The position numbers and the translations under genes are program-made. Under the pieces are notes generated by a model, which saw only the letters and a program-made list of their open reading frames with translations, searched no databases and was not told the origin of the DNA. A stretch of 64,000 nucleotides of DNA from Tetrapyrgos nigripes (taxonomy: Eukaryota; Basidiomycota; Agaricomycetes; Agaricales; Campanellaceae), in contig JAACJM010000308.1 of assembly GCA_013368315.1 (NCBI GenBank), positions 1 through 64,000 of the forward strand, written 5' to 3'. Of the stretch, positions 1 to 64,000 are shown one piece after another. Numbering within the stretch: position 1 is the first letter of the stretch; each line of letters opens with the position of its first letter.

Positions 1-3000
1 CCCAGTTCGAAATGTCGACGGATCAGAAAACGTGATGGGATGGGTAAGGCACACTACACCATTCAAAAACTACGAATCTATACCCAAGACCACCAATCTC
101 ACCACGAAGAAACCGCTGAGTTTTATATTATGGATATCAGTACCGATTGGTTACGACATCATAATCCAGAGATCGAGCTGGGCGACATCAGAGATCAACC
201 TAACATGATGCCCCAACGCTTGTGCACTGGGAAAAGCCCCAGTATTAACCAAAGCTAAGTCGAAAATCTCCCCTCCGAAAACAAAACAACCTGAAATAGT
301 CGACCCCAGAACACATCACCGAAATTACCAAGTAATATTCAAAGACATCGTAGGACCTCACAAAACGACACCACAACCCAAGGTGGCCGGACAACGTCGA
401 TCACAACGACCTAGGAAGATCCGACTGCAACGAATGGACTTAGGAGCAATGCTTGGCTCAGAAGATACGACTGGACAATGGAATGTCCCAGGACAATGGA
501 GTGAACTCGTTATGGAATATCTAGATACCCCAAACGACCCTGACGAAGGTCTGTCAGGAACCAAGCTGAGTATCCGAACTGCCTTTACCAAAGCACGACA
601 AAACACTGAAGACGAATCCACGAACTCCGACCATTACAAGAACAAATACCCGAACAGTATCACGAATACTTATCGGTGTTCGACAAAAAGACTTCAGAAC
701 GCTTACCCCAACGAAGCGATTGGGACCATGCAATCGAGCTACAAGACGGCTTCCAACCACGCGCATGTAAAACATACCCTCTTTCCCCAAACGAACAATC
801 TGAACTCGACTCCTTCCTGAACGAAAATCTCAAAAAGGGATATATTAAACCATCAAAATCTCCAATGGCAAGTCCCTTTTTCTTTGTTAAGAAAAAGGAT
901 GGAAAGCTACGCCCAGTACAGGATTACAGAGCGCTCAATAAGGGTACCGTGAAAAACGCATACCCACTACCCTCATCCAGAACTAATCGACAAACTCAAG
1001 AACGCATACGTGTTCAGTAAAATCGACCTACGTGGGGATACAATAACATCCGTATCAAAGAGGGGGACGAATGGAAAGCCGCCTTCAAAACCAACCGGCT
1101 GACACGACTGTCATGTTTTTTGGATTAATGAACTCGCCAGCGACCTTCCAAGCGATGATGAACACTATTTTCAAGGATCTCATCGACCAAGGGAAGATCG
1201 TCATCTATATGGATGACATTTTAGTATTCACCCATGACCTAGAAGAAACATCGAGAATTAGTCTGAACAGTTCTACAACGACTACGAGACAACAACCTAT
1301 ACGCCAAACCCAAAAAATGCGTATTCGAAGCAGAAAAGGTCGACTTCTTGGGACTGATTGTCTCTCACGACACCTTGTCGATGGACCCAGCCAAGGTAGA
1401 AGGAGTACTTGAATGGCCAACCCCCAAAACAGTAAAGGAAGTTCAGGCCTTCTTAGGATTCAGAAACTTCTACAGACGCTTCATCAAAGACTTTTCGAAA
1501 ATTGCATGCCCCCTCTTCGATCTGACGAGGAAGGACAACCACTGGAACTGGGGAACAGAGGCTGAAAAGGCATTCCAATCCCTCAAAACGGCCTTCACAT
1601 CCAAACCCGTTCTACTGATGCCAGATCACATGAAGCCATACCGAGTGGAAGTAGACGCATCAGACTATGCAATGGGGGGGATACTCATGCAAACCGGAGA
1701 AGACAATCGATGGCACCCAGTCGCCTACATCTCCAAATCCCTCTCAGAAACCAAACGAAACTACGACATCCACGACAAGGAACTACTGGCAATCATACGG
1801 GCGCTGGAAGCATGGAGACACTATTTGGAGGGGGCCCCGCATTCTATCGAAATCTTCACCGACCACAGGAACTTGGAGTATTTCCAGACCGCCCAAAAAC
1901 TCAGTCGGCGACAGGCACAATGGGCGTTGTTCCTCACACGATTTGAGTTCTCCCTCCAACATAAACCAGGAAGTCTGAATAAAGCTGACCCGTTGTCTAG
2001 ACGACCAGATCACAAAATCGGGACCGAGAACAACAACACCGACAGAATCCTTCTCGACCCCAAATTCTTCCGAATCCGAGCAACTAGACAAGGAACAGTA
2101 ACCGCTATAGGAGACGTAGAACTACAACGGAGAATCAAGGAATGCCCCAACAGGGACCTAGAGGTAGTAAGTGCCTTAGATGTCATCCTACGAAACGGAC
2201 CACGTTCGCTGGTGAAGAATCTACAGGAATGGAACTACGAAGATGGAATCATCTTATTTCAGCAGACAACGACCTCCAACGGGATATCGTAAAACTACAC
2301 CACGACTCCCTGGCTACAGGACACCCCGGATGATACAAAACTTACGAACTAGTCAGCAGAGAATTTTGGTGGCCAGGAATGTCAGTCTTTGTCAGAGACT
2401 ACGTAGCTGGCTGCGCCAAATGCCAGGCGACAAAAACCAACAACCATCCCACTTGGATCCCCTTAATTCCCACTGAAATTCCAGAACATCCGTTTGGGAC
2501 TATTACCACCAACTTCATCACGGATCTCCCCGAATGTAAAGGGTTCAATGCGATTCATGTCACAGTTGACAAGTCAACAAAAAACAGTCATCATATCGCC
2601 GTGCACAAAAACAATTGACAGTGATGGAACGGTTAATCTGCTACTTGACAACGTTTGGCAGCGGTACGGATTGTGGGACAAAATGATATCCGACCGAGGA
2701 CCGCAGTTCGCTAGCATGAGAAGCTAGGCATAACTTCAGCCCTTAGTACCGCTTACCACCCACAGACCGACAGAGAGTCGGAGCGATACAATCAAGAATT
2801 GGAACAGTTCCTACGGATCTTCTGTAACTACCGACAAGAAGACTGGGTGGACTATCTACCCTACGCTGAATTCAGTCATAACACCAGAATTCATTCAGCA
2901 ACAGGAAAATCCCCCTTCGAACTCCTACACGGATACCAACCACGCTTCTTTCCATCATTCAATCCAACCTCTAACCTACCGACGGTAGAGGAACGACTCG

Positions 3001-3520
3001 AAAACCTCAACCAACTCAGGGACGAACTCAAAGCAAGCCTGACATCGGCCGCCGAAACAATGAAAGCACAGCATGGAAATCATTCCATGTCAGGGTACAA
3101 GGTCGGAGATAAGGTACTACTCGACGGAAAAAATCTGAAGACAACAAGACCGAAAGCTAAGTTGTCTGATCGTCGTCATGGCCCATTCGAGATCATTGAG
3201 GTAATCAGCCAGGTTAACTACAAATTGAAATTACCGACAACCTGGCGTATACACCCTGTCTTCCACGCTTCCCTATTGACGCTCACAGACCAAACTACCC
3301 TGAACCTCCCGCGGAGCTGCTAGACGCAGACGAAGAATACAATGTTGAAATGATATTAGACTCAAAACCAACCAGAAACAGAAAAGGGACTCAGTACCTC
3401 ATCAAATGGTTGGATTACCCCGACTCGGAGAATACTTGGGTACCTACGTCAAACCTGACCAAGGTAAAAGACATGATCGAAGAATTCCATCAAAAACACC
3501 CCCGAGCTTACCGACACTAA
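1..3520 (+). pseudogene. pol: Broken pol polyprotein of copy A (protease end, RT, RNase H, integrase, chromodomain)
   Basis: Pol copies the element RNA and integrates the DNA. Visible parts are the protease C-terminal half (1-260), RT with the YMDD catalytic motif (codons 1206-1217), the RNase H region with its SRRQAQWALFLTRF end (to about 1950), an integrase zinc-binding segment with GCAKCQATK (about 2400), the integrase core and C-terminal domain (2490-3290), and a chromodomain (3332-3520). The frame is lost repeatedly: TGA at 206-208 and 2331-2333 where copy B has CGA, a frame change near 660-680, indels around 1000-1110, and more near 2590, 2715 and 3285. RT shows the expected [18 protein letters not shown]. 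This is a clear pseudogene of an originally single reading frame ending with TAA at 3518-3520. Confidence 0.93.
3332..3520 (+). other. Complete chromodomain at the pol C-terminus of copy A
   Basis: The translation starts EEYNVEMILDSK and continues through YLIKWLDYPDSENTW to IEEFHQKHPRAYRH and a TAA stop. The Y-x-V-E-x-I-L-D start, the Y-L-I-K-W centre and the E-N-T-W-x-P segment are the chromodomain signature of chromoviruses, where this domain is thought to steer integration into heterochromatin. It lies downstream of a frame break in integrase, so it is not joined to an intact pol. Copy B lacks 25 codons of the same domain. Confidence 0.88.
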
Positions 3521-3678
3521 CGGCGTCTACTGTCACCACCTAATTGACGGCGACTTTGTCGCCTCCCACCACCACAAACAAGGACTCGTTAAAAGGCAGA
3601 TATACCGAAACTAAACGACAGAACAAGCTCAATCACATCCTACCACACACCTCTCCACCCTCTCACTATACCTCCATC

Positions 3679-4215
3679 ATGACTACACCCATCGCTATCA
3701 CAGTCTCGACTACCACCACAACAACAATCAACCCGTTGACAGACAACACCGGACGCTGCAGATATGGTCAACGTTCAGGCCGGCGTTGCAGATTAGACGA
3801 AGGGCACACAGGGAGGCACAGCGAATATAATCAATGCATCTGGCCAGGACATGAGTCGTCAAAACGATGCAAGTTGGGAGCAGGACACCGAGCGAGATGC
3901 GCTACCTACCGGTCTAGCCTCCGAGCCAATGAACAAAACAACCTGGGATGGGGAGATGCAAGCGTATGGGGAGGAAACACTCAGTTAAACTATGTCGACG
4001 ACAACATCGGATGGGGTAACAACAACGACGGATGGGGAACATGGGAAGGGATAGGATGGGGGGGACGTGAGTCAGACCTAACAGGATGGGGCACCTTCCC
4101 CAACGACTCACCGGAAACTTGGCCGACTATACGTGGTTTGGACAAAAGGATCAAGAAGCAGTGGATGAAGCAGTGGACCAATTGGCTTCCGAGCTCCGGT
4201 GAAAGCTCGACCTAG
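3679..4215 (+). CDS. Extra 3' ORF of copy A: paired Cys/His motifs plus Trp-Gly-rich tail
   Basis: This 178-codon ORF lies between the pol stop and the polypurine tract, in the place where env sits in other elements. The frame is open from 3544, but the only ATG position shared with copy B is 3679, so I chose it. Residues 26-74 hold two Cys/His units, C27-C37-H43-H47 and C53-C64-H70-C74, each with a G-x-R-C-[RK]-L type core, which could bind zinc. Residues 90-169 contain 11 tryptophans, mostly as GWG or WG (W91, 97, 112, 119, 122, 127, 137, then 148, 162, 166, 169), and the end is basic (KRIKKQW). I do not recognise the family. WG/GW-rich tails bind Argonaute in known proteins; that role here is inference. 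It is not a typical env: no signal peptide or membrane segment is visible. Confidence 0.75.
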   Translation: MTTPIAITVSTTTTTTINPLTDNTGRCRYGQRSGRRCRLDEGHTGRHSEYNQCIWPGHESSKRCKLGAGHRARCATYRSSLRANEQNNLGWGDASVWGGNTQLNYVDDNIGWGNNNDGWGTWEGIGWGGRESDLTGWGTFPNDSPETWPTIRGLDKRIKKQWMKQWTNWLPSSGESST

Positions 4216-4226
4216 AGGGGGGGTAG
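4213..4226 (+). promoter_or_regulatory. Polypurine tract before the 3' LTR of copy A
   Basis: A purine run containing seven G (AGAGGGGGGGTAG) directly precedes the LTR start TGTCATGAAT. It primes plus-strand DNA synthesis in LTR elements. The stop codon TAG of the WG-rich ORF overlaps its edge, so that ORF fills all the space up to the tract. Confidence 0.8.
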
Positions 4227-4704
4227 TGTCATGAATCGCCTCCCGTCTCTTTGATTTCCTCTTCATTTCCTTCTACTACCTATTCACTTCTATTCACTGT
4301 TCTATCACCTTCCATAAACCCCATAAACACTAATTACTTCTCATCATCGTCCATTCCCGATCTATGACTCACTTCTCCGCTTCCTTTATCTCCATGGACA
4401 TTCTCACACATATACTTCTTTACTTGACTCACATTCTTATCTCCTCCGATCCCTAGGCTCCATGGACATTCTCACATATTCATTCCTCTCTTATATATAT
4501 CTTAGATCTCGTAGCTAGATTCCTTAGTCTGTTCACTTCATCTCCACTCCGCTCTTAGTACAGTGCAGTGTCGAGCATAGTCAGCTACTCGATCCCTTCT
4601 CGTCTCTATCACTCTTTCTCTATCTCACCTCATTGTAACTCGCCGAATCTATCTTGTTCATTGTGTGACTTGGGTGGTTTTGCTAAGTGACAACGTTCCT
4701 GACA
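4227..4704 (+). repeat. 3' LTR of copy A (478 bp)
   Basis: The LTR begins TGTCATGAAT and ends CGTTCCTGACA. It aligns throughout with the 460-bp LTRs of copy B at an estimated 85% identity, with several small indels. A TATATATA run near 4493-4500 lies in the position of a promoter TATA box, followed by a conserved block through GCTAAGTGACAAC. The 5-bp TSD cannot be tested because the other end is outside the window. Confidence 0.92.
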
Positions 4705-6430
4705 ACTACACCCAAACACAAAACTGTATACAAATGTAAATGAGATGGTGTTCCGAGTAGTCAGAGTACTCAAACTCCCACTTTACTTGTACTATAAGTA
4801 CTTTTGATCAGGGTTTTTCAATGAAGTTAGCACATAGTGTGCAACACAATAAACACAAGTTTAACACCAAATTAAACACTTAAAATCAAACACTTAATAG
4901 ACCAAAAGGTCAACACAAAGATCATAGTTATAACCACAAAATGTTCAATTTAAACTCTATTATCTCCAACAGAGTGCAGTTAAGTTTGTTTAGAAGCTTT
5001 AGTCTATGTTTCATGTCCTCTACTATTGCTAGCAGTACATGGCTTGAGAGCTACTCGTAATATCTGGTCCTTTTATACTACTAGCAGCTACAACTATACA
5101 GTTACTTATTTCTTTTCAATGTCCGCTAAAAGGTACATAGAGAAAATACAAAACAAATCAAAAAATCTGTTAGCAAGTTCTACCTATTTTCTCGTAAGTA
5201 AAGACTTGCTTATTAGGGTATACAGAAACTGTCCAATATTATCTAAATATTCATAGGAACTTTCTTCAGTCCTCTTTGTAAGCCATCTGGTGTTTTGTGT
5301 ACCACCCTGGTTAGCGAGCATCACATCTATGACTCAGAACACTCTACTTATGACTGCTAGGTCCTTTCTACATGTCCTTATACTAGGGGCATAGGGTTTT
5401 CTCATAGTTTCTTTATTCCGTTTGGTTTTCCTTTCCCTTTTCTGTGATCTTGCTTTATAACAGTCTACTACTTAGTCCTACATACGAGTCCAGCTCTTCT
5501 GCAGTCCTGTTCACATACTTATTCACCTAGCTAGACACTTACTGACAGATTTATCCTTATCCAGAAATACCATTACCTGTTTGGGTTGTATTCCAATTGT
5601 TCAGATGTACTGCAACTTAGCACTTCTGTCTCTTGTATCTCACTATCCCCTCTGTACTGATGGATAGCTGAACTCTCTGGAGTTCTGTACATATATACTT
5701 TGTCCTACTTTTTATCTATATGTCTTAGTACTACAGGATTTATCAATACATAGATCTAGACCTAGTGTGCTTGTCCACATGTCTGATCTTAGTGCTGTCT
5801 TCTCTGATCGACCTTTTGGCCAAGGATTGTGCTGCTTACATGTTCCTATGCCTGCAAATAGGGACTATCTCGCACTTCACTGTCTCTTTCGATCACACTA
5901 GCAGTACTAGTAGTTATAATAGGATTCGAAAGCCTTTGTAGGCTATCTTTATTATTTGGTGGGTCTGCTATTATCTATCATAGCACTTAGAATGAGTTGT
6001 TTCTCCATCCATAAGCACTTAATATTATTGTACCATTGTTTTCTAGTCCTGCTAAGCATTAACTAGCAGTTCAGGGCTCACCCTAGTCCTCTTATTCTCT
6101 TAAAAGAACGTCAAAACTGATATTATAGACCAAAATCTAAGTATGTATATGGCAATTTTGTATAGTGTATCAACACTCAAGTCGTTCCTACTACAACTCA
6201 AGTGTTTACTGTATACTTATAACTCATAGTATTTTTTACTTATTTATACAATACAAGCACCAACAACTTGAGCATTGACTTGGGACTTGGAACAAAGGCA
6301 TATTGTGTCAAGTTGTCATCTCATATGACTGAGATAAGTCATATCAGCATACATGAGAGTAGAAATGATAAAATTTATCTCTAAGCCCATTTATAACAGT
6401 GGCTGCTACAATACAATACAACGTGGAACA
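4705..6430. other. AT-rich non-coding spacer
   Basis: No convincing ORF, domain or splice pattern is seen here. The stretch is rich in A/T runs and short repeats of the ACTCAAGT/ACTTGAG type near 6170-6300. It is probably old, decayed repeat DNA between the two gypsy copies. Confidence 0.5.
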
Positions 6431-6439
6431 ACTAAGTCA

Positions 6440-7980
6440 TCATCTTGCACAAGTTGTATGAAGTAGAGGCAGAGAGTGGTGTGTGAAGGATGATCTTGTA
6501 AGTATGGACAGGTGATAGTACCAATTGAACTGTAGATACTTCAGAAAAAAAATAATCAGGAGGAAATTGAATGCAAAGAATGAAAAATCAGGACAAGACA
6601 CATACATGTTCAAGTTGAAACCCATATACAGTACCACAGCATCCGGAATCCAAAACACCATTTCTGAAAGCTCACAGTCACAGTCTGCACTTTCTTCATT
6701 CCAACACCTACTCTGCTTTACCACATCTAATTGTCCAGTCCAAATCCTTGTCCTCCTACCCTCATTGAACCAGAACATCCATTGCTAATGACACATATGC
6801 ATCCACATGCATTTTCTCGAGACCTTAGAAGGTGAGATGTCAGATAATAGACAATGAGAAATGAAAAGTAAAAGGAGAGAAGAAAATAGAACAGGGCTAG
6901 AGTCATTGTAGCACACCTCAAGGGTCGTGGCTGCATACTCCTGCATCTAGGTGCACTTACAATGACAATAGGAGAAGAAAATATGAAGAAAATACAAAAG
7001 AACTCACCTGAGACTCGTTATGTCCACATGTCCAACACCCAGCTTTCTGAATCATTCCCCATAGTTCCATCACTGCCTGCACATCCTATCTTGATGTACC
7101 ATTCTCATTCCCACCCACTACCCACCTGCCTGCTGTACCCACTACTTGAGGAAATGGCTTCCCACTTCTACAACTCTCAGCAGATCTCCATAAGTATGTT
7201 AAAGGCCTATAGAAGGGCTAGGCATGTTGAGAAGACGGGTTGGAGTTGGTGAAGGTGGAGAAGCAAGCAGGAGCATTAAAAAACTTCAAAAGAGTGTTCA
7301 TTAGTATTAAGAAATTTAATAAAGAAAACCAGTTTGAGTTTAAGAATCACCTTGGCTATATTTTAGAATAGAAAAGATAGTACCACAGAGCGCGGATTGC
7401 CTCACAGCGATAACAGCAACAAGCAAGCACCTGAGAGTGTTTGAATCAGGCTCTAGAGACCTGAAAATAAAAGATTATGGCTGGATAGAGGAAACAGCCA
7501 AGCAGAAAGACATACAGGTTGAGGAGAAGGGATGTTGAACTTCATGAATTTGCAGTTGGCCACCCTGAGCATGGATGGTCTGGCAGAAAATGGATTCTAA
7601 GTTTTTGAGGCTTGGAAATGAGTTGAATGGGCAGAGAGCCTATTAGAAGGTGGTGTGGTGCAAGAGAAGACAACTAAGTAGAAGCTTGAGGTCCTAACCA
7701 AGTTACCAGAGACTACAGTCTACTGGTGGATATCTGGAGACTGCTGTCAACTGGATATCCACCTAAGAAGTCTGTAGTGGGCTTGGGCTTGAGGAAGAGG
7801 GTGGCGTTGACTCCGTGGGCATTCAAGACAAGCTGGTTTTGTTGTTTGGCTTGCTTTAGCAGGGCTTGGAAAAGTCTGAATGCCCAAAGCGCCACTAACA
7901 CTGTAGACATGCACAGACCAAGAAAATGCTGTGAGCATTCTTGCTTGGTCTGTGCATCAAGTCTAACACTGTAGACGTGC
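6440..7980. repeat. Degenerate dispersed repeat R2, copy 1
   Basis: Segments here resemble segments at about 30.6-31.85 kb. Shared pieces include AAAGACATACAGGTTGAG (about 7510 and 31640), the ACTTCTACAACTCT block (about 7160 and 31330), and a wording of CTGGTGGATATC/CAGAGACTGCTGTC followed by GGGCTTGAG (about 7700-7790 and 31700-31770). Order is kept, which suggests two old copies of one element. No domain could be read in any frame. Confidence 0.5.
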
Positions 7981-8735
7981 ATGGACCAAGCAAGGACACT
8001 GAAGGCATCTGTACTCCTTGGTGAGTCTTTTTTTCAGTTATATAGGTATCTATTATGTGCATTTCCTATCTACTGTAACATCTTGAGCATCATGTAATGG
8101 TCTCCTCCCTAGTATACTCATTTATCTTATTTATTGATGTCCTTATGAGTATCACTTCCTTACATGTTTTTCTCTTGATCATACTTATACATTTATTTGT
8201 ATCTCTTTCTTTAGTTGAATCAATGCTTTATTCTCCTCTTATTTCTTTTCTAAGTCATTGAGCATCAGAAGTTGTATTTAGTAGTAGGTACATCTAACTT
8301 GTGACACTCAAGTCATCACAAGTACATACAGTGTGAATGACTGAGTCAGAGCACATTGTATCTAGCATAGATACAGCATGCTCTGACTTAGTTGTTTGTG
8401 CTGCCAGTATCTATCCAGTATCTACTAGTAGATACAGCATGTTAGTAGATAGCCAAAGTCATTTTGGACCTGCTCCCATCACAAATTGTATTGACATACC
8501 ATTTATGATGACTTGGTCAGTACACAGATACAATGCATACCATCATCACAAATTATCTACATAAAATTTGTGACGACGTAGTCGGTATGCACTGTATCTC
8601 CAGATACAGTGCACAGACCCATACAGTGCACAGACCAAGCAAGAATGCCCACTTCATCCATGCACATCTGACTGCTCACAGCATGTGATGACTTGGTCAT
8701 TCACGCTCCTAGTGATACTTTACTACCCTTTGAGT
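7905..8735. repeat. Cluster of short imperfect palindromes
   Basis: Several inverted repeats follow each other. At 7909-7958 TGCACAGACCAAG pairs with CTTGGTCTGTGCA. At 8341-8392 GAGTCAGAGCA pairs with TGCTCTGACTTA around a GATAC-rich centre. Near 8600-8640 there are repeats of CAGTGCACAGACC. The motifs GACTTGGTC and GTCAGAGCACATTG recur up to 9215. Foldback (MITE-like) debris is the simplest reading. Confidence 0.6.
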
Positions 8736-8782
8736 GGCAAGTACTTTCTTGACACCTTGGCCCGTGCACATCTGACACTTTG

Positions 8783-9060
8783 CACTGGGTGCAAACACTT
8801 GTAATTCCTTGGATATACCAAGGAATTACATAAGACTTACACTGGTACACTCAATATGTAAGTCCACTTGACTTACTGAAGTATTATCAGGACCACTGTG
8901 AGACTTCATGCCTTACAATGGTCATATATAATTGTTTCATTTTTTTTGGTCTCTGGTAATACTTCAGTAAGTCAAGTGGACTTACATATTGAGTGTACCA
9001 GTGTAAGTCTTATGTAATTCCTCTGTATATCCAAGGAATTACAAGTGTTTGCATCCAGTG
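8783..9060. repeat. Long foldback element: 108-bp arms, 62-bp loop
   Basis: The left arm (8783-8890) and right arm (8953-9060) are inverted copies over 108 bp with only a few mismatches, for example CACTGGGTGCAAACACTTG against the complement of CAAGTGTTTGCATCCAGTG. Weaker similarity continues a little outward to about 8769. Within each arm is a smaller palindrome around CCTTGGATATACCAAGG. It fits a MITE or foldback element. Transcription would give a long hairpin RNA. Confidence 0.88.
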
Positions 9061-9464
9061 TTGGGTGTTCAGATCCTTAGTCAGAGCACATTGTATCTGC
9101 TAGATAGATAGATCAAAATATAATAAATATGATGCAGCATGCTCCAACTTAATCATCAGGCTGTATCTACTAGGGATATAGCATGAACAACTAAGTCAGA
9201 GCACATTGTATCTAGCTTTGTATCTCAGTAGAATGAATTCTTAATGTGAACACTTTGAGTGTTGTGTTGTATTCAAGTAGTATCCAATTCTCAATGTGAA
9301 CACTTTGTGCATTTATGTACCTCAACGCCTCAGAATGCACTTCCGAATTCTCAAACAATCTCAACAACCAAGTCATTACTTGTAACAACTTGAGCGTTGC
9401 CTCTCAAACAATCTCAAGAACCAAGTACCATTGATATAACTACAAACTGAACACTCTAGTCATA
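9061..9464. other. Non-coding spacer with short repeats
   Basis: There is no gene. Two copies of an AATGTGAACACTTTG phrase (about 9242 and 9292) and two of CTCAAACAATCTCAA (about 9350 and 9397) show small-scale duplication. The copy B target site duplication begins at 9465. Confidence 0.5.
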
Positions 9465-9469
9465 CCGTG
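9465..9469. repeat. Target site duplication CCGTG, left side of copy B
   Basis: CCGTG directly precedes TGTCAAGAATG, and the same five bases follow the opposite LTR at 16969-16973. A 5-bp duplication is usual for Ty3/gypsy integrases. Confidence 0.95.
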
Positions 9470-9929
9470 TGTCAAGAATGTTGTCACTTAGCAAAACCAC
9501 CCAAGTCACACAATGAACAGATAGATTTGGCGAGTTACAATGAGGTGAGATAGAGAAAGGATGATAGAGACGAAAAGGGATCGAGTAGCTGACTATGCTC
9601 GACACTGCACTGTACTAGGAGCGGAGTGGAGACGAAGTGAACAGACTGAGGAACCTAGCTACGAGATCTACGATATATATATAAGAGAGAAATGAATATG
9701 TGAGAATGTCCATGGAGTTTTAGGGATCGGAGGAGATAAGAGTATGAGTCAAGTAGAGAAGTATATATGTGGGAATATCCATGGAGATAAAGGAAATGGA
9801 GAGGTGAGTCATAGATCGGGATAGACGATGATGAGAAATGATTTGACGTTTATGGGGTTAGAGTGGAAAGTAGATAGTATAGGGAAAGGGATAGAAGGGA
9901 AATGAATAGGTGGGGAGCGATTCATGACA
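9470..9929 (-). repeat. 3' LTR of copy B (460 bp)
   Basis: In element sense it begins TGTCATGAATCG and ends ATTCTTGACA. It is the downstream LTR because the purine tract and WG-rich ORF abut it at 9930-9943. It differs from the 5' LTR at two transition sites, near 9580 and 9670. Confidence 0.96.
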
Positions 9930-9943
9930 TTACCCCCTCTTTA
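9930..9943 (-). promoter_or_regulatory. Polypurine tract of copy B
   Basis: In element sense this reads TAAAGAGGGGGTAA immediately before TGTCATGAAT. The first three bases are also the stop codon of the WG-rich ORF. It primes plus-strand synthesis. Confidence 0.8.
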
Positions 9944-10456
9944 GGACGAGCTTCCACTGGAGCTCAGCAAGCTAGTCCTCCAATGCTCCGCCCATTGTTT
10001 GCGGAGTCGCTTGTCCACATCTCCTTGGTTCGGCGAATATTTGTCCCAGTCAATGGTGTAGTTTGCAAACTCCCATCTAGGATCGTTCCAATCTAAGTTT
10101 CCCCACTCTGTCGTGTTGGTTGCTGTTCCCCAACCCCCTCCATTGTTGCTCGTGTCCCACTGTACAGTGTTGTTTGCCCCCCATATACTGCTGTCCCCCC
10201 ATCCAAGGTTCCCTTTGTGTTCTGCGCGTAGGGACGTCCATTGAACCACACATCGAGCTCGATGTCCTCTACCCAATCTGCATCGTCCTGGTCCGTCCTC
10301 TCCTCCCCATGTGCAGTGTTGGCATCCATTGTGAGGTCCAGCCTGCTGTTTTGAAAGTCGGCATTGACGTCCTGAACGCTTTCCGTAGGTGCAGCGCCCT
10401 CTGTTAGTTGGGTGTGCGGTATGAGCAGTAGTGTTGGTGGAGGAAGTGGTAGACAT
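9941..10456 (-). CDS. Extra 3' ORF of copy B: paired Cys/His motifs plus Trp-Gly-rich tail
   Basis: This 171-codon homologue of the copy A ORF is uninterrupted. The frame is open to an ATG at 10594, but 10456 is the ATG shared with copy A. Cys/His units are C22-C32-H42 (one His of copy A's unit is Gln here) and C48-C59-H65-C69. The tail has W86, 92, 100, 109, 118, 123, 128, 137, 155 and 159, mostly as GWG, IWG, EWG or DW. Protein identity to copy A is only about half, although the adjoining integrase is about 95% identical, yet cysteines, tryptophans and the DKR-[LI]-[RK]-KQW end persist. Its place between pol and the purine tract suggests expression from a spliced or reinitiated message. Function unknown; an Argonaute-binding role is inference. 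Confidence 0.78.
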   Translation of the reverse strand: MSTTSSTNTTAHTAHPTNRGRCTYGKRSGRQCRLSKQQAGPHNGCQHCTWGGEDGPGRCRLGRGHRARCVVQWTSLRAEHKGNLGWGDSSIWGANNTVQWDTSNNGGGWGTATNTTEWGNLDWNDPRWEFANYTIDWDKYSPNQGDVDKRLRKQWAEHWRTSLLSSSGSSS

Positions 10457-10620
10457 TGTTATGACGAAGGTGTAGTGTGAGGGGAAAAGGGGTGAAACTG
10501 GTAGGATGTGGTTGAACTCTGTCGTTTGGCTTAGATGTGTCTGCCTTTTTAACGAGTTCTCGTCCATGATAGTGAAATGCAACGAAGTCGCCATCCGTTA
10601 GGTGGTGACAGCAGACGCTG

Positions 10621-13600
10621 TTAGTGTCGGTAAGCTCGGGGATGTTTCTGATGGAATTCTTCGATCATGTCTTTTACCTTGGTCAGGTTTGACGTAGGTA
10701 CCCAAGTATTCTCTGAGTCAACGTCGTATTCTTTGTCTGCGTCTAGTAACTCCGCGGGAGGTTCGGGATAGTTCGGTCTGTGAGCGTCTGTTTCGACGTA
10801 TGGCGTTAATAGGGAAGCGTGGAAGACAGGGTGTATACGCCAGGTTGTTGGTAATTTCAATTTGTAGTTAACCTGGCTGATTACCTCAATGATCTCGAAT
10901 GGGCCGTGACGACGATCGGACAACTTAGCTTTCGGTCTTGTTGTCTTCAGGTTTTTTCCGTCGAGTAGTACCTTATCTCCAACCTTGTACCCTGTCCAGG
11001 ACATGGAATGGTTTCCATGCTGTGTTTTCATTGTTTTGGCGGCCGATGTCAGGCTTGCTTTGAGTTCGTCCCTGAGTCTGTTGAGATTTTTGAGTCGTTC
11101 CTCTACTGTTGGTAGGTTAGAGGTTGAGTTGAATGATGGGAAGAAACGTGGTTGGTATCCGTGTAGGAGCTCGAATGGAGATTTTCCTGTTGCCGAATGG
11201 ATTCTGGTGTTATGACTGAATTCGGCGTAAGGTAGATAATCCACCCAGTCTTCTTGTCGATAGTTACAGAAGATGCGTAGGAACTGCTCCAATTCTTGAT
11301 TGTATCACTCCGACTCTCCGTCGGTCTGTGGGTGGTAAGCAGTACTGAGGGCTGAAGTTATGCCTAGTTTCTCGTGGATTGCGGCCATGACCTTGTTAGC
11401 GAACTGCGGTCCCCGGTCGGATATCATTTTGTCCCACAGTCCGTACCGCCGCCAGGTGTTGTCAAGTAACAGATTAACAGTACCGTCACTGTCAATTGTT
11501 TTTGTACACGGTGATATGATGACCGTTTTCGTTGACTTGTCAACTGTGACGTGGATCGCATTGAATCCTTTACATTCGGGAAGATCCATGATGAAGTCGG
11601 TAGTGATAGTCCTGAAAGGGTGTTCTGGAATTTCAGTGGGAATTAAGGGGATTCGAGCGGGATGGTTGTTAGTCTTCGTTGCCTGGCATTTGGCGCAACC
11701 AGCTACGTAGTCTCTGACGAAGACTGACATTCCTGGCCACCAAAATTCTCTGCTGACTAATTCGTAAGTCTTGTATCGTCCGGGGTGTGGTGTAGTTTTA
11801 CGATATCCTGTCGAAGATCGTTGTCTGCTGGTACATAAATTTTGCCTCGGAACAGGATGATTCCATCTTCGTAGTTCCATTCCTGTAGATTCTTTGCCAG
11901 CGCACGTGGTTCGTTTCGTAGGATGACATCTAGGGCACTTACTACCTCGAGGTCCTTCTTGGGGCATTCCTTGATTCTTCGTCGTAGTTCTACGTCCCCT
12001 ATAGCAGTTACTGTTCCTTGTCTAGTTGCTCGGATTCGGAAAAATTTGGGGTCGAGGAGGATTCTGTCGGTGTTATCGTTCTCGGTCCCGATTTTTTGAT
12101 CTGGTCGTCTAGACAACGGGTCAGCTTTGTTGAGACTTCCTGGTTTATGTTGGAGGGAGAACTCAAATCGTGTGCTTGTCGTCGACTGAGTTTTTGGGCA
12201 GTTTGGAAATACTCCAAGTTCCTGTGGTCGGTGAAGATTTCGATAGAATGGGGGGCTCCCTCCAAATAGTGTCTCCATGCTTCCAGTGCTCGTATGATTG
12301 CCAGGAGTTCTTTGTCATGGATGTCGTAGTTTCGTTCGGTCTCTGAGAGTGATTTGGAGATGTAGGCGACTGGGTGCCATCGATTGTCTTCTCCAGTTTG
12401 CATAAGTATTCCCCCCGTTGCGTAGTCCGATGCGTCTACTTCCACTCGGTATGGCTTCATGTGATCTGGCATCAGTAGAACAGGTTTGGATGTGAAGGCC
12501 GTTTTGAGGGATCGGAATGCTTTTTCGGCCTCTGTTCCCCAGTTCCAGTGGTTGTCCTTCCTCGTCAGATCGAAGAGGGGCCGTGCGATTTTCGAAAAGT
12601 CTTTGATGAAACGTCTGTAGAAGTTTCCGAATCCTAAGAAGGCCTGAACTTCCTTTACTGTTTTGGGGGCTGGCCATTCAAGTACTCCCTCTACCTTGGC
12701 TGGGTCCATCGACAAAGTGTCGTGAGAGACAATCAGTCCCAAGAAGTCAACCTTGTCTGCTTTGAATACACATTTCTCGGGTTTGGCGTATAGGTCATTG
12801 TCCCGTAGTCATTGTAGGACTGTTCGGACTAATTCTCGATGCTCTTCTAGGTCATGGGTGAATACTAAAATGTCATCCATATAGATGACGATCTTCCCTT
12901 GGTCGATGAGATCCTTGAAAATAGTGTTCATCATCGCTTGGAAGGTCGCTAGCGAGTTCATTAATCCAAAAAACATGACAGTCGGTTCAAATAGTCCTCG
13001 GTTGGTTTTGAAGGCGGCTTTCCATTCGTCCCCCTCTTTGATATGGATGTTATTGTATCCCCACCGTAGGTCGATTTTACTGAACACGTATGTGTTCTTG
13101 AGTTTGTCGATTAGTTCTGGAATGAGGGGTAGTGGGTATGCGTTTTTCACGGTACCCTTATTGAGCGCTCTGTAATCCTGTACTGGGCGTAGCTTTCCGT
13201 CCTTTTTCTTAACAAAGAAAAAGGGACTTGCCATTGGAGATTTTGATGGTTTAATATATCCCTTTTTGAGATTTTCGTTCAGGAAGGAGTCGAGTTCAGA
13301 TTGTTCATTTGGGGAAAGAGGGTATGTTTTACATGCGCGTGGTTGGAAGCCGTCTTGTAGCTCGATTGCATGGTCCCAATCGCTTTGTTGGGGTAAGCAT
13401 TCTGAAGTCTTTTTGTCGAACACCGATAAGTATTCGTGATACTGTTCGGGTATTTGTTCTTGTAATGTGGTCGGTGAGTTCGTGGATTCGTCTTCAGTGT
13501 TTTGTCGTGCTTTGGTAAAGGCAGTTCGGATACTCAGCTTGGTTCCTGACAGACCTTCGTCAGGGTCGTTTGGGGTATCTAGATATTCCATAACAAGTTC

Positions 13601-14390
13601 ACTCCATTGTCCTGGGACATTCCATTGTCCAGTCGTATCTTCTGAGCCAAGTATTGCTCCTAAGTCCATTCGTTGCAGTCGGATCTTCCTAGGTTGTTGT
13701 GATCGACGTTGTCCGGCCACCTTGGGTTGTGGTGTCGTTTTGTGAGGTCCTACGATGTCTTTGAATATTACTTGGTAATTTCGGTGATGTGTTCTGGGGT
13801 CGACTATTTCAGGTTTTTTTGTTTTCGGGGGGGGAGATTTTCGACTTAGCTTTGGTTAATACTGGGGCTTTTCCCAGTGCACAAGCGTTGGGGCATCGTG
13901 TTAGGTTGATCTCTGATGTCGCCCAGTCGATCTCCGGATTATGATGTCATAACCAATCGGTACCGATATCCGTAATATAAAACTCGGCAGTTTCTTCGTG
14001 GTGAGATTGGTGGTCTTGGGTGTAGATTCGTAGTTTTTGAATGGTGTAGTGCCTTACCCATCCCATCACGTTTTCTGATCCGTCGACGTTTCGAACTGGA
14101 AATGGTTTTTCTAGGGGGATGCGATTGAGATGATGTTTTTGGGCAAAGGCGTCTGCTCCACTGTCTAGCAGAGCGGTTGCGTCGATTTTTCATCCAGTTA
14201 TTTTCCCGATCAATTCAGTTTTAAGCTCTATTGAGGGGGTCTGTTGGTTTCGAGTGATTGCCGTGATTCTTAATTCAGATGGGGATTGTGGCTTACGAAA
14301 GGGTATAAGGCTCGTGTATTGCCTGCGTTTTACTGGTATATATGTCCATGTTCCTCCTCCCGACGACGTGGCAGGGAAGGTATTCAAAAA
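10621..14390 (-). pseudogene. pol: Broken pol polyprotein of copy B
   Basis: Protease has the DSGAD active site (about 14157-14171). RT has [13 protein letters not shown] and IYMDD (about 12870). RNase H keeps VEVDASDYATGG. Integrase has GCAKCQATK and a core with TTDFIMDLPE (about 11590) and DRGPQFANK, ending TAYHPQTDGE. The C-terminal part (10621-11292) ends IEEFHQKHPRAYRH. Lesions are TGA at 14190-14192, 13947-13949, 12809-12811 and 11305-11307 (the last three are CGA in copy A), 19-bp deletions near 12171 and 11787, and a 75-bp in-frame deletion in the chromodomain near 10718. Between lesions the sequence is excellent and near-identical to copy A. Confidence 0.94.
10623..10740 (-). other. 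Chromodomain of copy B with 25 codons deleted
   Basis: The text runs KEYDVDSENTWVPTSNL, jumping from the first strand to the last third. Compared with copy A, positions 3349-3423 (75 bp) are missing, with a GA microhomology at the junction. The central Y-L-I-K-W strand, which supplies part of the methyl-lysine cage in this fold, is gone, so histone reading is probably lost. The frame is kept. Confidence 0.85.
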
Positions 14391-14743
14391 TCCGATTCCG
14401 TTACAAACTTCTTTAGTAGTCCTTCTTTCTCTTCTCCCGACAATGCTCCGATTCTGGCAGTGAGTTCTGAGATATTATCTGTGGTAGTGTTGACCTTGGG
14501 ATCCGAGGTCTCTGTGACGACCACCGTTTTCTTTATGGAGGGTCTCCAGCTCGTGTTGTTGGGAATTGTCGGAGGTGTACTAGGGAACATGAGGCAGTCA
14601 TTTCCCATGTGTCCCTGCCTCCGGCATCTGAAACATCGTCCTTCTTTCCTCATTTTATCCCTTTCTTGGGGGGTCAGTTTCGGTGGATATTTAGTGATTG
14701 GAGATGCACCTGGGACATTGTCTTGGAAGGCGTTTACTTTCAT
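14384..14743 (-). pseudogene. gag: Gag nucleocapsid segment of copy B (CCHC zinc knuckle)
   Basis: The frame contains CFRCRRQGHMGNDC, a CCHC zinc knuckle (C-x2-C-x4-H-x4-C) that packages element RNA, flanked by basic residues (QERDKMRKEGR). The upstream continuation toward capsid is shifted: a frame change lies near 14935 and the linking stretch 14744-14960 reads in another frame. It ends in the protease spacer. Confidence 0.85.
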
Positions 14744-14963
14744 ACTTCTCGTTCAACCACTTCTCGTGCCCTGTGACCCCCTTCCCAGCTGTCCTTCCTC
14801 TCTTCTAGGTTTGCTCCACGAAGTTTTCTCCTCCTGCCTTTCTAACCAAATCATGTGTTGTTTGACCGCAGCCTTTTGTAATGCCGCGAGATTTTTGGGC
14901 TGAGTTGATAGGTAGGAGATCCGGTCGACCAACCCTCGGGGAAGCCCTTTTCGTAGTACTTCA

Positions 14964-16010
14964 TTAACACCTTGTCGTTATAACCAGTATCATCAGCGTA
15001 TCGTTTGAATTGGGAGTTGTACTTCTTTCCATCCTAATATGTTCTATTTTGGTTTGGGCTTGGGTTTCTCGAGCCGAGGGTTTGAAGTCTCGTAGGAACT
15101 CTCGCTTTACTTCACGTAGAGTCCAGGATCTTCCTTTCGTTTTCGGTTTCGAAGCACAGGAGTCTTCGTCGGTACTTGTATATTCTTCATCGCTATCACT
15201 GAAATCATCTTCTTCCTCGAAAACTTTTACCATCATGTTATGAGCCCATCGTTTCGCTTCTTCTCCTGAGAATAGCATGAGGAAGAACGATATCTTTTCG
15301 TCTTCGGTAGGATAGACTTGGTCATTGAGCCGGAGATAGTTGTTAAATTCAGCCATCCAATCCTTTGTTTGGTTCCGGTCTCCTGTGAACTTTTCTGGCT
15401 TTACTCCTCGTTCTTTGGTAGTCATGTTGGGAAAGACCAAGGACTGTGCGTCATTGTTGAGTGGGGCGGTGTCATGGGGAGCTTGGGTTCCTCCCACAGC
15501 GGCTGTGGCTGAGGCAGGGTCTTCAGACATTTCGAGGGCGGCGTGAATGGAGTGGAAGTCGATTGGTAGTGAGGGGTTGACTGAGATAGGTTCTTGGACT
15601 GCACTAGGAGTACTGTCCGTTGGGGATCTGTTGAGAGGGATTTGGGGTTCTGGGAAAGTTTCGTTGTTTGGGTTTGGTTCGTGAGAAGGAGTCGGTGACA
15701 GGGTTGTGGCAGGATTCGGGTTTTCTGTGGTCGGTTCTAATGGGAGTGATTGGAAGAGTAAGACCAGTTCGATACCAACTGTTTGTTCTTCGATTGAGAG
15801 GGGTTGATTGTTTACGGAGAGTCGGTTGGGACACGGATGGGTTGTACAAAACTCCCACCGGTTTTCGTGTGAGAAGTAGCAATCTTGTTGGTTTCGGGGA
15901 AAGTGTGCGTGAGGTCGTCGGAGACAAACAATTTGGGGAGAGGAAGTGCAGCTGGGATTTTGTGAGGCTGTGTGGGATCTAGTGGTTCTAGGAATTCCGC
16001 TTCTGCTCAT
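14964..16010 (-). pseudogene. gag: Gag capsid region of copy B, Pro-rich N-terminal arm
   Basis: A 348-codon frame starts with ATG. Residues 60-195 are Pro/Ser/Thr-rich and probably disordered. A capsid-like part follows from about residue 200, with KPEKFTGDRNQTKDWMAEFN, FFLMLFSGEEAKRWAHNM, an acidic linker (DDFSDSDEEYTSTDED) and LREVKREFLRDFKPS. This matches Gag of Ty3/gypsy elements, which forms the virus-like particle. The last residues are out of frame: the homologous reading continues in another frame past 15000. The upstream frame 16011-16310 probably belonged to the same protein. Confidence 0.85.
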
Positions 16011-16440
16011 TCACTCATTTTCGGGTTCCGGAAATAGATGATCCCACTGTTCTCCTGAGACGTCTTCCCAAGACACCAATGATCTATAGTAGTCGTTTAC
16101 TCTAGGAACTCGAGTCTGGAGATATTCGTGGTATCCCTCTTGACAGAATTCGAAGATGGCGCTATCTTCGTAGTCAGCGTGACTGAACCAGTATGGAAGG
16201 GTTGTTTTTCCTAGTCGAACGAAGTAACACGTATCTGCAATTGCAACGTAGGTGATATCTTTATTCAGAGGTATTCGGAGGTCCACGATCTTTTGTTGAG
16301 TATAATCCAATAGTCGTCGAATGCGATAGCGTGTTCACGTACTGTTCTTTTAAGTTCTTCTAGGTAGTTTACGAAGCCTTCTGATATATCGGTGGGGGTC
16401 AGGTTCGTAGGTTGTCCAAAAGGGGTTCGAAGTTAAGAGC
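16011..16440 (-). pseudogene. N-terminal Gag leader region of copy B
   Basis: Two overlapping frames read as protein: GFVNYLEELKRTVREHAIAF (about 16330-16390) and then LLDYTQQKIVDLRIPLNKD through SWEDVSGEQWDHLFPEPENE, stopped by TGA before the capsid frame. One frameshift near 16320 and one stop at 16011 separate them. They probably formed the Gag N-terminus. I know no named domain for this part. Confidence 0.6.
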
Positions 16441-16508
16441 CAGTGTATTTATCAAGGATTTCTGTACGAGGTTTGTTTGTGAGGTGGGTGTAAGAGAGTC
16501 TGTTCAAG

Positions 16509-16968
16509 TGTCAAGAATGTTGTCACTTAGCAAAACCACCCAAGTCACACAATGAACAGATAGATTTGGCGAGTTACAATGAGGTGAGATAGAGAAAGGA
16601 TGATAGAGACGAAAAGGGGTCGAGTAGCTGACTATGCTCGACACTGCACTGTACTAGGAGCGGAGTGGAGACGAAGTGAACAGACTGAGGAACCTAGCTA
16701 CGAGATCTACAATATATATATAAGAGAGAAATGAATATGTGAGAATGTCCATGGAGTTTTAGGGATCGGAGGAGATAAGAGTATGAGTCAAGTAGAGAAG
16801 TATATATGTGGGAATATCCATGGAGATAAAGGAAATGGAGAGGTGAGTCATAGATCGGGATAGACGATGATGAGAAATGATTTGACGTTTATGGGGTTAG
16901 AGTGGAAAGTAGATAGTATAGGGAAAGGGATAGAAGGGAAATGAATAGGTGGGGAGCGATTCATGACA
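16509..16968 (-). repeat. 5' LTR of copy B (460 bp)
   Basis: It starts and ends exactly like the partner at 9470-9929, with two differences. It is the promoter LTR. A TATATATATA run near 16710-16720 lies in the TATA position in element sense. CCGTG follows at 16969-16973. Confidence 0.96.
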
Positions 16969-16973
16969 CCGTG
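16969..16973. repeat. Target site duplication CCGTG, right side of copy B
   Basis: It is identical to 9465-9469 and fixes the element edge. Confidence 0.95.
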
Positions 16974-17870
16974 AACTACTATTCTCTGTCTCTTTCATGT
17001 CTCTATCATGCCCCTCATCTGTCCCAACCTTGCCAACCCCCAAACTCTGCCCCTCCCCTACTCAAATCCTGTCCCACTCAAACCCTAGAAAACTCATAGA
17101 AACTATTTGTTGGGAGGACGTGAGTAGATGTAGATGTAGATGTATATGCAGGAGTGGGAATAGGAGTGGGAGTGCTGACGAGCCTGGGGCAGGAGGGTGA
17201 GAAGGGGAATGAGAAGAAGGATAAAGATAAGGATATAGAGAGATATGATATGACAAGAGAGCTCAAGCTTGAGTTGATCATGTTACCCACACCTGTACCC
17301 ATAGCTGCAGCTACAGACACAGGTATGGGTAACAATTAGGTGTACCTCTCCCACCACTCCTACCCCCATACTACTAAAACCTCCATCACCAGTGCTATCC
17401 CCAACACTTTCATATATAACACTTCTCAATACCCTCTTGAGCAGGAGTGAGGACAGTGTTGTGGGAGGGAGCAGAGCAGAGAAAGGAAGGGGGTTGATGT
17501 CAAAGTCCAGAAAGGAAGTAGGTTTAGAGTTCTGTAACCAGTATTGGATAGGACTAGGGAATTTAAAAAATGACGTGATTTTTTGATATACCTGTCTGAC
17601 AAGCATCAGACAAGGAAATAATAAATCTGTTCCGTTGGGTAGGCCTATGTACTGTTTGCACAAACCTCCACATCTGGCTGCTTTCCTAGTTGTAACTGCT
17701 GCTGGCACAGCTGCAGCTGCTGTTGCTAGCTAGCGCAGGAGGCCCTTTCTGACTGGTATATTCACTGGAGAGATGTGGCTAGCAGATATGTTAAAAGGTA
17801 TGTAATAAACGTCCACGTCCTATTTGCAGTAACTAAATTAATTGTAAAGAGGCCGCAATGAACGGATTCG
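16974..17870. other. Non-coding stretch with a small hairpin and simple repeats
   Basis: No gene is supported. It contains a GTAGAT triplet run near 17125, GGAGTGGGAATAGGAGTGGG near 17152, and a hairpin at 17282-17334 in which GTTACCCACACCTGT pairs with ACAGGTATGGGTAAC. A similar ACCCATACCTG palindrome recurs at 63674. Confidence 0.5.
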
Positions 17871-17874
17871 GAGG

Positions 17875-19112
17875 ATGTTTGGCATGAACAAAAGGGTTTT
17901 TCATGCAATACATGACATGTCTCAGCTGATGAGAAAGTGGCAATATTCCTTCATATCATGGTATCTGCATGCTCTAATAGAGAGCTACAGGAGATACAAT
18001 CTCGCAGTGAGTACCAGTCGATTGAAATGCATGCCCACAGCTATTTCAGCCAAGTCTTAGATATGCTCTGTGGAGCTTTTTATCGCAAGTACGTCACACT
18101 ACCCTCCACTAGTATACCAGAGGAGATATCCAACAATTCCAAGTTCTCTGGTTACTTCGATAATTGCATACCACTTTCATGCCCGTGTTAGTGCCGATGC
18201 AGTACCCCGCTTTCACAATTGAAAGGGCTTCATTTTCCAGAATGTTCTTGCTGCATGCACATTTGACATGGAATTCTGTTATATACTTAGTGGATGGGAA
18301 GGGAGTGCCGCTGATGGTCGCGTTTTTGATGATGCTTGACGGACCGATTTTCTGATTCCAGAAGGGAAGATATATCTTGCCGATGCAGGTTTTCCTTCCT
18401 GTGATGTTTTACTGGTGCCATATCGTGGGGTACGTTATCATCTAAAAGAATGGGAGCAGGTTTCACTACAGTCAGTATTGTAGCTGTCTTGAACTCACTA
18501 TTCTGCGCTCACTTGAATCATATAGACCCTGCAATGCCAAGGAACTGTACAATCTACGACATGCTCAACTTCGAAATGTCATTGAGTGTATCTTTGGGGT
18601 TGGAATTAAATGATAACGATCAAGTTACTTACTATGCATATGGCATCAATCAGGTACTGCGGACATACGGTCAAATGATCATATGGATATACTTAGACTA
18701 TTTATATTATTATACTACTCTGATTAATGATATATACTTGAGAGTTAAGTGAGATACGTTCACACGCTCTTACCCCCACTTTGTGACTCTCGCTAAGATT
18801 ATTCACTAAGATAACCTAAGTCTAATATTTGGTGTTGACAAGAGGAGGTTCAAGATCCTTACTGTTGCACCAGAGTATCCATTCCATAAACAAGTCAAAC
18901 TTCCACCAGCGGCAGCTGCTCTTCATAACTTCATTCACTGCTTGGATCCCACTGATAATGCTGATGAATTGAATCTAATTTTCAATTCTCATACAACAAG
19001 TTCTCAATCAGGATGGGAAGGAAATGACGATGACTGGATGGATGAGGGAATGCTGCAGAAAGAACGTGGGCAAATGCGAGATGTGATCAAATTGCAGAGA
19101 AGATGTGGGTAG
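17875..19112 (+). pseudogene. PIF/Harbinger-type transposase (DDE_Tnp_4 family), broken
   Basis: Fragments in order: GMNKRVFHAIHDMSQLM, then a helix-turn-helix-like part (VAIFLHIMVSACSNRELQE, 17937 on), DMLCGAFYRKYVTLPS, SGYFDNCI, then HFHARVSADAVPRFHN, YILSGWEGSAADGRVFDDA, YLADAGFPSCDVLLVPYRGV, ELYNLRHAQLRNVIECIFGV and KRRFKILTVAPEYPFHKQ to AALHNFIHCLDP. This is the Harbinger transposase order. The first catalytic Asp (normally in a DGTH motif between FDNCI and HFHA) is deleted near 18168. TGA stops lie at the positions after PRFHN and FDDA, and about 235 bp are inserted at 18.6-18.83 kb. A probable intron lies between about 18452 and 18523. It cannot be active. Confidence 0.85.
18594..18830. 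mobile_element. About 235-bp insertion inside the Harbinger transposase
   Basis: The coding text breaks at TTTGGGGTTG and resumes at TTTGGTGTTG, so about 10 bases are repeated (one mismatch) around an AT-rich insert with no ORF. This looks like a small non-autonomous element with its target duplication, though no TIR was seen. Confidence 0.5.
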
Positions 19113-19155
19113 ATTATCAGTCATAATTAGCACAACAGTAGTACAAGAAAACTAT

Positions 19156-20178
19156 CTACTCCTGGAGCTTCAACTTCAAGATCTCAGTGCAAAGCTCAAC
19201 ATCATCCTCTGTATTGACAAGAAGTTCTGCAAAATCACTATCCTTTGAAATGAGCAAGAGGAGTTTGGCTTTATCACCACCTCTCACCAGTTCACAAGCC
19301 TGCTTCTTCACCTTCTTGCCCAAATCATCACTATCATCTTTCATAGCCAATGTGACGTTATCCATGAGTGACGAAGAGGTTGATGATCTACTACTGCGGT
19401 CACGATGACCATGCTTTTTGGGGCCTGGAGTCTCTGCAAGAGCAGATACTTTACGTTTCGAACCCTGCCAACAGATGATCAGTCGAGCCAGTCACGAACA
19501 AGGATAAGTATAAGCCACATACCAATTTTGCCACAGGAGTAGCATCCTTCTCACTTTCACCATCAGAGGATGAATCAGATACCGTATTACTTTCCTTTCC
19601 GGCTCGATAAGCATATCCAGGATATCTGCATAGATCAACCTACAAAAACAATAGCTCAATTTGAGTTGAAAATTAGAAGAAGGAAGTCTTACCAGGGCCA
19701 AAGTCTCCCATTGCTCATCACTTGCCTCAACACACTGATTCTCATCATCCCAACCCATGACTTAAAGATATGGAACTCAGTTTTGAGCTGAAGAGCATAT
19801 ATATACATAATCCCAATGATCATGGATACTCCACCACTCTCTATATCGCTTCCAGCCAACCCAGCAACAGCCACTGTAATTGTCTTGCCCTTCCACCCAT
19901 CATTATCCGTTCCATTTCCCTCCTGCTTCTGCTCTATAAATATCTCCATCAACTTCTTGTCATCAGCCACACTATAAACAGCACGAGGACGTGGGGTCTT
20001 CTTGGTAGTCTGCGGGCTGTCAGCATTGATTTTCTTCTTCGGAGTTGGGTTGGTTGGGGTCCTTGGGCTTGTTTTTGGAGCCAGGTGGCCTTTCTGGGCG
20101 TCTTTTCGGGGCAGGAGTGACTGGGTCAGGTGCTCCAGTATCAGGCTGTTGATTTTCTTTGTTCTCAGACTGATCCAT
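19156..20178 (-). CDS. Myb/SANT-like DNA-binding protein, probable Harbinger partner (with a frameshift)
   Basis: The start ATG at 20178 gives MDQSENKENQQPDTG, followed by a basic, AT-hook-like stretch RRPERPPGSKNKPK. After a frameshift near 20050 comes YSVADDKKLMEIFIEQKQEG and GWKGKTITVAVAGL, then LKTEFHIFKSWVGWDDENQCVEASDEQWETLAL, the usual layout of Myb/SANT-like domains found beside fungal transposases. Later exons give YPGYAYRAGKES, a Ser-rich linker with KRKVSALAETPGPKKHGHR, and a helical end LAMKDDSDDLGKKVKKQACE to ILKLKLQE with stop at 19156. Introns lie near 19465-19520, 19640-19690 and about 19760-19830. It ends about 45 bp from the transposase end, tail to tail. Binding the transposon ends is inferred from the family. 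Confidence 0.7.
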
Positions 20179-20341
20179 ACAGCAAAAGAAGAGGGAGAAA
20201 GGCAGAAAGGTGAGGACTCACTAGAATACTCACACATATATTATTTGACAGCTATCCAATCTAATGATTTACTGAACACGCAACAGCAGGATAGCAACCA
20301 TCAATGAATATATTTGTCTATCCTATCCTACATAATTTTTT

Positions 20342-20387
20342 TGGCAGGGCGTGCCTTATCCAATACCTGTTACAGAACAGGCCCTAA
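20342..20387 (-). repeat. Candidate right terminus of the Harbinger element
   Basis: Read on the minus strand this begins GGGCCTGTTCTGTAACAGG and is preceded by TAA (20385-20387), the 3-bp target type used by Harbinger elements. No matching left end was found between 16974 and 17875, so the call is tentative. Confidence 0.35.
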
Positions 20388-20786
20388 AACACATCAGAGC
20401 ACAGAAAAAGAAATAAACTCGTTGGTCTAAACTCACTGTACCCAAGTCCAGGTTCCATCTGCTTCATCTGCTTTTGATGCTCCAGCAGTATCAACAAAGG
20501 TCTGAACACACCTGTCAAGTCTATAGGGTGTCAACTTAACAATTTACCCCAGGCAAGGATATCTTCTGTTTACAAAGTCAGTTGAAGGAAGAGTCAAAAC
20601 ACGAAGAAGAAAAGAGAGAAAGAGAGAGACAATTGTACATATCAGTATAAGTTTGCTGTCTTTCAACCTCATTGTCAGTTGTAAAGGAAAATGTGTAAAT
20701 GTGACAATTTGAAATGGTACGAGAGGACTGCATACCCAACGTGCTGTGGGCCATAGGCATCAGAGTAGGTGTCATCATTTGTATTC
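20388..20786. other. Intergenic stretch, no gene seen
   Basis: There are no domains or repeats beyond short AG-rich runs near 20590-20630. Confidence 0.4.
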
Positions 20787-21625
20787 CTTGACATGAATAC
20801 GGATTCCAAGGGTAGGGAGCATTTTTGAAGGCCTCTGCACACAACTTAGAGACCACATCTCCAAGTTATTGCTAATGTTCTCCTTTTGTCAAATTGCACT
20901 TCATGTTTGATTTCTTCACTGTTCATTTCCTACTTGCATTGCAATCGCTATACTTACCCGTTTGACCTGCTACTTCTACACAGCCTTTTGTACGTTATTA
21001 TCTATCTCCTGTTTCATTTTTGGCCAAATCGGTTAATATCTGCCTTTGCAATGTTCACTTGATTAGTTATCTCCTTTCATGACTTTACTCCATTCTGCTT
21101 TCCCTTTCACATACCTTTTATATCCAAGTGTCCAGACCACATCTGGTGCATTCTCTCCACTTCCTGCGCTTCCTATGATCCAGTCTGCCCTGGTCCAGGC
21201 TAGATCTCATCCAGTCATCAGATCTGATAAATCCATCAGCAGAGGCCTGTTGATGGACGAAGTTTTGATGATCTGATTGCTGCTTGCTTTCTCCCCTCAT
21301 CTCCTACCTCTTTCCCCACAAGAAAGCAAGTTTGATGAGCACATCTAGTGCACTTTTTGGTGGTTTAGACTGTTCTAACCACTGCCACTCTAGTCTGCAG
21401 CTTCCTTGTAGCTCACTCTGTGTACACTGTAGCTGGTAAGCTTCGCTTCTACAGTCTGTTTAAGCATTGCTAACACTCCTAGAGCATATAGATATCAGCC
21501 AGACACTTCACTACTCTGTCCTAGTGTGTTTGTGGGTTGGATATCTTGCTCCCAGTGCATTATCAATGCAGTTACATCGCTCTACAGCTGTATTAACACT
21601 CCCCTTTGGACCTCTCTTGTAGATC
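20787..21625 (+). repeat. Dispersed repeat R1, copy 1, left part (interrupted by element T)
   Basis: The segment from GACATGAATACGGATTCC to the T insertion point aligns with 34168-34975 and 38348-39371. It continues after T at 29398-29569. Typical blocks are CCACATCTCCAAGTTATTGC, CTTTCACATACCTTTTATATCC and the GATCTGATAAATCCATCAGC block. R1 has no readable protein. Its 3' end GATGAGCAGCAGAGG is shared by three copies. Confidence 0.8.
21620..21625. repeat. Left target duplication of element T (TAGATC)
   Basis: TAGATC before the TIR corresponds to TAGGTC after it (29398-29403). In R1 copy 3 the uninterrupted site reads TTGTAGATCCAGCC (TAGATC at 39366-39371), one copy only. Confidence 0.8.
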
Positions 21626-21735
21626 TATGGCACACATAGTGTGCAAAAATTATCGACACAACATGGGTCTGGCTTTTTCTATTTAGACCCTGGCTTTTTG
21701 CATTGAGAGACTGGCTTTTTTCGATCTAGACACTG
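21626..21735 (+). repeat. Left TIR and subterminal repeats of element T
   Basis: The TIR core TATGGCACACATAGTGTGC is followed by AAAAATTATCGACACAACATG and TGGCTTTTT motifs at about 21670, 21692 and 21713. It aligns with the complement of 29300-29397. Confidence 0.88.
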
Positions 21736-21784
21736 ACTAAATCTAAAGTAATCTAATTGTGTATCTCTGGCTATTCATAATATA

Positions 21785-24076
21785 GTGGCTTTTACCTTAG
21801 AGTTGACCGTTCCTCAAGCAGATTATGTAATCAGGTCATGCACAGCTTGTTCCTTGACCACCATCAACACACCACTCAGCACGCATTTTCATGCACAATT
21901 CTTCTTCTCTTATGCATTCTTTCACCGTGAAATAACCCAATTTCCCGGTATCAGACTCAAGTCTAAAGTCAAATGTGACCAGAATACACATGGTGAGCAT
22001 TGTTTCATAGTATCTGAGTGAGAATCTTATCGCATTTTTTTCGCATTACATTATTATTGGCATAGGTGAACTCGTCTTCCACCGGGATTGTTGTGCACTA
22101 TCTACAGGTAATAGGCAGACAGTATCGTTCCACCAGCCTCCTCTGGACAACAGAGACTTTGTCCCTTTGTCTGTTTTGCTTCATGCACACGCTGTAATCC
22201 TGCCGAAGTCACTGGTGATTCAGTCCTTGCTTCAGAAAGTGCATCAATTAAGGCTGTAAGTCTAATCCCAATGATTCTATTCAGCTCTATTCTTGAAATT
22301 CACACTTTAACGTCTCAGGGATATGTATCTGGGGGTCTTCATCACATTCATAGACCAGATATGATGAATAAACTGTGTATCACCAGTGAACTACACTGTG
22401 CTCTACGGGGAAAGGAACTTGTTATTGGAATACACGAGGTGAGATCTACTTCTCTTAGTATCCATAGGTATACTCACTTATCCTACTGCCACAGTACATT
22501 ATTCGAATCTGTTTTGGAACTGAGGCTCATACATTTTGGGTTCCGGCTCTCTTCTGAAGCTTCTCTGAGGTGAGAAGGGAAAGGCCTTCCAGGTTCCAGC
22601 CGACCTCATTGATGGGCCACCCCACACCTCACCTCTTCTTCTTTTCATCCAGCTCACATTCGTTCGATCAGACTGGACCCTTCTATTTGTCGACCACCAA
22701 GTCTTCATCACTACTCATGTCATGAGGCTCCAATGCCCATGTAGAGCAGAAGATTTTCTGCCTGGCTCTCCAGTGAGTCTGCTTTTTTGTTCTCCTTTCA
22801 GCAAGCATCTATGCTGAAAGGTGTTTTTGCCCAGCTCTGGTCTCGATTCTGGAGTTGTAACCATGGCCCAGTCCATTCTTTGGAGCCTGAGCTTACTGTA
22901 GCCAGGAGATCAGCAACAAAGCTTTCAATTCTACTCCAGTCTGGCAGGTGATGAAGGCTTGCCAGGATGTCTTCAATGGTTTCAGTGCACAGGAGTCATG
23001 CATATCCATCCTCTCATGCCAATTTCATTCATATGCCAGAACACTGACCTATGGGTTCAGTTCCAGGCTACACTTATACAGCCCGTGTCCATGTCCAGTA
23101 CCAATGCCTTCCGCTTTAACGTTGATGGGCATTGGCGTTACTCCTCGTCAATTTTATGTTACCGGTGAGTGAAGGTGAAGGTCTCTGCATCCTGGCTTGC
23201 TACAGCATGGGAAAAGGGACTTTTTGATCCTCGTGCTATTCTTTGTAGTGATGGACTTGCTCAAGGTAAGTAAGCTTCTCTACATGACCATATAGGCCAG
23301 ACTCACTCAATTTTGGCTTGCTCTAGTGCCCAGTGAGGCCAACTCAGACCAGGATCACTCTCTCCTCACTCCTCCTCAGGAGGTAGCCCGCTACAAGAAC
23401 GCAGAAATCAAGAACTACGTCCACAAGAGCATGGTTCATTCTTACAGGCCTACTCTCCTTTCATTTGCCAGCTCCCTCTGTGAGTAAATCCATCTGACTC
23501 TCAGACTGAGACTAAATGAATTGGTTTGGCATATGAGCAGGGATCGCAGATTATTTGCTTTGTCTTGCAGAAACAACTCTCAGACCTTATAGTTTCCAAG
23601 TCTTTGCAGACTGCTCTTATATCCAGTCCAGACTCACAACAATGAAGATGACGAGCCTGGAAAAGAAGATGAGGAAGTGAGGGAGAGGTGAGGAAGATCT
23701 GCACACACAGAATAGCACATTTGCAGACAGCTCCATTGACGATTTCAATTTCTCGCTGACTCTCTATATTTCTGCTTCTCCTGTCAAGGCATCCAATTCA
23801 CTGGGCTCAGTAAAAAGCAGCAAAAAAGCTAGGGAATCTACGGAGGGATTCACAGGCCGTCGGAAGACAATGAAGGTTGGTGGAGCAAGGAGAAAGAGGC
23901 CAATGAAGAAGAAAGTTCCCTTTGGCCTTTCTAGTCGATCAAATACTTTGACAAGATTGGACTCCAATTCTTGCCCAAGCTCTGATGGTGTAGTTGGCGA
24001 AGAAGAGGTGATAATCCCTTCTATGGAGAGTGAGGATGGAGGGAAAGTGCAGACTCAACGTGTTTCCCCATATTAG
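21785..24076 (+). CDS. Multi-exon gene of unknown function inside element T
   Basis: Coding-looking exons with GT-AG introns run rightward from just inside the left TIR. Readable segments are ELTVPQADYVIRSCTACS, GELVFHRDCCALSTGN with DFVPLSVLLHAHAVILPKSLV, GYVSGGLHHIHRPDMMNKLC, ALRGKELVIGIHE, SDWTLLFVDHQVFITTHVMRL, ASWLATAWEKGLFDPRAILCSDGLAQ, PPQEVARYKNAEIKNYVHKS and a Lys/Arg-rich tail (RRKTMKVGGARRKRPMKKK) ending with TAG near 24076. The first frame begins with GTG, so the true start is unsettled, perhaps in an upstream exon. Introns are visible near 21991-22065 and 22440-22500. I recognise no domain. It is the second gene of T and may be a DNA-binding or accessory protein; that is a guess from position only. 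Confidence 0.55.
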
Positions 24077-24174
24077 AAACACTAGGGAGTATTCTGTAGA
24101 TTTAAAACACTTGAGATTTTTGCATTGTTGAAGATTTAGGTGATAGCTTCCTCTCAAATCAATACCCTGACTTT

Positions 24175-25960
24175 TAGGTAGCCAAGCCCCATCATCAGCT
24201 GCAGTGGTCCTGGGGCCTCAGGATTTGACATGTAGATTGACATAAAGATTATTTTGAAGGAATAATGATTGTTTCAGTAATAGTCCATCATGACTCAAAA
24301 TTTTCCCCCAGCATCAACCCATAATCTGGTATATGTGTAGGTATAAGGGTTATTTTGAAGGAATAATGATTATCTGGTGAATATTATTCCAAGTGATAAT
24401 GTACTGCTCACTTCGCACAAAAATCCCCTCCCTCCAGATACCCATGCCCCAGCATCAACTACAGTGGTCCTGGGGCCCCAAGATTTGATACATGTGTTGA
24501 TATAAGGGTTCTTTTGAAGGAATAATGGTTATTTGGGTAATAGTCTATCATGATAATGTGGTGCTCACTTCGCACAAAAATTCCTCCCTTCCAGATATCC
24601 AGTGGTCCTGGGGCCCCAAGATTTGATACATGTGTTGATACAAAGGCTCATTAGAAGGAATAGTGGTTATTTGGGTGATAGTCTCACTTTGCATAAAAAT
24701 CTCCTCGATACATGTGTTAATACAAAGGCTCATTTGAAGGAATAGTGGTTATTTGGGTAATAATCTATCATGATAATGTGGTGCTCACTTCGCATAAAAA
24801 TCCCCTCCTTCCAGGTATCCATGCCCCAGCATCAACTACAGTGGTCCTGGGGCCCCAAGATTTGATACATGTGTTGATACAAAGGTTCATTTATAATGTG
24901 GTGCTCACTTCGCATAAAAATTCCCCCACTTCCAGGTATCCATGCCCCAGCATTGACTACAGTGATGCTGTGGCCTCAGGATTTGGGGTATGAGTTTATA
25001 TAAAGGTTAGTTTAAAGGAATAATGGTTATGATAATGTGGTGCTCACTTCGTACTAAAATCCCCCCCTTCCAGGTATCCATGCCCCAGCATCAGCTACAG
25101 TGGTCCTGGGGCCTCAGAGCTTGGCTTAGTCTGAAGGAACAATGATTATTTGGGTCATAGTATATCATAATAATGTGGTGCTCACTTTGCCCAAAAATCC
25201 CCCCCTTCCAGGTGTCCATGCCCCAGCATCAGCTACAGTGGTCCTGGGGCCTCAGAGCTTGGCTTAGTCTGAAGGAACAATGATTATTTGGGTCATAGTA
25301 TATCATAATAATGTGGTGCTCACTTTGCCCAAAAATCCCCCCCTTCCAGGTGTCCATGCCCCAGCATCAGCTACAGTGGTCCTGGGGCCTCAGAGCTTGG
25401 CTTAGTCTGAAGGAACAATGATTATTTGGGTCATAGTATATCATAATAATGTGGTGCTCACTTTGCCCAAAAATCCCCCCCTTCCAGGTGTCCATGCCCC
25501 AGCATCAGCTACAGTGGTCCTGGGCCTCAGAACTTGTTATATGTGTTGATATAAGGCTTAGTCTGAAGAAACAATGATTATTTGGTCAATAATATACCAT
25601 GATAATGTACTGCTCACTTCACACAAAAATCCTCCCCCTCCAGGTATCCATGCCCCAGCTTCAACTACAGTGGTCCTGGGTCCCCAAAATCTGGTATATG
25701 TGTTGGCATAAGGGTTAATTTGAAGGAATAATGAATATCTGGTGAATAGTATACCATAATAATGTGGTGCTCACTTCACATAAACTTCCCTCCTTCCAGG
25801 TATCCATGTCCCAGTATTATGAGGGTCTATCTGAAGGAAGAAAACACATTTTAATTATAGCTTAACATGCAAGACAGGTACCCACCTTGGTCAAATTTCC
25901 TCTACTTCCAGGTATCCATGCCCTGGGTATTTACTACAGCAGTATCTGAGCCTCAAAATT
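24175..25960 (+). repeat. Satellite array inside element T, including 138-bp tandem units
   Basis: About a dozen degenerate units carry the core CCATGCCCCAGCATCA followed by CTACAGTGGTCCTGGGGCC, a GAAGGAATAATG block and TAATGTGGTGCTCACTTCGC. The anchor TGCCCCAGC occurs at 25081, 25219, 25357 and 25495, an exact 138-bp period, and those units are almost identical. The outer units are older and vary in length. No long ORF runs through it. Confidence 0.92.
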
Positions 25961-26139
25961 TGTTAGATTCAGGTGCCTAAAAGTCCTTCAAAATGAATAA
26001 GAAACATTTTGGTAATAACTTGACACTTAAGACCAGTGAGACTACGTGAAGTTCTCCATTAACATAACAGCCTTGAAGAAAATATCAATTCCCCAATTAT
26101 TGTCATCCTCTTTCCAGTCAAACCCCCTGCTCCCTGAAA

Positions 26140-29043
26140 AATTCATGGCCCTCCTTCACCTCCTCATCATCATTTACTAACAGCCCTGCCTCCCTTTCCT
26201 CCTCTGCTGTAAATGTCTGATAGTCTGGCCCCTCTGGATCCAGAGCCAACTCGTCAAGTGGTGGGAGCTGCCCATCTTCAGAGCAGTGTTAATGTCATCT
26301 CCAGGATCATGCCAATATCTCTGAGCAATGGCCTTCTCCTTGCTTAATTCGTAAATCGATATTGGCGACTTGTTGTGTTCAGTGCGCATGCGATGCCAGT
26401 TCCAAGAAGACATTGTCCTGTCTAGTGCTATTCATGTCCAGGAGGCTGATTTCCTCCAGATAAAAAAAGACCTTGTGAAACATCTCAAGGGTATCTTTCC
26501 AAACATCTCGCCACATTCGCTCTATACGAACGTTATGTGTTAATCTACAACACATTGAGCATTCTCTACATGATCTGGAGTGCTGGATAACTCACCTCCC
26601 CCAGAGATATGCATTGTGCCTTTCACCCCAGTGCGCTATCATCAGCCTTTCCACTTCATTATTCTCAGTACCCCAATCACCCCTCATACGACTAGGCCAG
26701 CTGTAGCATTCTACGGCATCGAGAAATGCAGCTGCAACTGTTTTGGCCCTCTTGTTGTTGGTGCAGTAGAGATAAAGAATGACTCTTGAATAACCATCGA
26801 CACATCTATAGACATAGAAACCCCACAGACGCAACTTCTCATTTCCATCCATATGCCATAGAGAGTAGATACGCTGTTTTGTGCAGCCAGTCCATCTATC
26901 ATAAATGTGTCAAAGCTATCACTGATGGTTGTACTTATCAACAAATTACACACAATAGGTCAGTGAACAGTAATAAAAACACACATGAAAAATACACACT
27001 GGCAGGATGTCAAATAGGCACACAATAGGTCAGTGAACAGTAATAAAAACACACATGAAAAATACACACTGGCAGGATGTCAAATAGGGGTGTCGAAGTC
27101 CAGTCCTCAGCTAGGACAAAGTAATCACAGAAGCCCTCAGGAGCAAACCTGGAGGGATTCACTAGGGCATGGAAGTGATTGAAGCTGTTGTACATTGAGG
27201 TGCCAATCTGAGAAAGCCACTCGAATGTCTTGGAGAATGACTCCTGGGTGATATGAGCCCTGAGAAGTTCAAAGCAGATATCAACCACAGGATTGATATC
27301 ATGAGGGCCAAGGCGAAAGTGGTCAAGAAAGTCGTCGCTACTCAGGGGCTAGAATCTGTCCCCAAGGCCAGCAAGGAAACTGAGACTCTCAAACACGTGG
27401 CCAGGCTGCAGGCATGCCTGTAGAAGGCCCTCTAGTCTGTCTGCAAGCGGTGCAGTGTGAGTGAGCTCAAAGCGGAGCCAGCTAACACTAGACTGAGCAG
27501 CAGCATAGTTGCCAGTAGGAGTGGCTGGCCACTGTGTCACAACCTGGAATGAGGGCTGTAAAGATGTATACATACCCATGAACACTTTTGAGTTGGTGCA
27601 GTGACATTGATAAGGTTCTGTCGGAGTACTAACAAGAAGGTTGATTTGCGCTGTGGCCCCTGGTTATCTATAGCATCATGAGAATGTATTCCTGACATAT
27701 AATACAGCGAGCATACCTGTTTTCGCTGATGACAAGGGGTCTGCAGAAAAAGATGTATCCTCGTCGCCCAAGCTAACCCCTGACTCAGGTGTTGTTGCTT
27801 TCTGCCTGCCCTTCATATCAACAGCCTCCCTTTTAGCCTTGATTGATGATCATGTTGTTCAGGTCATGTTGTCGTCGGTAGAGTCCTGCGCTGTGAGTTA
27901 TTACAACTGAGGGATGGTGAACCTTCAGAAAGTGCAAGATAGAGGCGGAACTGATATTTCTGGTCCTGTTGGTTTGTGTTGACATTTTGGAGTAGACTAT
28001 AAATGTCAGAGGCAAAAAGACATCAGTATAAGACTTGGTGAGACTCAAATAAAGACAAAACATACCCTTCTAGAACATTGAAGTCAATGTCTGTTCGTTT
28101 AGCTACCATCAACCTGTTGCCTTTGCCAGAGCCACTGGTATTCTTGTAAAGAACACGATACGACTTGAAAGTATCTGGCTGACCATGTAGGAGGGCACCC
28201 TCTTGAGTAAAACCAGTGGTGATGATATCGTTGACTTCGGCCTTGTCACCTCCACAACGGAAGAACAGATAGGTAGCAATGTTCTCTGCAAAGGCAGCTT
28301 GCACCCTACAATAACAGAATTGTCAGGGACATAGCTAGGAGATGAAAAGAACGAAGAACAATCCACTCACTCAGCAGTAGAGGGTGCTTGAGCCTTACCA
28401 CTATCGACAGATGGGGTATCTGGAATAAGGATAGCAGTAACCTTCAAAGGTTTCTCAGCCACATCAGACTTCCGAGACTTCTTCCCTGGCTTGGACGTCT
28501 CTGCCCCTTCTCCATCAGAATCCAGTCCAAGCTTCGCAGTTGTGCGAGTTCTCTTGCAACTGTTTTGCGAGTTCTTAGTGGTTTTACGAGATTGAGGGCG
28601 AGTACTGCTGGAGCTATTCAATGATTCGGCATGGGCCTGGAACATATACGTTGATGAGAGCTCTGAGACATGTTTCAGCCAATCGAAGACTTACCTGAGC
28701 TCCTGTGTCAAATTTTCCTCTGACACCAAGGCCTCCACTGGTTCCAATGGTACTTTCAGCTTTGCGGCGAGCTCTCTCCTGTGAGGTCTTTAAAAATGAA
28801 GTGAACTAAGTGTAACTGTTAAAAAGGTTAGACATACAGAGGTTGAGCTTGGTACAGAACTTGCATCAGCCGAGCCAGAAGCAGCAGCTGCATATGACTA
28901 AAAAGGGAATATAATTGATGAAAACTATCAAGGAATTAGAATGAGATACCCGCTTGTTTGAGCACAGGCATCACAGTGGTGTCTTGAGAGTCAAAGGCAT
29001 CACAGGGGCAGTCAGGAGTTTTGCAGGAAGAGAAATCAACCAT
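26140..29043 (-). CDS. Spliced DDE (rve-type) integrase-like transposase of element T, probably with lesions
   Basis: The start ATG at 29043 opens with a Cys-rich MVDFSSCKTPDCPCDAF. Ser-rich and Lys-rich exons follow (28.4-28.65 kb), then AFAENIATYLFFRCGGDKAEV, KSYRVLYKNTSGSGKGN (28.0-28.3 kb), RLEGLLQACLQPGHVFESL (27.4 kb) and ELLRAHITQESFSKTFEW (27.2 kb). The catalytic region is about 26.45-26.95 kb: HMDGNEKLRLWGFYVYRCVDG (first Asp), SRMRGDWGTENNEVERLM (second Asp) and NVRIERMWRDVWKD (Glu). HRMRTEHNKSPISIYELS and an acidic tail follow near 26.2-26.4 kb. Fungal proteins of this kind are annotated as integrase core domain proteins. Ten or so GT-AG introns are likely. A stop after LAGLGDRF (about 27350) and frame changes near 26290 and 26410 suggest recent decay, or missed introns. 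Whether one gene or two is not certain. Confidence 0.7.
26951..27090 (+). repeat. 70-bp perfect tandem duplication inside the integrase gene
   Basis: Positions 26951-27020 are repeated at 27021-27090, almost without change, starting CACAATAGGTCAGTG. It lies between the exons ending ILPV and beginning DSFDTFMIDGL, so probably within an intron. Confidence 0.92.
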
Positions 29044-29289
29044 TGTATAAGGACTGAATGAATTGAGTAAGGACTGAATTGAGGTGAGCACCAGACAGTG
29101 TCAAAGACTGGATTTTAATAGAAGTCGTCGATGGAGAAGTGTGGAGCTTATGGCTTGCGGAGTTTTAAAATTGGATCGGTGCTAGATGCCTGCTTATGGC
29201 CTGGGTCTAAAGGGAACGAATGGCCAGTGACTGGCTTTTTCCAAAAGCGAAGGGATTTATGAAAAAGCCATTGTATTAAGTAAAAAGCC

Positions 29290-29397
29290 AGTGTCTACAT
29301 CAAAAAAGCCAGTGTGTAGTTCTAAAAAGCCAGGGTCTAAATAGAAAAAGCCACATCATGTTGTGGTCGATAATTTTTGCACACTATGCGTGCCATA
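29290..29397 (-). repeat. Right TIR and subterminal repeats of element T
   Basis: On the minus strand it starts TATGGCACGCATAGTGTGC, followed by five TGGCTTTTT motifs to about 29270. It differs from the left TIR by one base in the first 33. Confidence 0.88.
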
Positions 29398-29569
29398 TAG
29401 GTCCAGCCAGTAGGACGCATTTTTTGGCACCCACCCTCCTCTCCCACTGTTCTTATGTACTTAAGTTAAACGCATAGCCAGTACATCTGTATTTAGCGCT
29501 ACTCAATCTGCAGAATGTTTTTGGGCTTCGGCCCGTGTTGTGGCTAATCCTCCTTGAGTGATGAGCAGC
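29398..29569 (+). repeat. Dispersed repeat R1, copy 1, right part
   Basis: It continues R1 after element T: CCAGCCAGTAGGACGCA, CACCCTCCTCTCCCACTG, GGGCTTCGGCCC, ending GATGAGCAGCAGAGG. The same end occurs at 32845-33008 and 39372-39541. Confidence 0.85.
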
Positions 29570-30600
29570 AGAGGCCCAGGAAGACAAGAAAAACAGAGTG
29601 TAAAGCACACTGAAATTGTAAATGTTTACATTTCTTACTTTCAGAAACCTTTCCCACACTTTCCCATATTGTCAGTCATTGTCCACCATTGTTGTGTTAT
29701 AGGCTAGGTTGAAAGAGCAATGAGGTATGGCCCTAATGAGTGTTGTTCCGATTTCTAGGAATGAAATAGTAGATATCTGCACCCCATACAGACTAAGCAC
29801 TTGTCGCCTTGGTATATATATTTAGTGATACTTTTTTATCTACAAAAATCACCAACTGGTCAAGTGTATTATTCAAGGTGTCAATGAGCTACAGCCCTAT
29901 GGACTTATGATTCTGTTACTAGGGGTCATAAGCAACATTTTGACACTCTACATAAGGTGGGTGCTTGTCACTTTGATATCTAGCAAAAAAAAACAGTAGT
30001 TGGGTTAAGATTGGGGACTTATACTTATTAGATGATAGACTGTGCTACATAGCTTGTGAACTGTAGCCTGCAATTGTAGCCTTATACATCCTACTGTGTC
30101 CAACTACTTCAGTGTCACACCCTGTACTATCCATCCACCTCCAAATTCTCTCTTACAGTCTATCATCCATCAATACATGTACCCATGCCACCAATGTCCA
30201 TACCCATTGGAATCCAAACCTCCAATCTCACATCTGGCCTCCAGCATCTGCCCTCTAGGTATCCCCACCATCTTTCTGTCTCCTGTCTTCAACTCCTATT
30301 CCTGAGTTGTTCCCAATGCTACGCCAACTGTGGCAACCAATTCCAACACCTCACTAGCACTTACTCACAACACCCACTATCATCACTGTTGTTTTGAGCC
30401 CTATAGCAGGTAAGATATTGTAGGACTCAAGAACAAGAACTGTATTGGTGTTGGAGAGGGTGGTGAATGAGGAATGGTGGTGGCAGGTTTATGAAAGGTG
30501 AAAGAAGAATTAGCACTACAGAAATGAAAAACATACCCAAATGCCTGCCAAAATCCCCCAATGGATCTCTCTCACCTTCACAGCTTGGTTTGCACTCTTC
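29570..30600. other. Non-coding stretch
   Basis: No gene is seen. Pyrimidine-rich CCATCCACCTCC-type text near 30120-30380 has some local repetition of ACCCATGCCACC/CCATACCC phrases. Confidence 0.4.
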
Positions 30601-31850
30601 AGAAATGGAATGTTAGGCAGTAACCAGTAGAGAATGGAGTAGATACATAACTCATTAAGGAATGAAAGTAAAAAAATAAATGTGGAAAGATGAAGAAAGC
30701 GTCAGAAGCAACAAAACTAAGAAAAACAACAAAACACATACCCAATCAACTCCCAAAGCTCCCAATGAATCTCTCTCACATGCTCCACAGTTTGAATTTG
30801 CATTATCTGAGCATGGAAAGGCAAGTAGTAATGAGTAGAGGTATATAACAATGGGGAGAAATACAAAAGAACAAAAGAAACACTCATCCAGCCCTTGTCT
30901 AAACAATCATCTCATTCCTCTCTCCACAGTCTTCCTGAGTACAGACAACCACCAACTGCGAGGGAAGGAAAATCATATTTCTCTCAGAGCAATTTTTCTT
31001 AAGTCCCAGATGAATTTGTTGCTTGCAGCAGCATTGGTTTGTTGTTGAGGCCTAGATGATAGTGAGGAAGTCAGACAATAGAGGAAGGTGGGAAGTGAGG
31101 ATTGGTGTTGGGATTGGAAGGAAAGAGAGAAAAAACTAGTCAGGAATCATCTAGCACTCCTGGACAACCTTCTGCTGCCCCAGGGTTGGGGCTGGATACT
31201 CCTGTGTCCAAGAGTGCTAAAATGGTGATAGAAAAAAAGAAAATATCAGAGAAAACTCACCTGCAAATAGGTACACCCACATGTCTGACTCCCTGCTCAC
31301 TTGTTGCACCCAGAAACCAACGCCCCACTTCTACAACTCTTAGTTGATTCATGCAAGTCAGTTTGAGCAATATGTCAGATTGATTGCAGGTTAGGCCAGC
31401 GTTAAAGGAATTTTGAGATGCAGAGAGGAAAAAGGGTTAAAAAATCCTAAGAAAGGATTGATTAGTTGATTAGTATTAATATAGAGTACTGATTGATGTT
31501 TTAAGACTCACCTAGATGCTATTGAGCAATAGAACAGTGAGTGTGAGTATGCTCACAGTGAGAACAGCAAAGACTGGAGACCTGGGAACATTTTAATTGA
31601 ATTCTATGGTTCTTAAAAGGGAAGATGACACTGAGTAGAAAGACATACAGGTTGAGAACAAGTCAAGCTTGATGAGTTTGAGAATCCTAATGGATTACCA
31701 GGTATCCAGAGACTGCTGTCTATGGATACTCATTAAAGATGGCAGTTGTAACCCTGGGCTTGAGCAGGAAGGCAGTGTCAAAGAGATAGATGGTCATACT
31801 GCAATTTCAGGAAGCTGTGGGCATTGAGGGAAAGTCAATGGTCATGCATG
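30600..31850. repeat. Degenerate dispersed repeat R2, copy 2
   Basis: It shares several ordered blocks with 6440-7980, including AAAGACATACAGGTTGAG and the GAGACTGCTGTC/GGGCTTGAG pair. It is too decayed for protein detection. Confidence 0.5.
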
Positions 31851-32844
31851 TACAGACAGAAGCAGATTCTGTCTGTAGCAAAACAAAATGTATTTGTTTT
31901 CGCATTAAGTGGCCCTGAACCAGAACAAGGAAGAAAAGAAGAAGAAAGAAAGACACATATTTGTGGCTTTGTTTACATACAGCCTTATTCTTTAAGGCTT
32001 TAGGTAAACAGTCCACAACATGCACCTTGTCTCACAGTATTCAAAAAGCCTTTGGAATACATCACTTGGATTTCATTAGATTGCAGGGTTCAGAAGGATG
32101 GAACAGATATGGCTTGAAAGGAGAGAGGGTCAGATTGGTGAGTAGTTCTGTCACATTTTTAGATTTCTTTAGATGCTGAAGTCGGTCTTTGCAGGATATT
32201 GAAGCTTCTCCAGGACTCAGTGTCTTTTGCTCGTTGACTTTGGGTCAATGGGTTTGACTGCTGACTATGTGTCAACATGCCTGTTCAATTCACTCAGAAG
32301 GGTGTGTCCAATTGGGTATGGGCATGAGAATGACTGCAGGGATGGGGAGTGGCATGGGTAGTATCTTTGACTTGGAAGTGCTGGGTGCTGGGCTTGGTGC
32401 TAGTTCAGCCTGGAATGCTGCAGTACAAATACTTTCAGGTGAGTTTTCTTAGATTTTAGTCTTCTTCTTTTGCCATTGTAGCACACCTGGACCTGGGAAT
32501 ATGTAGCAACAACCCTGGGGCAGCAGAAGGTGGTCCAGGTGTACTGCAATAACTGATTCCTCTTCTATTTATTTCCTTTCCCCTTCTACATTTTTGAACA
32601 CTCCTAATCCATCTGTTTCACAGCTTTCACTTACATAGTGTCCTTATTATGTATGCTTGCTTTCCATTCCACCACACTTCTGCTTTGGCCTAGCAGTTGT
32701 GAAAGCAATGTAATTGAATGTATTGTGGGTTATTCTTGCTGGACAGTGTTGTAAAATGTTCAGGAGAATTATGCAGAATGTATCAAGACTTTCCCAGAAA
32801 TAGCTAAAAATATGAATGGCAAAGTTGTTGCAAACCCTATCACT
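31851..32844. other. Non-coding stretch
   Basis: It holds short open frames only, none with a recognisable motif or splice pattern. Confidence 0.4.
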
Positions 32845-33008
32845 TGGCTAGGATGCATTTTTTGGCACCTACCCTCCTCTCCCACTGTTCTTATGTACTT
32901 AATTTAAACATATAGTTAGTACATCTGCATTTAGCACTCCTCAGCAGAATATCTGGGCTTCGGCCTGTGTTGTGGCTAATCCTTCTTGAGTGATGAGCAG
33001 CAGAGGAG
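32845..33008 (+). repeat. R1 3'-end fragment
   Basis: From GGATGCATTTTTTGGCACC to GATGAGCAGCAGAGG it matches the last about 165 bp of R1 at 29405-29569 and 39377-39541. Presence of only the 3' end resembles 5' truncation. Confidence 0.85.
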
Positions 33009-34167
33009 TAGAGTTGTGGGTTAAAAATCTTTGGAAGACATCAGAGAAACGAAGATCCTCTGCTATCTGCTGCTTCTTCTTGGTATTCAGAGACAACTGT
33101 TGGACATGCTGAAAAGAACATTTAATCAACATAAGTTACTTGCAGGTAATGAAACATACTGTTTGATGTCCAAAGCTAAAAAGTGTGAAACCTTCTTCTG
33201 CTGTGGGGGAGGGAGAGGAGGGCCCAGACATACTACTGGTATCTAGAACAGAACCTCTAGCAGTAGCTTTAGAGGAACAAACAACAGAGTTCCTTCTATT
33301 ACTGTTCATTGGATCACCTGGCCCAGGATTGAGAGTTTTTCAGGTGTCAGACATCTGACGACAACTCAGGTTGTTGAGCATCCTTTTCTTTTCAATGGTC
33401 ATAATAGGGCTGCCGATCAGTAACACAAAGCCTCTCTCGTTTTTTTCTAGAAAAGGTTGTGATATGCTGGAACAAAAGTAATTTGAGCTTAGTTTTTGTA
33501 GCAATAAAAAAAAAACATGAAGCATAGAGTACTCCATCTCAATGTATGAACTTGAAGCCATTAGCCTTATATATTCTCAATACTTCAGGATCCTGTGCAC
33601 CTGGTGCTCCTCTCAGGCACAGGAGGGCCAACATAGCCCTCAGTATCCTCTGTGAACCCTTCAGACTGAGTGCTCAATGGTTTTTGAGTTGAGTATCAAG
33701 TGTTTTTGTAGCCCTTTCTGAAGAGGAACACAGCCCAAGCCAGTGGGGAGTTTCTTCTGTACTTGATCAACCTTGCACCTTGCCAAGGCATCCTTTGCTG
33801 TTTGGATTTCTTAGCAGCTCTTCAAGAGTGAGAGAGAGATGTACTGAGCTAAAATGGCTAGTCAGATGCCAATCTGCATTTCTGTCCAACAGTGCTCAAA
33901 TATTGGTCTTTTTCCATCCCCTTGGGCTTGTTAGAAAGCTAGGACACAAAGCTATCTGTAGATATAGGTTGCCAATTTTCATACCAGGTACAAAGCAGCA
34001 TCTTCATCTGCCAGATCTTCAGAAGTTGTAGAACCCTGATCAGCATTTCTCATGTGGGTACATATATGGGGTTGAGGATGAGGTGGAGGTGGAGATGCTG
34101 GTGGAGATGCAGGACTGGATGTCTGGATATCATGAGGAGTAGGAGTTGTGTCAGTGTCAGAATGGAT
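33009..34167. other. Non-coding stretch
   Basis: No supported gene is seen. Short frames exist on both strands without known motifs. Confidence 0.4.
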
Positions 34168-34975
34168 GTTCGACATGAATTCAGATTCCAAGGCCACTGC
34201 ACACAACCAGATAACTAGCAATGACTTGGAGACCACATCTCCAAGTTATTGCTAATGTTCTCCTTTGCCAAATTGCACTTCATCTTTGATTTCTTCACTG
34301 TTCATTTCCTACTTATACCATAGGCTTCTCATGTTCAAATGACATTGTTTACATTGCCCCCAAGCCTTCAACAGCGCTGCGGGTCCATACACTTCCATAT
34401 GGTGCATCTATATACATGTTTTCTTAAAAGTTCTAACTCTTTGAGTTGAGACGTTTAGTGTACACTTGTGCATTGCGTTCCCTATACTTACCCCGTTGAC
34501 CTGCTACTTCTACACAGCCTTTCTTACGTTATTATCCATCTCCGGTTTCATTTTTGGCCAAATCAGTTCATATCTGCCTTCGCAATGTTCACTTTAAGTT
34601 ACAGATCTCTTTTGATCAGTTATCTATCTCCTTTCATGACTTTACTCCATTCTGCTTTCCCTTTCACATACCTTTTATATCCAAGTGTCCAGACCGCATC
34701 TGGTGCATTCCCTCCGCTTCCTGCGCTTCCTGCGATCCAGTCTGCCCTCGTCCAAGGTAGATCTCACCCAGTCATCAGATCTGATAAATCCATCAGCAGG
34801 TGCCACATGTGTGAGCAGAGGCCTGTTGATGGGCGAAGTTTTGATGATCTGATTGCTGCTTGCTTTCTTCCCTCATCTCCTACCTCTTCTCCACAAGAAA
34901 GCAAGTTTGGTGAGCACACCTAGTGCACTTTTTGGTGGTTTAGACTGTTCTAACCACTGCCACTCAAGTCTGCAG
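34168..34975 (+). repeat. Dispersed repeat R1, copy 2 (3' truncated)
   Basis: It starts GACATGAATTCAGATTCC and aligns with copies 1 and 3 up to GACTGTTCTAACCACTGCCAC. The rest of R1 is missing and unrelated sequence follows. Confidence 0.8.
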
Positions 34976-35125
34976 TCACAGTACAGTGTGTGCACAGCTC
35001 GCATAGCCTCAAATGATGGGGACAAAGAGTTGAAGTCACTCAACAGCACACTGAACAGGACAAGCACAGGAAAACCTGGCATCATGATGCCAGCCAGTGG
35101 TGAGAGTACTATGACAAAAGGAGCA

Positions 35126-35557
35126 TCAAAGGAGTATCCAAAGAAAGACAGACATAGTACTTACAGTTATAATGTTATGCTCCTTGAAAAGCAGATCACC
35201 ACCCAACTCTTCAATATCCCAGTTACGATCTGCTGTCACCATAGGAGCATCAAGGAGTTTGGGAGGCATGTCTGCTGCAGCAGCTTTAGGTTCTTCACCT
35301 AGGAGCACCTGGACAGAGAGTGGAGACAGCTTAATCACCTCAAGTCCCCATGCCATAGCAAAAAGCAGGAACAGACCAAATCTCCAAAGGACTCTGTGGG
35401 TAGCTGGTGGAAGGCCTAGCATAGGGTTGGGAATGATTGGGCTGAAGGAGTGCTCAGTGACAAGTTGGAACCAACAGTCGCTTATTGAAGATGTTTGTGG
35501 CAGACTGAAACACCTTTTGCCAAAATTCCTGTCGTTCATCGTTATTCCCATCACCAC
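35126..35557 (-). pseudogene. Unrecognised decayed coding stretch
   Basis: A 143-codon minus-strand frame includes HSFSPIIPNPMLGLPPATHRVLWRF, FAMAWGLEVIKLSPL and DAPMVTADRNWDIEELGGDL, with composition like real protein. No family is recognised. A GT-AG-like end is seen near 35160. The opposite strand is also open for 178 codons, so strand choice is uncertain. Confidence 0.35.
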
Positions 35558-35940
35558 TGCAACAATAAGTCAGGATATATTTTCTCTGACCTGCACAGCT
35601 GTTTCAAGGCTGAAACCATTTGCAAAGCTCTCCTCAGCAAGGTTTGGATCAAAAGTGGCTTATTGGACATCAACCCCTCCTCCATTATCTGTAGAAAACA
35701 TGGCTTAGATGGCTCAATCTCATATCAGTGAATTTGCGTTTTGGTGCCTAACACACCATTCTGTGAGCACAAGGTCTCTGGGCTGGATTCAAAATAAAGG
35801 TTACGCCTCATCAGAAAGCAATTTTATGGCTGTGATAATCTGTGTACTTATTTACATAGAATGCTTACATACTTATCCAAAGAATTGTGTGGTCTGAAAA
35901 CACAAACAGGTACTCTTGCATCGCCTGTAATCCCAATTAA

Positions 35941-36160
35941 ATGTGCACTACAATAAAGACAGTCAATGTGAACCACCTCCATGATGAGGTTCTCACTCCA
36001 GTCAAAGTAGGGCTGGACCATCCATCCACACATGATGCTATTCTTGTTGACTGCATCTCATTTGCTGCTGCTGCATCTGAGTCTGGGGCGAACACTTGCC
36101 TGTGTGACTGCTTCACTGATTTTTTACTCAAGGTCCTTGAGGGTCTTCCCTTGGACTAAT
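35941..36160 (+). pseudogene. Unrecognised decayed coding stretch
   Basis: A 72-codon frame reads VNHLHDEVLTPVKVGLDHPSTHD and ILVDCISFAAAASESGAN. Downstream text in shifted frames (ELLSHMSILPKLTSKVTNIL, about 36200-36270) may belong to the same decayed gene. No family is recognised. Confidence 0.3.
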
Positions 36161-36746
36161 ACCTCTGGAGCTTCCCAGTGTAGTTTTATTGAAAGCTGTT
36201 GGTTGGCCAGCAATAGAACTTTTGAGCCACATGTCAATTCTACCAAAATTGACCTCAAAGGTTACCAACATCTTGACTGTCTTTGATGCTGAAAATCCAA
36301 TAGTCCGGGGGCTATGTGGGTGATTCTGACGCTTACACAATTTTTGGCTGCCTATTCCAAACCATCATCCATAATACCACTGGTGTGAACTCTCGTGTAT
36401 ATAGAACCCTCACATTGCTTTGAGACAAGTGATACCCAAAAATGTAAAGAATACCACCTGTGAGGGCAGTGTGAAGTATGTTTTTGGGCAAGGCATGAGT
36501 GTCATTCCTATGAGTTAACATATCTTCTGGTTTTCTCAGTGCCTGCTGTCTATTTTGATCACTCTTGTATGTGCTAAGTAGGTCTTGCAACATCAGATAA
36601 GTATACAATGACATTGTCTACTCACCTTCTAATTTCCTCTTTACTTCCTTTCACCAATTGAAACATTCAGCCATCTCTCTGACCTTCATGTCCAGAAGAG
36701 CATTTGTTGACGCTGATTTCAGGTACATGTATTTTGTATTTCATTG

Positions 36747-36780
36747 CCTGTGGAAAGCACTAACCTGTGGAAAGCACTAA
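36747..36780 (+). repeat. 17-bp tandem duplication
   Basis: CCTGTGGAAAGCACTAA occurs twice in direct succession. Confidence 0.9.
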
Positions 36781-36973
36781 CCAAAATGGACTCATCACCA
36801 TCATTCAGGAGAAAAACCACACTGGTCACTGGCCAGGCCCTCCAGAGAAGCCATTCATTCCATAGAAAATCACTTTCAAAGACATGAAGCGTGTCATATT
36901 GGACCAGAGGAACAGATTCACTACAGCCACACCCCATCCAGACTGCTTCATCCACGTCTCTGTATATGGTGCT

Positions 36974-37043
36974 GCAACAGTCTTGAAAGTGACAGCAGCA
37001 GTGAAGATGCAACAGTCTTGAAAGTGACAGCAGCAGTGAAGAA
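36974..37043 (+). repeat. 35-bp tandem duplication
   Basis: A unit starting GCAACAGTCTTGAAAGTGAC is repeated at 37009 without change. Confidence 0.92.
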
Positions 37044-37504
37044 GACAGCACCAGCTGCTCAGATGCCCTTGACATTCTGCATTTACTGACTCTTACTCAT
37101 GCAGCTTCTCAATATACTCATAGATGATCAGTGTTCTGAGTCAATTGACCAACTGAGCATCTTGCAAACTATTTAAGTCCCATACACAGTTGCTAGCTCC
37201 AAAAGCAAGTCATTTTCTGTGTTGGCTGAAGACATGTTGCAGCTAGGATCTCCGGTAAACTTTCACTTCTACTTGATAACATTAATCTATGTCTTATGCT
37301 TGCATTTGCAGGTGTTATTCACACCCCCAGTCCTGTTCATGGGCTACTAGATTATCATTGTTGATTTGGGTGAGGTTGATACAGCTACTTCTAGTCAAGA
37401 TGTACACGAAGTTCCAAATTTGAGGTCTCTCAAACTAGTCATCACTCCTGTGTGTACCTGACCTTTTCAGGGTTGATTTTCTGATATGAGAATAATAGGC
37501 TGTC

Positions 37505-38060
37505 TTGACTACAAGCTCAAAGACTGTTCAACCATCATCAGGAGCACTCGCAAGTGCTTTGACGCAAGGTATAGATCATACTATTTTACTGTTATGTGCC
37601 TTGCTGACTGTTTATCCCACAGATTTCAGCAATAAGGCAACTACATCATCTAAGGCAGGCTCTGCTGAACATGCTGAAACCTCAGCAAAGCAAGAAGTAG
37701 CTTCATGGCTTTGAGACCAGCTTCGAGTCCAAGATGACTTTAACTATGATCAAGACCTCCTCACTCTACTATCCCATCTCCTGCTCCAGAATCCTGATGT
37801 GGTCAAACTCTCTGGACATTAGTTGGGAAGTTTGTCAGGAAATACAACAATAGCCAATGTCCTGTCAATGTAAGTCAGTTTTCTTGACTCTGCTATCTCT
37901 GCTCATACAAACAGCTTGATATCAGAATAAATCTATGGCAAAGAAGGCCCTTGTCCAAGCACTCTCTCAAGGACTGACTTGGCTGGCAGGTATTGAAGAG
38001 GGATACTGCTATATTTCTTATTACGGTGAAGATAGAAAGAGTCTGGACCCAGCAATTATA
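37505..38060 (+). pseudogene. Unrecognised spliced coding remnant
   Basis: The text reads SSKTVQPSSGALASALTQ, an intron with GTATAG to CACAG (about 37569-37621), then NKATTSSKAGSAEHAETSAKQE, stop, DFNYDQDLLTLLSHLLLQNPDVVKL, a second intron (GTAAGT to AACAG, about 37870-37914) and further text. Splice sites are preserved while stops have accumulated. No family is recognised. Confidence 0.4.
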
Positions 38061-38347
38061 CTGCACCTGCAAACACAAAATACATGTGCTGCTGGGGCTG
38101 GGATGTTACTTGGATTCCTATGTCGTCAATTGGGGTCAAGAATATCTGGCAAAGGCTGTATTTGTTCCATTGAGCTCATGACTATAGTGATCAATGTTTT
38201 ATTTACACTTGAAATACTGAATACAGCTTCCAAACCTTTCATGTCCTACCATCTTGTCTGAAACAACGTTCAACTCTTGATTCTGATGGGTATTCCTGGT
38301 CTGTGGGATGTGGATATTAGTTCAAATCCTTCTTTTAAATTGATGAT

Positions 38348-39541
38348 CGACATGAATGTGGATTCCAAGGGTAGGGAGCATTTTTGAAGGCCTCTGCACA
38401 CAACCAGATAACTAGCAATGACTTGCAGACCACATCTCCAATTTATTGCTAATGTTCTCCTTTTGCCAAATTGCACTTCATCTTTGATTTCTTCACTGTT
38501 CATTTCCTACTTGAAGCATACGCTTCTCCTGTTCAAATAACATTGTTTACATTGCCCCCAAGCCTTCAACAGTGCTGCGGGTCCATACACCTCCATATGG
38601 TGCATCGACATACATGTTTTCTTAAAAGTTCTAACTCTTTGAGTTGAGACTTTTAGAGTACACTTGTGCATTGCGATCGCTACACTTACCTGCTTGACCT
38701 ACTACTTCTACAAAGCATTTCATACCTTATTATTCTCTCCTGTTTCATTCTTGGGCAAATCGGTTAATATCTGCCTTCGCAATGTTCACTTTAAGTTAGA
38801 GATCTCTTTTGATCAGTTATCTCCTTTCATGACTTTACTCCATTCTGCTTTCCCTTTCACATACCTTTTATATCCAAGTATCCAGACCGCATCTGGTGCA
38901 TTCTCTCCGCTTCCTGCGCTTCCTGTGATCCAGTCTGTCCTGGTCCAAGCTAGATCTCACCCAGTGATCAGATCTGATAAATCCATCAGCGACCACATCT
39001 GGTGCATTCTCTCCACTTCCTGTGCTTCCTATGATCCAGTCTGCCCTGGTCCAGGCTAGATCTCACCCAGTCATCAGATCTGATAAATCCATCAGCAGAG
39101 GCCTGTTGATGGGCGAAGTTTTGATGATCTGATTGCTGCTTGCTTTCTTCCCTCATCTCCTACCTCTTCCCCACAAGAAAGCAAGTTTGGTGAGAACATC
39201 TAGTGTGCTTTTGGTGGTTTAGACTGTTCTAACCACTGCCACTAGCTGGTAAGCTTCGCTTCTACAGTCTGTTTAAGCGTTGCTAACACTCTTAGAGCGT
39301 ACAGATATCAGCCAGACACTCATCGCTCTACAGCTGTAATAACACTCCCCTTTGGATCTCTCTTGTAGATCCAGCCAGTAGGACACAATTTTTGGCACCC
39401 ACCCTCCTCTCCCACTGTTCTTATGTACTTAAGTTAAACACATAGTCAGTACATCTGTATTTAGCGCTACTTGATCTGCAGAATGTATTTGGGCTTCGGC
39501 CCAGGTTGTGGCTAATCCTCCTTGAGTGATGAGCAGCAGAG
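38348..39541 (+). repeat. Dispersed repeat R1, copy 3 (full length), carrying the empty site of element T
   Basis: It runs from GACATGAATGTGGATTCC to GATGAGCAGCAGAGG. The site TTGTAGATCCAGCC at 39362-39375 is where T is inserted in copy 1. The copy has an internal 106-bp tandem duplication (38885-39096) of the GACC[GA]CATCTGGTGC block. Confidence 0.85.
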
Positions 39542-40486
39542 GTTGACTGACAAATTGCAGGAGATTGACTCTCAGCTTGGTAGTCCTCAAAATGAGGTGT
39601 TAGCTGACATTGCTGTCAAGGATAGCTTCCATCAAAACCATCATAAGGGTAAGAAAATGAACATTGGAATTAATGCAGCGTCTGTATCTTTTGGACTCAT
39701 CACTCTGTAAAATCCCCCTCTGCAGACCCTTTCATTTGCTGGTGTGCCTACATCTGAGCCACTGTCAATCTCATTTTTGTGTTTGATGGTCCAAATTGCC
39801 CAGAAGTGAAACAAGCAAGCTAAGAAAATGATATGTGCATTTCGGTTTCATGTTTACGATGCAGTGAGTGTTTATACTATGTCTTTTGTTTTTTTGCTTA
39901 CAACAGTCCTGTAATTTTCTGGTATTTTTCCATATTTTGGTTCACTGCAGGTCAGTGATATATAGATGCTTGTAGGCTACGTGGTCTTTGACACTCTTAC
40001 AAAGAAAGAAAAAAATACAGAAAAAATCCAAAAAACATACCAAAAAAAATTGTTTTGGCTACTTCAGTGCATAGGAAACACTTTGGTGAGTCAGAAATTT
40101 AAATGTACTGGTACTCCTGATACCCAGAAGCAATCCAAACATGGCAATGCAGCCACAATTCAGTAGTATGTACAAATGGCATTGTTGCTCACAGCTTTCC
40201 CTTTCCTTCTTTCAAATCCACCCTCATGGCCTTAGAACTCTATGACTTCCTTCTCTATGTGTTTGTGCTCTTTGTCGTGGTGATAGTCATGTTGTTTAGT
40301 GTGATATGTTGGCAATGTTAGCAGGCTGGCAGGTGAGTAGCTTGGTTTTCTGATTTTCATCCAATCTTGCTCATGCACGCTTTTTAAACCCTTTTGCCAT
40401 CTCTGCTAGGTATCAGTACTTCCTTGAGGTGATTCAGACTTTGAAAGACATGATCCAACTTGTCCAGTGAGTGACCACTTCTCACA
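39542..40486. other. Non-coding stretch
   Basis: No supported gene is seen. An A-rich run lies at 40010-40050. Confidence 0.4.
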
Positions 40487-40649
40487 GCAGGCATATCCCA
40501 GTAAATACAGTGCCATACGGCAGTATTACCAGAACCTTACTACCAATTTTGGGATTACTGGGGTATTACCAGAACCAGTAATCCCAAAATTGGTAGTAAG
40601 GTTCTGGTAATACTGCCGTATGGTGCCGTATTTACTGGGATTTGCCTGC
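40487..40649. repeat. Foldback element with about 75-bp arms
   Basis: Inverted arms begin and end GCAGGCA[TA]ATCCCAGTAAAT and meet around a short loop near 40563-40574. The arms differ at only a few positions, for example ATACAGTGCC against ATACGGCACC. Related fragments with TGCCATAC and GTAATACTGC appear at 48360-48440 and near 49140. Confidence 0.9.
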
Positions 40650-41292
40650 CATGTCTTTTACAGAACAATACACATCCTAATTCTCTCCCCTTCCACTTCA
40701 AGTTGCACATGTGACTCCAATACCATCACCACTGATCCTGACACAGTCTAAAATGTGTCTGAGCACAGTGAGCACCTCTATATGTGAAATTTCAGACCAA
40801 CTGATACTGACACTTTTCAGACTGTTATTTCTTGGACCTGCACATCCATGCAACTTGACTTGAGTGAAAACGTGTCCAGCAATTCCAAACACACTTGCAC
40901 TGATTGATTAATCCCTCGTTGTTGATTATATGCATATGCATGTCTCTTTCTTGGCAAACACATCTATTATGCAAATTAGTAGTTGTACCAGTATTCCTAA
41001 TAGCATCTATGAAGCTATTTTGTACTACTAATTCACTGAGACTTGAGCTGTTGTGAGTATGCTGGAGGCATGTTATTGTTTGGATAGACACACAGATCAG
41101 ACGCAGTCCTCTTTCTTCTCATCCAGAACATCTACTGCTTACATCGACAAGCTCAACAGCTCTCTGTGTCTGAAACCAAGAGAACTCATTCAAGATTGAC
41201 CTACTATCTTGTAGTCTTCAAGCCTCAAACTGTTTTTTTGGGGGTTGATGAAGTCGAGAATGTGAGCTTGGTCAGGCATGAATTGAGTTATA

Positions 41293-41390
41293 TTTGGGCA
41301 GGAGATGCTATGCTAGCTTGTTGAGATAGGTGAGTTGTCAGTTTGGGCAGGAGATGCTATGCTAGCTTGTTGAGATAGGTGAGTTGTCAG
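41293..41390 (+). repeat. 49-bp tandem duplication
   Basis: The unit starting TTTGGGCAGGAGATGCTATG occurs at 41293 and again at 41342. Confidence 0.92.
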
Positions 41391-42739
41391 TTTCACTTGG
41401 TCACAAAACCAGTTTACACATCACATTCCGACCATTGGCAGATACATTGTGTAGAGAACATATCTTAAATATCACATGATTACTACTGTATATACCAGGC
41501 CTTGCATATGTAGATACATCACTTGTCTTTGTTTATACTTATACACTAGTCAATCTTATGGGTTGAAGTGCTATAGTGGCCATAGAGCCTCCTACAGGTA
41601 TTAATAAGGGGTAGTTGCCTTACACTTTTTTTAGCACCAACATTAGATTGGTAGTGCTTTGAATTTTCAGCCAGTTGCCAAGTAGCATCTTCTACAATGA
41701 AAGTGTACATTACTACACCCCAAGTGCACTTCCTAGGTCTCTGCAACAGATCTCTAGAAATATAAACATGCCATTAGCAAGATAGACAATAACAACAACC
41801 CCATGCCTAGGATGTCAGACCACTCTGCCATGAAGACAGTGGATACAGCAAATCTCCAACAAGATCACTCACCCACTATATCTACCAACCCAGTGGAAAT
41901 ACCCCTGGCAGGATACACTGTTCCCTACTGCTCCAACTGGAGCAGTGCAGCAGCAGAAAAGTAGGACAGAATTGCATGTGTCAAACCAATCATCTGGATC
42001 CTCAAGTTTGTCAAAGTCCTCAAATATCCAACGATAATTTGGTTGCATGCTGGGCAGTAGATGTAACTAGTCACATAGTGGATAGTAATGGAGTTAAGCT
42101 TTGATTAGGAACACGACTCAGTGTTTACAGACTCGAGACTATTAACATTTGGATCAGACATTGATCAAGATTGATCTGAATGGTTTAAGAAGTTGAGAAA
42201 GAGTTAGAAAAAGTTATAGAGTGTGCCACAGTGTATTTCAAGTAGAGATACAATGTATATGGGTACAAAATAGCAAGCTGGCATTGCACCTATAACAATG
42301 TAGCTTTTATACTACAAAAATAAACTACCCTCCTCATGGATACTGTCTTGTTAACATCTTTGCATCTCCTGATAGCTACTTATCACTATCTCAACCTCCT
42401 CATTCCTCAGTTCCGATGGCTGTTCATCTTGAGGCTTTTCTCTTGACACATCTGTATCTATTGTTACCTTTCTACGTGTCCCATGACACTCCTCGCACCT
42501 CTTTTTGGTCCTCATATTCCCTCATGTTTCCCTCTTGATATGACTTCTATCAAGCCTCATTGCCTATCCTCAAGTCACCTGTTTGATATCCATCAGTCTG
42601 TGCATTCAGTTCCATTTTCTGCAGGTATCTTAATTCAATTCGTTATCTACGGGTGCTGATCCAGGTTGCTTCTGGCCTTTCCCTCCTAATTAGGAAGGCC
42701 ATGGCGAGCCCCTGGAGGGATTTAGGGCAGTATATCTAT
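41391..42739. other. Non-coding stretch
   Basis: No supported gene is seen. It is AT-rich with scattered short frames. Confidence 0.4.
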
Positions 42740-43200
42740 TATCTGGGTCATTTGCAAAAGCTGTCTGGATAAGATATCAGTCATTTATACAAAAGCATTA
42801 CAGCATCAGCTGGATTTAGTACTAGTCAATCCTCATTCGATGAAGCTCGTTGAAACAGAAGGGACCAGGAAGAAGCTGGTACAAAGGATGATTGGTCCTT
42901 TTGAAGTGATGGAGAGGATAAATCCTCTTGTTTATTGATTGCGACTACCAGACAATTATCCCATGCACCTGGTGTTCAACATCGTCCATCTGAAACTGTA
43001 CTGACTGTCTTCTCAGGAGTTTGGAGAGAGAAGCCAATTACCGCCCACTAGAGACATAGCTGGAATTAGTAAGAATACGAAGTTGAAGCGATAATCGGAC
43101 ACAAGTTGACAGGATGCAAACAGGTGTTAGGTGGAAGAGGTGTGGGTCACCAAATATGACCTATGCAGGAGTATCTTCAGGCTAATCGACTTATTTAAGC
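42740..43200 (+). pseudogene. Old Ty3/gypsy remnant: integrase C-terminus and chromodomain debris
   Basis: The translation around 42870-43000 gives KKLVQRMIGPFEVMERINPLVY, a stop, LRLPDNYPMHLVFNIVHLKLY, the conserved integrase tail (GPFxVxxxI ... VFNIxHLKxY) of gypsy elements. Near 43060-43100, EYEVEAIIGHKLTG fits the start of a chromodomain. It is a different lineage from A/B and C. No LTRs were found around it. Confidence 0.75.
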
Positions 43201-44266
43201 AAAACAGTAAATAGTTGTAAATAGTTCTTTCTTTCTTTGTACCTCCATCTGGATTGTAGCTGGTGAGAAGTGCCTACTCATCTGGACTTACTTTGTCTCT
43301 TTTCTGTCTTTGATTGTTTTACAGAATGACAGGTGGAGCTTCTAGAGCTCTCCATTGTTTCAATTCCTTTTCTTCATCAATCAATGATAGACATGTCAGA
43401 ATCATTGATAAGTAGAAGGTGGAGCTTTTAGAGCTAATCTGAAAAAGATAAAAGAACATTCCCTGTGTAGCTGGTACTCTTTGTTGTTTGCTTCTGTCCA
43501 TAACTACCTGGGTCAAGCCATAGACTCCTATGGCATCCCTTCCCTGTCAGACAACATTGAAAAGAACAAGGACTATTCTTTTCAATACAATGGTTGAAGT
43601 TGCCCCCAGTATTGAGCCTGATTCAAAAGGGTAAATGGGAGACCTTTGAAGAAGTACACAATGACAATGATGATGGCACTTCCATGATATTCAAGAATAT
43701 CGAGTCTGAGTATCTTTACTTTGACAGGAAATTAAACGTCGGCATCTTTGGACTACCTGGGGAAATGAAGCTTGCACAATAGCCAGGAACTGTTCCTTCT
43801 GGGTCTACTTAACTGAAACTCCTGCTTGTAACACTGTCAACAGCAAAGCTGAAATCCAGCAACACCAGAATTTTTAGCAAGGAACCCAATGCCTATTCCA
43901 CTTCCCTTCATTACATCTAGGATCCCACTCCTCCCCTAGTCCATCCCTCATCTCAGCCCTCCCAGTGACCTTAACCATGATACAGACCTAGAAGGCTCCA
44001 ACTCAAAAGCAGTGAATTTGGACACCAGACCCCACTACTCACAGAGCCAATGGACATTATCAACACTGAGCAAGATCTGATGCTGTAGTCTTCTCAGAGG
44101 ATATCATTATGGAACCACCTCCAAGGCCCCTCTCTCCAGTGTCTCAAAGTATAGCAGAGTTACCAGACTTCCACTGGCTACATTTGCTAAAATGAGAGGA
44201 CCTCCCAGAACACACCCCTATGAATTCCTTCAGAGTTATGTTTGACAAATACACAGAACTCTCAAT
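43201..44266. other. Non-coding or undetermined stretch
   Basis: Short frames such as one near 43594 exist, but nothing is recognisable. Confidence 0.35.
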
Positions 44267-44518
44267 GTGTGCTTGGCCAATATGTACTGGCCAATACAAT
44301 TTATGCAAATTTACTGCACTGTGGACAGAGATGATGAAGACACTGGTAACAATGAAGTAGGGGTTGTTTACCATGTTCAGACATACGACACCCTCAATGG
44401 AGGCTGGTTCATGCACACATTTTATCAAGTGATGTTCAACAATGGAAATTGCATGCACATAGGACTAGATACCTTTGATGAATTCCTTGATGCCATCTAT
44501 AACTATGAGTCAGCCTGA
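44267..44518 (+). pseudogene. Unrecognised coding fragment
   Basis: An 83-codon frame with VVYHVQTYDTLNGGWFMHTF and GLDTFDEFLDAIYNYES looks protein-like. It continues in shifted frames (SALRREFLTMWKKLQL) and is cut by solo LTR F at about 44627. No family is recognised. Confidence 0.35.
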
Positions 44519-44626
44519 ACAGACACTCCCTCAGCCTTGAGGAGAGAATTTCTGACAATGTGGAAGAAGCTACAATTGAGAATGTCTCCTCAGCTCATCG
44601 CCTAGGGGAACTTGCAGACCTAGCCA

Positions 44627-45198
44627 AGTAAAGCCTATGCCTTCCATAACTCCTTCTGATTGCTTCTGACTCCTTTCTGACTCTTTCCTTTTATTCCATT
44701 TCATTTCTGATTCATTTCTGAGTTGCCACAAATCTGTTTAGTTTACATTTCCCATTGGATCCTATCTGACTCATATCAGATGCTCATACTTCTCTCATTT
44801 CCACTTCATATTGCCCTTCCTTTTCTTTCCAAAGGGTTTCCACCCAATGATAGCAAATTGAGTGTTTCCCTTTGTCTTTACCTTTTCCAGTCTGATAGTT
44901 CCCTATCTCATTCCATTTACTTCTGCAACTTTGTAGTAGATAGCTTAAGTCTAAAACTGATTTAGCTGGTCTCCTATCGCTTCTGATCAATTCTGATTAG
45001 ACAACTAGCGAGGTGGTACCAATAGTGCCATTAACTTTCTGTCTTGACTTCCTGGTCGTTCCAACCAGATCCTCCCTCTTTCTACCTATCCTCTTCCTGT
45101 CCAGTTCCGTCTGGATCTATTATTGTTCCACTCTTCCCCATAGACCTCTGCCTGGGTCCATAGTGTTTCCTAGCACTAGGATCTGCCCAGACTTAACA
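44627..45198 (+). repeat. Solo LTR F, element C family
   Basis: It begins GTAAAGCCTATGCC and ends GGATCTGCCCAGACTTAACA, the family end. It contains CAACTTTGTAGTAGATAGC and TTAGCTGGTCTCCTA blocks shared with LTRs of element C. No TSD could be matched (AGCCA against CTCTC). Confidence 0.82.
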
Positions 45199-47028
45199 CT
45201 CTCCATAACAACAGGGCAAGACTTGGCAGAAAACAAAGCAGAGACCAGCGAGTCAGCCCCCAAGAGGAAATGTAACAGGAACTGTAGACGATGAGGTAGG
45301 AAAAAGCTGTATGGACATCTCATTAAAGGCCTGCCAGGTCTGGAGATCATCAGATGGAACTCAGTGATGTGGGTACTTCAAGGTGCTTCGTGGAGGAGGA
45401 ATCATGCAGGACTTAAAAATCATCAATGTCACTTGCAATAGGACTTATTCCTTTTTGGACATCAACTTTAGGCTACTTACAGTTAGGTATTATACTAGTC
45501 TATTCTTTGTAGCCTACTACTTGTATTCACATATTATATAAGCTATGACATTTTGGTCCTGACGTCTCATAGATGTCGTGCCTATGGTGCTCTCACCTCT
45601 TTACTCATGCTGGCTGGGCATCTATCTCTGCCTTGATGCCAGTAGTGTCTGGCCATCTGACCCATGAGACCAGGTCAAACCTTATTTCTCAGCTTGCGAG
45701 GTCACTAGACGGTACCACTCGTCTTCACAGGTCCCAACTCAGTCAATCACCTCAAGCATGTGGCCAGCATTGCATGATATGCCATCAAGAATGATTCTCA
45801 AAACTCCCATCTCTACCATCTATTCCTTGCCATTGGTGAAGTCTTGGATATTCAGTACCAAAGCAAACATCACAATAGCATATTCTTTTCCAAACTCTCA
45901 GATCCAACCACCTTCATCTCTTACCAAGTGATGGTACTGCATACAGCAACATTGGAAAATTGTGATAACACTCACAACTGGGTCTGGTCAATGAAGTGAG
46001 GCACTTTACACCATGTTCAAGGACAGCTTGTACATCAACTTGCACTTCTGGAAAGCCAACATATATTTTTCAAAGTGACGTATTACATGCTCTTGGGGTG
46101 GCAATGCTACAGGCTCTTGAAGATGGCCTCCAAATCCCAACTTTCCCATACACTGAACCTGGAGGATAGGCATGTTTTGTATGTGAGTCAGATGACGGAA
46201 AGCAATGACATATCATAGATTCAACAAACCAAAAGTGTACTCATTGCATGCCACCTCTTCCTCTCTCCAACCTTGCACAGTGTATCATCAAGCATGTGGG
46301 AGCCCACATACTCTTTGATCTCACAGTAGTGTAGTGGTCCACTGTCCCTATTCAACACATGGCAGCAAGGGTTCAACATTCCTATGACACTGGTTCAATC
46401 CTTGTGAGTTAACACCCTAGACACTCCAGCTTCTACCATTACTGATTGCTGTGCCCACCTTTCAAACACCCCATGCCTGTCTTACTCCATTTATATCACC
46501 AGCTGCTAATCAGCTACTGATCACTTCATGTCAATAAGACCACATGGTCAGAAGGTCCAGGCTTGCTGATGGGGGTGGTGTCTCTATGGCCACCTGAGTG
46601 TGGTGCCCTGAAAAAATGGATAGCTATGAAGCCCAGCAGCATGAATGATATTGCACTGTGGTATAGATGGGATAGATGGTGTGGTGTGAGAAGGAGAAAA
46701 TCTGAGATAAGACAGCCCAGCATGAAAAGGAATCTTACTATATTCTATAATTACATTTCCAGCCACAGGATTACTATATCCTGTTATTTCAACTCTCTCA
46801 TGTCTGATAGAACTATGTAGGCACATGTATTTGGTAGACCCTACCATATGCCTTAGCACAATAAAATAAAATAAAAAAAACATCAATCCAATGACAGAAC
46901 CCTGTACCTGACCAAAAAGGGAGATCAGATTGACTGGGCTAGAAGTAGCTGTTCAAACCTTATGAAGTTCAAATACCAGCATCAAGTCCATGTTCTGATG
47001 TTCCAAAACATTGCCCTGAGGATTTTGG
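45199..47028. other. Undetermined stretch
   Basis: Short frames (for example 45573-45794, with LTHETRSNLISQLARSL) lack recognisable domains. No repeats with clear ends were found. Confidence 0.35.
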
Positions 47029-47033
47029 ACATA
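47029..47033. repeat. TSD ACATA, left of solo LTR G
   Basis: ACATA precedes TGTAAAG and is repeated at 47878-47882 after CTTAACA. Confidence 0.9.
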
Positions 47034-47877
47034 TGTAAAGCCTGTGCCTTTCCATAACTCCTTCCAACCATTTCTGAATACTTTCCATTTCATTTCTGAT
47101 TCATATCTGAGTTGCCACAAACCTGTTTATCCTATCCGAGTCATTGGATAGTAACCAGACAGCTTGCATTTAAGGATGTTCACTGGTTTTTGGCGGGTTT
47201 TATGTAATCATGATGTTGAGCTTGAATGTGCAAAATTTTTGAGCCCAGATATGACCAAGATATGACAAAAACAAGTTTTGGTACAAATTGTTCCAAAAAG
47301 TGATGTCACACTGAACCAAAAAAGGATTTCAAACCCTATGGTTTGGACCCACAGGTTTTGTATATGATTTTGTGCCTGCAGGTGAGTGGCTGTACCTAAG
47401 AAGCCACCAATCTTGTTTTAATCATAACCCAGTCAATTCTTGACCATTTTGGATGCTACTAGGCTCAAAAATTTCATACATTCAAGCTCAACATTGAAAA
47501 ACCTGTGAACATCCTTACTCACATTCATACTTCTCACATTTCTGTTTCATATCTCACAGCACCATGTGCTCCCCTTCCTTTTCTTTCTAAAGCAAATCGA
47601 GCATTCCCTTTGTCAATAATTATTTTAGTTATATTATCCTTCATATCTGATTCTTTCCTATCTCGTTTCCATACAATTCCGATGTAGTACTTAAGCTAGC
47701 TTAATTCTGTTAGACAACTGGTGAGGTGGTACTAATAGTGCTATTGACTTTCTGTCTTGACTTCCCAGTCGTTCCCTGTCCAGTTCTGTCCAGATTCATC
47801 ATTGTTCCACTCTTTCCCAAAGACCTCCACCTGGGTCCATAGTGTTTCCTAGCACTAGGATCTGCCTGGACTTAACA
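47034..47877 (+). repeat. Solo LTR G, element C family, with a nested MITE
   Basis: It begins TGTAAAGCCTGTGCC and ends TGCCTGGACTTAACA, flanked by ACATA on both sides, so it is a true solo LTR. Its length (844 bp) is explained by the 343-bp insertion at 47173-47515. The conserved stem-loop block near 47690 is shortened. Confidence 0.9.
47173..47515. mobile_element. 343-bp MITE with TA target duplication (Tc1/mariner-like)
   Basis: TIRs start AGGATGTTCAC[TA]GGTTTTT. After a small left-side insertion they continue with GTTGAGCTTGAATGT and AAATTTTTGAGCC, about 60 bp in all. TA flanks both ends (47171-47172 and 47516-47517). No ORF is present. Confidence 0.85.
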
Positions 47878-47882
47878 ACATA

Positions 47883-48443
47883 CAATTTTGTGGCACATAT
47901 GAAGAACAAGCATCAGCACTTGGATATGGAGCAGGTCAGTGAAAAGGAACATGGGCAAATCATCACAAAGAGATTAAGAACACAATCTATATTTCAGAAG
48001 CTCACAGCTCTAGATTGGCAGTATCATTCATAAAATAAGTGGATGACACTCTTACCAGGGAAAGTATCAGAGAATCTTGCATTGGAGATGATTAATCTGA
48101 ACCAGATGACGTTCAGTCCTTGTAACCTGCTAAAGCCAAAAGGATCATGATCATTGACTCAGATGAAGAGAGAATCAATGAGCCAGATACTCACATAGCA
48201 ACTGATGAGTCTTCAGCACTCAAGTATGTTGATTATCCTGTTGTTAAGTGATTGGTCAATATGTTCTAAATGGAATTTTGAATAGAGACTTTCAAGAATC
48301 AACTTCAGCAGCCAAGGTTCAATCTACTCATGAGGAAAGCCACACTGGAAGAAAATCCCTGTAAATATGCTGCCATACAGGGGTATTACAGCAGCCTTAC
48401 TATAAGTCGTTCAATAAGTAATACACCTTACATTACAGGAGTA
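47883..48443. other. Undetermined stretch with foldback-family fragment
   Basis: From about 48360 it resembles the arm of the foldback at 40487-40649 (TGCCATAC, GGGGTATTACAGCAGCCTTACTA). No gene is seen. Confidence 0.4.
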
Positions 48444-49042
48444 TGTTAAGTTCAGGCAGATCCTAGTACTAGGAAACACTATGGACCTGGGCAGAGGTCT
48501 ATGGGAAAGAATGGAATAATAATAGATCTGGGTGAAACTGGACAGGAAGAGGATAGACAGGAAGAGGGAGGATCTGGTTGGAAAGATTGGAAAGTCAAGA
48601 TGGAAGGTTAATGGCACTATTAGTACCACCTCACTAGTTGTCTAATCGGAATCAATCAGAAAAGATAGGAGACCAGCTAAATTGATTTTAGACTTAAGCT
48701 ATCTACTACAAAGTTGCTAGCTTAAGTACTATATTGGAAGTATATGGAGTGAGATAGGGAATTATCAGAAATGAATATGGAAACTACTGGAAAAGGTAAA
48801 GACAAAGGGAAATGCTTAATTTGCTTTGGAAAGAAAAGGAAGGGGAGCACAAGGTGCTATGAGATATGAAGAGGAAATGAAAGAAGTATGAATGTGAGCT
48901 GTCCGGTTAGTATCCAATATGAGTTGGATAGGATCTGATGGGAAATGTAAACTAAATGGATTTGTGGCAACTTGAAAATGAATTGGAAATGAAAATGAAT
49001 CAGAAATCAAATGAAATGGAAAGGGAGTTATGGAGTATTACA
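48444..49042 (-). repeat. Solo LTR H, element C family
   Basis: On the plus strand it begins TGTTAAGTTCAGGCAG and ends GGAGTATTACA. It includes the inverted stem CTTAAGC ... GCTTAAG near 48690-48730. Flanking 5-mers (GAGTA, AACAC) do not match, so its edges or history are uncertain. It appears to lie within foldback-family sequence. Confidence 0.82.
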
Positions 49043-49326
49043 AACACATATATTTTTCAGAACAATCCTGTAAGACTGCTGTAAATCAGGGTGGATTATA
49101 GCAACATTTCAGTGTGACATAGTGTCACAGTAATACATTCTGTAATACTGCTGAGAAATACAGAGGTATTTCAGAGTGACACTGGTGTCACAGTTTTCAC
49201 ATATAGTGATCTATTCTCTGTGACATGTGGTTATCAGATAATTACTCTGTAGCTTTCACATGACTAGCTCTATTGATGCACTCATTATTTCATCATATCA
49301 CATCATACTTAGTGGTTACTTCTTCA

Positions 49327-49572
49327 TCATATTGCTTGCACTGTTTCAGGAGGTAGATCACTAGGAATTTTCAGTTTCCTTTTACTTCTCCTTGTCTTTC
49401 TCTTTTGTTTTTGAACTGCTTTTGATGCTCCAGAGGATGTCGAAACATTTGAGCCATCGGATAACTCAAAGAGGTCTGAGCCATTGAATGAGTCATAAGT
49501 AGGTGTGGTAGACTGCTCAGGAGTCAGAATTGGAGTTACATCTACTGAGTTAAAAGCAGGGAGATCTTGCAC
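49327..49572 (-). CDS. Hypothetical Ser/Thr-rich fragment with basic tail
   Basis: The frame reads LFELSDGSNVSTSSGASKAV followed by KQKRKTRRSKRKLKIPSDLP and a stop. It may be the last exon of a gene extending to about 49700. The basic stretch could be a nuclear localisation signal. No family is recognised. Confidence 0.3.
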   Translation of the reverse strand: MQDLPAFNSVDVTPILTPEQSTTPTYDSFNGSDLFELSDGSNVSTSSGASKAVQKQKRKTRRSKRKLKIPSDLPPETVQAI

Positions 49573-50079
49573 TGCATCAAGAGTGCCAGGATTTGGTTCT
49601 TGGAGTTTTTCAACAGCCCTGTAGCAGTGATTAGATCACAGGTCCAGGCTGCAAAGATGTTAGCAAAAGAGGTGGATAGGAGGTGGCATACCATTTTTTC
49701 CATCTGTTCACCTAGTGAGAAATAAAAGGAATATCAATGTCTCAAAAAAACTTGAGAGAAGTGATTGATGGAGAGAACAGACGGGAAAGAGGTGACACCA
49801 TGCTCACAACAGAGTGCTCCAGGACTGCACACAGAGGGAGCTACAGGTCATTTGCAGACTTGAGCAGTGGAAACAATGTTATAAGGGAAGTAAAGGGGTA
49901 TGCACATGCATGACAGGAACCTTGAAGTGAAAATGAAGAAACTTGAACGCCAGTCGAACATAGAATCATGTGACCATGCTGCTGCCAAACAACGACATGC
50001 AGTGCCTTGCATGCCACTTTCTCAAAACACCATGGGCTGCAAGGGATACAAGAAGCAGAAAACAAACAAACTCAGAAAG

Positions 50080-50822
50080 ACAAAGGATACTTTTTAGGCT
50101 CTCCCCTGGAGCTGTTTGAGTTGCATTTCTCCCAGTACCGAGACTCTTTTGGCAACTGTGGGGACTTCTGGGCAGAATTTTGGGGAGAATACAAGAGCAA
50201 CTATCCATGTACATTGATGAGCACAGAGTTAAGGGAGGTGCAGGAGATTATGGTCAGGCACAATATTGATCAAGTGGAGAAGAAGGCAATCAAGGCCCTA
50301 GAAGCTGATGAGGATGATGAAGATGATGAAGATGATGACAAAGATGAACACGCAGCTTTGAGGCCAGTTGCCGGTGTTGCCAAGTTGTCTGCTAATGCGC
50401 CCATTGTCGCCAGCATGCCCACAATCACAGCCAACATGTCTATCACAGCCAGTGCGTCTGTTGCGCCCAACACGTCTACATTCACGGTGAATGCATTTCC
50501 AAACAAAAATGACATGTTGATAACACCCAAAGGACTTCCCTCCCTATTGATGACTCACTTGTGTCTGGGCCAACTGTGTCTGGTCCATCTATGTCTGATC
50601 CCAACACCAATCCAATCCTAGTGCCAATCCCAGCGCCAATCCTGGAGCCTCTGATAGCTGCAGAGATGCTAACTTCAATGCTTTCAAGAAGCCACAGAAA
50701 GCCTCAAAGAAGAAGGAAGGGCAAAAGGAAAAGGAACCTGTAGTAGAGGAGAAAAAGAAGAGGCGGAAAGCTATACCCAGGACAGACGAAAAGAACATCT
50801 TGCTGGTTAGGGCAGCTTCTAA
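50080..50822 (+). pseudogene. Unrecognised acidic/basic protein gene, left part (interrupted by LTR D and element C)
   Basis: The text runs YFLGSPLELFELHFSQYRDS, GDFWAEFWGEYKSNYP, ELREVQEIMVRHNIDQVEKK, an acidic run EADEDDEDDEDDDKDEH, Ala/Thr-rich repeats (ITANMSITASASVAPNTS), then in another frame DANFNAFKKPQKASKKKEGQ and KKKRRKAIPRTDEKNILLVRAASNE, possibly spliced at GAG/GTAGGT (50826). At least one frame change lies near 50540. Solo LTR D begins about 100 bp later and the gene may continue at 59361. No family is recognised. Confidence 0.45.
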
Positions 50823-50924
50823 TGAGGTAGGTTTATCCAGCACTTTGCAAAGGTTGTTCTCATACTCTTCATAGAAAGTCAGCCAATGGTTCTCAACTCG
50901 CACGCAGTCTAAAGAGAACAGCAT

Positions 50925-50929
50925 GCAGT
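50925..50929. repeat. TSD GCAGT, left of solo LTR D
   Basis: It is repeated at 59361-59365 on the far side of the nested insertions. Confidence 0.85.
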
Positions 50930-51090
50930 TGTCAAGTCCATGTGGATACCCAATGCTAGGAAAAATCAAGGATCCGGATGGAAGTCTTGAGTGGATTGGA
51001 TGAAGATTCTGAGTGGATCCAGATAGGAAAGAGCTTATAAAGATAAATAGGGATTTCAGTCGGAAAGACTGGGAAGCTCTAGGGAACCAT
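50930..51090 (-). repeat. Solo LTR D, left part (split by element C)
   Basis: It starts TGTCAAGTCCATGTGGATA, a diverged version of the element C LTR end (TGTTAAGTCCGGGCGGATC), and breaks at ACCAT, the target site of C. The right part is 59002-59360. Confidence 0.82.
51086..51090. repeat. TSD ACCAT, left of element C
   Basis: ACCAT precedes TGTTAAGTCC and is repeated at 59002-59006. Confidence 0.93.
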
Positions 51091-51711
51091 TGTTAAGTCC
51101 GGGCGGATCCTAGCATTAGGAAACACGTCAGACCTGAGCGGAAGTCTTATTGGGGTTTTAGAAAAGGATGAAGACGGAACTGGGCGGAACCGGTAGTCTC
51201 TTGAGAATGAAGTATAGGGAAGATACGGAATGGAATCTGTTAGGATAGTGCTTTGTTGTCTGAAGTCGGATCAAGTTAAGAGACCAGCTAATTCAATTTT
51301 AGACTTAAGCTATCTACTACAAAGTTGCTAGCTTAAGTACTACTTCGGAAACTATCAGAATGAATAGGAGTAAGATAGGAATGGTTCGGAAATGAAGGAA
51401 AAGCAGATGGTGCTATTGGAGATGGATGGAGTACTGCGGAACGAAGTAGAAACAAAGTGGAACAGATTGGAGATGAAATGGAGTAGCTTTGGAGATTAGA
51501 TACGAGCTATCCGGTAGTTATCCGAAATGAATCACGAGTTCCTGGATGGGATCCGTGTGTGGAGATTAATAGTGGAGCTCGGATATGAAATTGGAAATGA
51601 ATGATCGGAAAGTGTTCGGGATGGAAGGGAATGAAGTTCAAAATAAAAGGAAAAGAAGTTCGGAAAGAATCAGATACGATCGGAACGATATACGGAAGCA
51701 TAGATATTACA
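51091..51711 (-). repeat. 3' LTR of element C (621 bp)
   Basis: On the plus strand it runs TGTTAAGTCC to TAGATATTACA. It contains the conserved inverted stem CTTAAGC/GCTTAAG near 51302-51340. It lies upstream of the antisense gene start, so it could influence that gene's transcription. Confidence 0.94.
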
Positions 51712-51929
51712 GTATTCCCCTCTTAGGCCTTGAGCCCTCGAGAGGCATGGAAACGAATAGTAATCCGTCGGAATGAAGTTGAAAGGACAATAGAAAAAAA
51801 ATAGAAAAGGGGTGGACCCTGGAAAATGAACAATGGAATCGGAAACAAATGGAAGCGATCTAAATTAAGTAATTTGTAACGAAATGAGCAGGAAACAATA
51901 AGGATGGTCCGTGCGCGTATTCGAAAACG

Positions 51930-51937
51930 TATAAAAG
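51930..51937 (+). promoter_or_regulatory. TATA box of the antisense gene in element C
   Basis: TATAAAAG lies 46 bp upstream of the ATG at 51983, and nothing comparable is nearby. It points to a dedicated plus-strand promoter inside the element. Confidence 0.7.
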
Positions 51938-51982
51938 GGAGAGGTCCTCGGAAACATAGCAAAACCAACTTCACCGTTATCA

Positions 51983-52994
51983 ATGTCTTCTACCACCTCT
52001 TACGTTCCCCTTGACGTTTCCAAGCTCCTGACGGAGTATATGACCGAATGGACAACGTCCAACACAAAACCTCCGGCTCCTGTGCATCCCGAACCTTTGG
52101 TGGAGAAAACGATTGATGATAGTATGAGGGTAACGGAAAAGCATCGGGTCCGCCAGGATAACAAGAATGGTACGTGACCAGTTTTGAATTGGGTTTTCCA
52201 CGGATGCTAACGGAATCAACTTTAGCTTGACAAGCATATGAAGCTCTGATGGAGGAATATGAGGCTGCAGAGGAGTTGATGGAGTTGTGGTTGGAGCAGC
52301 AGAAGGATGCGGAAAAGGCGAAGAAGGAGGAATTGGAGGCTGAAGAGGGAAAACGGCTGGAGGAATGGGCAAGGAAGGAGAAGAAACGGATGGAACGGAC
52401 GGAACGTGGTCCAGAGGTAGAGATGGAGCATTCCGATGCGGGCCCGTCAGAGAAGGCGAGAGGAAAGAGGAAAGCAAATCCCAGACCGAGTAGTCCTCGT
52501 GCGGCTCGGAGGCGACGTAGGGACGAGGGATCTGGGGATGAAGACTCGGAGAGTGAGGAAGAGGTTGAGGTGGAGAAGGGAGAGGCATATGCCGAGGTAC
52601 GTTTGTCTTTCCGTTTTTTCTTTACCTTCGGATTTTGACTTTTATTGTATAGCGGTGTTCCCGATGTACCCGACTCGGTGTGGAGTGCACGTCCCAAGGC
52701 GATGGGAAGCGTGCTTGCGAGTCCTGTGCGGCATCACGCGTGGGGTGTAGCTTCACCGGTCGGAAAGCCCTCCTTCCCAACGTCTTGACCCTTTGTGCCA
52801 TACAGTTGGCCCAACTCCGTCGTATAATTCATATAGGGAATGTTCTGGAAGCGATGGCGGAATCGTTGAACATCCCGCTTCCCAAAATGGAGGATGAGGC
52901 AAGGTTGCTAGACATGCCGGATTCGGTCGGGAAGCCGAAGAAGAAAGGAAAGGGGAAGAAACCGAGGTCAAAGGCAGTGGTAGAGGAAGATTGA
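51983..52994 (+). CDS. Spliced Zn2Cys6 zinc-cluster protein antisense to gag-pol of element C
   Basis: Three exons, 51983-52169, 52235-52596 and 52653-52994, joined by GT-AG introns of 65 and 56 bp, give an intact 296-codon frame. Residues 1-60 start MSSTTSYVPLDVSKLLTEYM. Residues about 63-125 form a charged coiled coil (EEYEAAEELMELWLEQQKDA). A basic, Ser-rich nuclear-signal-like region follows (KRKANPRPSSPRAARRRRRD), then an acidic run. Exon 3 opens with CSRCTRLGVEC, nine residues, then CESCAASRVGC: C-x2-C-x6-C-x9-C-x2-C-x6-C, the fungal zinc-cluster spacing for DNA binding. A helical stretch (LAQLRRIIHIGNVLEAMAES) and a Lys-rich end follow. It converges on pol, ending 225 bp from the pol stop. 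A role in regulating the element or its host is inference. Confidence 0.85.
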
Positions 52995-53219
52995 GGAAGG
53001 AACGGTTGCGCGCCGGACGCGATGGACAAGAATATTTGTATATAGATTTTTTTGTAATGGATACTCGACCGGACCCGGATGGGAAAAAAATTTTGTTGGA
53101 ACAAATTTCGGGTGAAGTTAAGATGCGATCGGGGTAAAAGGAAAAATTGAGAAAAATTAGAATAAATTGAAATTAGTGAAGAGCGCTGGAAGGGACGGAA
53201 AATGTCGGAACAATAAGGA

Positions 53220-56200
53220 TTAAGATGAAATTGGAAGAGGACCGGGCTTGTTCAGATTTTTCTGATGATACTCATCTATAGCTTCTTCGGCTGTCAGCTC
53301 ATCTGCGGGAAGCCAGGAAAATTCTTCATCGGTGCCTTCATAACCAGACCATTGTACCAAATAAAGTAGAGGACATTTCCGACGGCGCCGATCAATTTTC
53401 GAGTCTAAGATTTCAGTGATTTCGTATTCAAGTTCACCTTCAATTTTGACTGGAGCAGGTGGATCTGGGATACGATTTGGAATCGTATTCGGGACAGCGG
53501 GTTCTAGTTGGGACACATGGAAAACAGGGTGGATCCCATGGAGATAGTCAGGGAGCTTTATGGCATAAGAAAGAGAGCTCGGACGAGAGATAACTTTGAA
53601 TGGACCAAGGAATTTCTCGGAGAACTTCAGAGTGGGTCTTGTAGTTTTTATGTGTTTGGCAGACACAAAAACCTCGGAACTGATAGGGATTTCTGGTCGG
53701 CCTGTACCTTGTAATGTTTCTGAGCTTCTGGAATCTCATCCCGAAGGAAACCATGCAGTTCCTCGAGATTGACAACGAAATGTCGGGCGCGTTCGGAAGC
53801 GAGATTGTAGTCGGGATGAACTGTTAAGTTTGGGTGAAACCCTTTATTCATGAAGAAGGGTGTGATTCCGGTGGAAGCGTTCGGAGCGTTATTGTAAGCG
53901 AACTCAGCGATGGGAAGTAAGGAAGACCAATTATCCTGTTGGTAAGAACAATAGATCCGGATGTACTGCTCGAGTGTCTGATTCGTGCACTCGGTTTGTC
54001 CGTCGGCTTCCGGGTGATAACCCGAAGTGAAATGAAGTTCCATATTCAAAGCTTTTCCTAAGGATTGGAAAAAATGGGAAACGAATTCGGAACCGCGGTT
54101 GGAAGTGACATGGTTAGGAACACCATGCTTAGAAAAAACATGAATAACGAATAGTTCCGAGAGCTGTTCCGATGTAATGGTATTGTGAGTCGGAATGAAG
54201 ATTCCTTGTTTGGATGCACGGTCCACAATTACTAGGATTGCTGTGTATCCGTTGGAATCTGGTAGTTGTTCGATAAAATCCATGGAAATCGAGTCCCATG
54301 GACGGACTGGCACGGGAAGTGGTTTTAGGAGACCATAAGGACGATGTCGACGAGGCTTGTTACGACCACAAACCGTACAGGAAGCGACATAATCCCGAAC
54401 GAATTCTCGGACCTTTGGCCAGGTATAGTGGCGTCGGATAAGGTCAAGTGTCCTGCTAGGGAATGGTCGTGGTATTGTCGCAAAACTTGAAGTCTAAGGT
54501 CGGAAGCACCAGGAACGAATATCCTATCGTCCAAGCGTAATAACCTGGATTCATCGAGTTTCCATCAGGATGATGGGGAATCCTTAGCTAATTTGAGACC
54601 GGTTTGTGATTCCGGATTGGAAGCGTAGGATTCTCGGATTGTTGATAATGGATGCATGGAGTATGGCTCGGAGTGATTCAGAAAGTTGTTCTTGGGTGAA
54701 GACTGGGCGGAAATTCTGCGGATTAACCTTGGCGTAGTTGCTATCCCCCATTGTCTAGTGAGTGAGTCGGGTTTTGCACCTAATTTACCTGGTCGGAACC
54801 AGATAATAAGATTGAAGGCGGAAAGATACTCGGACCATCGGACTTGTCGTCGTGTTAGAATTTTGGTGGTTGAAAAATATTCCAAATTCTTGTGGTCGGT
54901 AATGACATCGATAGGGGATCTGGAGCCTTCCAAATAGTGTCGCCAGATTCGGAAAGCTTCCTTGTCGTGAACATCGTAATTGAGTTCAGCGGATTGTAAG
55001 GTGTGTGAATAGAATGCGATGGGATGAATCTCTCCGGAATCGTACTGGAGAGAGAGGATTGCGGCGATAGCGTAGTCGGAAGCGTCGGTTTCGACTATGA
55101 TCTTTTGGTTCGGAACCCAATGACCAAGGATCAGAGCAGAAGTAAAAGCGTGCTTAAGGTAATCGAAAGATTCCTGACATGCCTGCGTCCATTTCCACTG
55201 GGTAGTCTTTCGGGTGAGACGGGTTAAGGGTACAACGATATCCGAATAATTGAAGATGAAACGTCTGTAAAAATTACAGAAGCCAAGGAAAGATTGTATA
55301 TCCTGGACCTTCCGAGGAACAGGCCATTCTAGGATAGTTCGGATTTTGGAAGCATCCATTGTTAACCCTTCAGGGGAGAGAATGTAACCTAGATACTCCA
55401 CGGTATCAATGGAAAAGAAGCATTTTTCGGGATTGACGAAGAGTCCGTGCTCTCGGAGCCGACGGAATACTTCGCAAACATGCTTCTGATGATCCTCCTC
55501 ATTGTCGGAATAGATCAGGACATCGTCAAGATAAACGATGACAGTGACGTCGAGGAGATCCTTGAGGATGTCGTTGATAAATCGCTGAAAAGCGGTGGGA
55601 GTGTTGCTAAGACCAAAAGGCATCACTTTCCATTCGAAGGATCCATAATGGGTCCGAAAAGCGGTTTTCCATTCATCCCCCTCGGCGATGTGGACCAAGT
55701 GGTAAGCGTGACGGAGATCCAACTTGGTATAGATTTTCGCACGCCAGGGAGTGTCTAAAAGCTCGGAAATAAGTGGAAGCAGATACCTATCCTTCTATGG
55801 AAGTCAACGCAAAGCCAAAGCTCTCCGTTTTTCTTCTTCACAAAAAGGACCGGAGCCGTGAAGAGTGAGGATGAAGGTTTAATAAAACCTATAGTCAGAT
55901 GTTTGTCGATAAATTTTCGTAATTCTCCTAATTCCCTGTCGGATACCGGATAAATCCGGGCAATCGGCAGAGCCGCACCTTCAACAAGGTCAATCTTGAG
56001 GTTGTAGGGGCGATGCGGAGCCAGTTTATCCGAAAGTCTTTCGTCAAACACATCGGAATAGTCAGCTAAATATTCGGGAGCCTTTGGATAAGATGGGGTT
56101 TCTGAATTTGAGGCTTTCGCATGAACCTCAGCATCCGAAGTTAACCGGAGTGCCATTGGTTCAAGCTGATCCTGTTTGCAACAGCGAAGGAAAGCTGCTG

Positions 56201-56740
56201 CTCCAATGATGCTAATGCGGGTGTCGTCAACGGAAGATGCCATTTGTGATACGGAAGGATAGAAATAGATGGGTTTGTACGGCCATGATGTTTTAGAACG
56301 AATGGGTGGCATTACAGCTGGAAGTGGTTTGGAAACTGGAGAATCCGGGTCAGCCTCTGAGGGCGACACACAGGGTCCAGAGCTCAGAGTGACAGCAACC
56401 AGTTCGGGGTCATGGAAATCAATGTTTCCTTTTACCCAGTCAACCGACAGGTTGTAGTGGGAAAGGAAACTATATCCGAGGACTCCCTTACAAGTTGAGT
56501 CGAGATTAGTGACGTAGACGTCAAGAGGAATTTGTCCCCCCTTCGGAAAGTAAACAGAAAGTCGGCATACTTTATTCAGGGTGCAGGGTACGGAACCGTC
56601 AAGTAAGCGTAGACGAACGGGAGGAATGGAAAGGGTAGGTAGGGAATGTTCGGAAACGTAAGTAGAATCGATAAAACAATCTGAGGAACCAGAATCCAAA
56701 AGCGACGGAAACGAAATGGAAAGTTCGGGTTTAGTATATG
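53220..56740 (-). pseudogene. pol: Pol polyprotein of element C (protease, RT, RNase H, integrase, chromodomain), broken
   Basis: Protease: MDSGSSDCFIDS (about 56690). RT: APVLFVKKKNGELWLCVDF (55810), a short deletion and frameshift where RLNEITIKN-type text is expected (about 55790), then KLDLRHAYHLVHIAEGDEWK and VYLDDVLIYSDN (55520), the catalytic motif. RNase H: VETDASDYAIAAILS. Integrase: SCTVCGRNKPRRH (54360, zinc region in a shifted frame), MDFIEQLPDSNGYTAILVIV, GVPNHVTSNRGSEFVSHFF and GYHPEADGQTE. Chromodomain: EYEITEILDSKIDRRRRK, YLVQWSGYEGTDEEFSWLP. Frame breaks lie near 55790, 54460 and 53665. It cannot be translated as one protein. Confidence 0.93.
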
Positions 56741-56879
56741 ACGGAATAGAAAGTGGAATGACTAAGGATTTGATGGAAAGAGCGGCGGCGTTGAGAGTAA
56801 CCTCCTGATTGGCACGATCCCAGTCAACGCAACTCCGACCTCGTGCCGAGGCATCAGAGTCGCTGACTATTTTGGAGAC

Positions 56880-58388
56880 TGCGTGGAAGCAGTGCCAGTC
56901 ACGGAAGTACTACCAGACAAGGTGTTTTCCGTGTTTGCGGCTCGGCCGTGAGCTTCATTCGCCGCCTTCCGCTTGTTACAGTCATCCGTCGAATGCTTCC
57001 CGCCACAGAACATACAGAGATTGTTCTTCTTGCGGTGGTCCCTTTCGCCTGGGATAGCTTTCCGTCCTTTCTGAGTTTGTTAGCCCAGGGTTTCTTCTGA
57101 CCGGAAGAGAACGAAGACAACGAGGATGAATTAGAGTTGGAATTATAATTGGAATTGGAGGGATTTCCAGATCTTCCACCTTTACCGGAGTTTGAGGACT
57201 TTCCGGAGCCGGATCCGGAACTATTACCTCCCGAGCCTTTCCCCCCGGAATTCCCTTTTCCCCCGCTTCCTTCTTCCCGTTTCTTTTCAGTTTGATGACG
57301 CCAGTAACGGGAATCGATTCGGAGAACCTGGGATTTGAGACAGGGAAGGTTCGTTTCCTCATAGGCTAGGGCAAGGGCATCCTTGATTTGCAGAGCCAAA
57401 CCCTTTCGGAAAAAGTGTCACAAAGAATTCTCATCCCAAGCGACCTGCGAAGCAAGTTGTTGGAACTTGACACAGTATTTCGTGGCCCGATCGGAATCCT
57501 TCATGAATAGGGCCTCCAATCGGTCCTCAGCATCTCCGACCTCATCGAAGACCCCAAAGTTATCCTTCAGCTCCTTGACGAAAATACCAAAGTCAAGGGT
57601 CCACGGAGCGGGTTCTTCGGGATCCGGGTTGAGGATTTCCGGTTCAAAGAATTCGAGTGCGGTGCCAGAGAGATAGGAAAGAGTGAAGCTGATTTTTGCG
57701 GCATCAGTCGCATATGCCTTTGGACCGTTCTGGAGATTGATCTGGATCTGGATCTGGAACGGACGGAGCTTCTTCGGATCCGACCCATCGAAAACGTCAG
57801 GTTTCTTCACTTCCGTCTTTTCACTGTGACCAGGTGTAACTTTTCTGATGATCTCGTTGAAATTTTGGAGAGCGGTAATGAACTGCCTCCTTTTGTCGTC
57901 GTCATCGCTGTTGCTGTCGGAACCGTCGGAACCACCATCTCCCGGAGGTCCATCATCTGGTGGTCCTCCGCCACCGTCGTCAGATCTGCCTCCTCCACCA
58001 CCCTGATGTTGTTCATTGTCGTCCCCGTCATCTCCCTGACCATAACGCTGGCCCGCTGGGGGACCACGGCCGTCATCGGAGGGTCCTACTCGAGAGGATC
58101 CTTGAGTTTGCTGTTGGACATATGAACGGCTTTGGGTTTGTGTAAGAGTTCCAGAGTCTCCTGGCTCCAGGCCATCCCAGCTATCGAGAAATTCCTTAAA
58201 CGGACTCGTGCGGGTTTGGTTGGGCTCGGGTGTGCGAAAATACTGCCAGAGCGTCTGTGTTGGCGAATTTGAACGTTACGGAAGAGGTTGGAATAATAAG
58301 CGTTTTTGAATGGAGTCACCGGAACCGTAAGGTTCGGTGTCGGGGAAGGAGTTCGTGGTTGAGAGCGTTGGGACATTGTAGACAACAA
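56880..58388 (-). pseudogene. gag: Gag of element C, broken
   Basis: The N-terminal frame begins MLSTMSQRSQPRTPSPTPN (58388). A Gly/Asp-rich, disordered linker (about 57900-58080) follows. Capsid text is KKPDVFDGSDPKKLRPFQIQ, SYLSGTALEFFEPEIL and FGIFVKELKDNFGVFDEVGD (57418-57810), stopped after WDENSL by TGA where the text continues HFFRKGLALQIKDALALAYE. A Ser/Asn/Gly-rich linker leads to a zinc knuckle NLCMFCGGKHSTDDCNKR (C-x2-C-x4-H-x4-C, about 57000). Gag forms particles and packages RNA. Frame changes occur near 58080, 57830 and 57050. Confidence 0.87.
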
Positions 58389-58406
58389 GAGGGAAGTCTA
58401 AAATGC

Positions 58407-59001
58407 TGTTAAGTCTGGGTGGATCCTAGCGTTAGGAAACACGTCGGACCCGAGCGGAAGTCTTATTGGGGTTTTAGAAAAGGATGAAGACGGAACCGGG
58501 CGGAACCAGTAGTCTCTTGAGAATGAAGTATAGGGAAGATACAGAATGGAATCCGTTAGGATAGTGCTTTGTTGTCTGAAGTCGGATCAAGTTAAGAGAC
58601 CAGCTAATTCGATTTTAGACTTAAGCTATCTACTACAAAGTTGCTGGCTTAAGATAGGAATGGTTCGGAAATGAAGGAAAAGCAGATGGTGCTATTGGAG
58701 ATGGATGGAGTACTGTGGAACGAAGTGGAAACAAAGTGGAAACAAAGTGGAACAGATTGGAGATGAAATAGAGTAGCTTTGGAGATTAGATACAAGCTAT
58801 CCGGTAGTTATCCGAAATGAATCACGAGTTCCCGGATGGGATCCGTGTGTGGAGATTAATAGTGGAGCTCGGATATGAAATTGGAAATGAATGATCGGAA
58901 AGTGTTCGGGATGGAAGGGAATGAAGTTCGAAATAAAAGGAAAAGAAGTTCGGAAAGAATTGGATACGATCGGAACGATATATGGAAGCATAGATATTAC
59001 A
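58407..59001 (-). repeat. 5' LTR of element C (595 bp)
   Basis: On the plus strand it runs TGTTAAGTCTGGGTGG to TAGATATTACA. Relative to the other LTR it lacks 37 bp between TTAAG and ATAGGAATGG (TAAG microhomology) and has an extra AAACAAAGTGG unit. It is followed by TSD ACCAT at 59002-59006. Confidence 0.94.
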
Positions 59002-59360
59002 ACCATCGAGGAAGGATAGGAGACCAGCTTTGTTGAGTTTGCACTTAAGCTATCTACTACAAACTTTCTAGCTTAAGTACTACTTTGGAGAGCATAGAAA
59101 TTAGATAGGAAAGGATTGGAAATGAAGGGAAATATAACTATAGCAGGAAAGGTGAAGGGGAGCACCTTATAAGGAAAGTGGAGCTATGAGATATGGATTG
59201 GAGATGAATCAGATATGAATCAGAAATGAAGGTGTGAATAAGGAAAAGGGAAAAGATCGGAAAGCAATAGGAAAGTAATGGAAACTAAGACTGTACCGGA
59301 AATTCATAGGACTGTACTGGAAAGTCATAGAAAAGTACAGGAAAGTGCATAGATCTTACA
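59002..59360 (-). repeat. Solo LTR D, right part
   Basis: It contains diverged family blocks (GGAGACCAGCT, CTTAAGCTATCTACTACAAA, TAGCTTAAGTACTACTTTGG) and ends CATAGATCTTACA, followed by TSD GCAGT at 59361-59365. Together with 50930-51090 it makes a solo LTR of about 515 bp into which C inserted. Confidence 0.83.
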
Positions 59361-60170
59361 GCAGTCTAGAGAACAGCACCTGGTCTAAAGACACAGATGT
59401 TCTATTGAGTGTCCTCAACAATGAAGCCATCAGTGGTCCCCCCAAGAAACCCATTGATTACAAATTCTATGAGCAACACAAGGATTACAAACCCAAGTCG
59501 ATGCAGCCTACAATGAACATTTTGGTCAACCCAAAGATGGGGAGAGGTTTAAACTCAATAAACACGTTGCTATCGCAAAAGAGCTTTTCAAAAAGGAGGA
59601 CCTGGACACCCAGAAGAAGATTTGTAATGAAATGGAACAGGAGCATGCAAAACTTGAAAAGGAGTACGAGAGATTGCAAGAAGTTGACAAGTACAATGTC
59701 TCCAACAATTCTGTGGTCGACAGGTGTGTATCCTAAACCTAATGTCTGCCTCCCTGAACCAGATCCTCCAAGACTTCTCCAAGGCAACAAAAATGAAAAT
59801 CAGTTTGCTCGCAATGGGAGAGGACTTGGAAGACAGCAACCAGGACAATATCTTCATGTGCAGGTGAGAAGTGATTTGTGTTCTGTGACTTTTTCAAAAA
59901 TTCTAATAATTCCTTCTTGACAGTGTTCAAGTAGGGGAAACACCTGGGCCAAATCCAATGGCTTTCCATGATTGGGACCCTGTGGGGTTAGATAGCAGAA
60001 TACACAAGGTCATGTTTCAGGTTAGAGCAGGGTGAGTATTGTCACTTTGGCTAAAGTCCCTACTAATGTATCCTTCTGCATGGACAGGTTTGCCTGCAAG
60101 TCCTCCCAATTGTAAACAGGTGGAGAAAGCAGGGAATACCTCAGAGCTGACTCTCGACCTCAATGTGTTG

Positions 60171-60175
60171 GTCAC
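60171..60175. repeat. TSD GTCAC, left of solo LTR E
   Basis: It is repeated at 60798-60802. Removing LTR E and one copy keeps the reading frame open across LVTHESP. Confidence 0.93.
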
Positions 60176-60797
60176 TGTAATATCTATGCTTCTATACATC
60201 TTTCCGATCGCATCCGATTCTTTTCCGAACTTCTTTTCCTTTTATTTCGAACTTCATTCCCTTTCATCCCGAACACTTTCCGATCATTCATTTCCGATTT
60301 CATATCCGAGCTCCACTATTAATCTCCACACACGGATCCCATATGGGAACTCGTGATTCATTTCGGATAGCTCGTATCTAATCTCCAAAGCTACTCCACT
60401 TCATCTCCAATCCGTTCCACTTTGTTTCCACTTTGTTTCCACTTCGTTCCGCAGTACTCCATCCATCTCCAATAACACCATGCGCTTTTCCTTCATTTCC
60501 AAACCCTTCCTATCTTACTCCTATTCATTCCGATAGTTTCCAAAGTAGTACTTAAGCTAGCAACTTTGTAGTAGATAGCTTAAGTCTAAAATCGAATTAG
60601 CTGGTCTCCTAACTTCATCCGACTTCAGACAACAAAGTACCATCTTAACGGATTCCATTCCGTGTCTTCCCTATACTTCATTTCCAGAGACTACCAGTTC
60701 CGCCCAGGTCCGTCTTCATCCTTTCCTAAAAACTCCAACAAGACTTCCGCTCAGGTCTGACGTGTTTCCTAACGCTAGGATCCGCCCAGACTTAACA
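60176..60797 (+). repeat. Solo LTR E, element C family (622 bp)
   Basis: It starts TGTAATATCTATGCTTC and ends GATCCGCCCAGACTTAACA, oriented opposite to C, and closely resembles the C 3' LTR in length and sequence. It contains the stem CTTAAGC/GCTTAAG near 60551-60590 and is flanked by GTCAC. Confidence 0.94.
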
Positions 60798-61819
60798 GTC
60801 ACTCATGAATCCCCTGCAAAGGCTGGACAGGTGACAGCAAAGGGAAAGGGAAAGTCAAAGGCCAAGGGAAAAGAGAAGGAGAAGAAGACAGAGACGCAGT
60901 CGTCAAAAGGAAAGGGGAAGAAGCCAGGGAACAAGTTGTCAAAGGGAAAGGGGAAAGGGAAGAACAGTGAGGAAGAGGAAGCTGAAGACAGTGACAAGGA
61001 GGAGGAGGAAGATTGGGAGGAACAGCCTACTAAGGACGAGGAGATAGAGCCCACTCCTCCTTCCACTCCTAAGATGAAAAAGGGTCATATCATCATTGAG
61101 GAGTTGCAGGCAGAACTGGAGGATATGTCGACTAGGGACCACCAGCTCAGGCTTCAAGCTTTTCAGAAGCTCGACAAGCATAGGCTGATGATTGAGAACA
61201 ACAAGGCCCAAATGCAGGCTGTAGACAAGAAGATAGGCCTCACTGACATGGTACAAGGTTTGAAGGACTCCATGCCTGGACCGTCCAAGAAGCACAAGAA
61301 GTTGAAGACGTCAAACAAGGCTGAGCTAAGAAGACCTACCCACCAATCACAAAGGACGCTCACTGTTAAAGCATGGGAGGCCAAGAAGGTTATGAATGTC
61401 TCTGAGGATGTCAAGATGGAGGATGTCAACAGTGATCTGCCCACTGCTGACCCTGGTCCAGGTGCTCCTCCCACTCCTGCTGAAGACCCCAATGACCTTC
61501 CCATACCAAAACAGAACACAAAGATGCTTAACGCTCTCAGGACTCTCATTCCCTTTTTGCTGGAGACACTTGAGGAGGGCAAACAGCAGGATTATTTGGC
61601 GGTCTCATGTTATCAAGAGGGACCATGGCCCCAGTCTTTTAGCAATAAGGACTCTTTGGAGGAGCACTGGAATCCTGTCTTGGACACACTTTTCAAAAGC
61701 AGGCATCGGAAAGTCAAGATGATTATGACGCAAGTTCAGCACCATGACACTGTAAAAATGCCTAGTGCATGTTGCAGATAACATTATGGAGTCTCAAAAG
61801 TCAATTCAGCATCTGACAC

Positions 61820-62320
61820 TCAAAAGGACTCAGAGTAAGTGGAATTTATCCTTTGCATTTGAAAAAGTCTGACTTGTTCACCAACCTATAGACTCCCTGC
61901 TGTTCCTACTGAGGAAAGCTCAGGAGCAGGTGAGCCAACAGCTGCTGATAATGGTGTCGAAAAGGAGCCAGTCATTCTTAACACTGCTTTGGGTGTGGGA
62001 GACGACACAGAGTGAGGGCATTGTCCTACATTTTTGCAAAAGTCTGACTGCCCCAACCTATAGACTTGTGGCCTCTACCACCAAGGCTTCCACTGGTACC
62101 CCACCTGCGACTGACAAGGGACTACCAAGGAATCATATCCCTGTGATATCCATTAACCTTTACTTTTGCAAAAGCTTGACCCTCCACCTTATAGTGTTGA
62201 GACCCCTGCCACCAAGGTTTCCACTGGTACCCCACCTAATATCTCAGTATGGGGTCAGGGTCTGACTCCCAGAATCCATGAGTACTCTCAGTCAACCCTC
62301 ACTTTTGCCTTATAGCATTG
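61820..62320 (+). repeat. Repeated intron-exon modules at the gene's 3' end
   Basis: Four similar units each have a TTTGCA(A)AAG(T)CTGAC-like intron stretch ending in TATAG (ends at 61891, 62063, 62194, 62315). At least two are followed by exon text of the type ACCACCAAGG-TTCCACTGGTACCCC. Spacings are 172, 131 and 121 bp. Donors GTAAGT (about 61834) and GTGAGG (about 62013) are visible for the first two. Confidence 0.65.
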
Positions 62321-62349
62321 AGACCCCAGCAGGCATATGGTTTTTCAAG

Positions 62350-62470
62350 CAACAGGTCAAGCAACAGTTGCTTGACTGTTGCTTGAATATTGCTTGATGT
62401 TGCTTGACTGTTGCTTGACTGTTGCTTGACTGTTGCTTGGCCCTGCTGGAAGATTACTTGGAAGTTGCTT
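62350..62470 (+). repeat. Small GTTGCTTGA minisatellite
   Basis: Several GTTGCTTGACT units and variants are seen, the same motif as the large array at 62835-63260 but outside the TIR element that holds that array. Confidence 0.85.
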
Positions 62471-62532
62471 GAGTACAATCCACTTGAGAGTAGTCTGAGG
62501 ATGGCTTGACTTTCTACTTTGGATGTGGCTGT

Positions 62533-64000
62533 GCTTATCCTAGTGTAGTGAAGTTCACTACACTTCATTTTACAGCAAGTTATTCACATTGAAAGGCTCA
62601 TTCATTGAGGAGATATCATTTATACATACCCGATTCACCTTCACTCAATCAAGTACATAATTTTAAAATTGAAGAGAAAAATAAATTTATTGTTACATTC
62701 ATCCAGCTAATTTCACAACTATGTGGATGCTAAGTATGTCTGAGCATCATGTGCCTCTTTAATAGGTAATAGCTAATTTGGAGTAGTAGGCTGGTAGCTT
62801 GAATTGCTGGTGGCCCATATCTTATTCATACTAAGTGTTGCTTGAGAAGTGTTGCTTGAGTGTTGCTTGAGAAGTGTTGCTTGAGTGTTGCTTGAGAAGT
62901 GTTGCTTGAGTGTTGCTTGACTGTTGCTTGAGTGTTGCTTGACTGTTGCTTGAGTGTTGCTTGAGTGTTGCTTGACTGTTGCTTGAGTGTTGCTTGAGTG
63001 TTGCTTGAGTGTTGCTTGAGTGTTGCTTGACTGTTGCTTGAGTGTTGCTTGACTGTTGCTTGAGTGTTGCTTGACTGTTGCTTGAGTGTTGCTTGAGTGT
63101 TGCTTGAGTGTTGCTTGATCTGTTGCTTGAGTGTTGCTTGAGTGTTGCTTGAGTGTTGCTTGATCTGTTGCTTGAGTGTTGCTTGAGTGTTGCTTGAGTG
63201 TTGCTTGATGTTGCTTGACCCAGTGCTTGACCATTGCTTGACTGTGACTTGACTGTTGCCTGTGCCACTACAATTGAAGCTATCACTCAAGCCACATTCA
63301 GGCCACCTCCAACTACTCTTGAGTGATCTGCTTATACATCTGTGAAACACCTTTTATATGTCTGAGTTTCAGAATATTTTCTGGCTTGCTTAACTATCGC
63401 CAATGGGTTGCTGCAGGTTGTGGGATACAGGTCTCACTGGTATGGATTTGGAAACCTGTGCTGACCTGTACCAGTACAGCAGACCCATTGTACCTGCCAC
63501 TCAAAACTCCTTACTACTGTTCATGTATATTACATCTAAATATCAATTACTTATATGGTGTCTGACCTGCCAATAAGTATAGTAGGTGACACAGCTAGTA
63601 ATTATATGGAATGAATTAGAATAGTTAGACACACTCAAGAACAGATGGGTTACCCACCAGACCCACTGAAAACCCATACCTGTTCAGGTATGGGTCAGCT
63701 CAAAAGTATCTGTAGGGTACCTGTGCTGTTCACTAACTACTGCAATTGTCTCTGTATTATAAAAGCTCATTGATAAGGATGTTTCTGTTCTCTCTGAGTT
63801 AGCATATTTAAAAAGCAAGCTATCTAATACAGCTTGGAAAATCTAGCAAGACTGAGCATTTGAGACTCAGAAGAGGCTAAACCAGTTTGCAGTAAAGGGT
63901 GTGGTAAGTATGATATCCATCTCCTCAATAAATGAACCTTTCAATGCAAGTAATTTGTTGTACAATGAAGTGTAGTGAAGTTGAGTAGACTGGGATAAGC
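62533..64000. mobile_element. TIR DNA element containing the 11-bp minisatellite (right end at window edge)
   Basis: The left end GCTTATCCTAGTGTAG and the complement of the last bases (GCTTATCCCAGTCTAC) match, and alignment continues about 105 bp inward through TTCACTACACTTCATT, CATTGAAAGG[CT]TCATT and ATTGAGGAGAT. No transposase is seen, so it is non-autonomous. The TSD cannot be checked because the window ends at the right terminus. Confidence 0.8.
62835..63260 (+). repeat. 11-bp minisatellite array (GTTGCTTGAGT/GTTGCTTGACT)
   Basis: About 35 units of GTTGCTTGAGT and GTTGCTTGACT, with occasional longer variants (GAGAAGT, GATCT), are seen. On the minus strand all three frames stay open for about 150 codons and repeat the same 11-residue Gln/Ser/Asn/Thr-rich peptide, because 11 is not a multiple of three. 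Translation is unproven. Confidence 0.95.

Follow-up and report, generated by a model that had tools for sequence, protein, structure and literature searches.

A third gene under selection, with a tryptophan-rich acidic tail, downstream of pol in a chromovirus lineage of a mushroom

The tas gene of foamy viruses lies at the 3' end of the viral genome. Its product, Tas (Bel-1), is made from its own internal promoter and combines an N-terminal DNA-binding part with an acidic activation domain at the C-terminus that depends on one essential Trp (PMC7390438, sections consulted), and the consulted part of PMC4929722 agrees on the pairing of an LTR promoter with an internal one. Conserved Trp residues are also found in Argonaute hooks, and our comparisons with hooks draw on excerpts of three papers. 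Hooks are described as disordered variable repeats with conserved Trp, of which two or three suffice (PMC10991848), the surroundings of the motifs are rich in A, S, E, N and D (PMC2904775), and HIV-1 Nef binds Ago2 only when both GW motifs are present (PMC3762824). Among LTR retrotransposons themselves, an additional ORF of unknown function was drawn in 2010 for fungal or spikemoss gypsy elements (PMC2864245, legend of Fig. 3). The ORF3s of bdelloid rotifer elements encode env, GDSL esterase, DEDDy exonuclease or transmembrane proteins (PMC5408684, excerpt), and a fungal survey reports inserted domains in complex, composite elements, with no such ORF mentioned in the parts consulted (PMC3248453).

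In this paper we describe a third gene, ORF3, which lies between pol and the 3' LTR in a chromovirus lineage of the fungus Tetrapyrgos nigripes and is under selection. The window analysed is a stretch of 64,000 nt (contig JAACJM010000308.1, positions 1 to 64,000) and holds two copies of the element, A and B (Table 1). The element is a Ty3/gypsy chromovirus, as Pfam matches to RVT_1, RT_RNaseH, rve and Integrase_H2C2 show, and it has the LTRs and the polypurine tract expected of this class. At the C-terminal end of integrase, where chromoviruses have a chromodomain, copy B matches the Pfam Chromo model with an E value of 9e-4, short of the curated cut-off, its domain being incomplete; for the chromodomain stretch of copy A the genome contains at least 150 relatives. 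A first-pass annotation of the window had proposed a 178-aa ORF between pol and the polypurine tract, and both the open frame and its place are borne out by the chromodomain upstream and the LTR downstream. The gap from the chromodomain match to the ORF3 start is 161 nt, and only 11 nt separate the stop codon from the LTR. When all stop-free windows in the six frames of the 64 kb are considered, a density of at least 7 Trp per 80 residues is confined to ORF3 of copies A and B.

Table 1. Positions of ORF3, its parts and the surrounding element features in the window.
Feature	Position	Strand	Basis
ORF3 of copy A, 178 aa (P0001)	3679..4215	+	open frame, many intact relatives, subfamily A dN/dS 0.17
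Two presumed zinc units, residues 27-74	3757..3900	+	ligand invariance, exact spacing
Acidic Trp-rich segment, residues 91-148	3949..4122	+	Trp counts, charge, Trp conservation
Basic C-terminal segment with near-invariant W162 and W166	4129..4212	+	alignment, charge
TATA-like box TTAAAAG, putative internal promoter, 90 nt 5' of the ORF3 ATG	3589..3595	+	
Chromodomain at the end of pol, copy A	3305..3517	+	similarity search
Polypurine tract, copy A	4214..4226	+	read directly from the sequence
3' LTR, copy A (TGTCA...TGACA)	4227..4704	+	read from the sequence
B-type ORF3 of copy B (Met 47 onward of P0003)	9941..10456	-	
B-type stretch of copy B: ORF3, polypurine tract and the initial 85 nt or so of U3	9845..10444	-	limits at 75-nt resolution
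3' LTR of copy B	9470..9929	-	
5' LTR of copy B (identity with the 3' LTR of this copy, 99.6%)	16509..16968	-	
RT, integrase and partial chromodomain segments of copy B pol, several frames broken	10621..13720	-	

The window contains two further structures. A near-perfect inverted repeat at 8783-9060, with 108-nt arms that are 96% complementary and 62 nt apart, suggests either a long hairpin or a small foldback element. At 53648-56699 on the minus strand, RT- and integrase-like frames of another gypsy-type element, unlike copies A and B, can be recognised by eye, and no frame with at least 7 Trp in 80 residues was seen near it.

The protein of copy A has two Cys/His units, as had been noted, which read C-x9-C-x5-H-x3-H and C-x10-C-x5-H-x3-C. 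These presumably bind zinc. They resemble the CCHC zinc knuckle of Gag in being small Cys/His units in a retroelement protein, but the spacing is quite different, since the gag-type C-x2-C-x4-H-x4-C is not matched by the two ORF3 units (C-x9/10-C-x5-H-x3-H/C). The 11 Trp reported for the tail are found exactly, within residues 91-170. Their description as mostly GWG or WG is a slight overstatement, with Gly following directly after 6 of the 11. The zinc part of copy A carries a net charge of +9 and the Trp tail one of -8. This polarity is general: each of the 58 Zn-type tails measured carries a net charge between -4 and -10, and the zinc part is never below +6 in the Zn-type groups. The tail is probably disordered. 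AlphaFold gave no usable model (pLDDT 31.7 with 32 related rows, and 38.1), although low confidence does not prove disorder.

To describe the ORF3 types found in the 98.5 Mb genome we distinguish the Zn-types A, B, C and E (E being locus L090) from a D-type without zinc units. Searches gave at least 150 matches with the copy A query and at least 151 with the copy B query, and ORF3 matches number at least about 280 in all, some of which are pieces of one copy. Among the matches listed there are about 75 A-type rows, 151 copy-B matches, about 19 E-type rows and 44 D-type places, the last from a search whose 53 candidates were all scored. In the 80 loci that were fetched (L001-L080), which are the best-scoring copies plus chosen divergent ones and not a random sample, a chromodomain lies upstream on the same strand in every case, which places ORF3 3' of pol, and LTR-like DNA follows in 78. 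A frame of 170 aa is missing in 19 of these loci, which were left out of further comparison. Seen from the side of pol, a Trp-rich ORF lies at most 900 nt downstream of the chromodomain in 140 (125 + 15) of the 150 listed copies, of 854 candidates, and ten are without one. The figure is a lower bound because only part of the ORF3 rows was entered (75 A-type, 21 Zn-type and 44 D-type places, then 20 rows of the E-type search). The association holds across the divergence of the element, with a Trp-rich ORF in 69 of 70 copies whose chromodomain is at least 90% identical to that of copy A, in 53 of 60 at 79-89% and in 18 of the 20 that reach no more than 78%.

Of eight loci from the 79-89% pol class that were examined one by one, six carry a D-type ORF. 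These ORFs were read over 130-157 aa, contain 11-16 Trp and no zinc units, and have a net charge of -9 to -20; three of the pieces (L086, L087 and L088) appear interrupted or shifted. The other two loci are L090, with a zinc-type ORF that in its best match is 54% identical to a C-type one, and L085, with only a reverse-oriented C-type piece. The tails of the Zn-type and D-type proteins give a weak profile match (hhalign probability 46.7, E 2e-4). The feature common to both is the Trp-rich acidic tail and not the zinc module. In four D-type loci (L083, L084, L088 and L089) the frame meets no stop ahead of the polypurine tract and continues into the LTR, whose pyrimidine-rich DNA it reads as a hydrophobic stretch.

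Selection on ORF3 is evident from the pooled pairwise dN/dS, which is 0.17 in A, 0.15 in B and 0.24 in C, with column-bootstrap 95% ranges of 0.12-0.22, 0.11-0.20 and 0.18-0.32; these values come from 55 sequences of at least 155 aa (five of 60 were shorter and were left out), and the pairs are not independent. The two shifted sense frames give 0.87-2.07. Of the antisense frames, the one that shares the wobble position gives 0.21-0.33 and the other two 0.86-1.77. Since dN/dS is low compared with the shifted frames, ORF3 is a real gene, under weaker constraint than the chromodomain (0.04-0.09). Purifying selection over many copies also means that it cannot be a chance frame, and together with the position 3' of pol it supports the first-pass view of a genuine protein of a fungal gypsy element. 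For the D-type, dN/dS is 0.31 compared with 0.92 and 1.05 in the other frames, with all six pieces included, the three interrupted or shifted ones among them.

The eight Cys/His ligands are invariant in all 37 aligned proteins, E-type L090 included, and the exact spacing of both units is kept in 60 of 61 long frames; the invariance of the first unit is partly by choice, because the start Met was picked through the motif of that unit, and L031, the only one of the 61 without it, was excluded. When copies are compared over residues 88-170, Trp differs in 1.7% of comparisons for A, 4.4% for B and 12.3% for C, and the other residues of this region in 23%, 24% and 44%. A TGG codon easily mutates to a stop, and choosing open frames drops such copies, so we corrected for codon structure and transition bias. 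After correction the Trp change rate is 0.11 (A), 0.23 (B) and 0.35 (C) of the average of the other residues, that is, Trp changes about 3-9 times more slowly; the corresponding values for Gly are 0.29, 0.53 and 0.62. The effect of discarding stop-containing frames is thus too small to produce the Trp conservation as an artefact. Seven Trp columns of the tail and C-terminus (91, 97, 127, 137, 148, 162 and 166) are common to A, B and C, with Trp in at least 91% of each group. The remaining ones appear and disappear with insertions, so that the spacing is not conserved. As a separate observation, the ratio of transition to transversion rates at fourfold sites is 11.6 in A-type copies (L001-L030), compared with 3.9 in B and 4.5 in C, a hint of C-to-T mutation acting on the A-type.

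ORF3 has a probable TATA-type promoter of its own, to judge from a T[AT][AT]AAA box 60-110 nt upstream of the ATG in 58 of 60 copies (all 20 A, all 24 B and 14 of 16 C). The same pattern has 23 matches in 71,725 nt of neighbouring element sequence. The leader between box and start is A- and C-rich, and in 50 of the 58 copies it contains no ATG. In the six D-type loci a TAAAA-containing box was seen by eye nearer to the start, in some with an intervening ATG. A TATA-like box alone is no proof of a promoter; such a promoter would suggest a short ORF3 mRNA distinct from that of gag-pol. Between the region of the internal promoter and the LTR, no shared 8-10-mers are clearly above expectation. Taken together, A and B share fewer such words than expected and C only slightly more; one shared 8-mer, ACTGTCAA, is found again in 18 of the 24 B copies and in 11 of the 16 C copies.

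Copy B (L031) shows that ORF3 can be exchanged between subfamilies. The interval that had been given for its homologous ORF is right; the protein, with 12 Trp, is read from the minus strand, and the plus frame from the same place has four stops. As far as the end of pol, copy B resembles A-type elements at 86-98%. Then comes a mixed zone of roughly 150 nt, followed by a stretch which, from about 10444 to 9845, is 74-93% identical to the B-type compared with 51-76% to the A-type, and the rest of the LTR is A-type again. Copy B therefore reads as a recombinant, an A-type element that carries a B-type ORF3, and since its two LTRs are 99.6% identical it probably moved recently. In its first zinc unit Gln replaces His at one ligand position. 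The shorter copy L034 has the same pattern over its alignable part, and the two may descend from one exchange event. The transfer of the start of U3 together with ORF3 may merely reflect the position of the crossover. The near-identity of the LTRs of copy B (16968-9470, minus strand) stands beside broken pol frames, and both mobilisation in trans and sequencing errors come to mind.

Our searches for relatives found no homologue outside Tetrapyrgos nigripes, no known family and no structure in the protein, Pfam, NCBIfam, PDB and IMG/VR collections. The protein database returned a single match, the predicted Tetrapyrgos nigripes protein P0002, which was also the only hit of a 32-member profile, even with the limit at E 10. 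The C-type query gave no protein candidate, IMG/VR gave 7 pattern matches of which none was confirmed, and Pfam, NCBIfam and PDB gave nothing significant for ORF3. As the protein database lacks the hundreds of copies in the host's own genome, absence elsewhere says little. P0002 joins the Trp-rich half of ORF3 to a piece of a Tc1-like transposase, which would be either an annotation artefact or a nested insertion. In the literature, titles and abstract beginnings of open papers yielded no description of a zinc- and Trp-rich ORF in a fungal retrotransposon. The first-pass annotation had named no fungal gypsy element with such an ORF. An extra ORF had already been drawn in 2010, and the consulted text of PMC2864245 mentions no zinc- or Trp-rich protein. 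That ORF and ORF3 are alike as extra ORFs of gypsy-type LTR retrotransposons; for the former the consulted text gives no element name, sequence or position. With the bdelloid rotifer elements, as excerpted from PMC5408684, the present element shares the presence of varied extra ORFs after pol, but the kinds of protein differ.

What might such a protein do? The reading that we put first, tentatively and by analogy, is a trans-acting regulator of the element that resembles Tas without descending from it. The zinc module would attach to the DNA of the element or to nascent RNA. The tail, acidic and aromatic, would use its Trp residues as contact points and recruit the host transcription machinery, so that the LTR would fire against host silencing. 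Like Tas, ORF3 has a putative internal promoter of its own, an N-terminal module that looks suited to nucleic-acid binding, a C-terminal acidic tail with important Trp and a 3'-end position; the net charge and the Trp mean that the tail may be an activation-type domain. Unlike ORF3, Tas belongs to a vertebrate retrovirus, the element has no env, and no sequence similarity was found. Searches of proteins, Pfam and PDB gave no match to Tas, so ORF3 is not classed as a member of the Tas family, and the lack of similarity to any transactivator, Pfam or PDB entry speaks against a regulator. In its favour, the ORF3 of L031 and L034 travels with the B-type start of U3. The lack of a motif common to promoter and LTR gives no sign of a common binding site and is mildly against a regulator, as is the altered first zinc unit in the recently moved copy B, and the D-type sister ORF3 does without zinc units altogether. 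The zinc module, acidic aromatic tail, probable promoter and 3' position would suit a transactivator and an Argonaute hook equally well. For a hook, the tail would dock its Trp in the Trp pockets of a host Argonaute and block or divert silencing of the element, with the zinc module holding element RNA. We consider this rather unlikely, though several features agree with it. There are 7-13 Trp per protein in 60 copies, the tail Trp stand in a G/N/D/T/S/E context, and they stay conserved where spacing and indels change. In the host genome, 21 Piwi-domain matches fall on 10 contigs, and for the one Piwi exon compared the closest PDB entry is QDE-2. Copy A has six non-overlapping GW/WG motifs, where at least three are asked of hook proteins, and its Trp flanks, rich in small, polar and acidic residues, match the description in the excerpt of PMC2904775. 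This places ORF3 near the WG/GW proteins GW182, NRPE1 and Tas3 and the viral P1, p38 and Nef, which likewise have several Trp in such surroundings. It is unlike them in its zinc module in front and its clearly acidic tail, a character which suits activation domains equally, and it has fewer motifs than the long plant hooks. GW/WG pairs are few, at 5-7 per protein in the 60 copies, and D-type tails carry WW and aromatic runs. Such runs are less typical of Argonaute hooks. Conserved Trp-Gly spacing among homologues, whose lack the first-pass annotation had named as evidence against a hook, is not found between subfamilies, although hooks are described as variable repeats.

A chaperone or assembly factor, whose zinc module binds element RNA and whose W/G/N/D sticker tail gathers Gag and RNA into retrosomes or particles, is also unlikely in our judgement. 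The basic two-unit zinc module, with its net charge of +9 in copy A, the low-complexity tail rich in Gly, Asn and Trp and the strict linkage of ORF3 to the element would all agree with this role, but the Gag of copy B, translated by eye, already has a canonical CCHC knuckle, a promoter and mRNA of its own would be odd for a structural protein, and the D-type ORFs have no zinc module. An Env-like or membrane protein seems highly improbable even though ORF3 occupies the usual place of env and several D-type frames read a hydrophobic stretch as they continue into the LTR. That stretch comes from pyrimidine-rich LTR DNA, and copy A has no transmembrane or other hydrophobic segment (highest 19-residue Kyte-Doolittle mean 0.5), which disfavours the reading for the Zn-type ORF3. 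We give almost no credence to a relic frame without function. Copies are often broken, as the 19 of 80 mostly best-scoring loci without a 170-aa frame demonstrate, but dN/dS of 0.15-0.24, invariant ligands and slowly changing Trp contradict it.

In the literature searched, little seems to have been written about accessory genes in LTR retrotransposons of fungi. ORF3 is a selected, Trp-conserving and exchangeable accessory protein with a candidate internal promoter, in a genome with hundreds of copies. It may bear on how high-copy elements persist in Argonaute-bearing mushrooms. We think it possible, if still doubtful, that a non-infectious fungal LTR lineage has evolved a programme like that of complex retroviruses, with an early gene under its own promoter, a cassette exchanged between subfamilies and a zinc-plus-Trp-tail protein that acts in trans against silencing, either by docking to Argonaute or by forcing LTR transcription. 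Should its target prove to be silencing or the LTR, ORF3 would play in fungi the part of viral suppressors or of Tas, and the host-element arms race in basidiomycetes would become testable with one small ORF.
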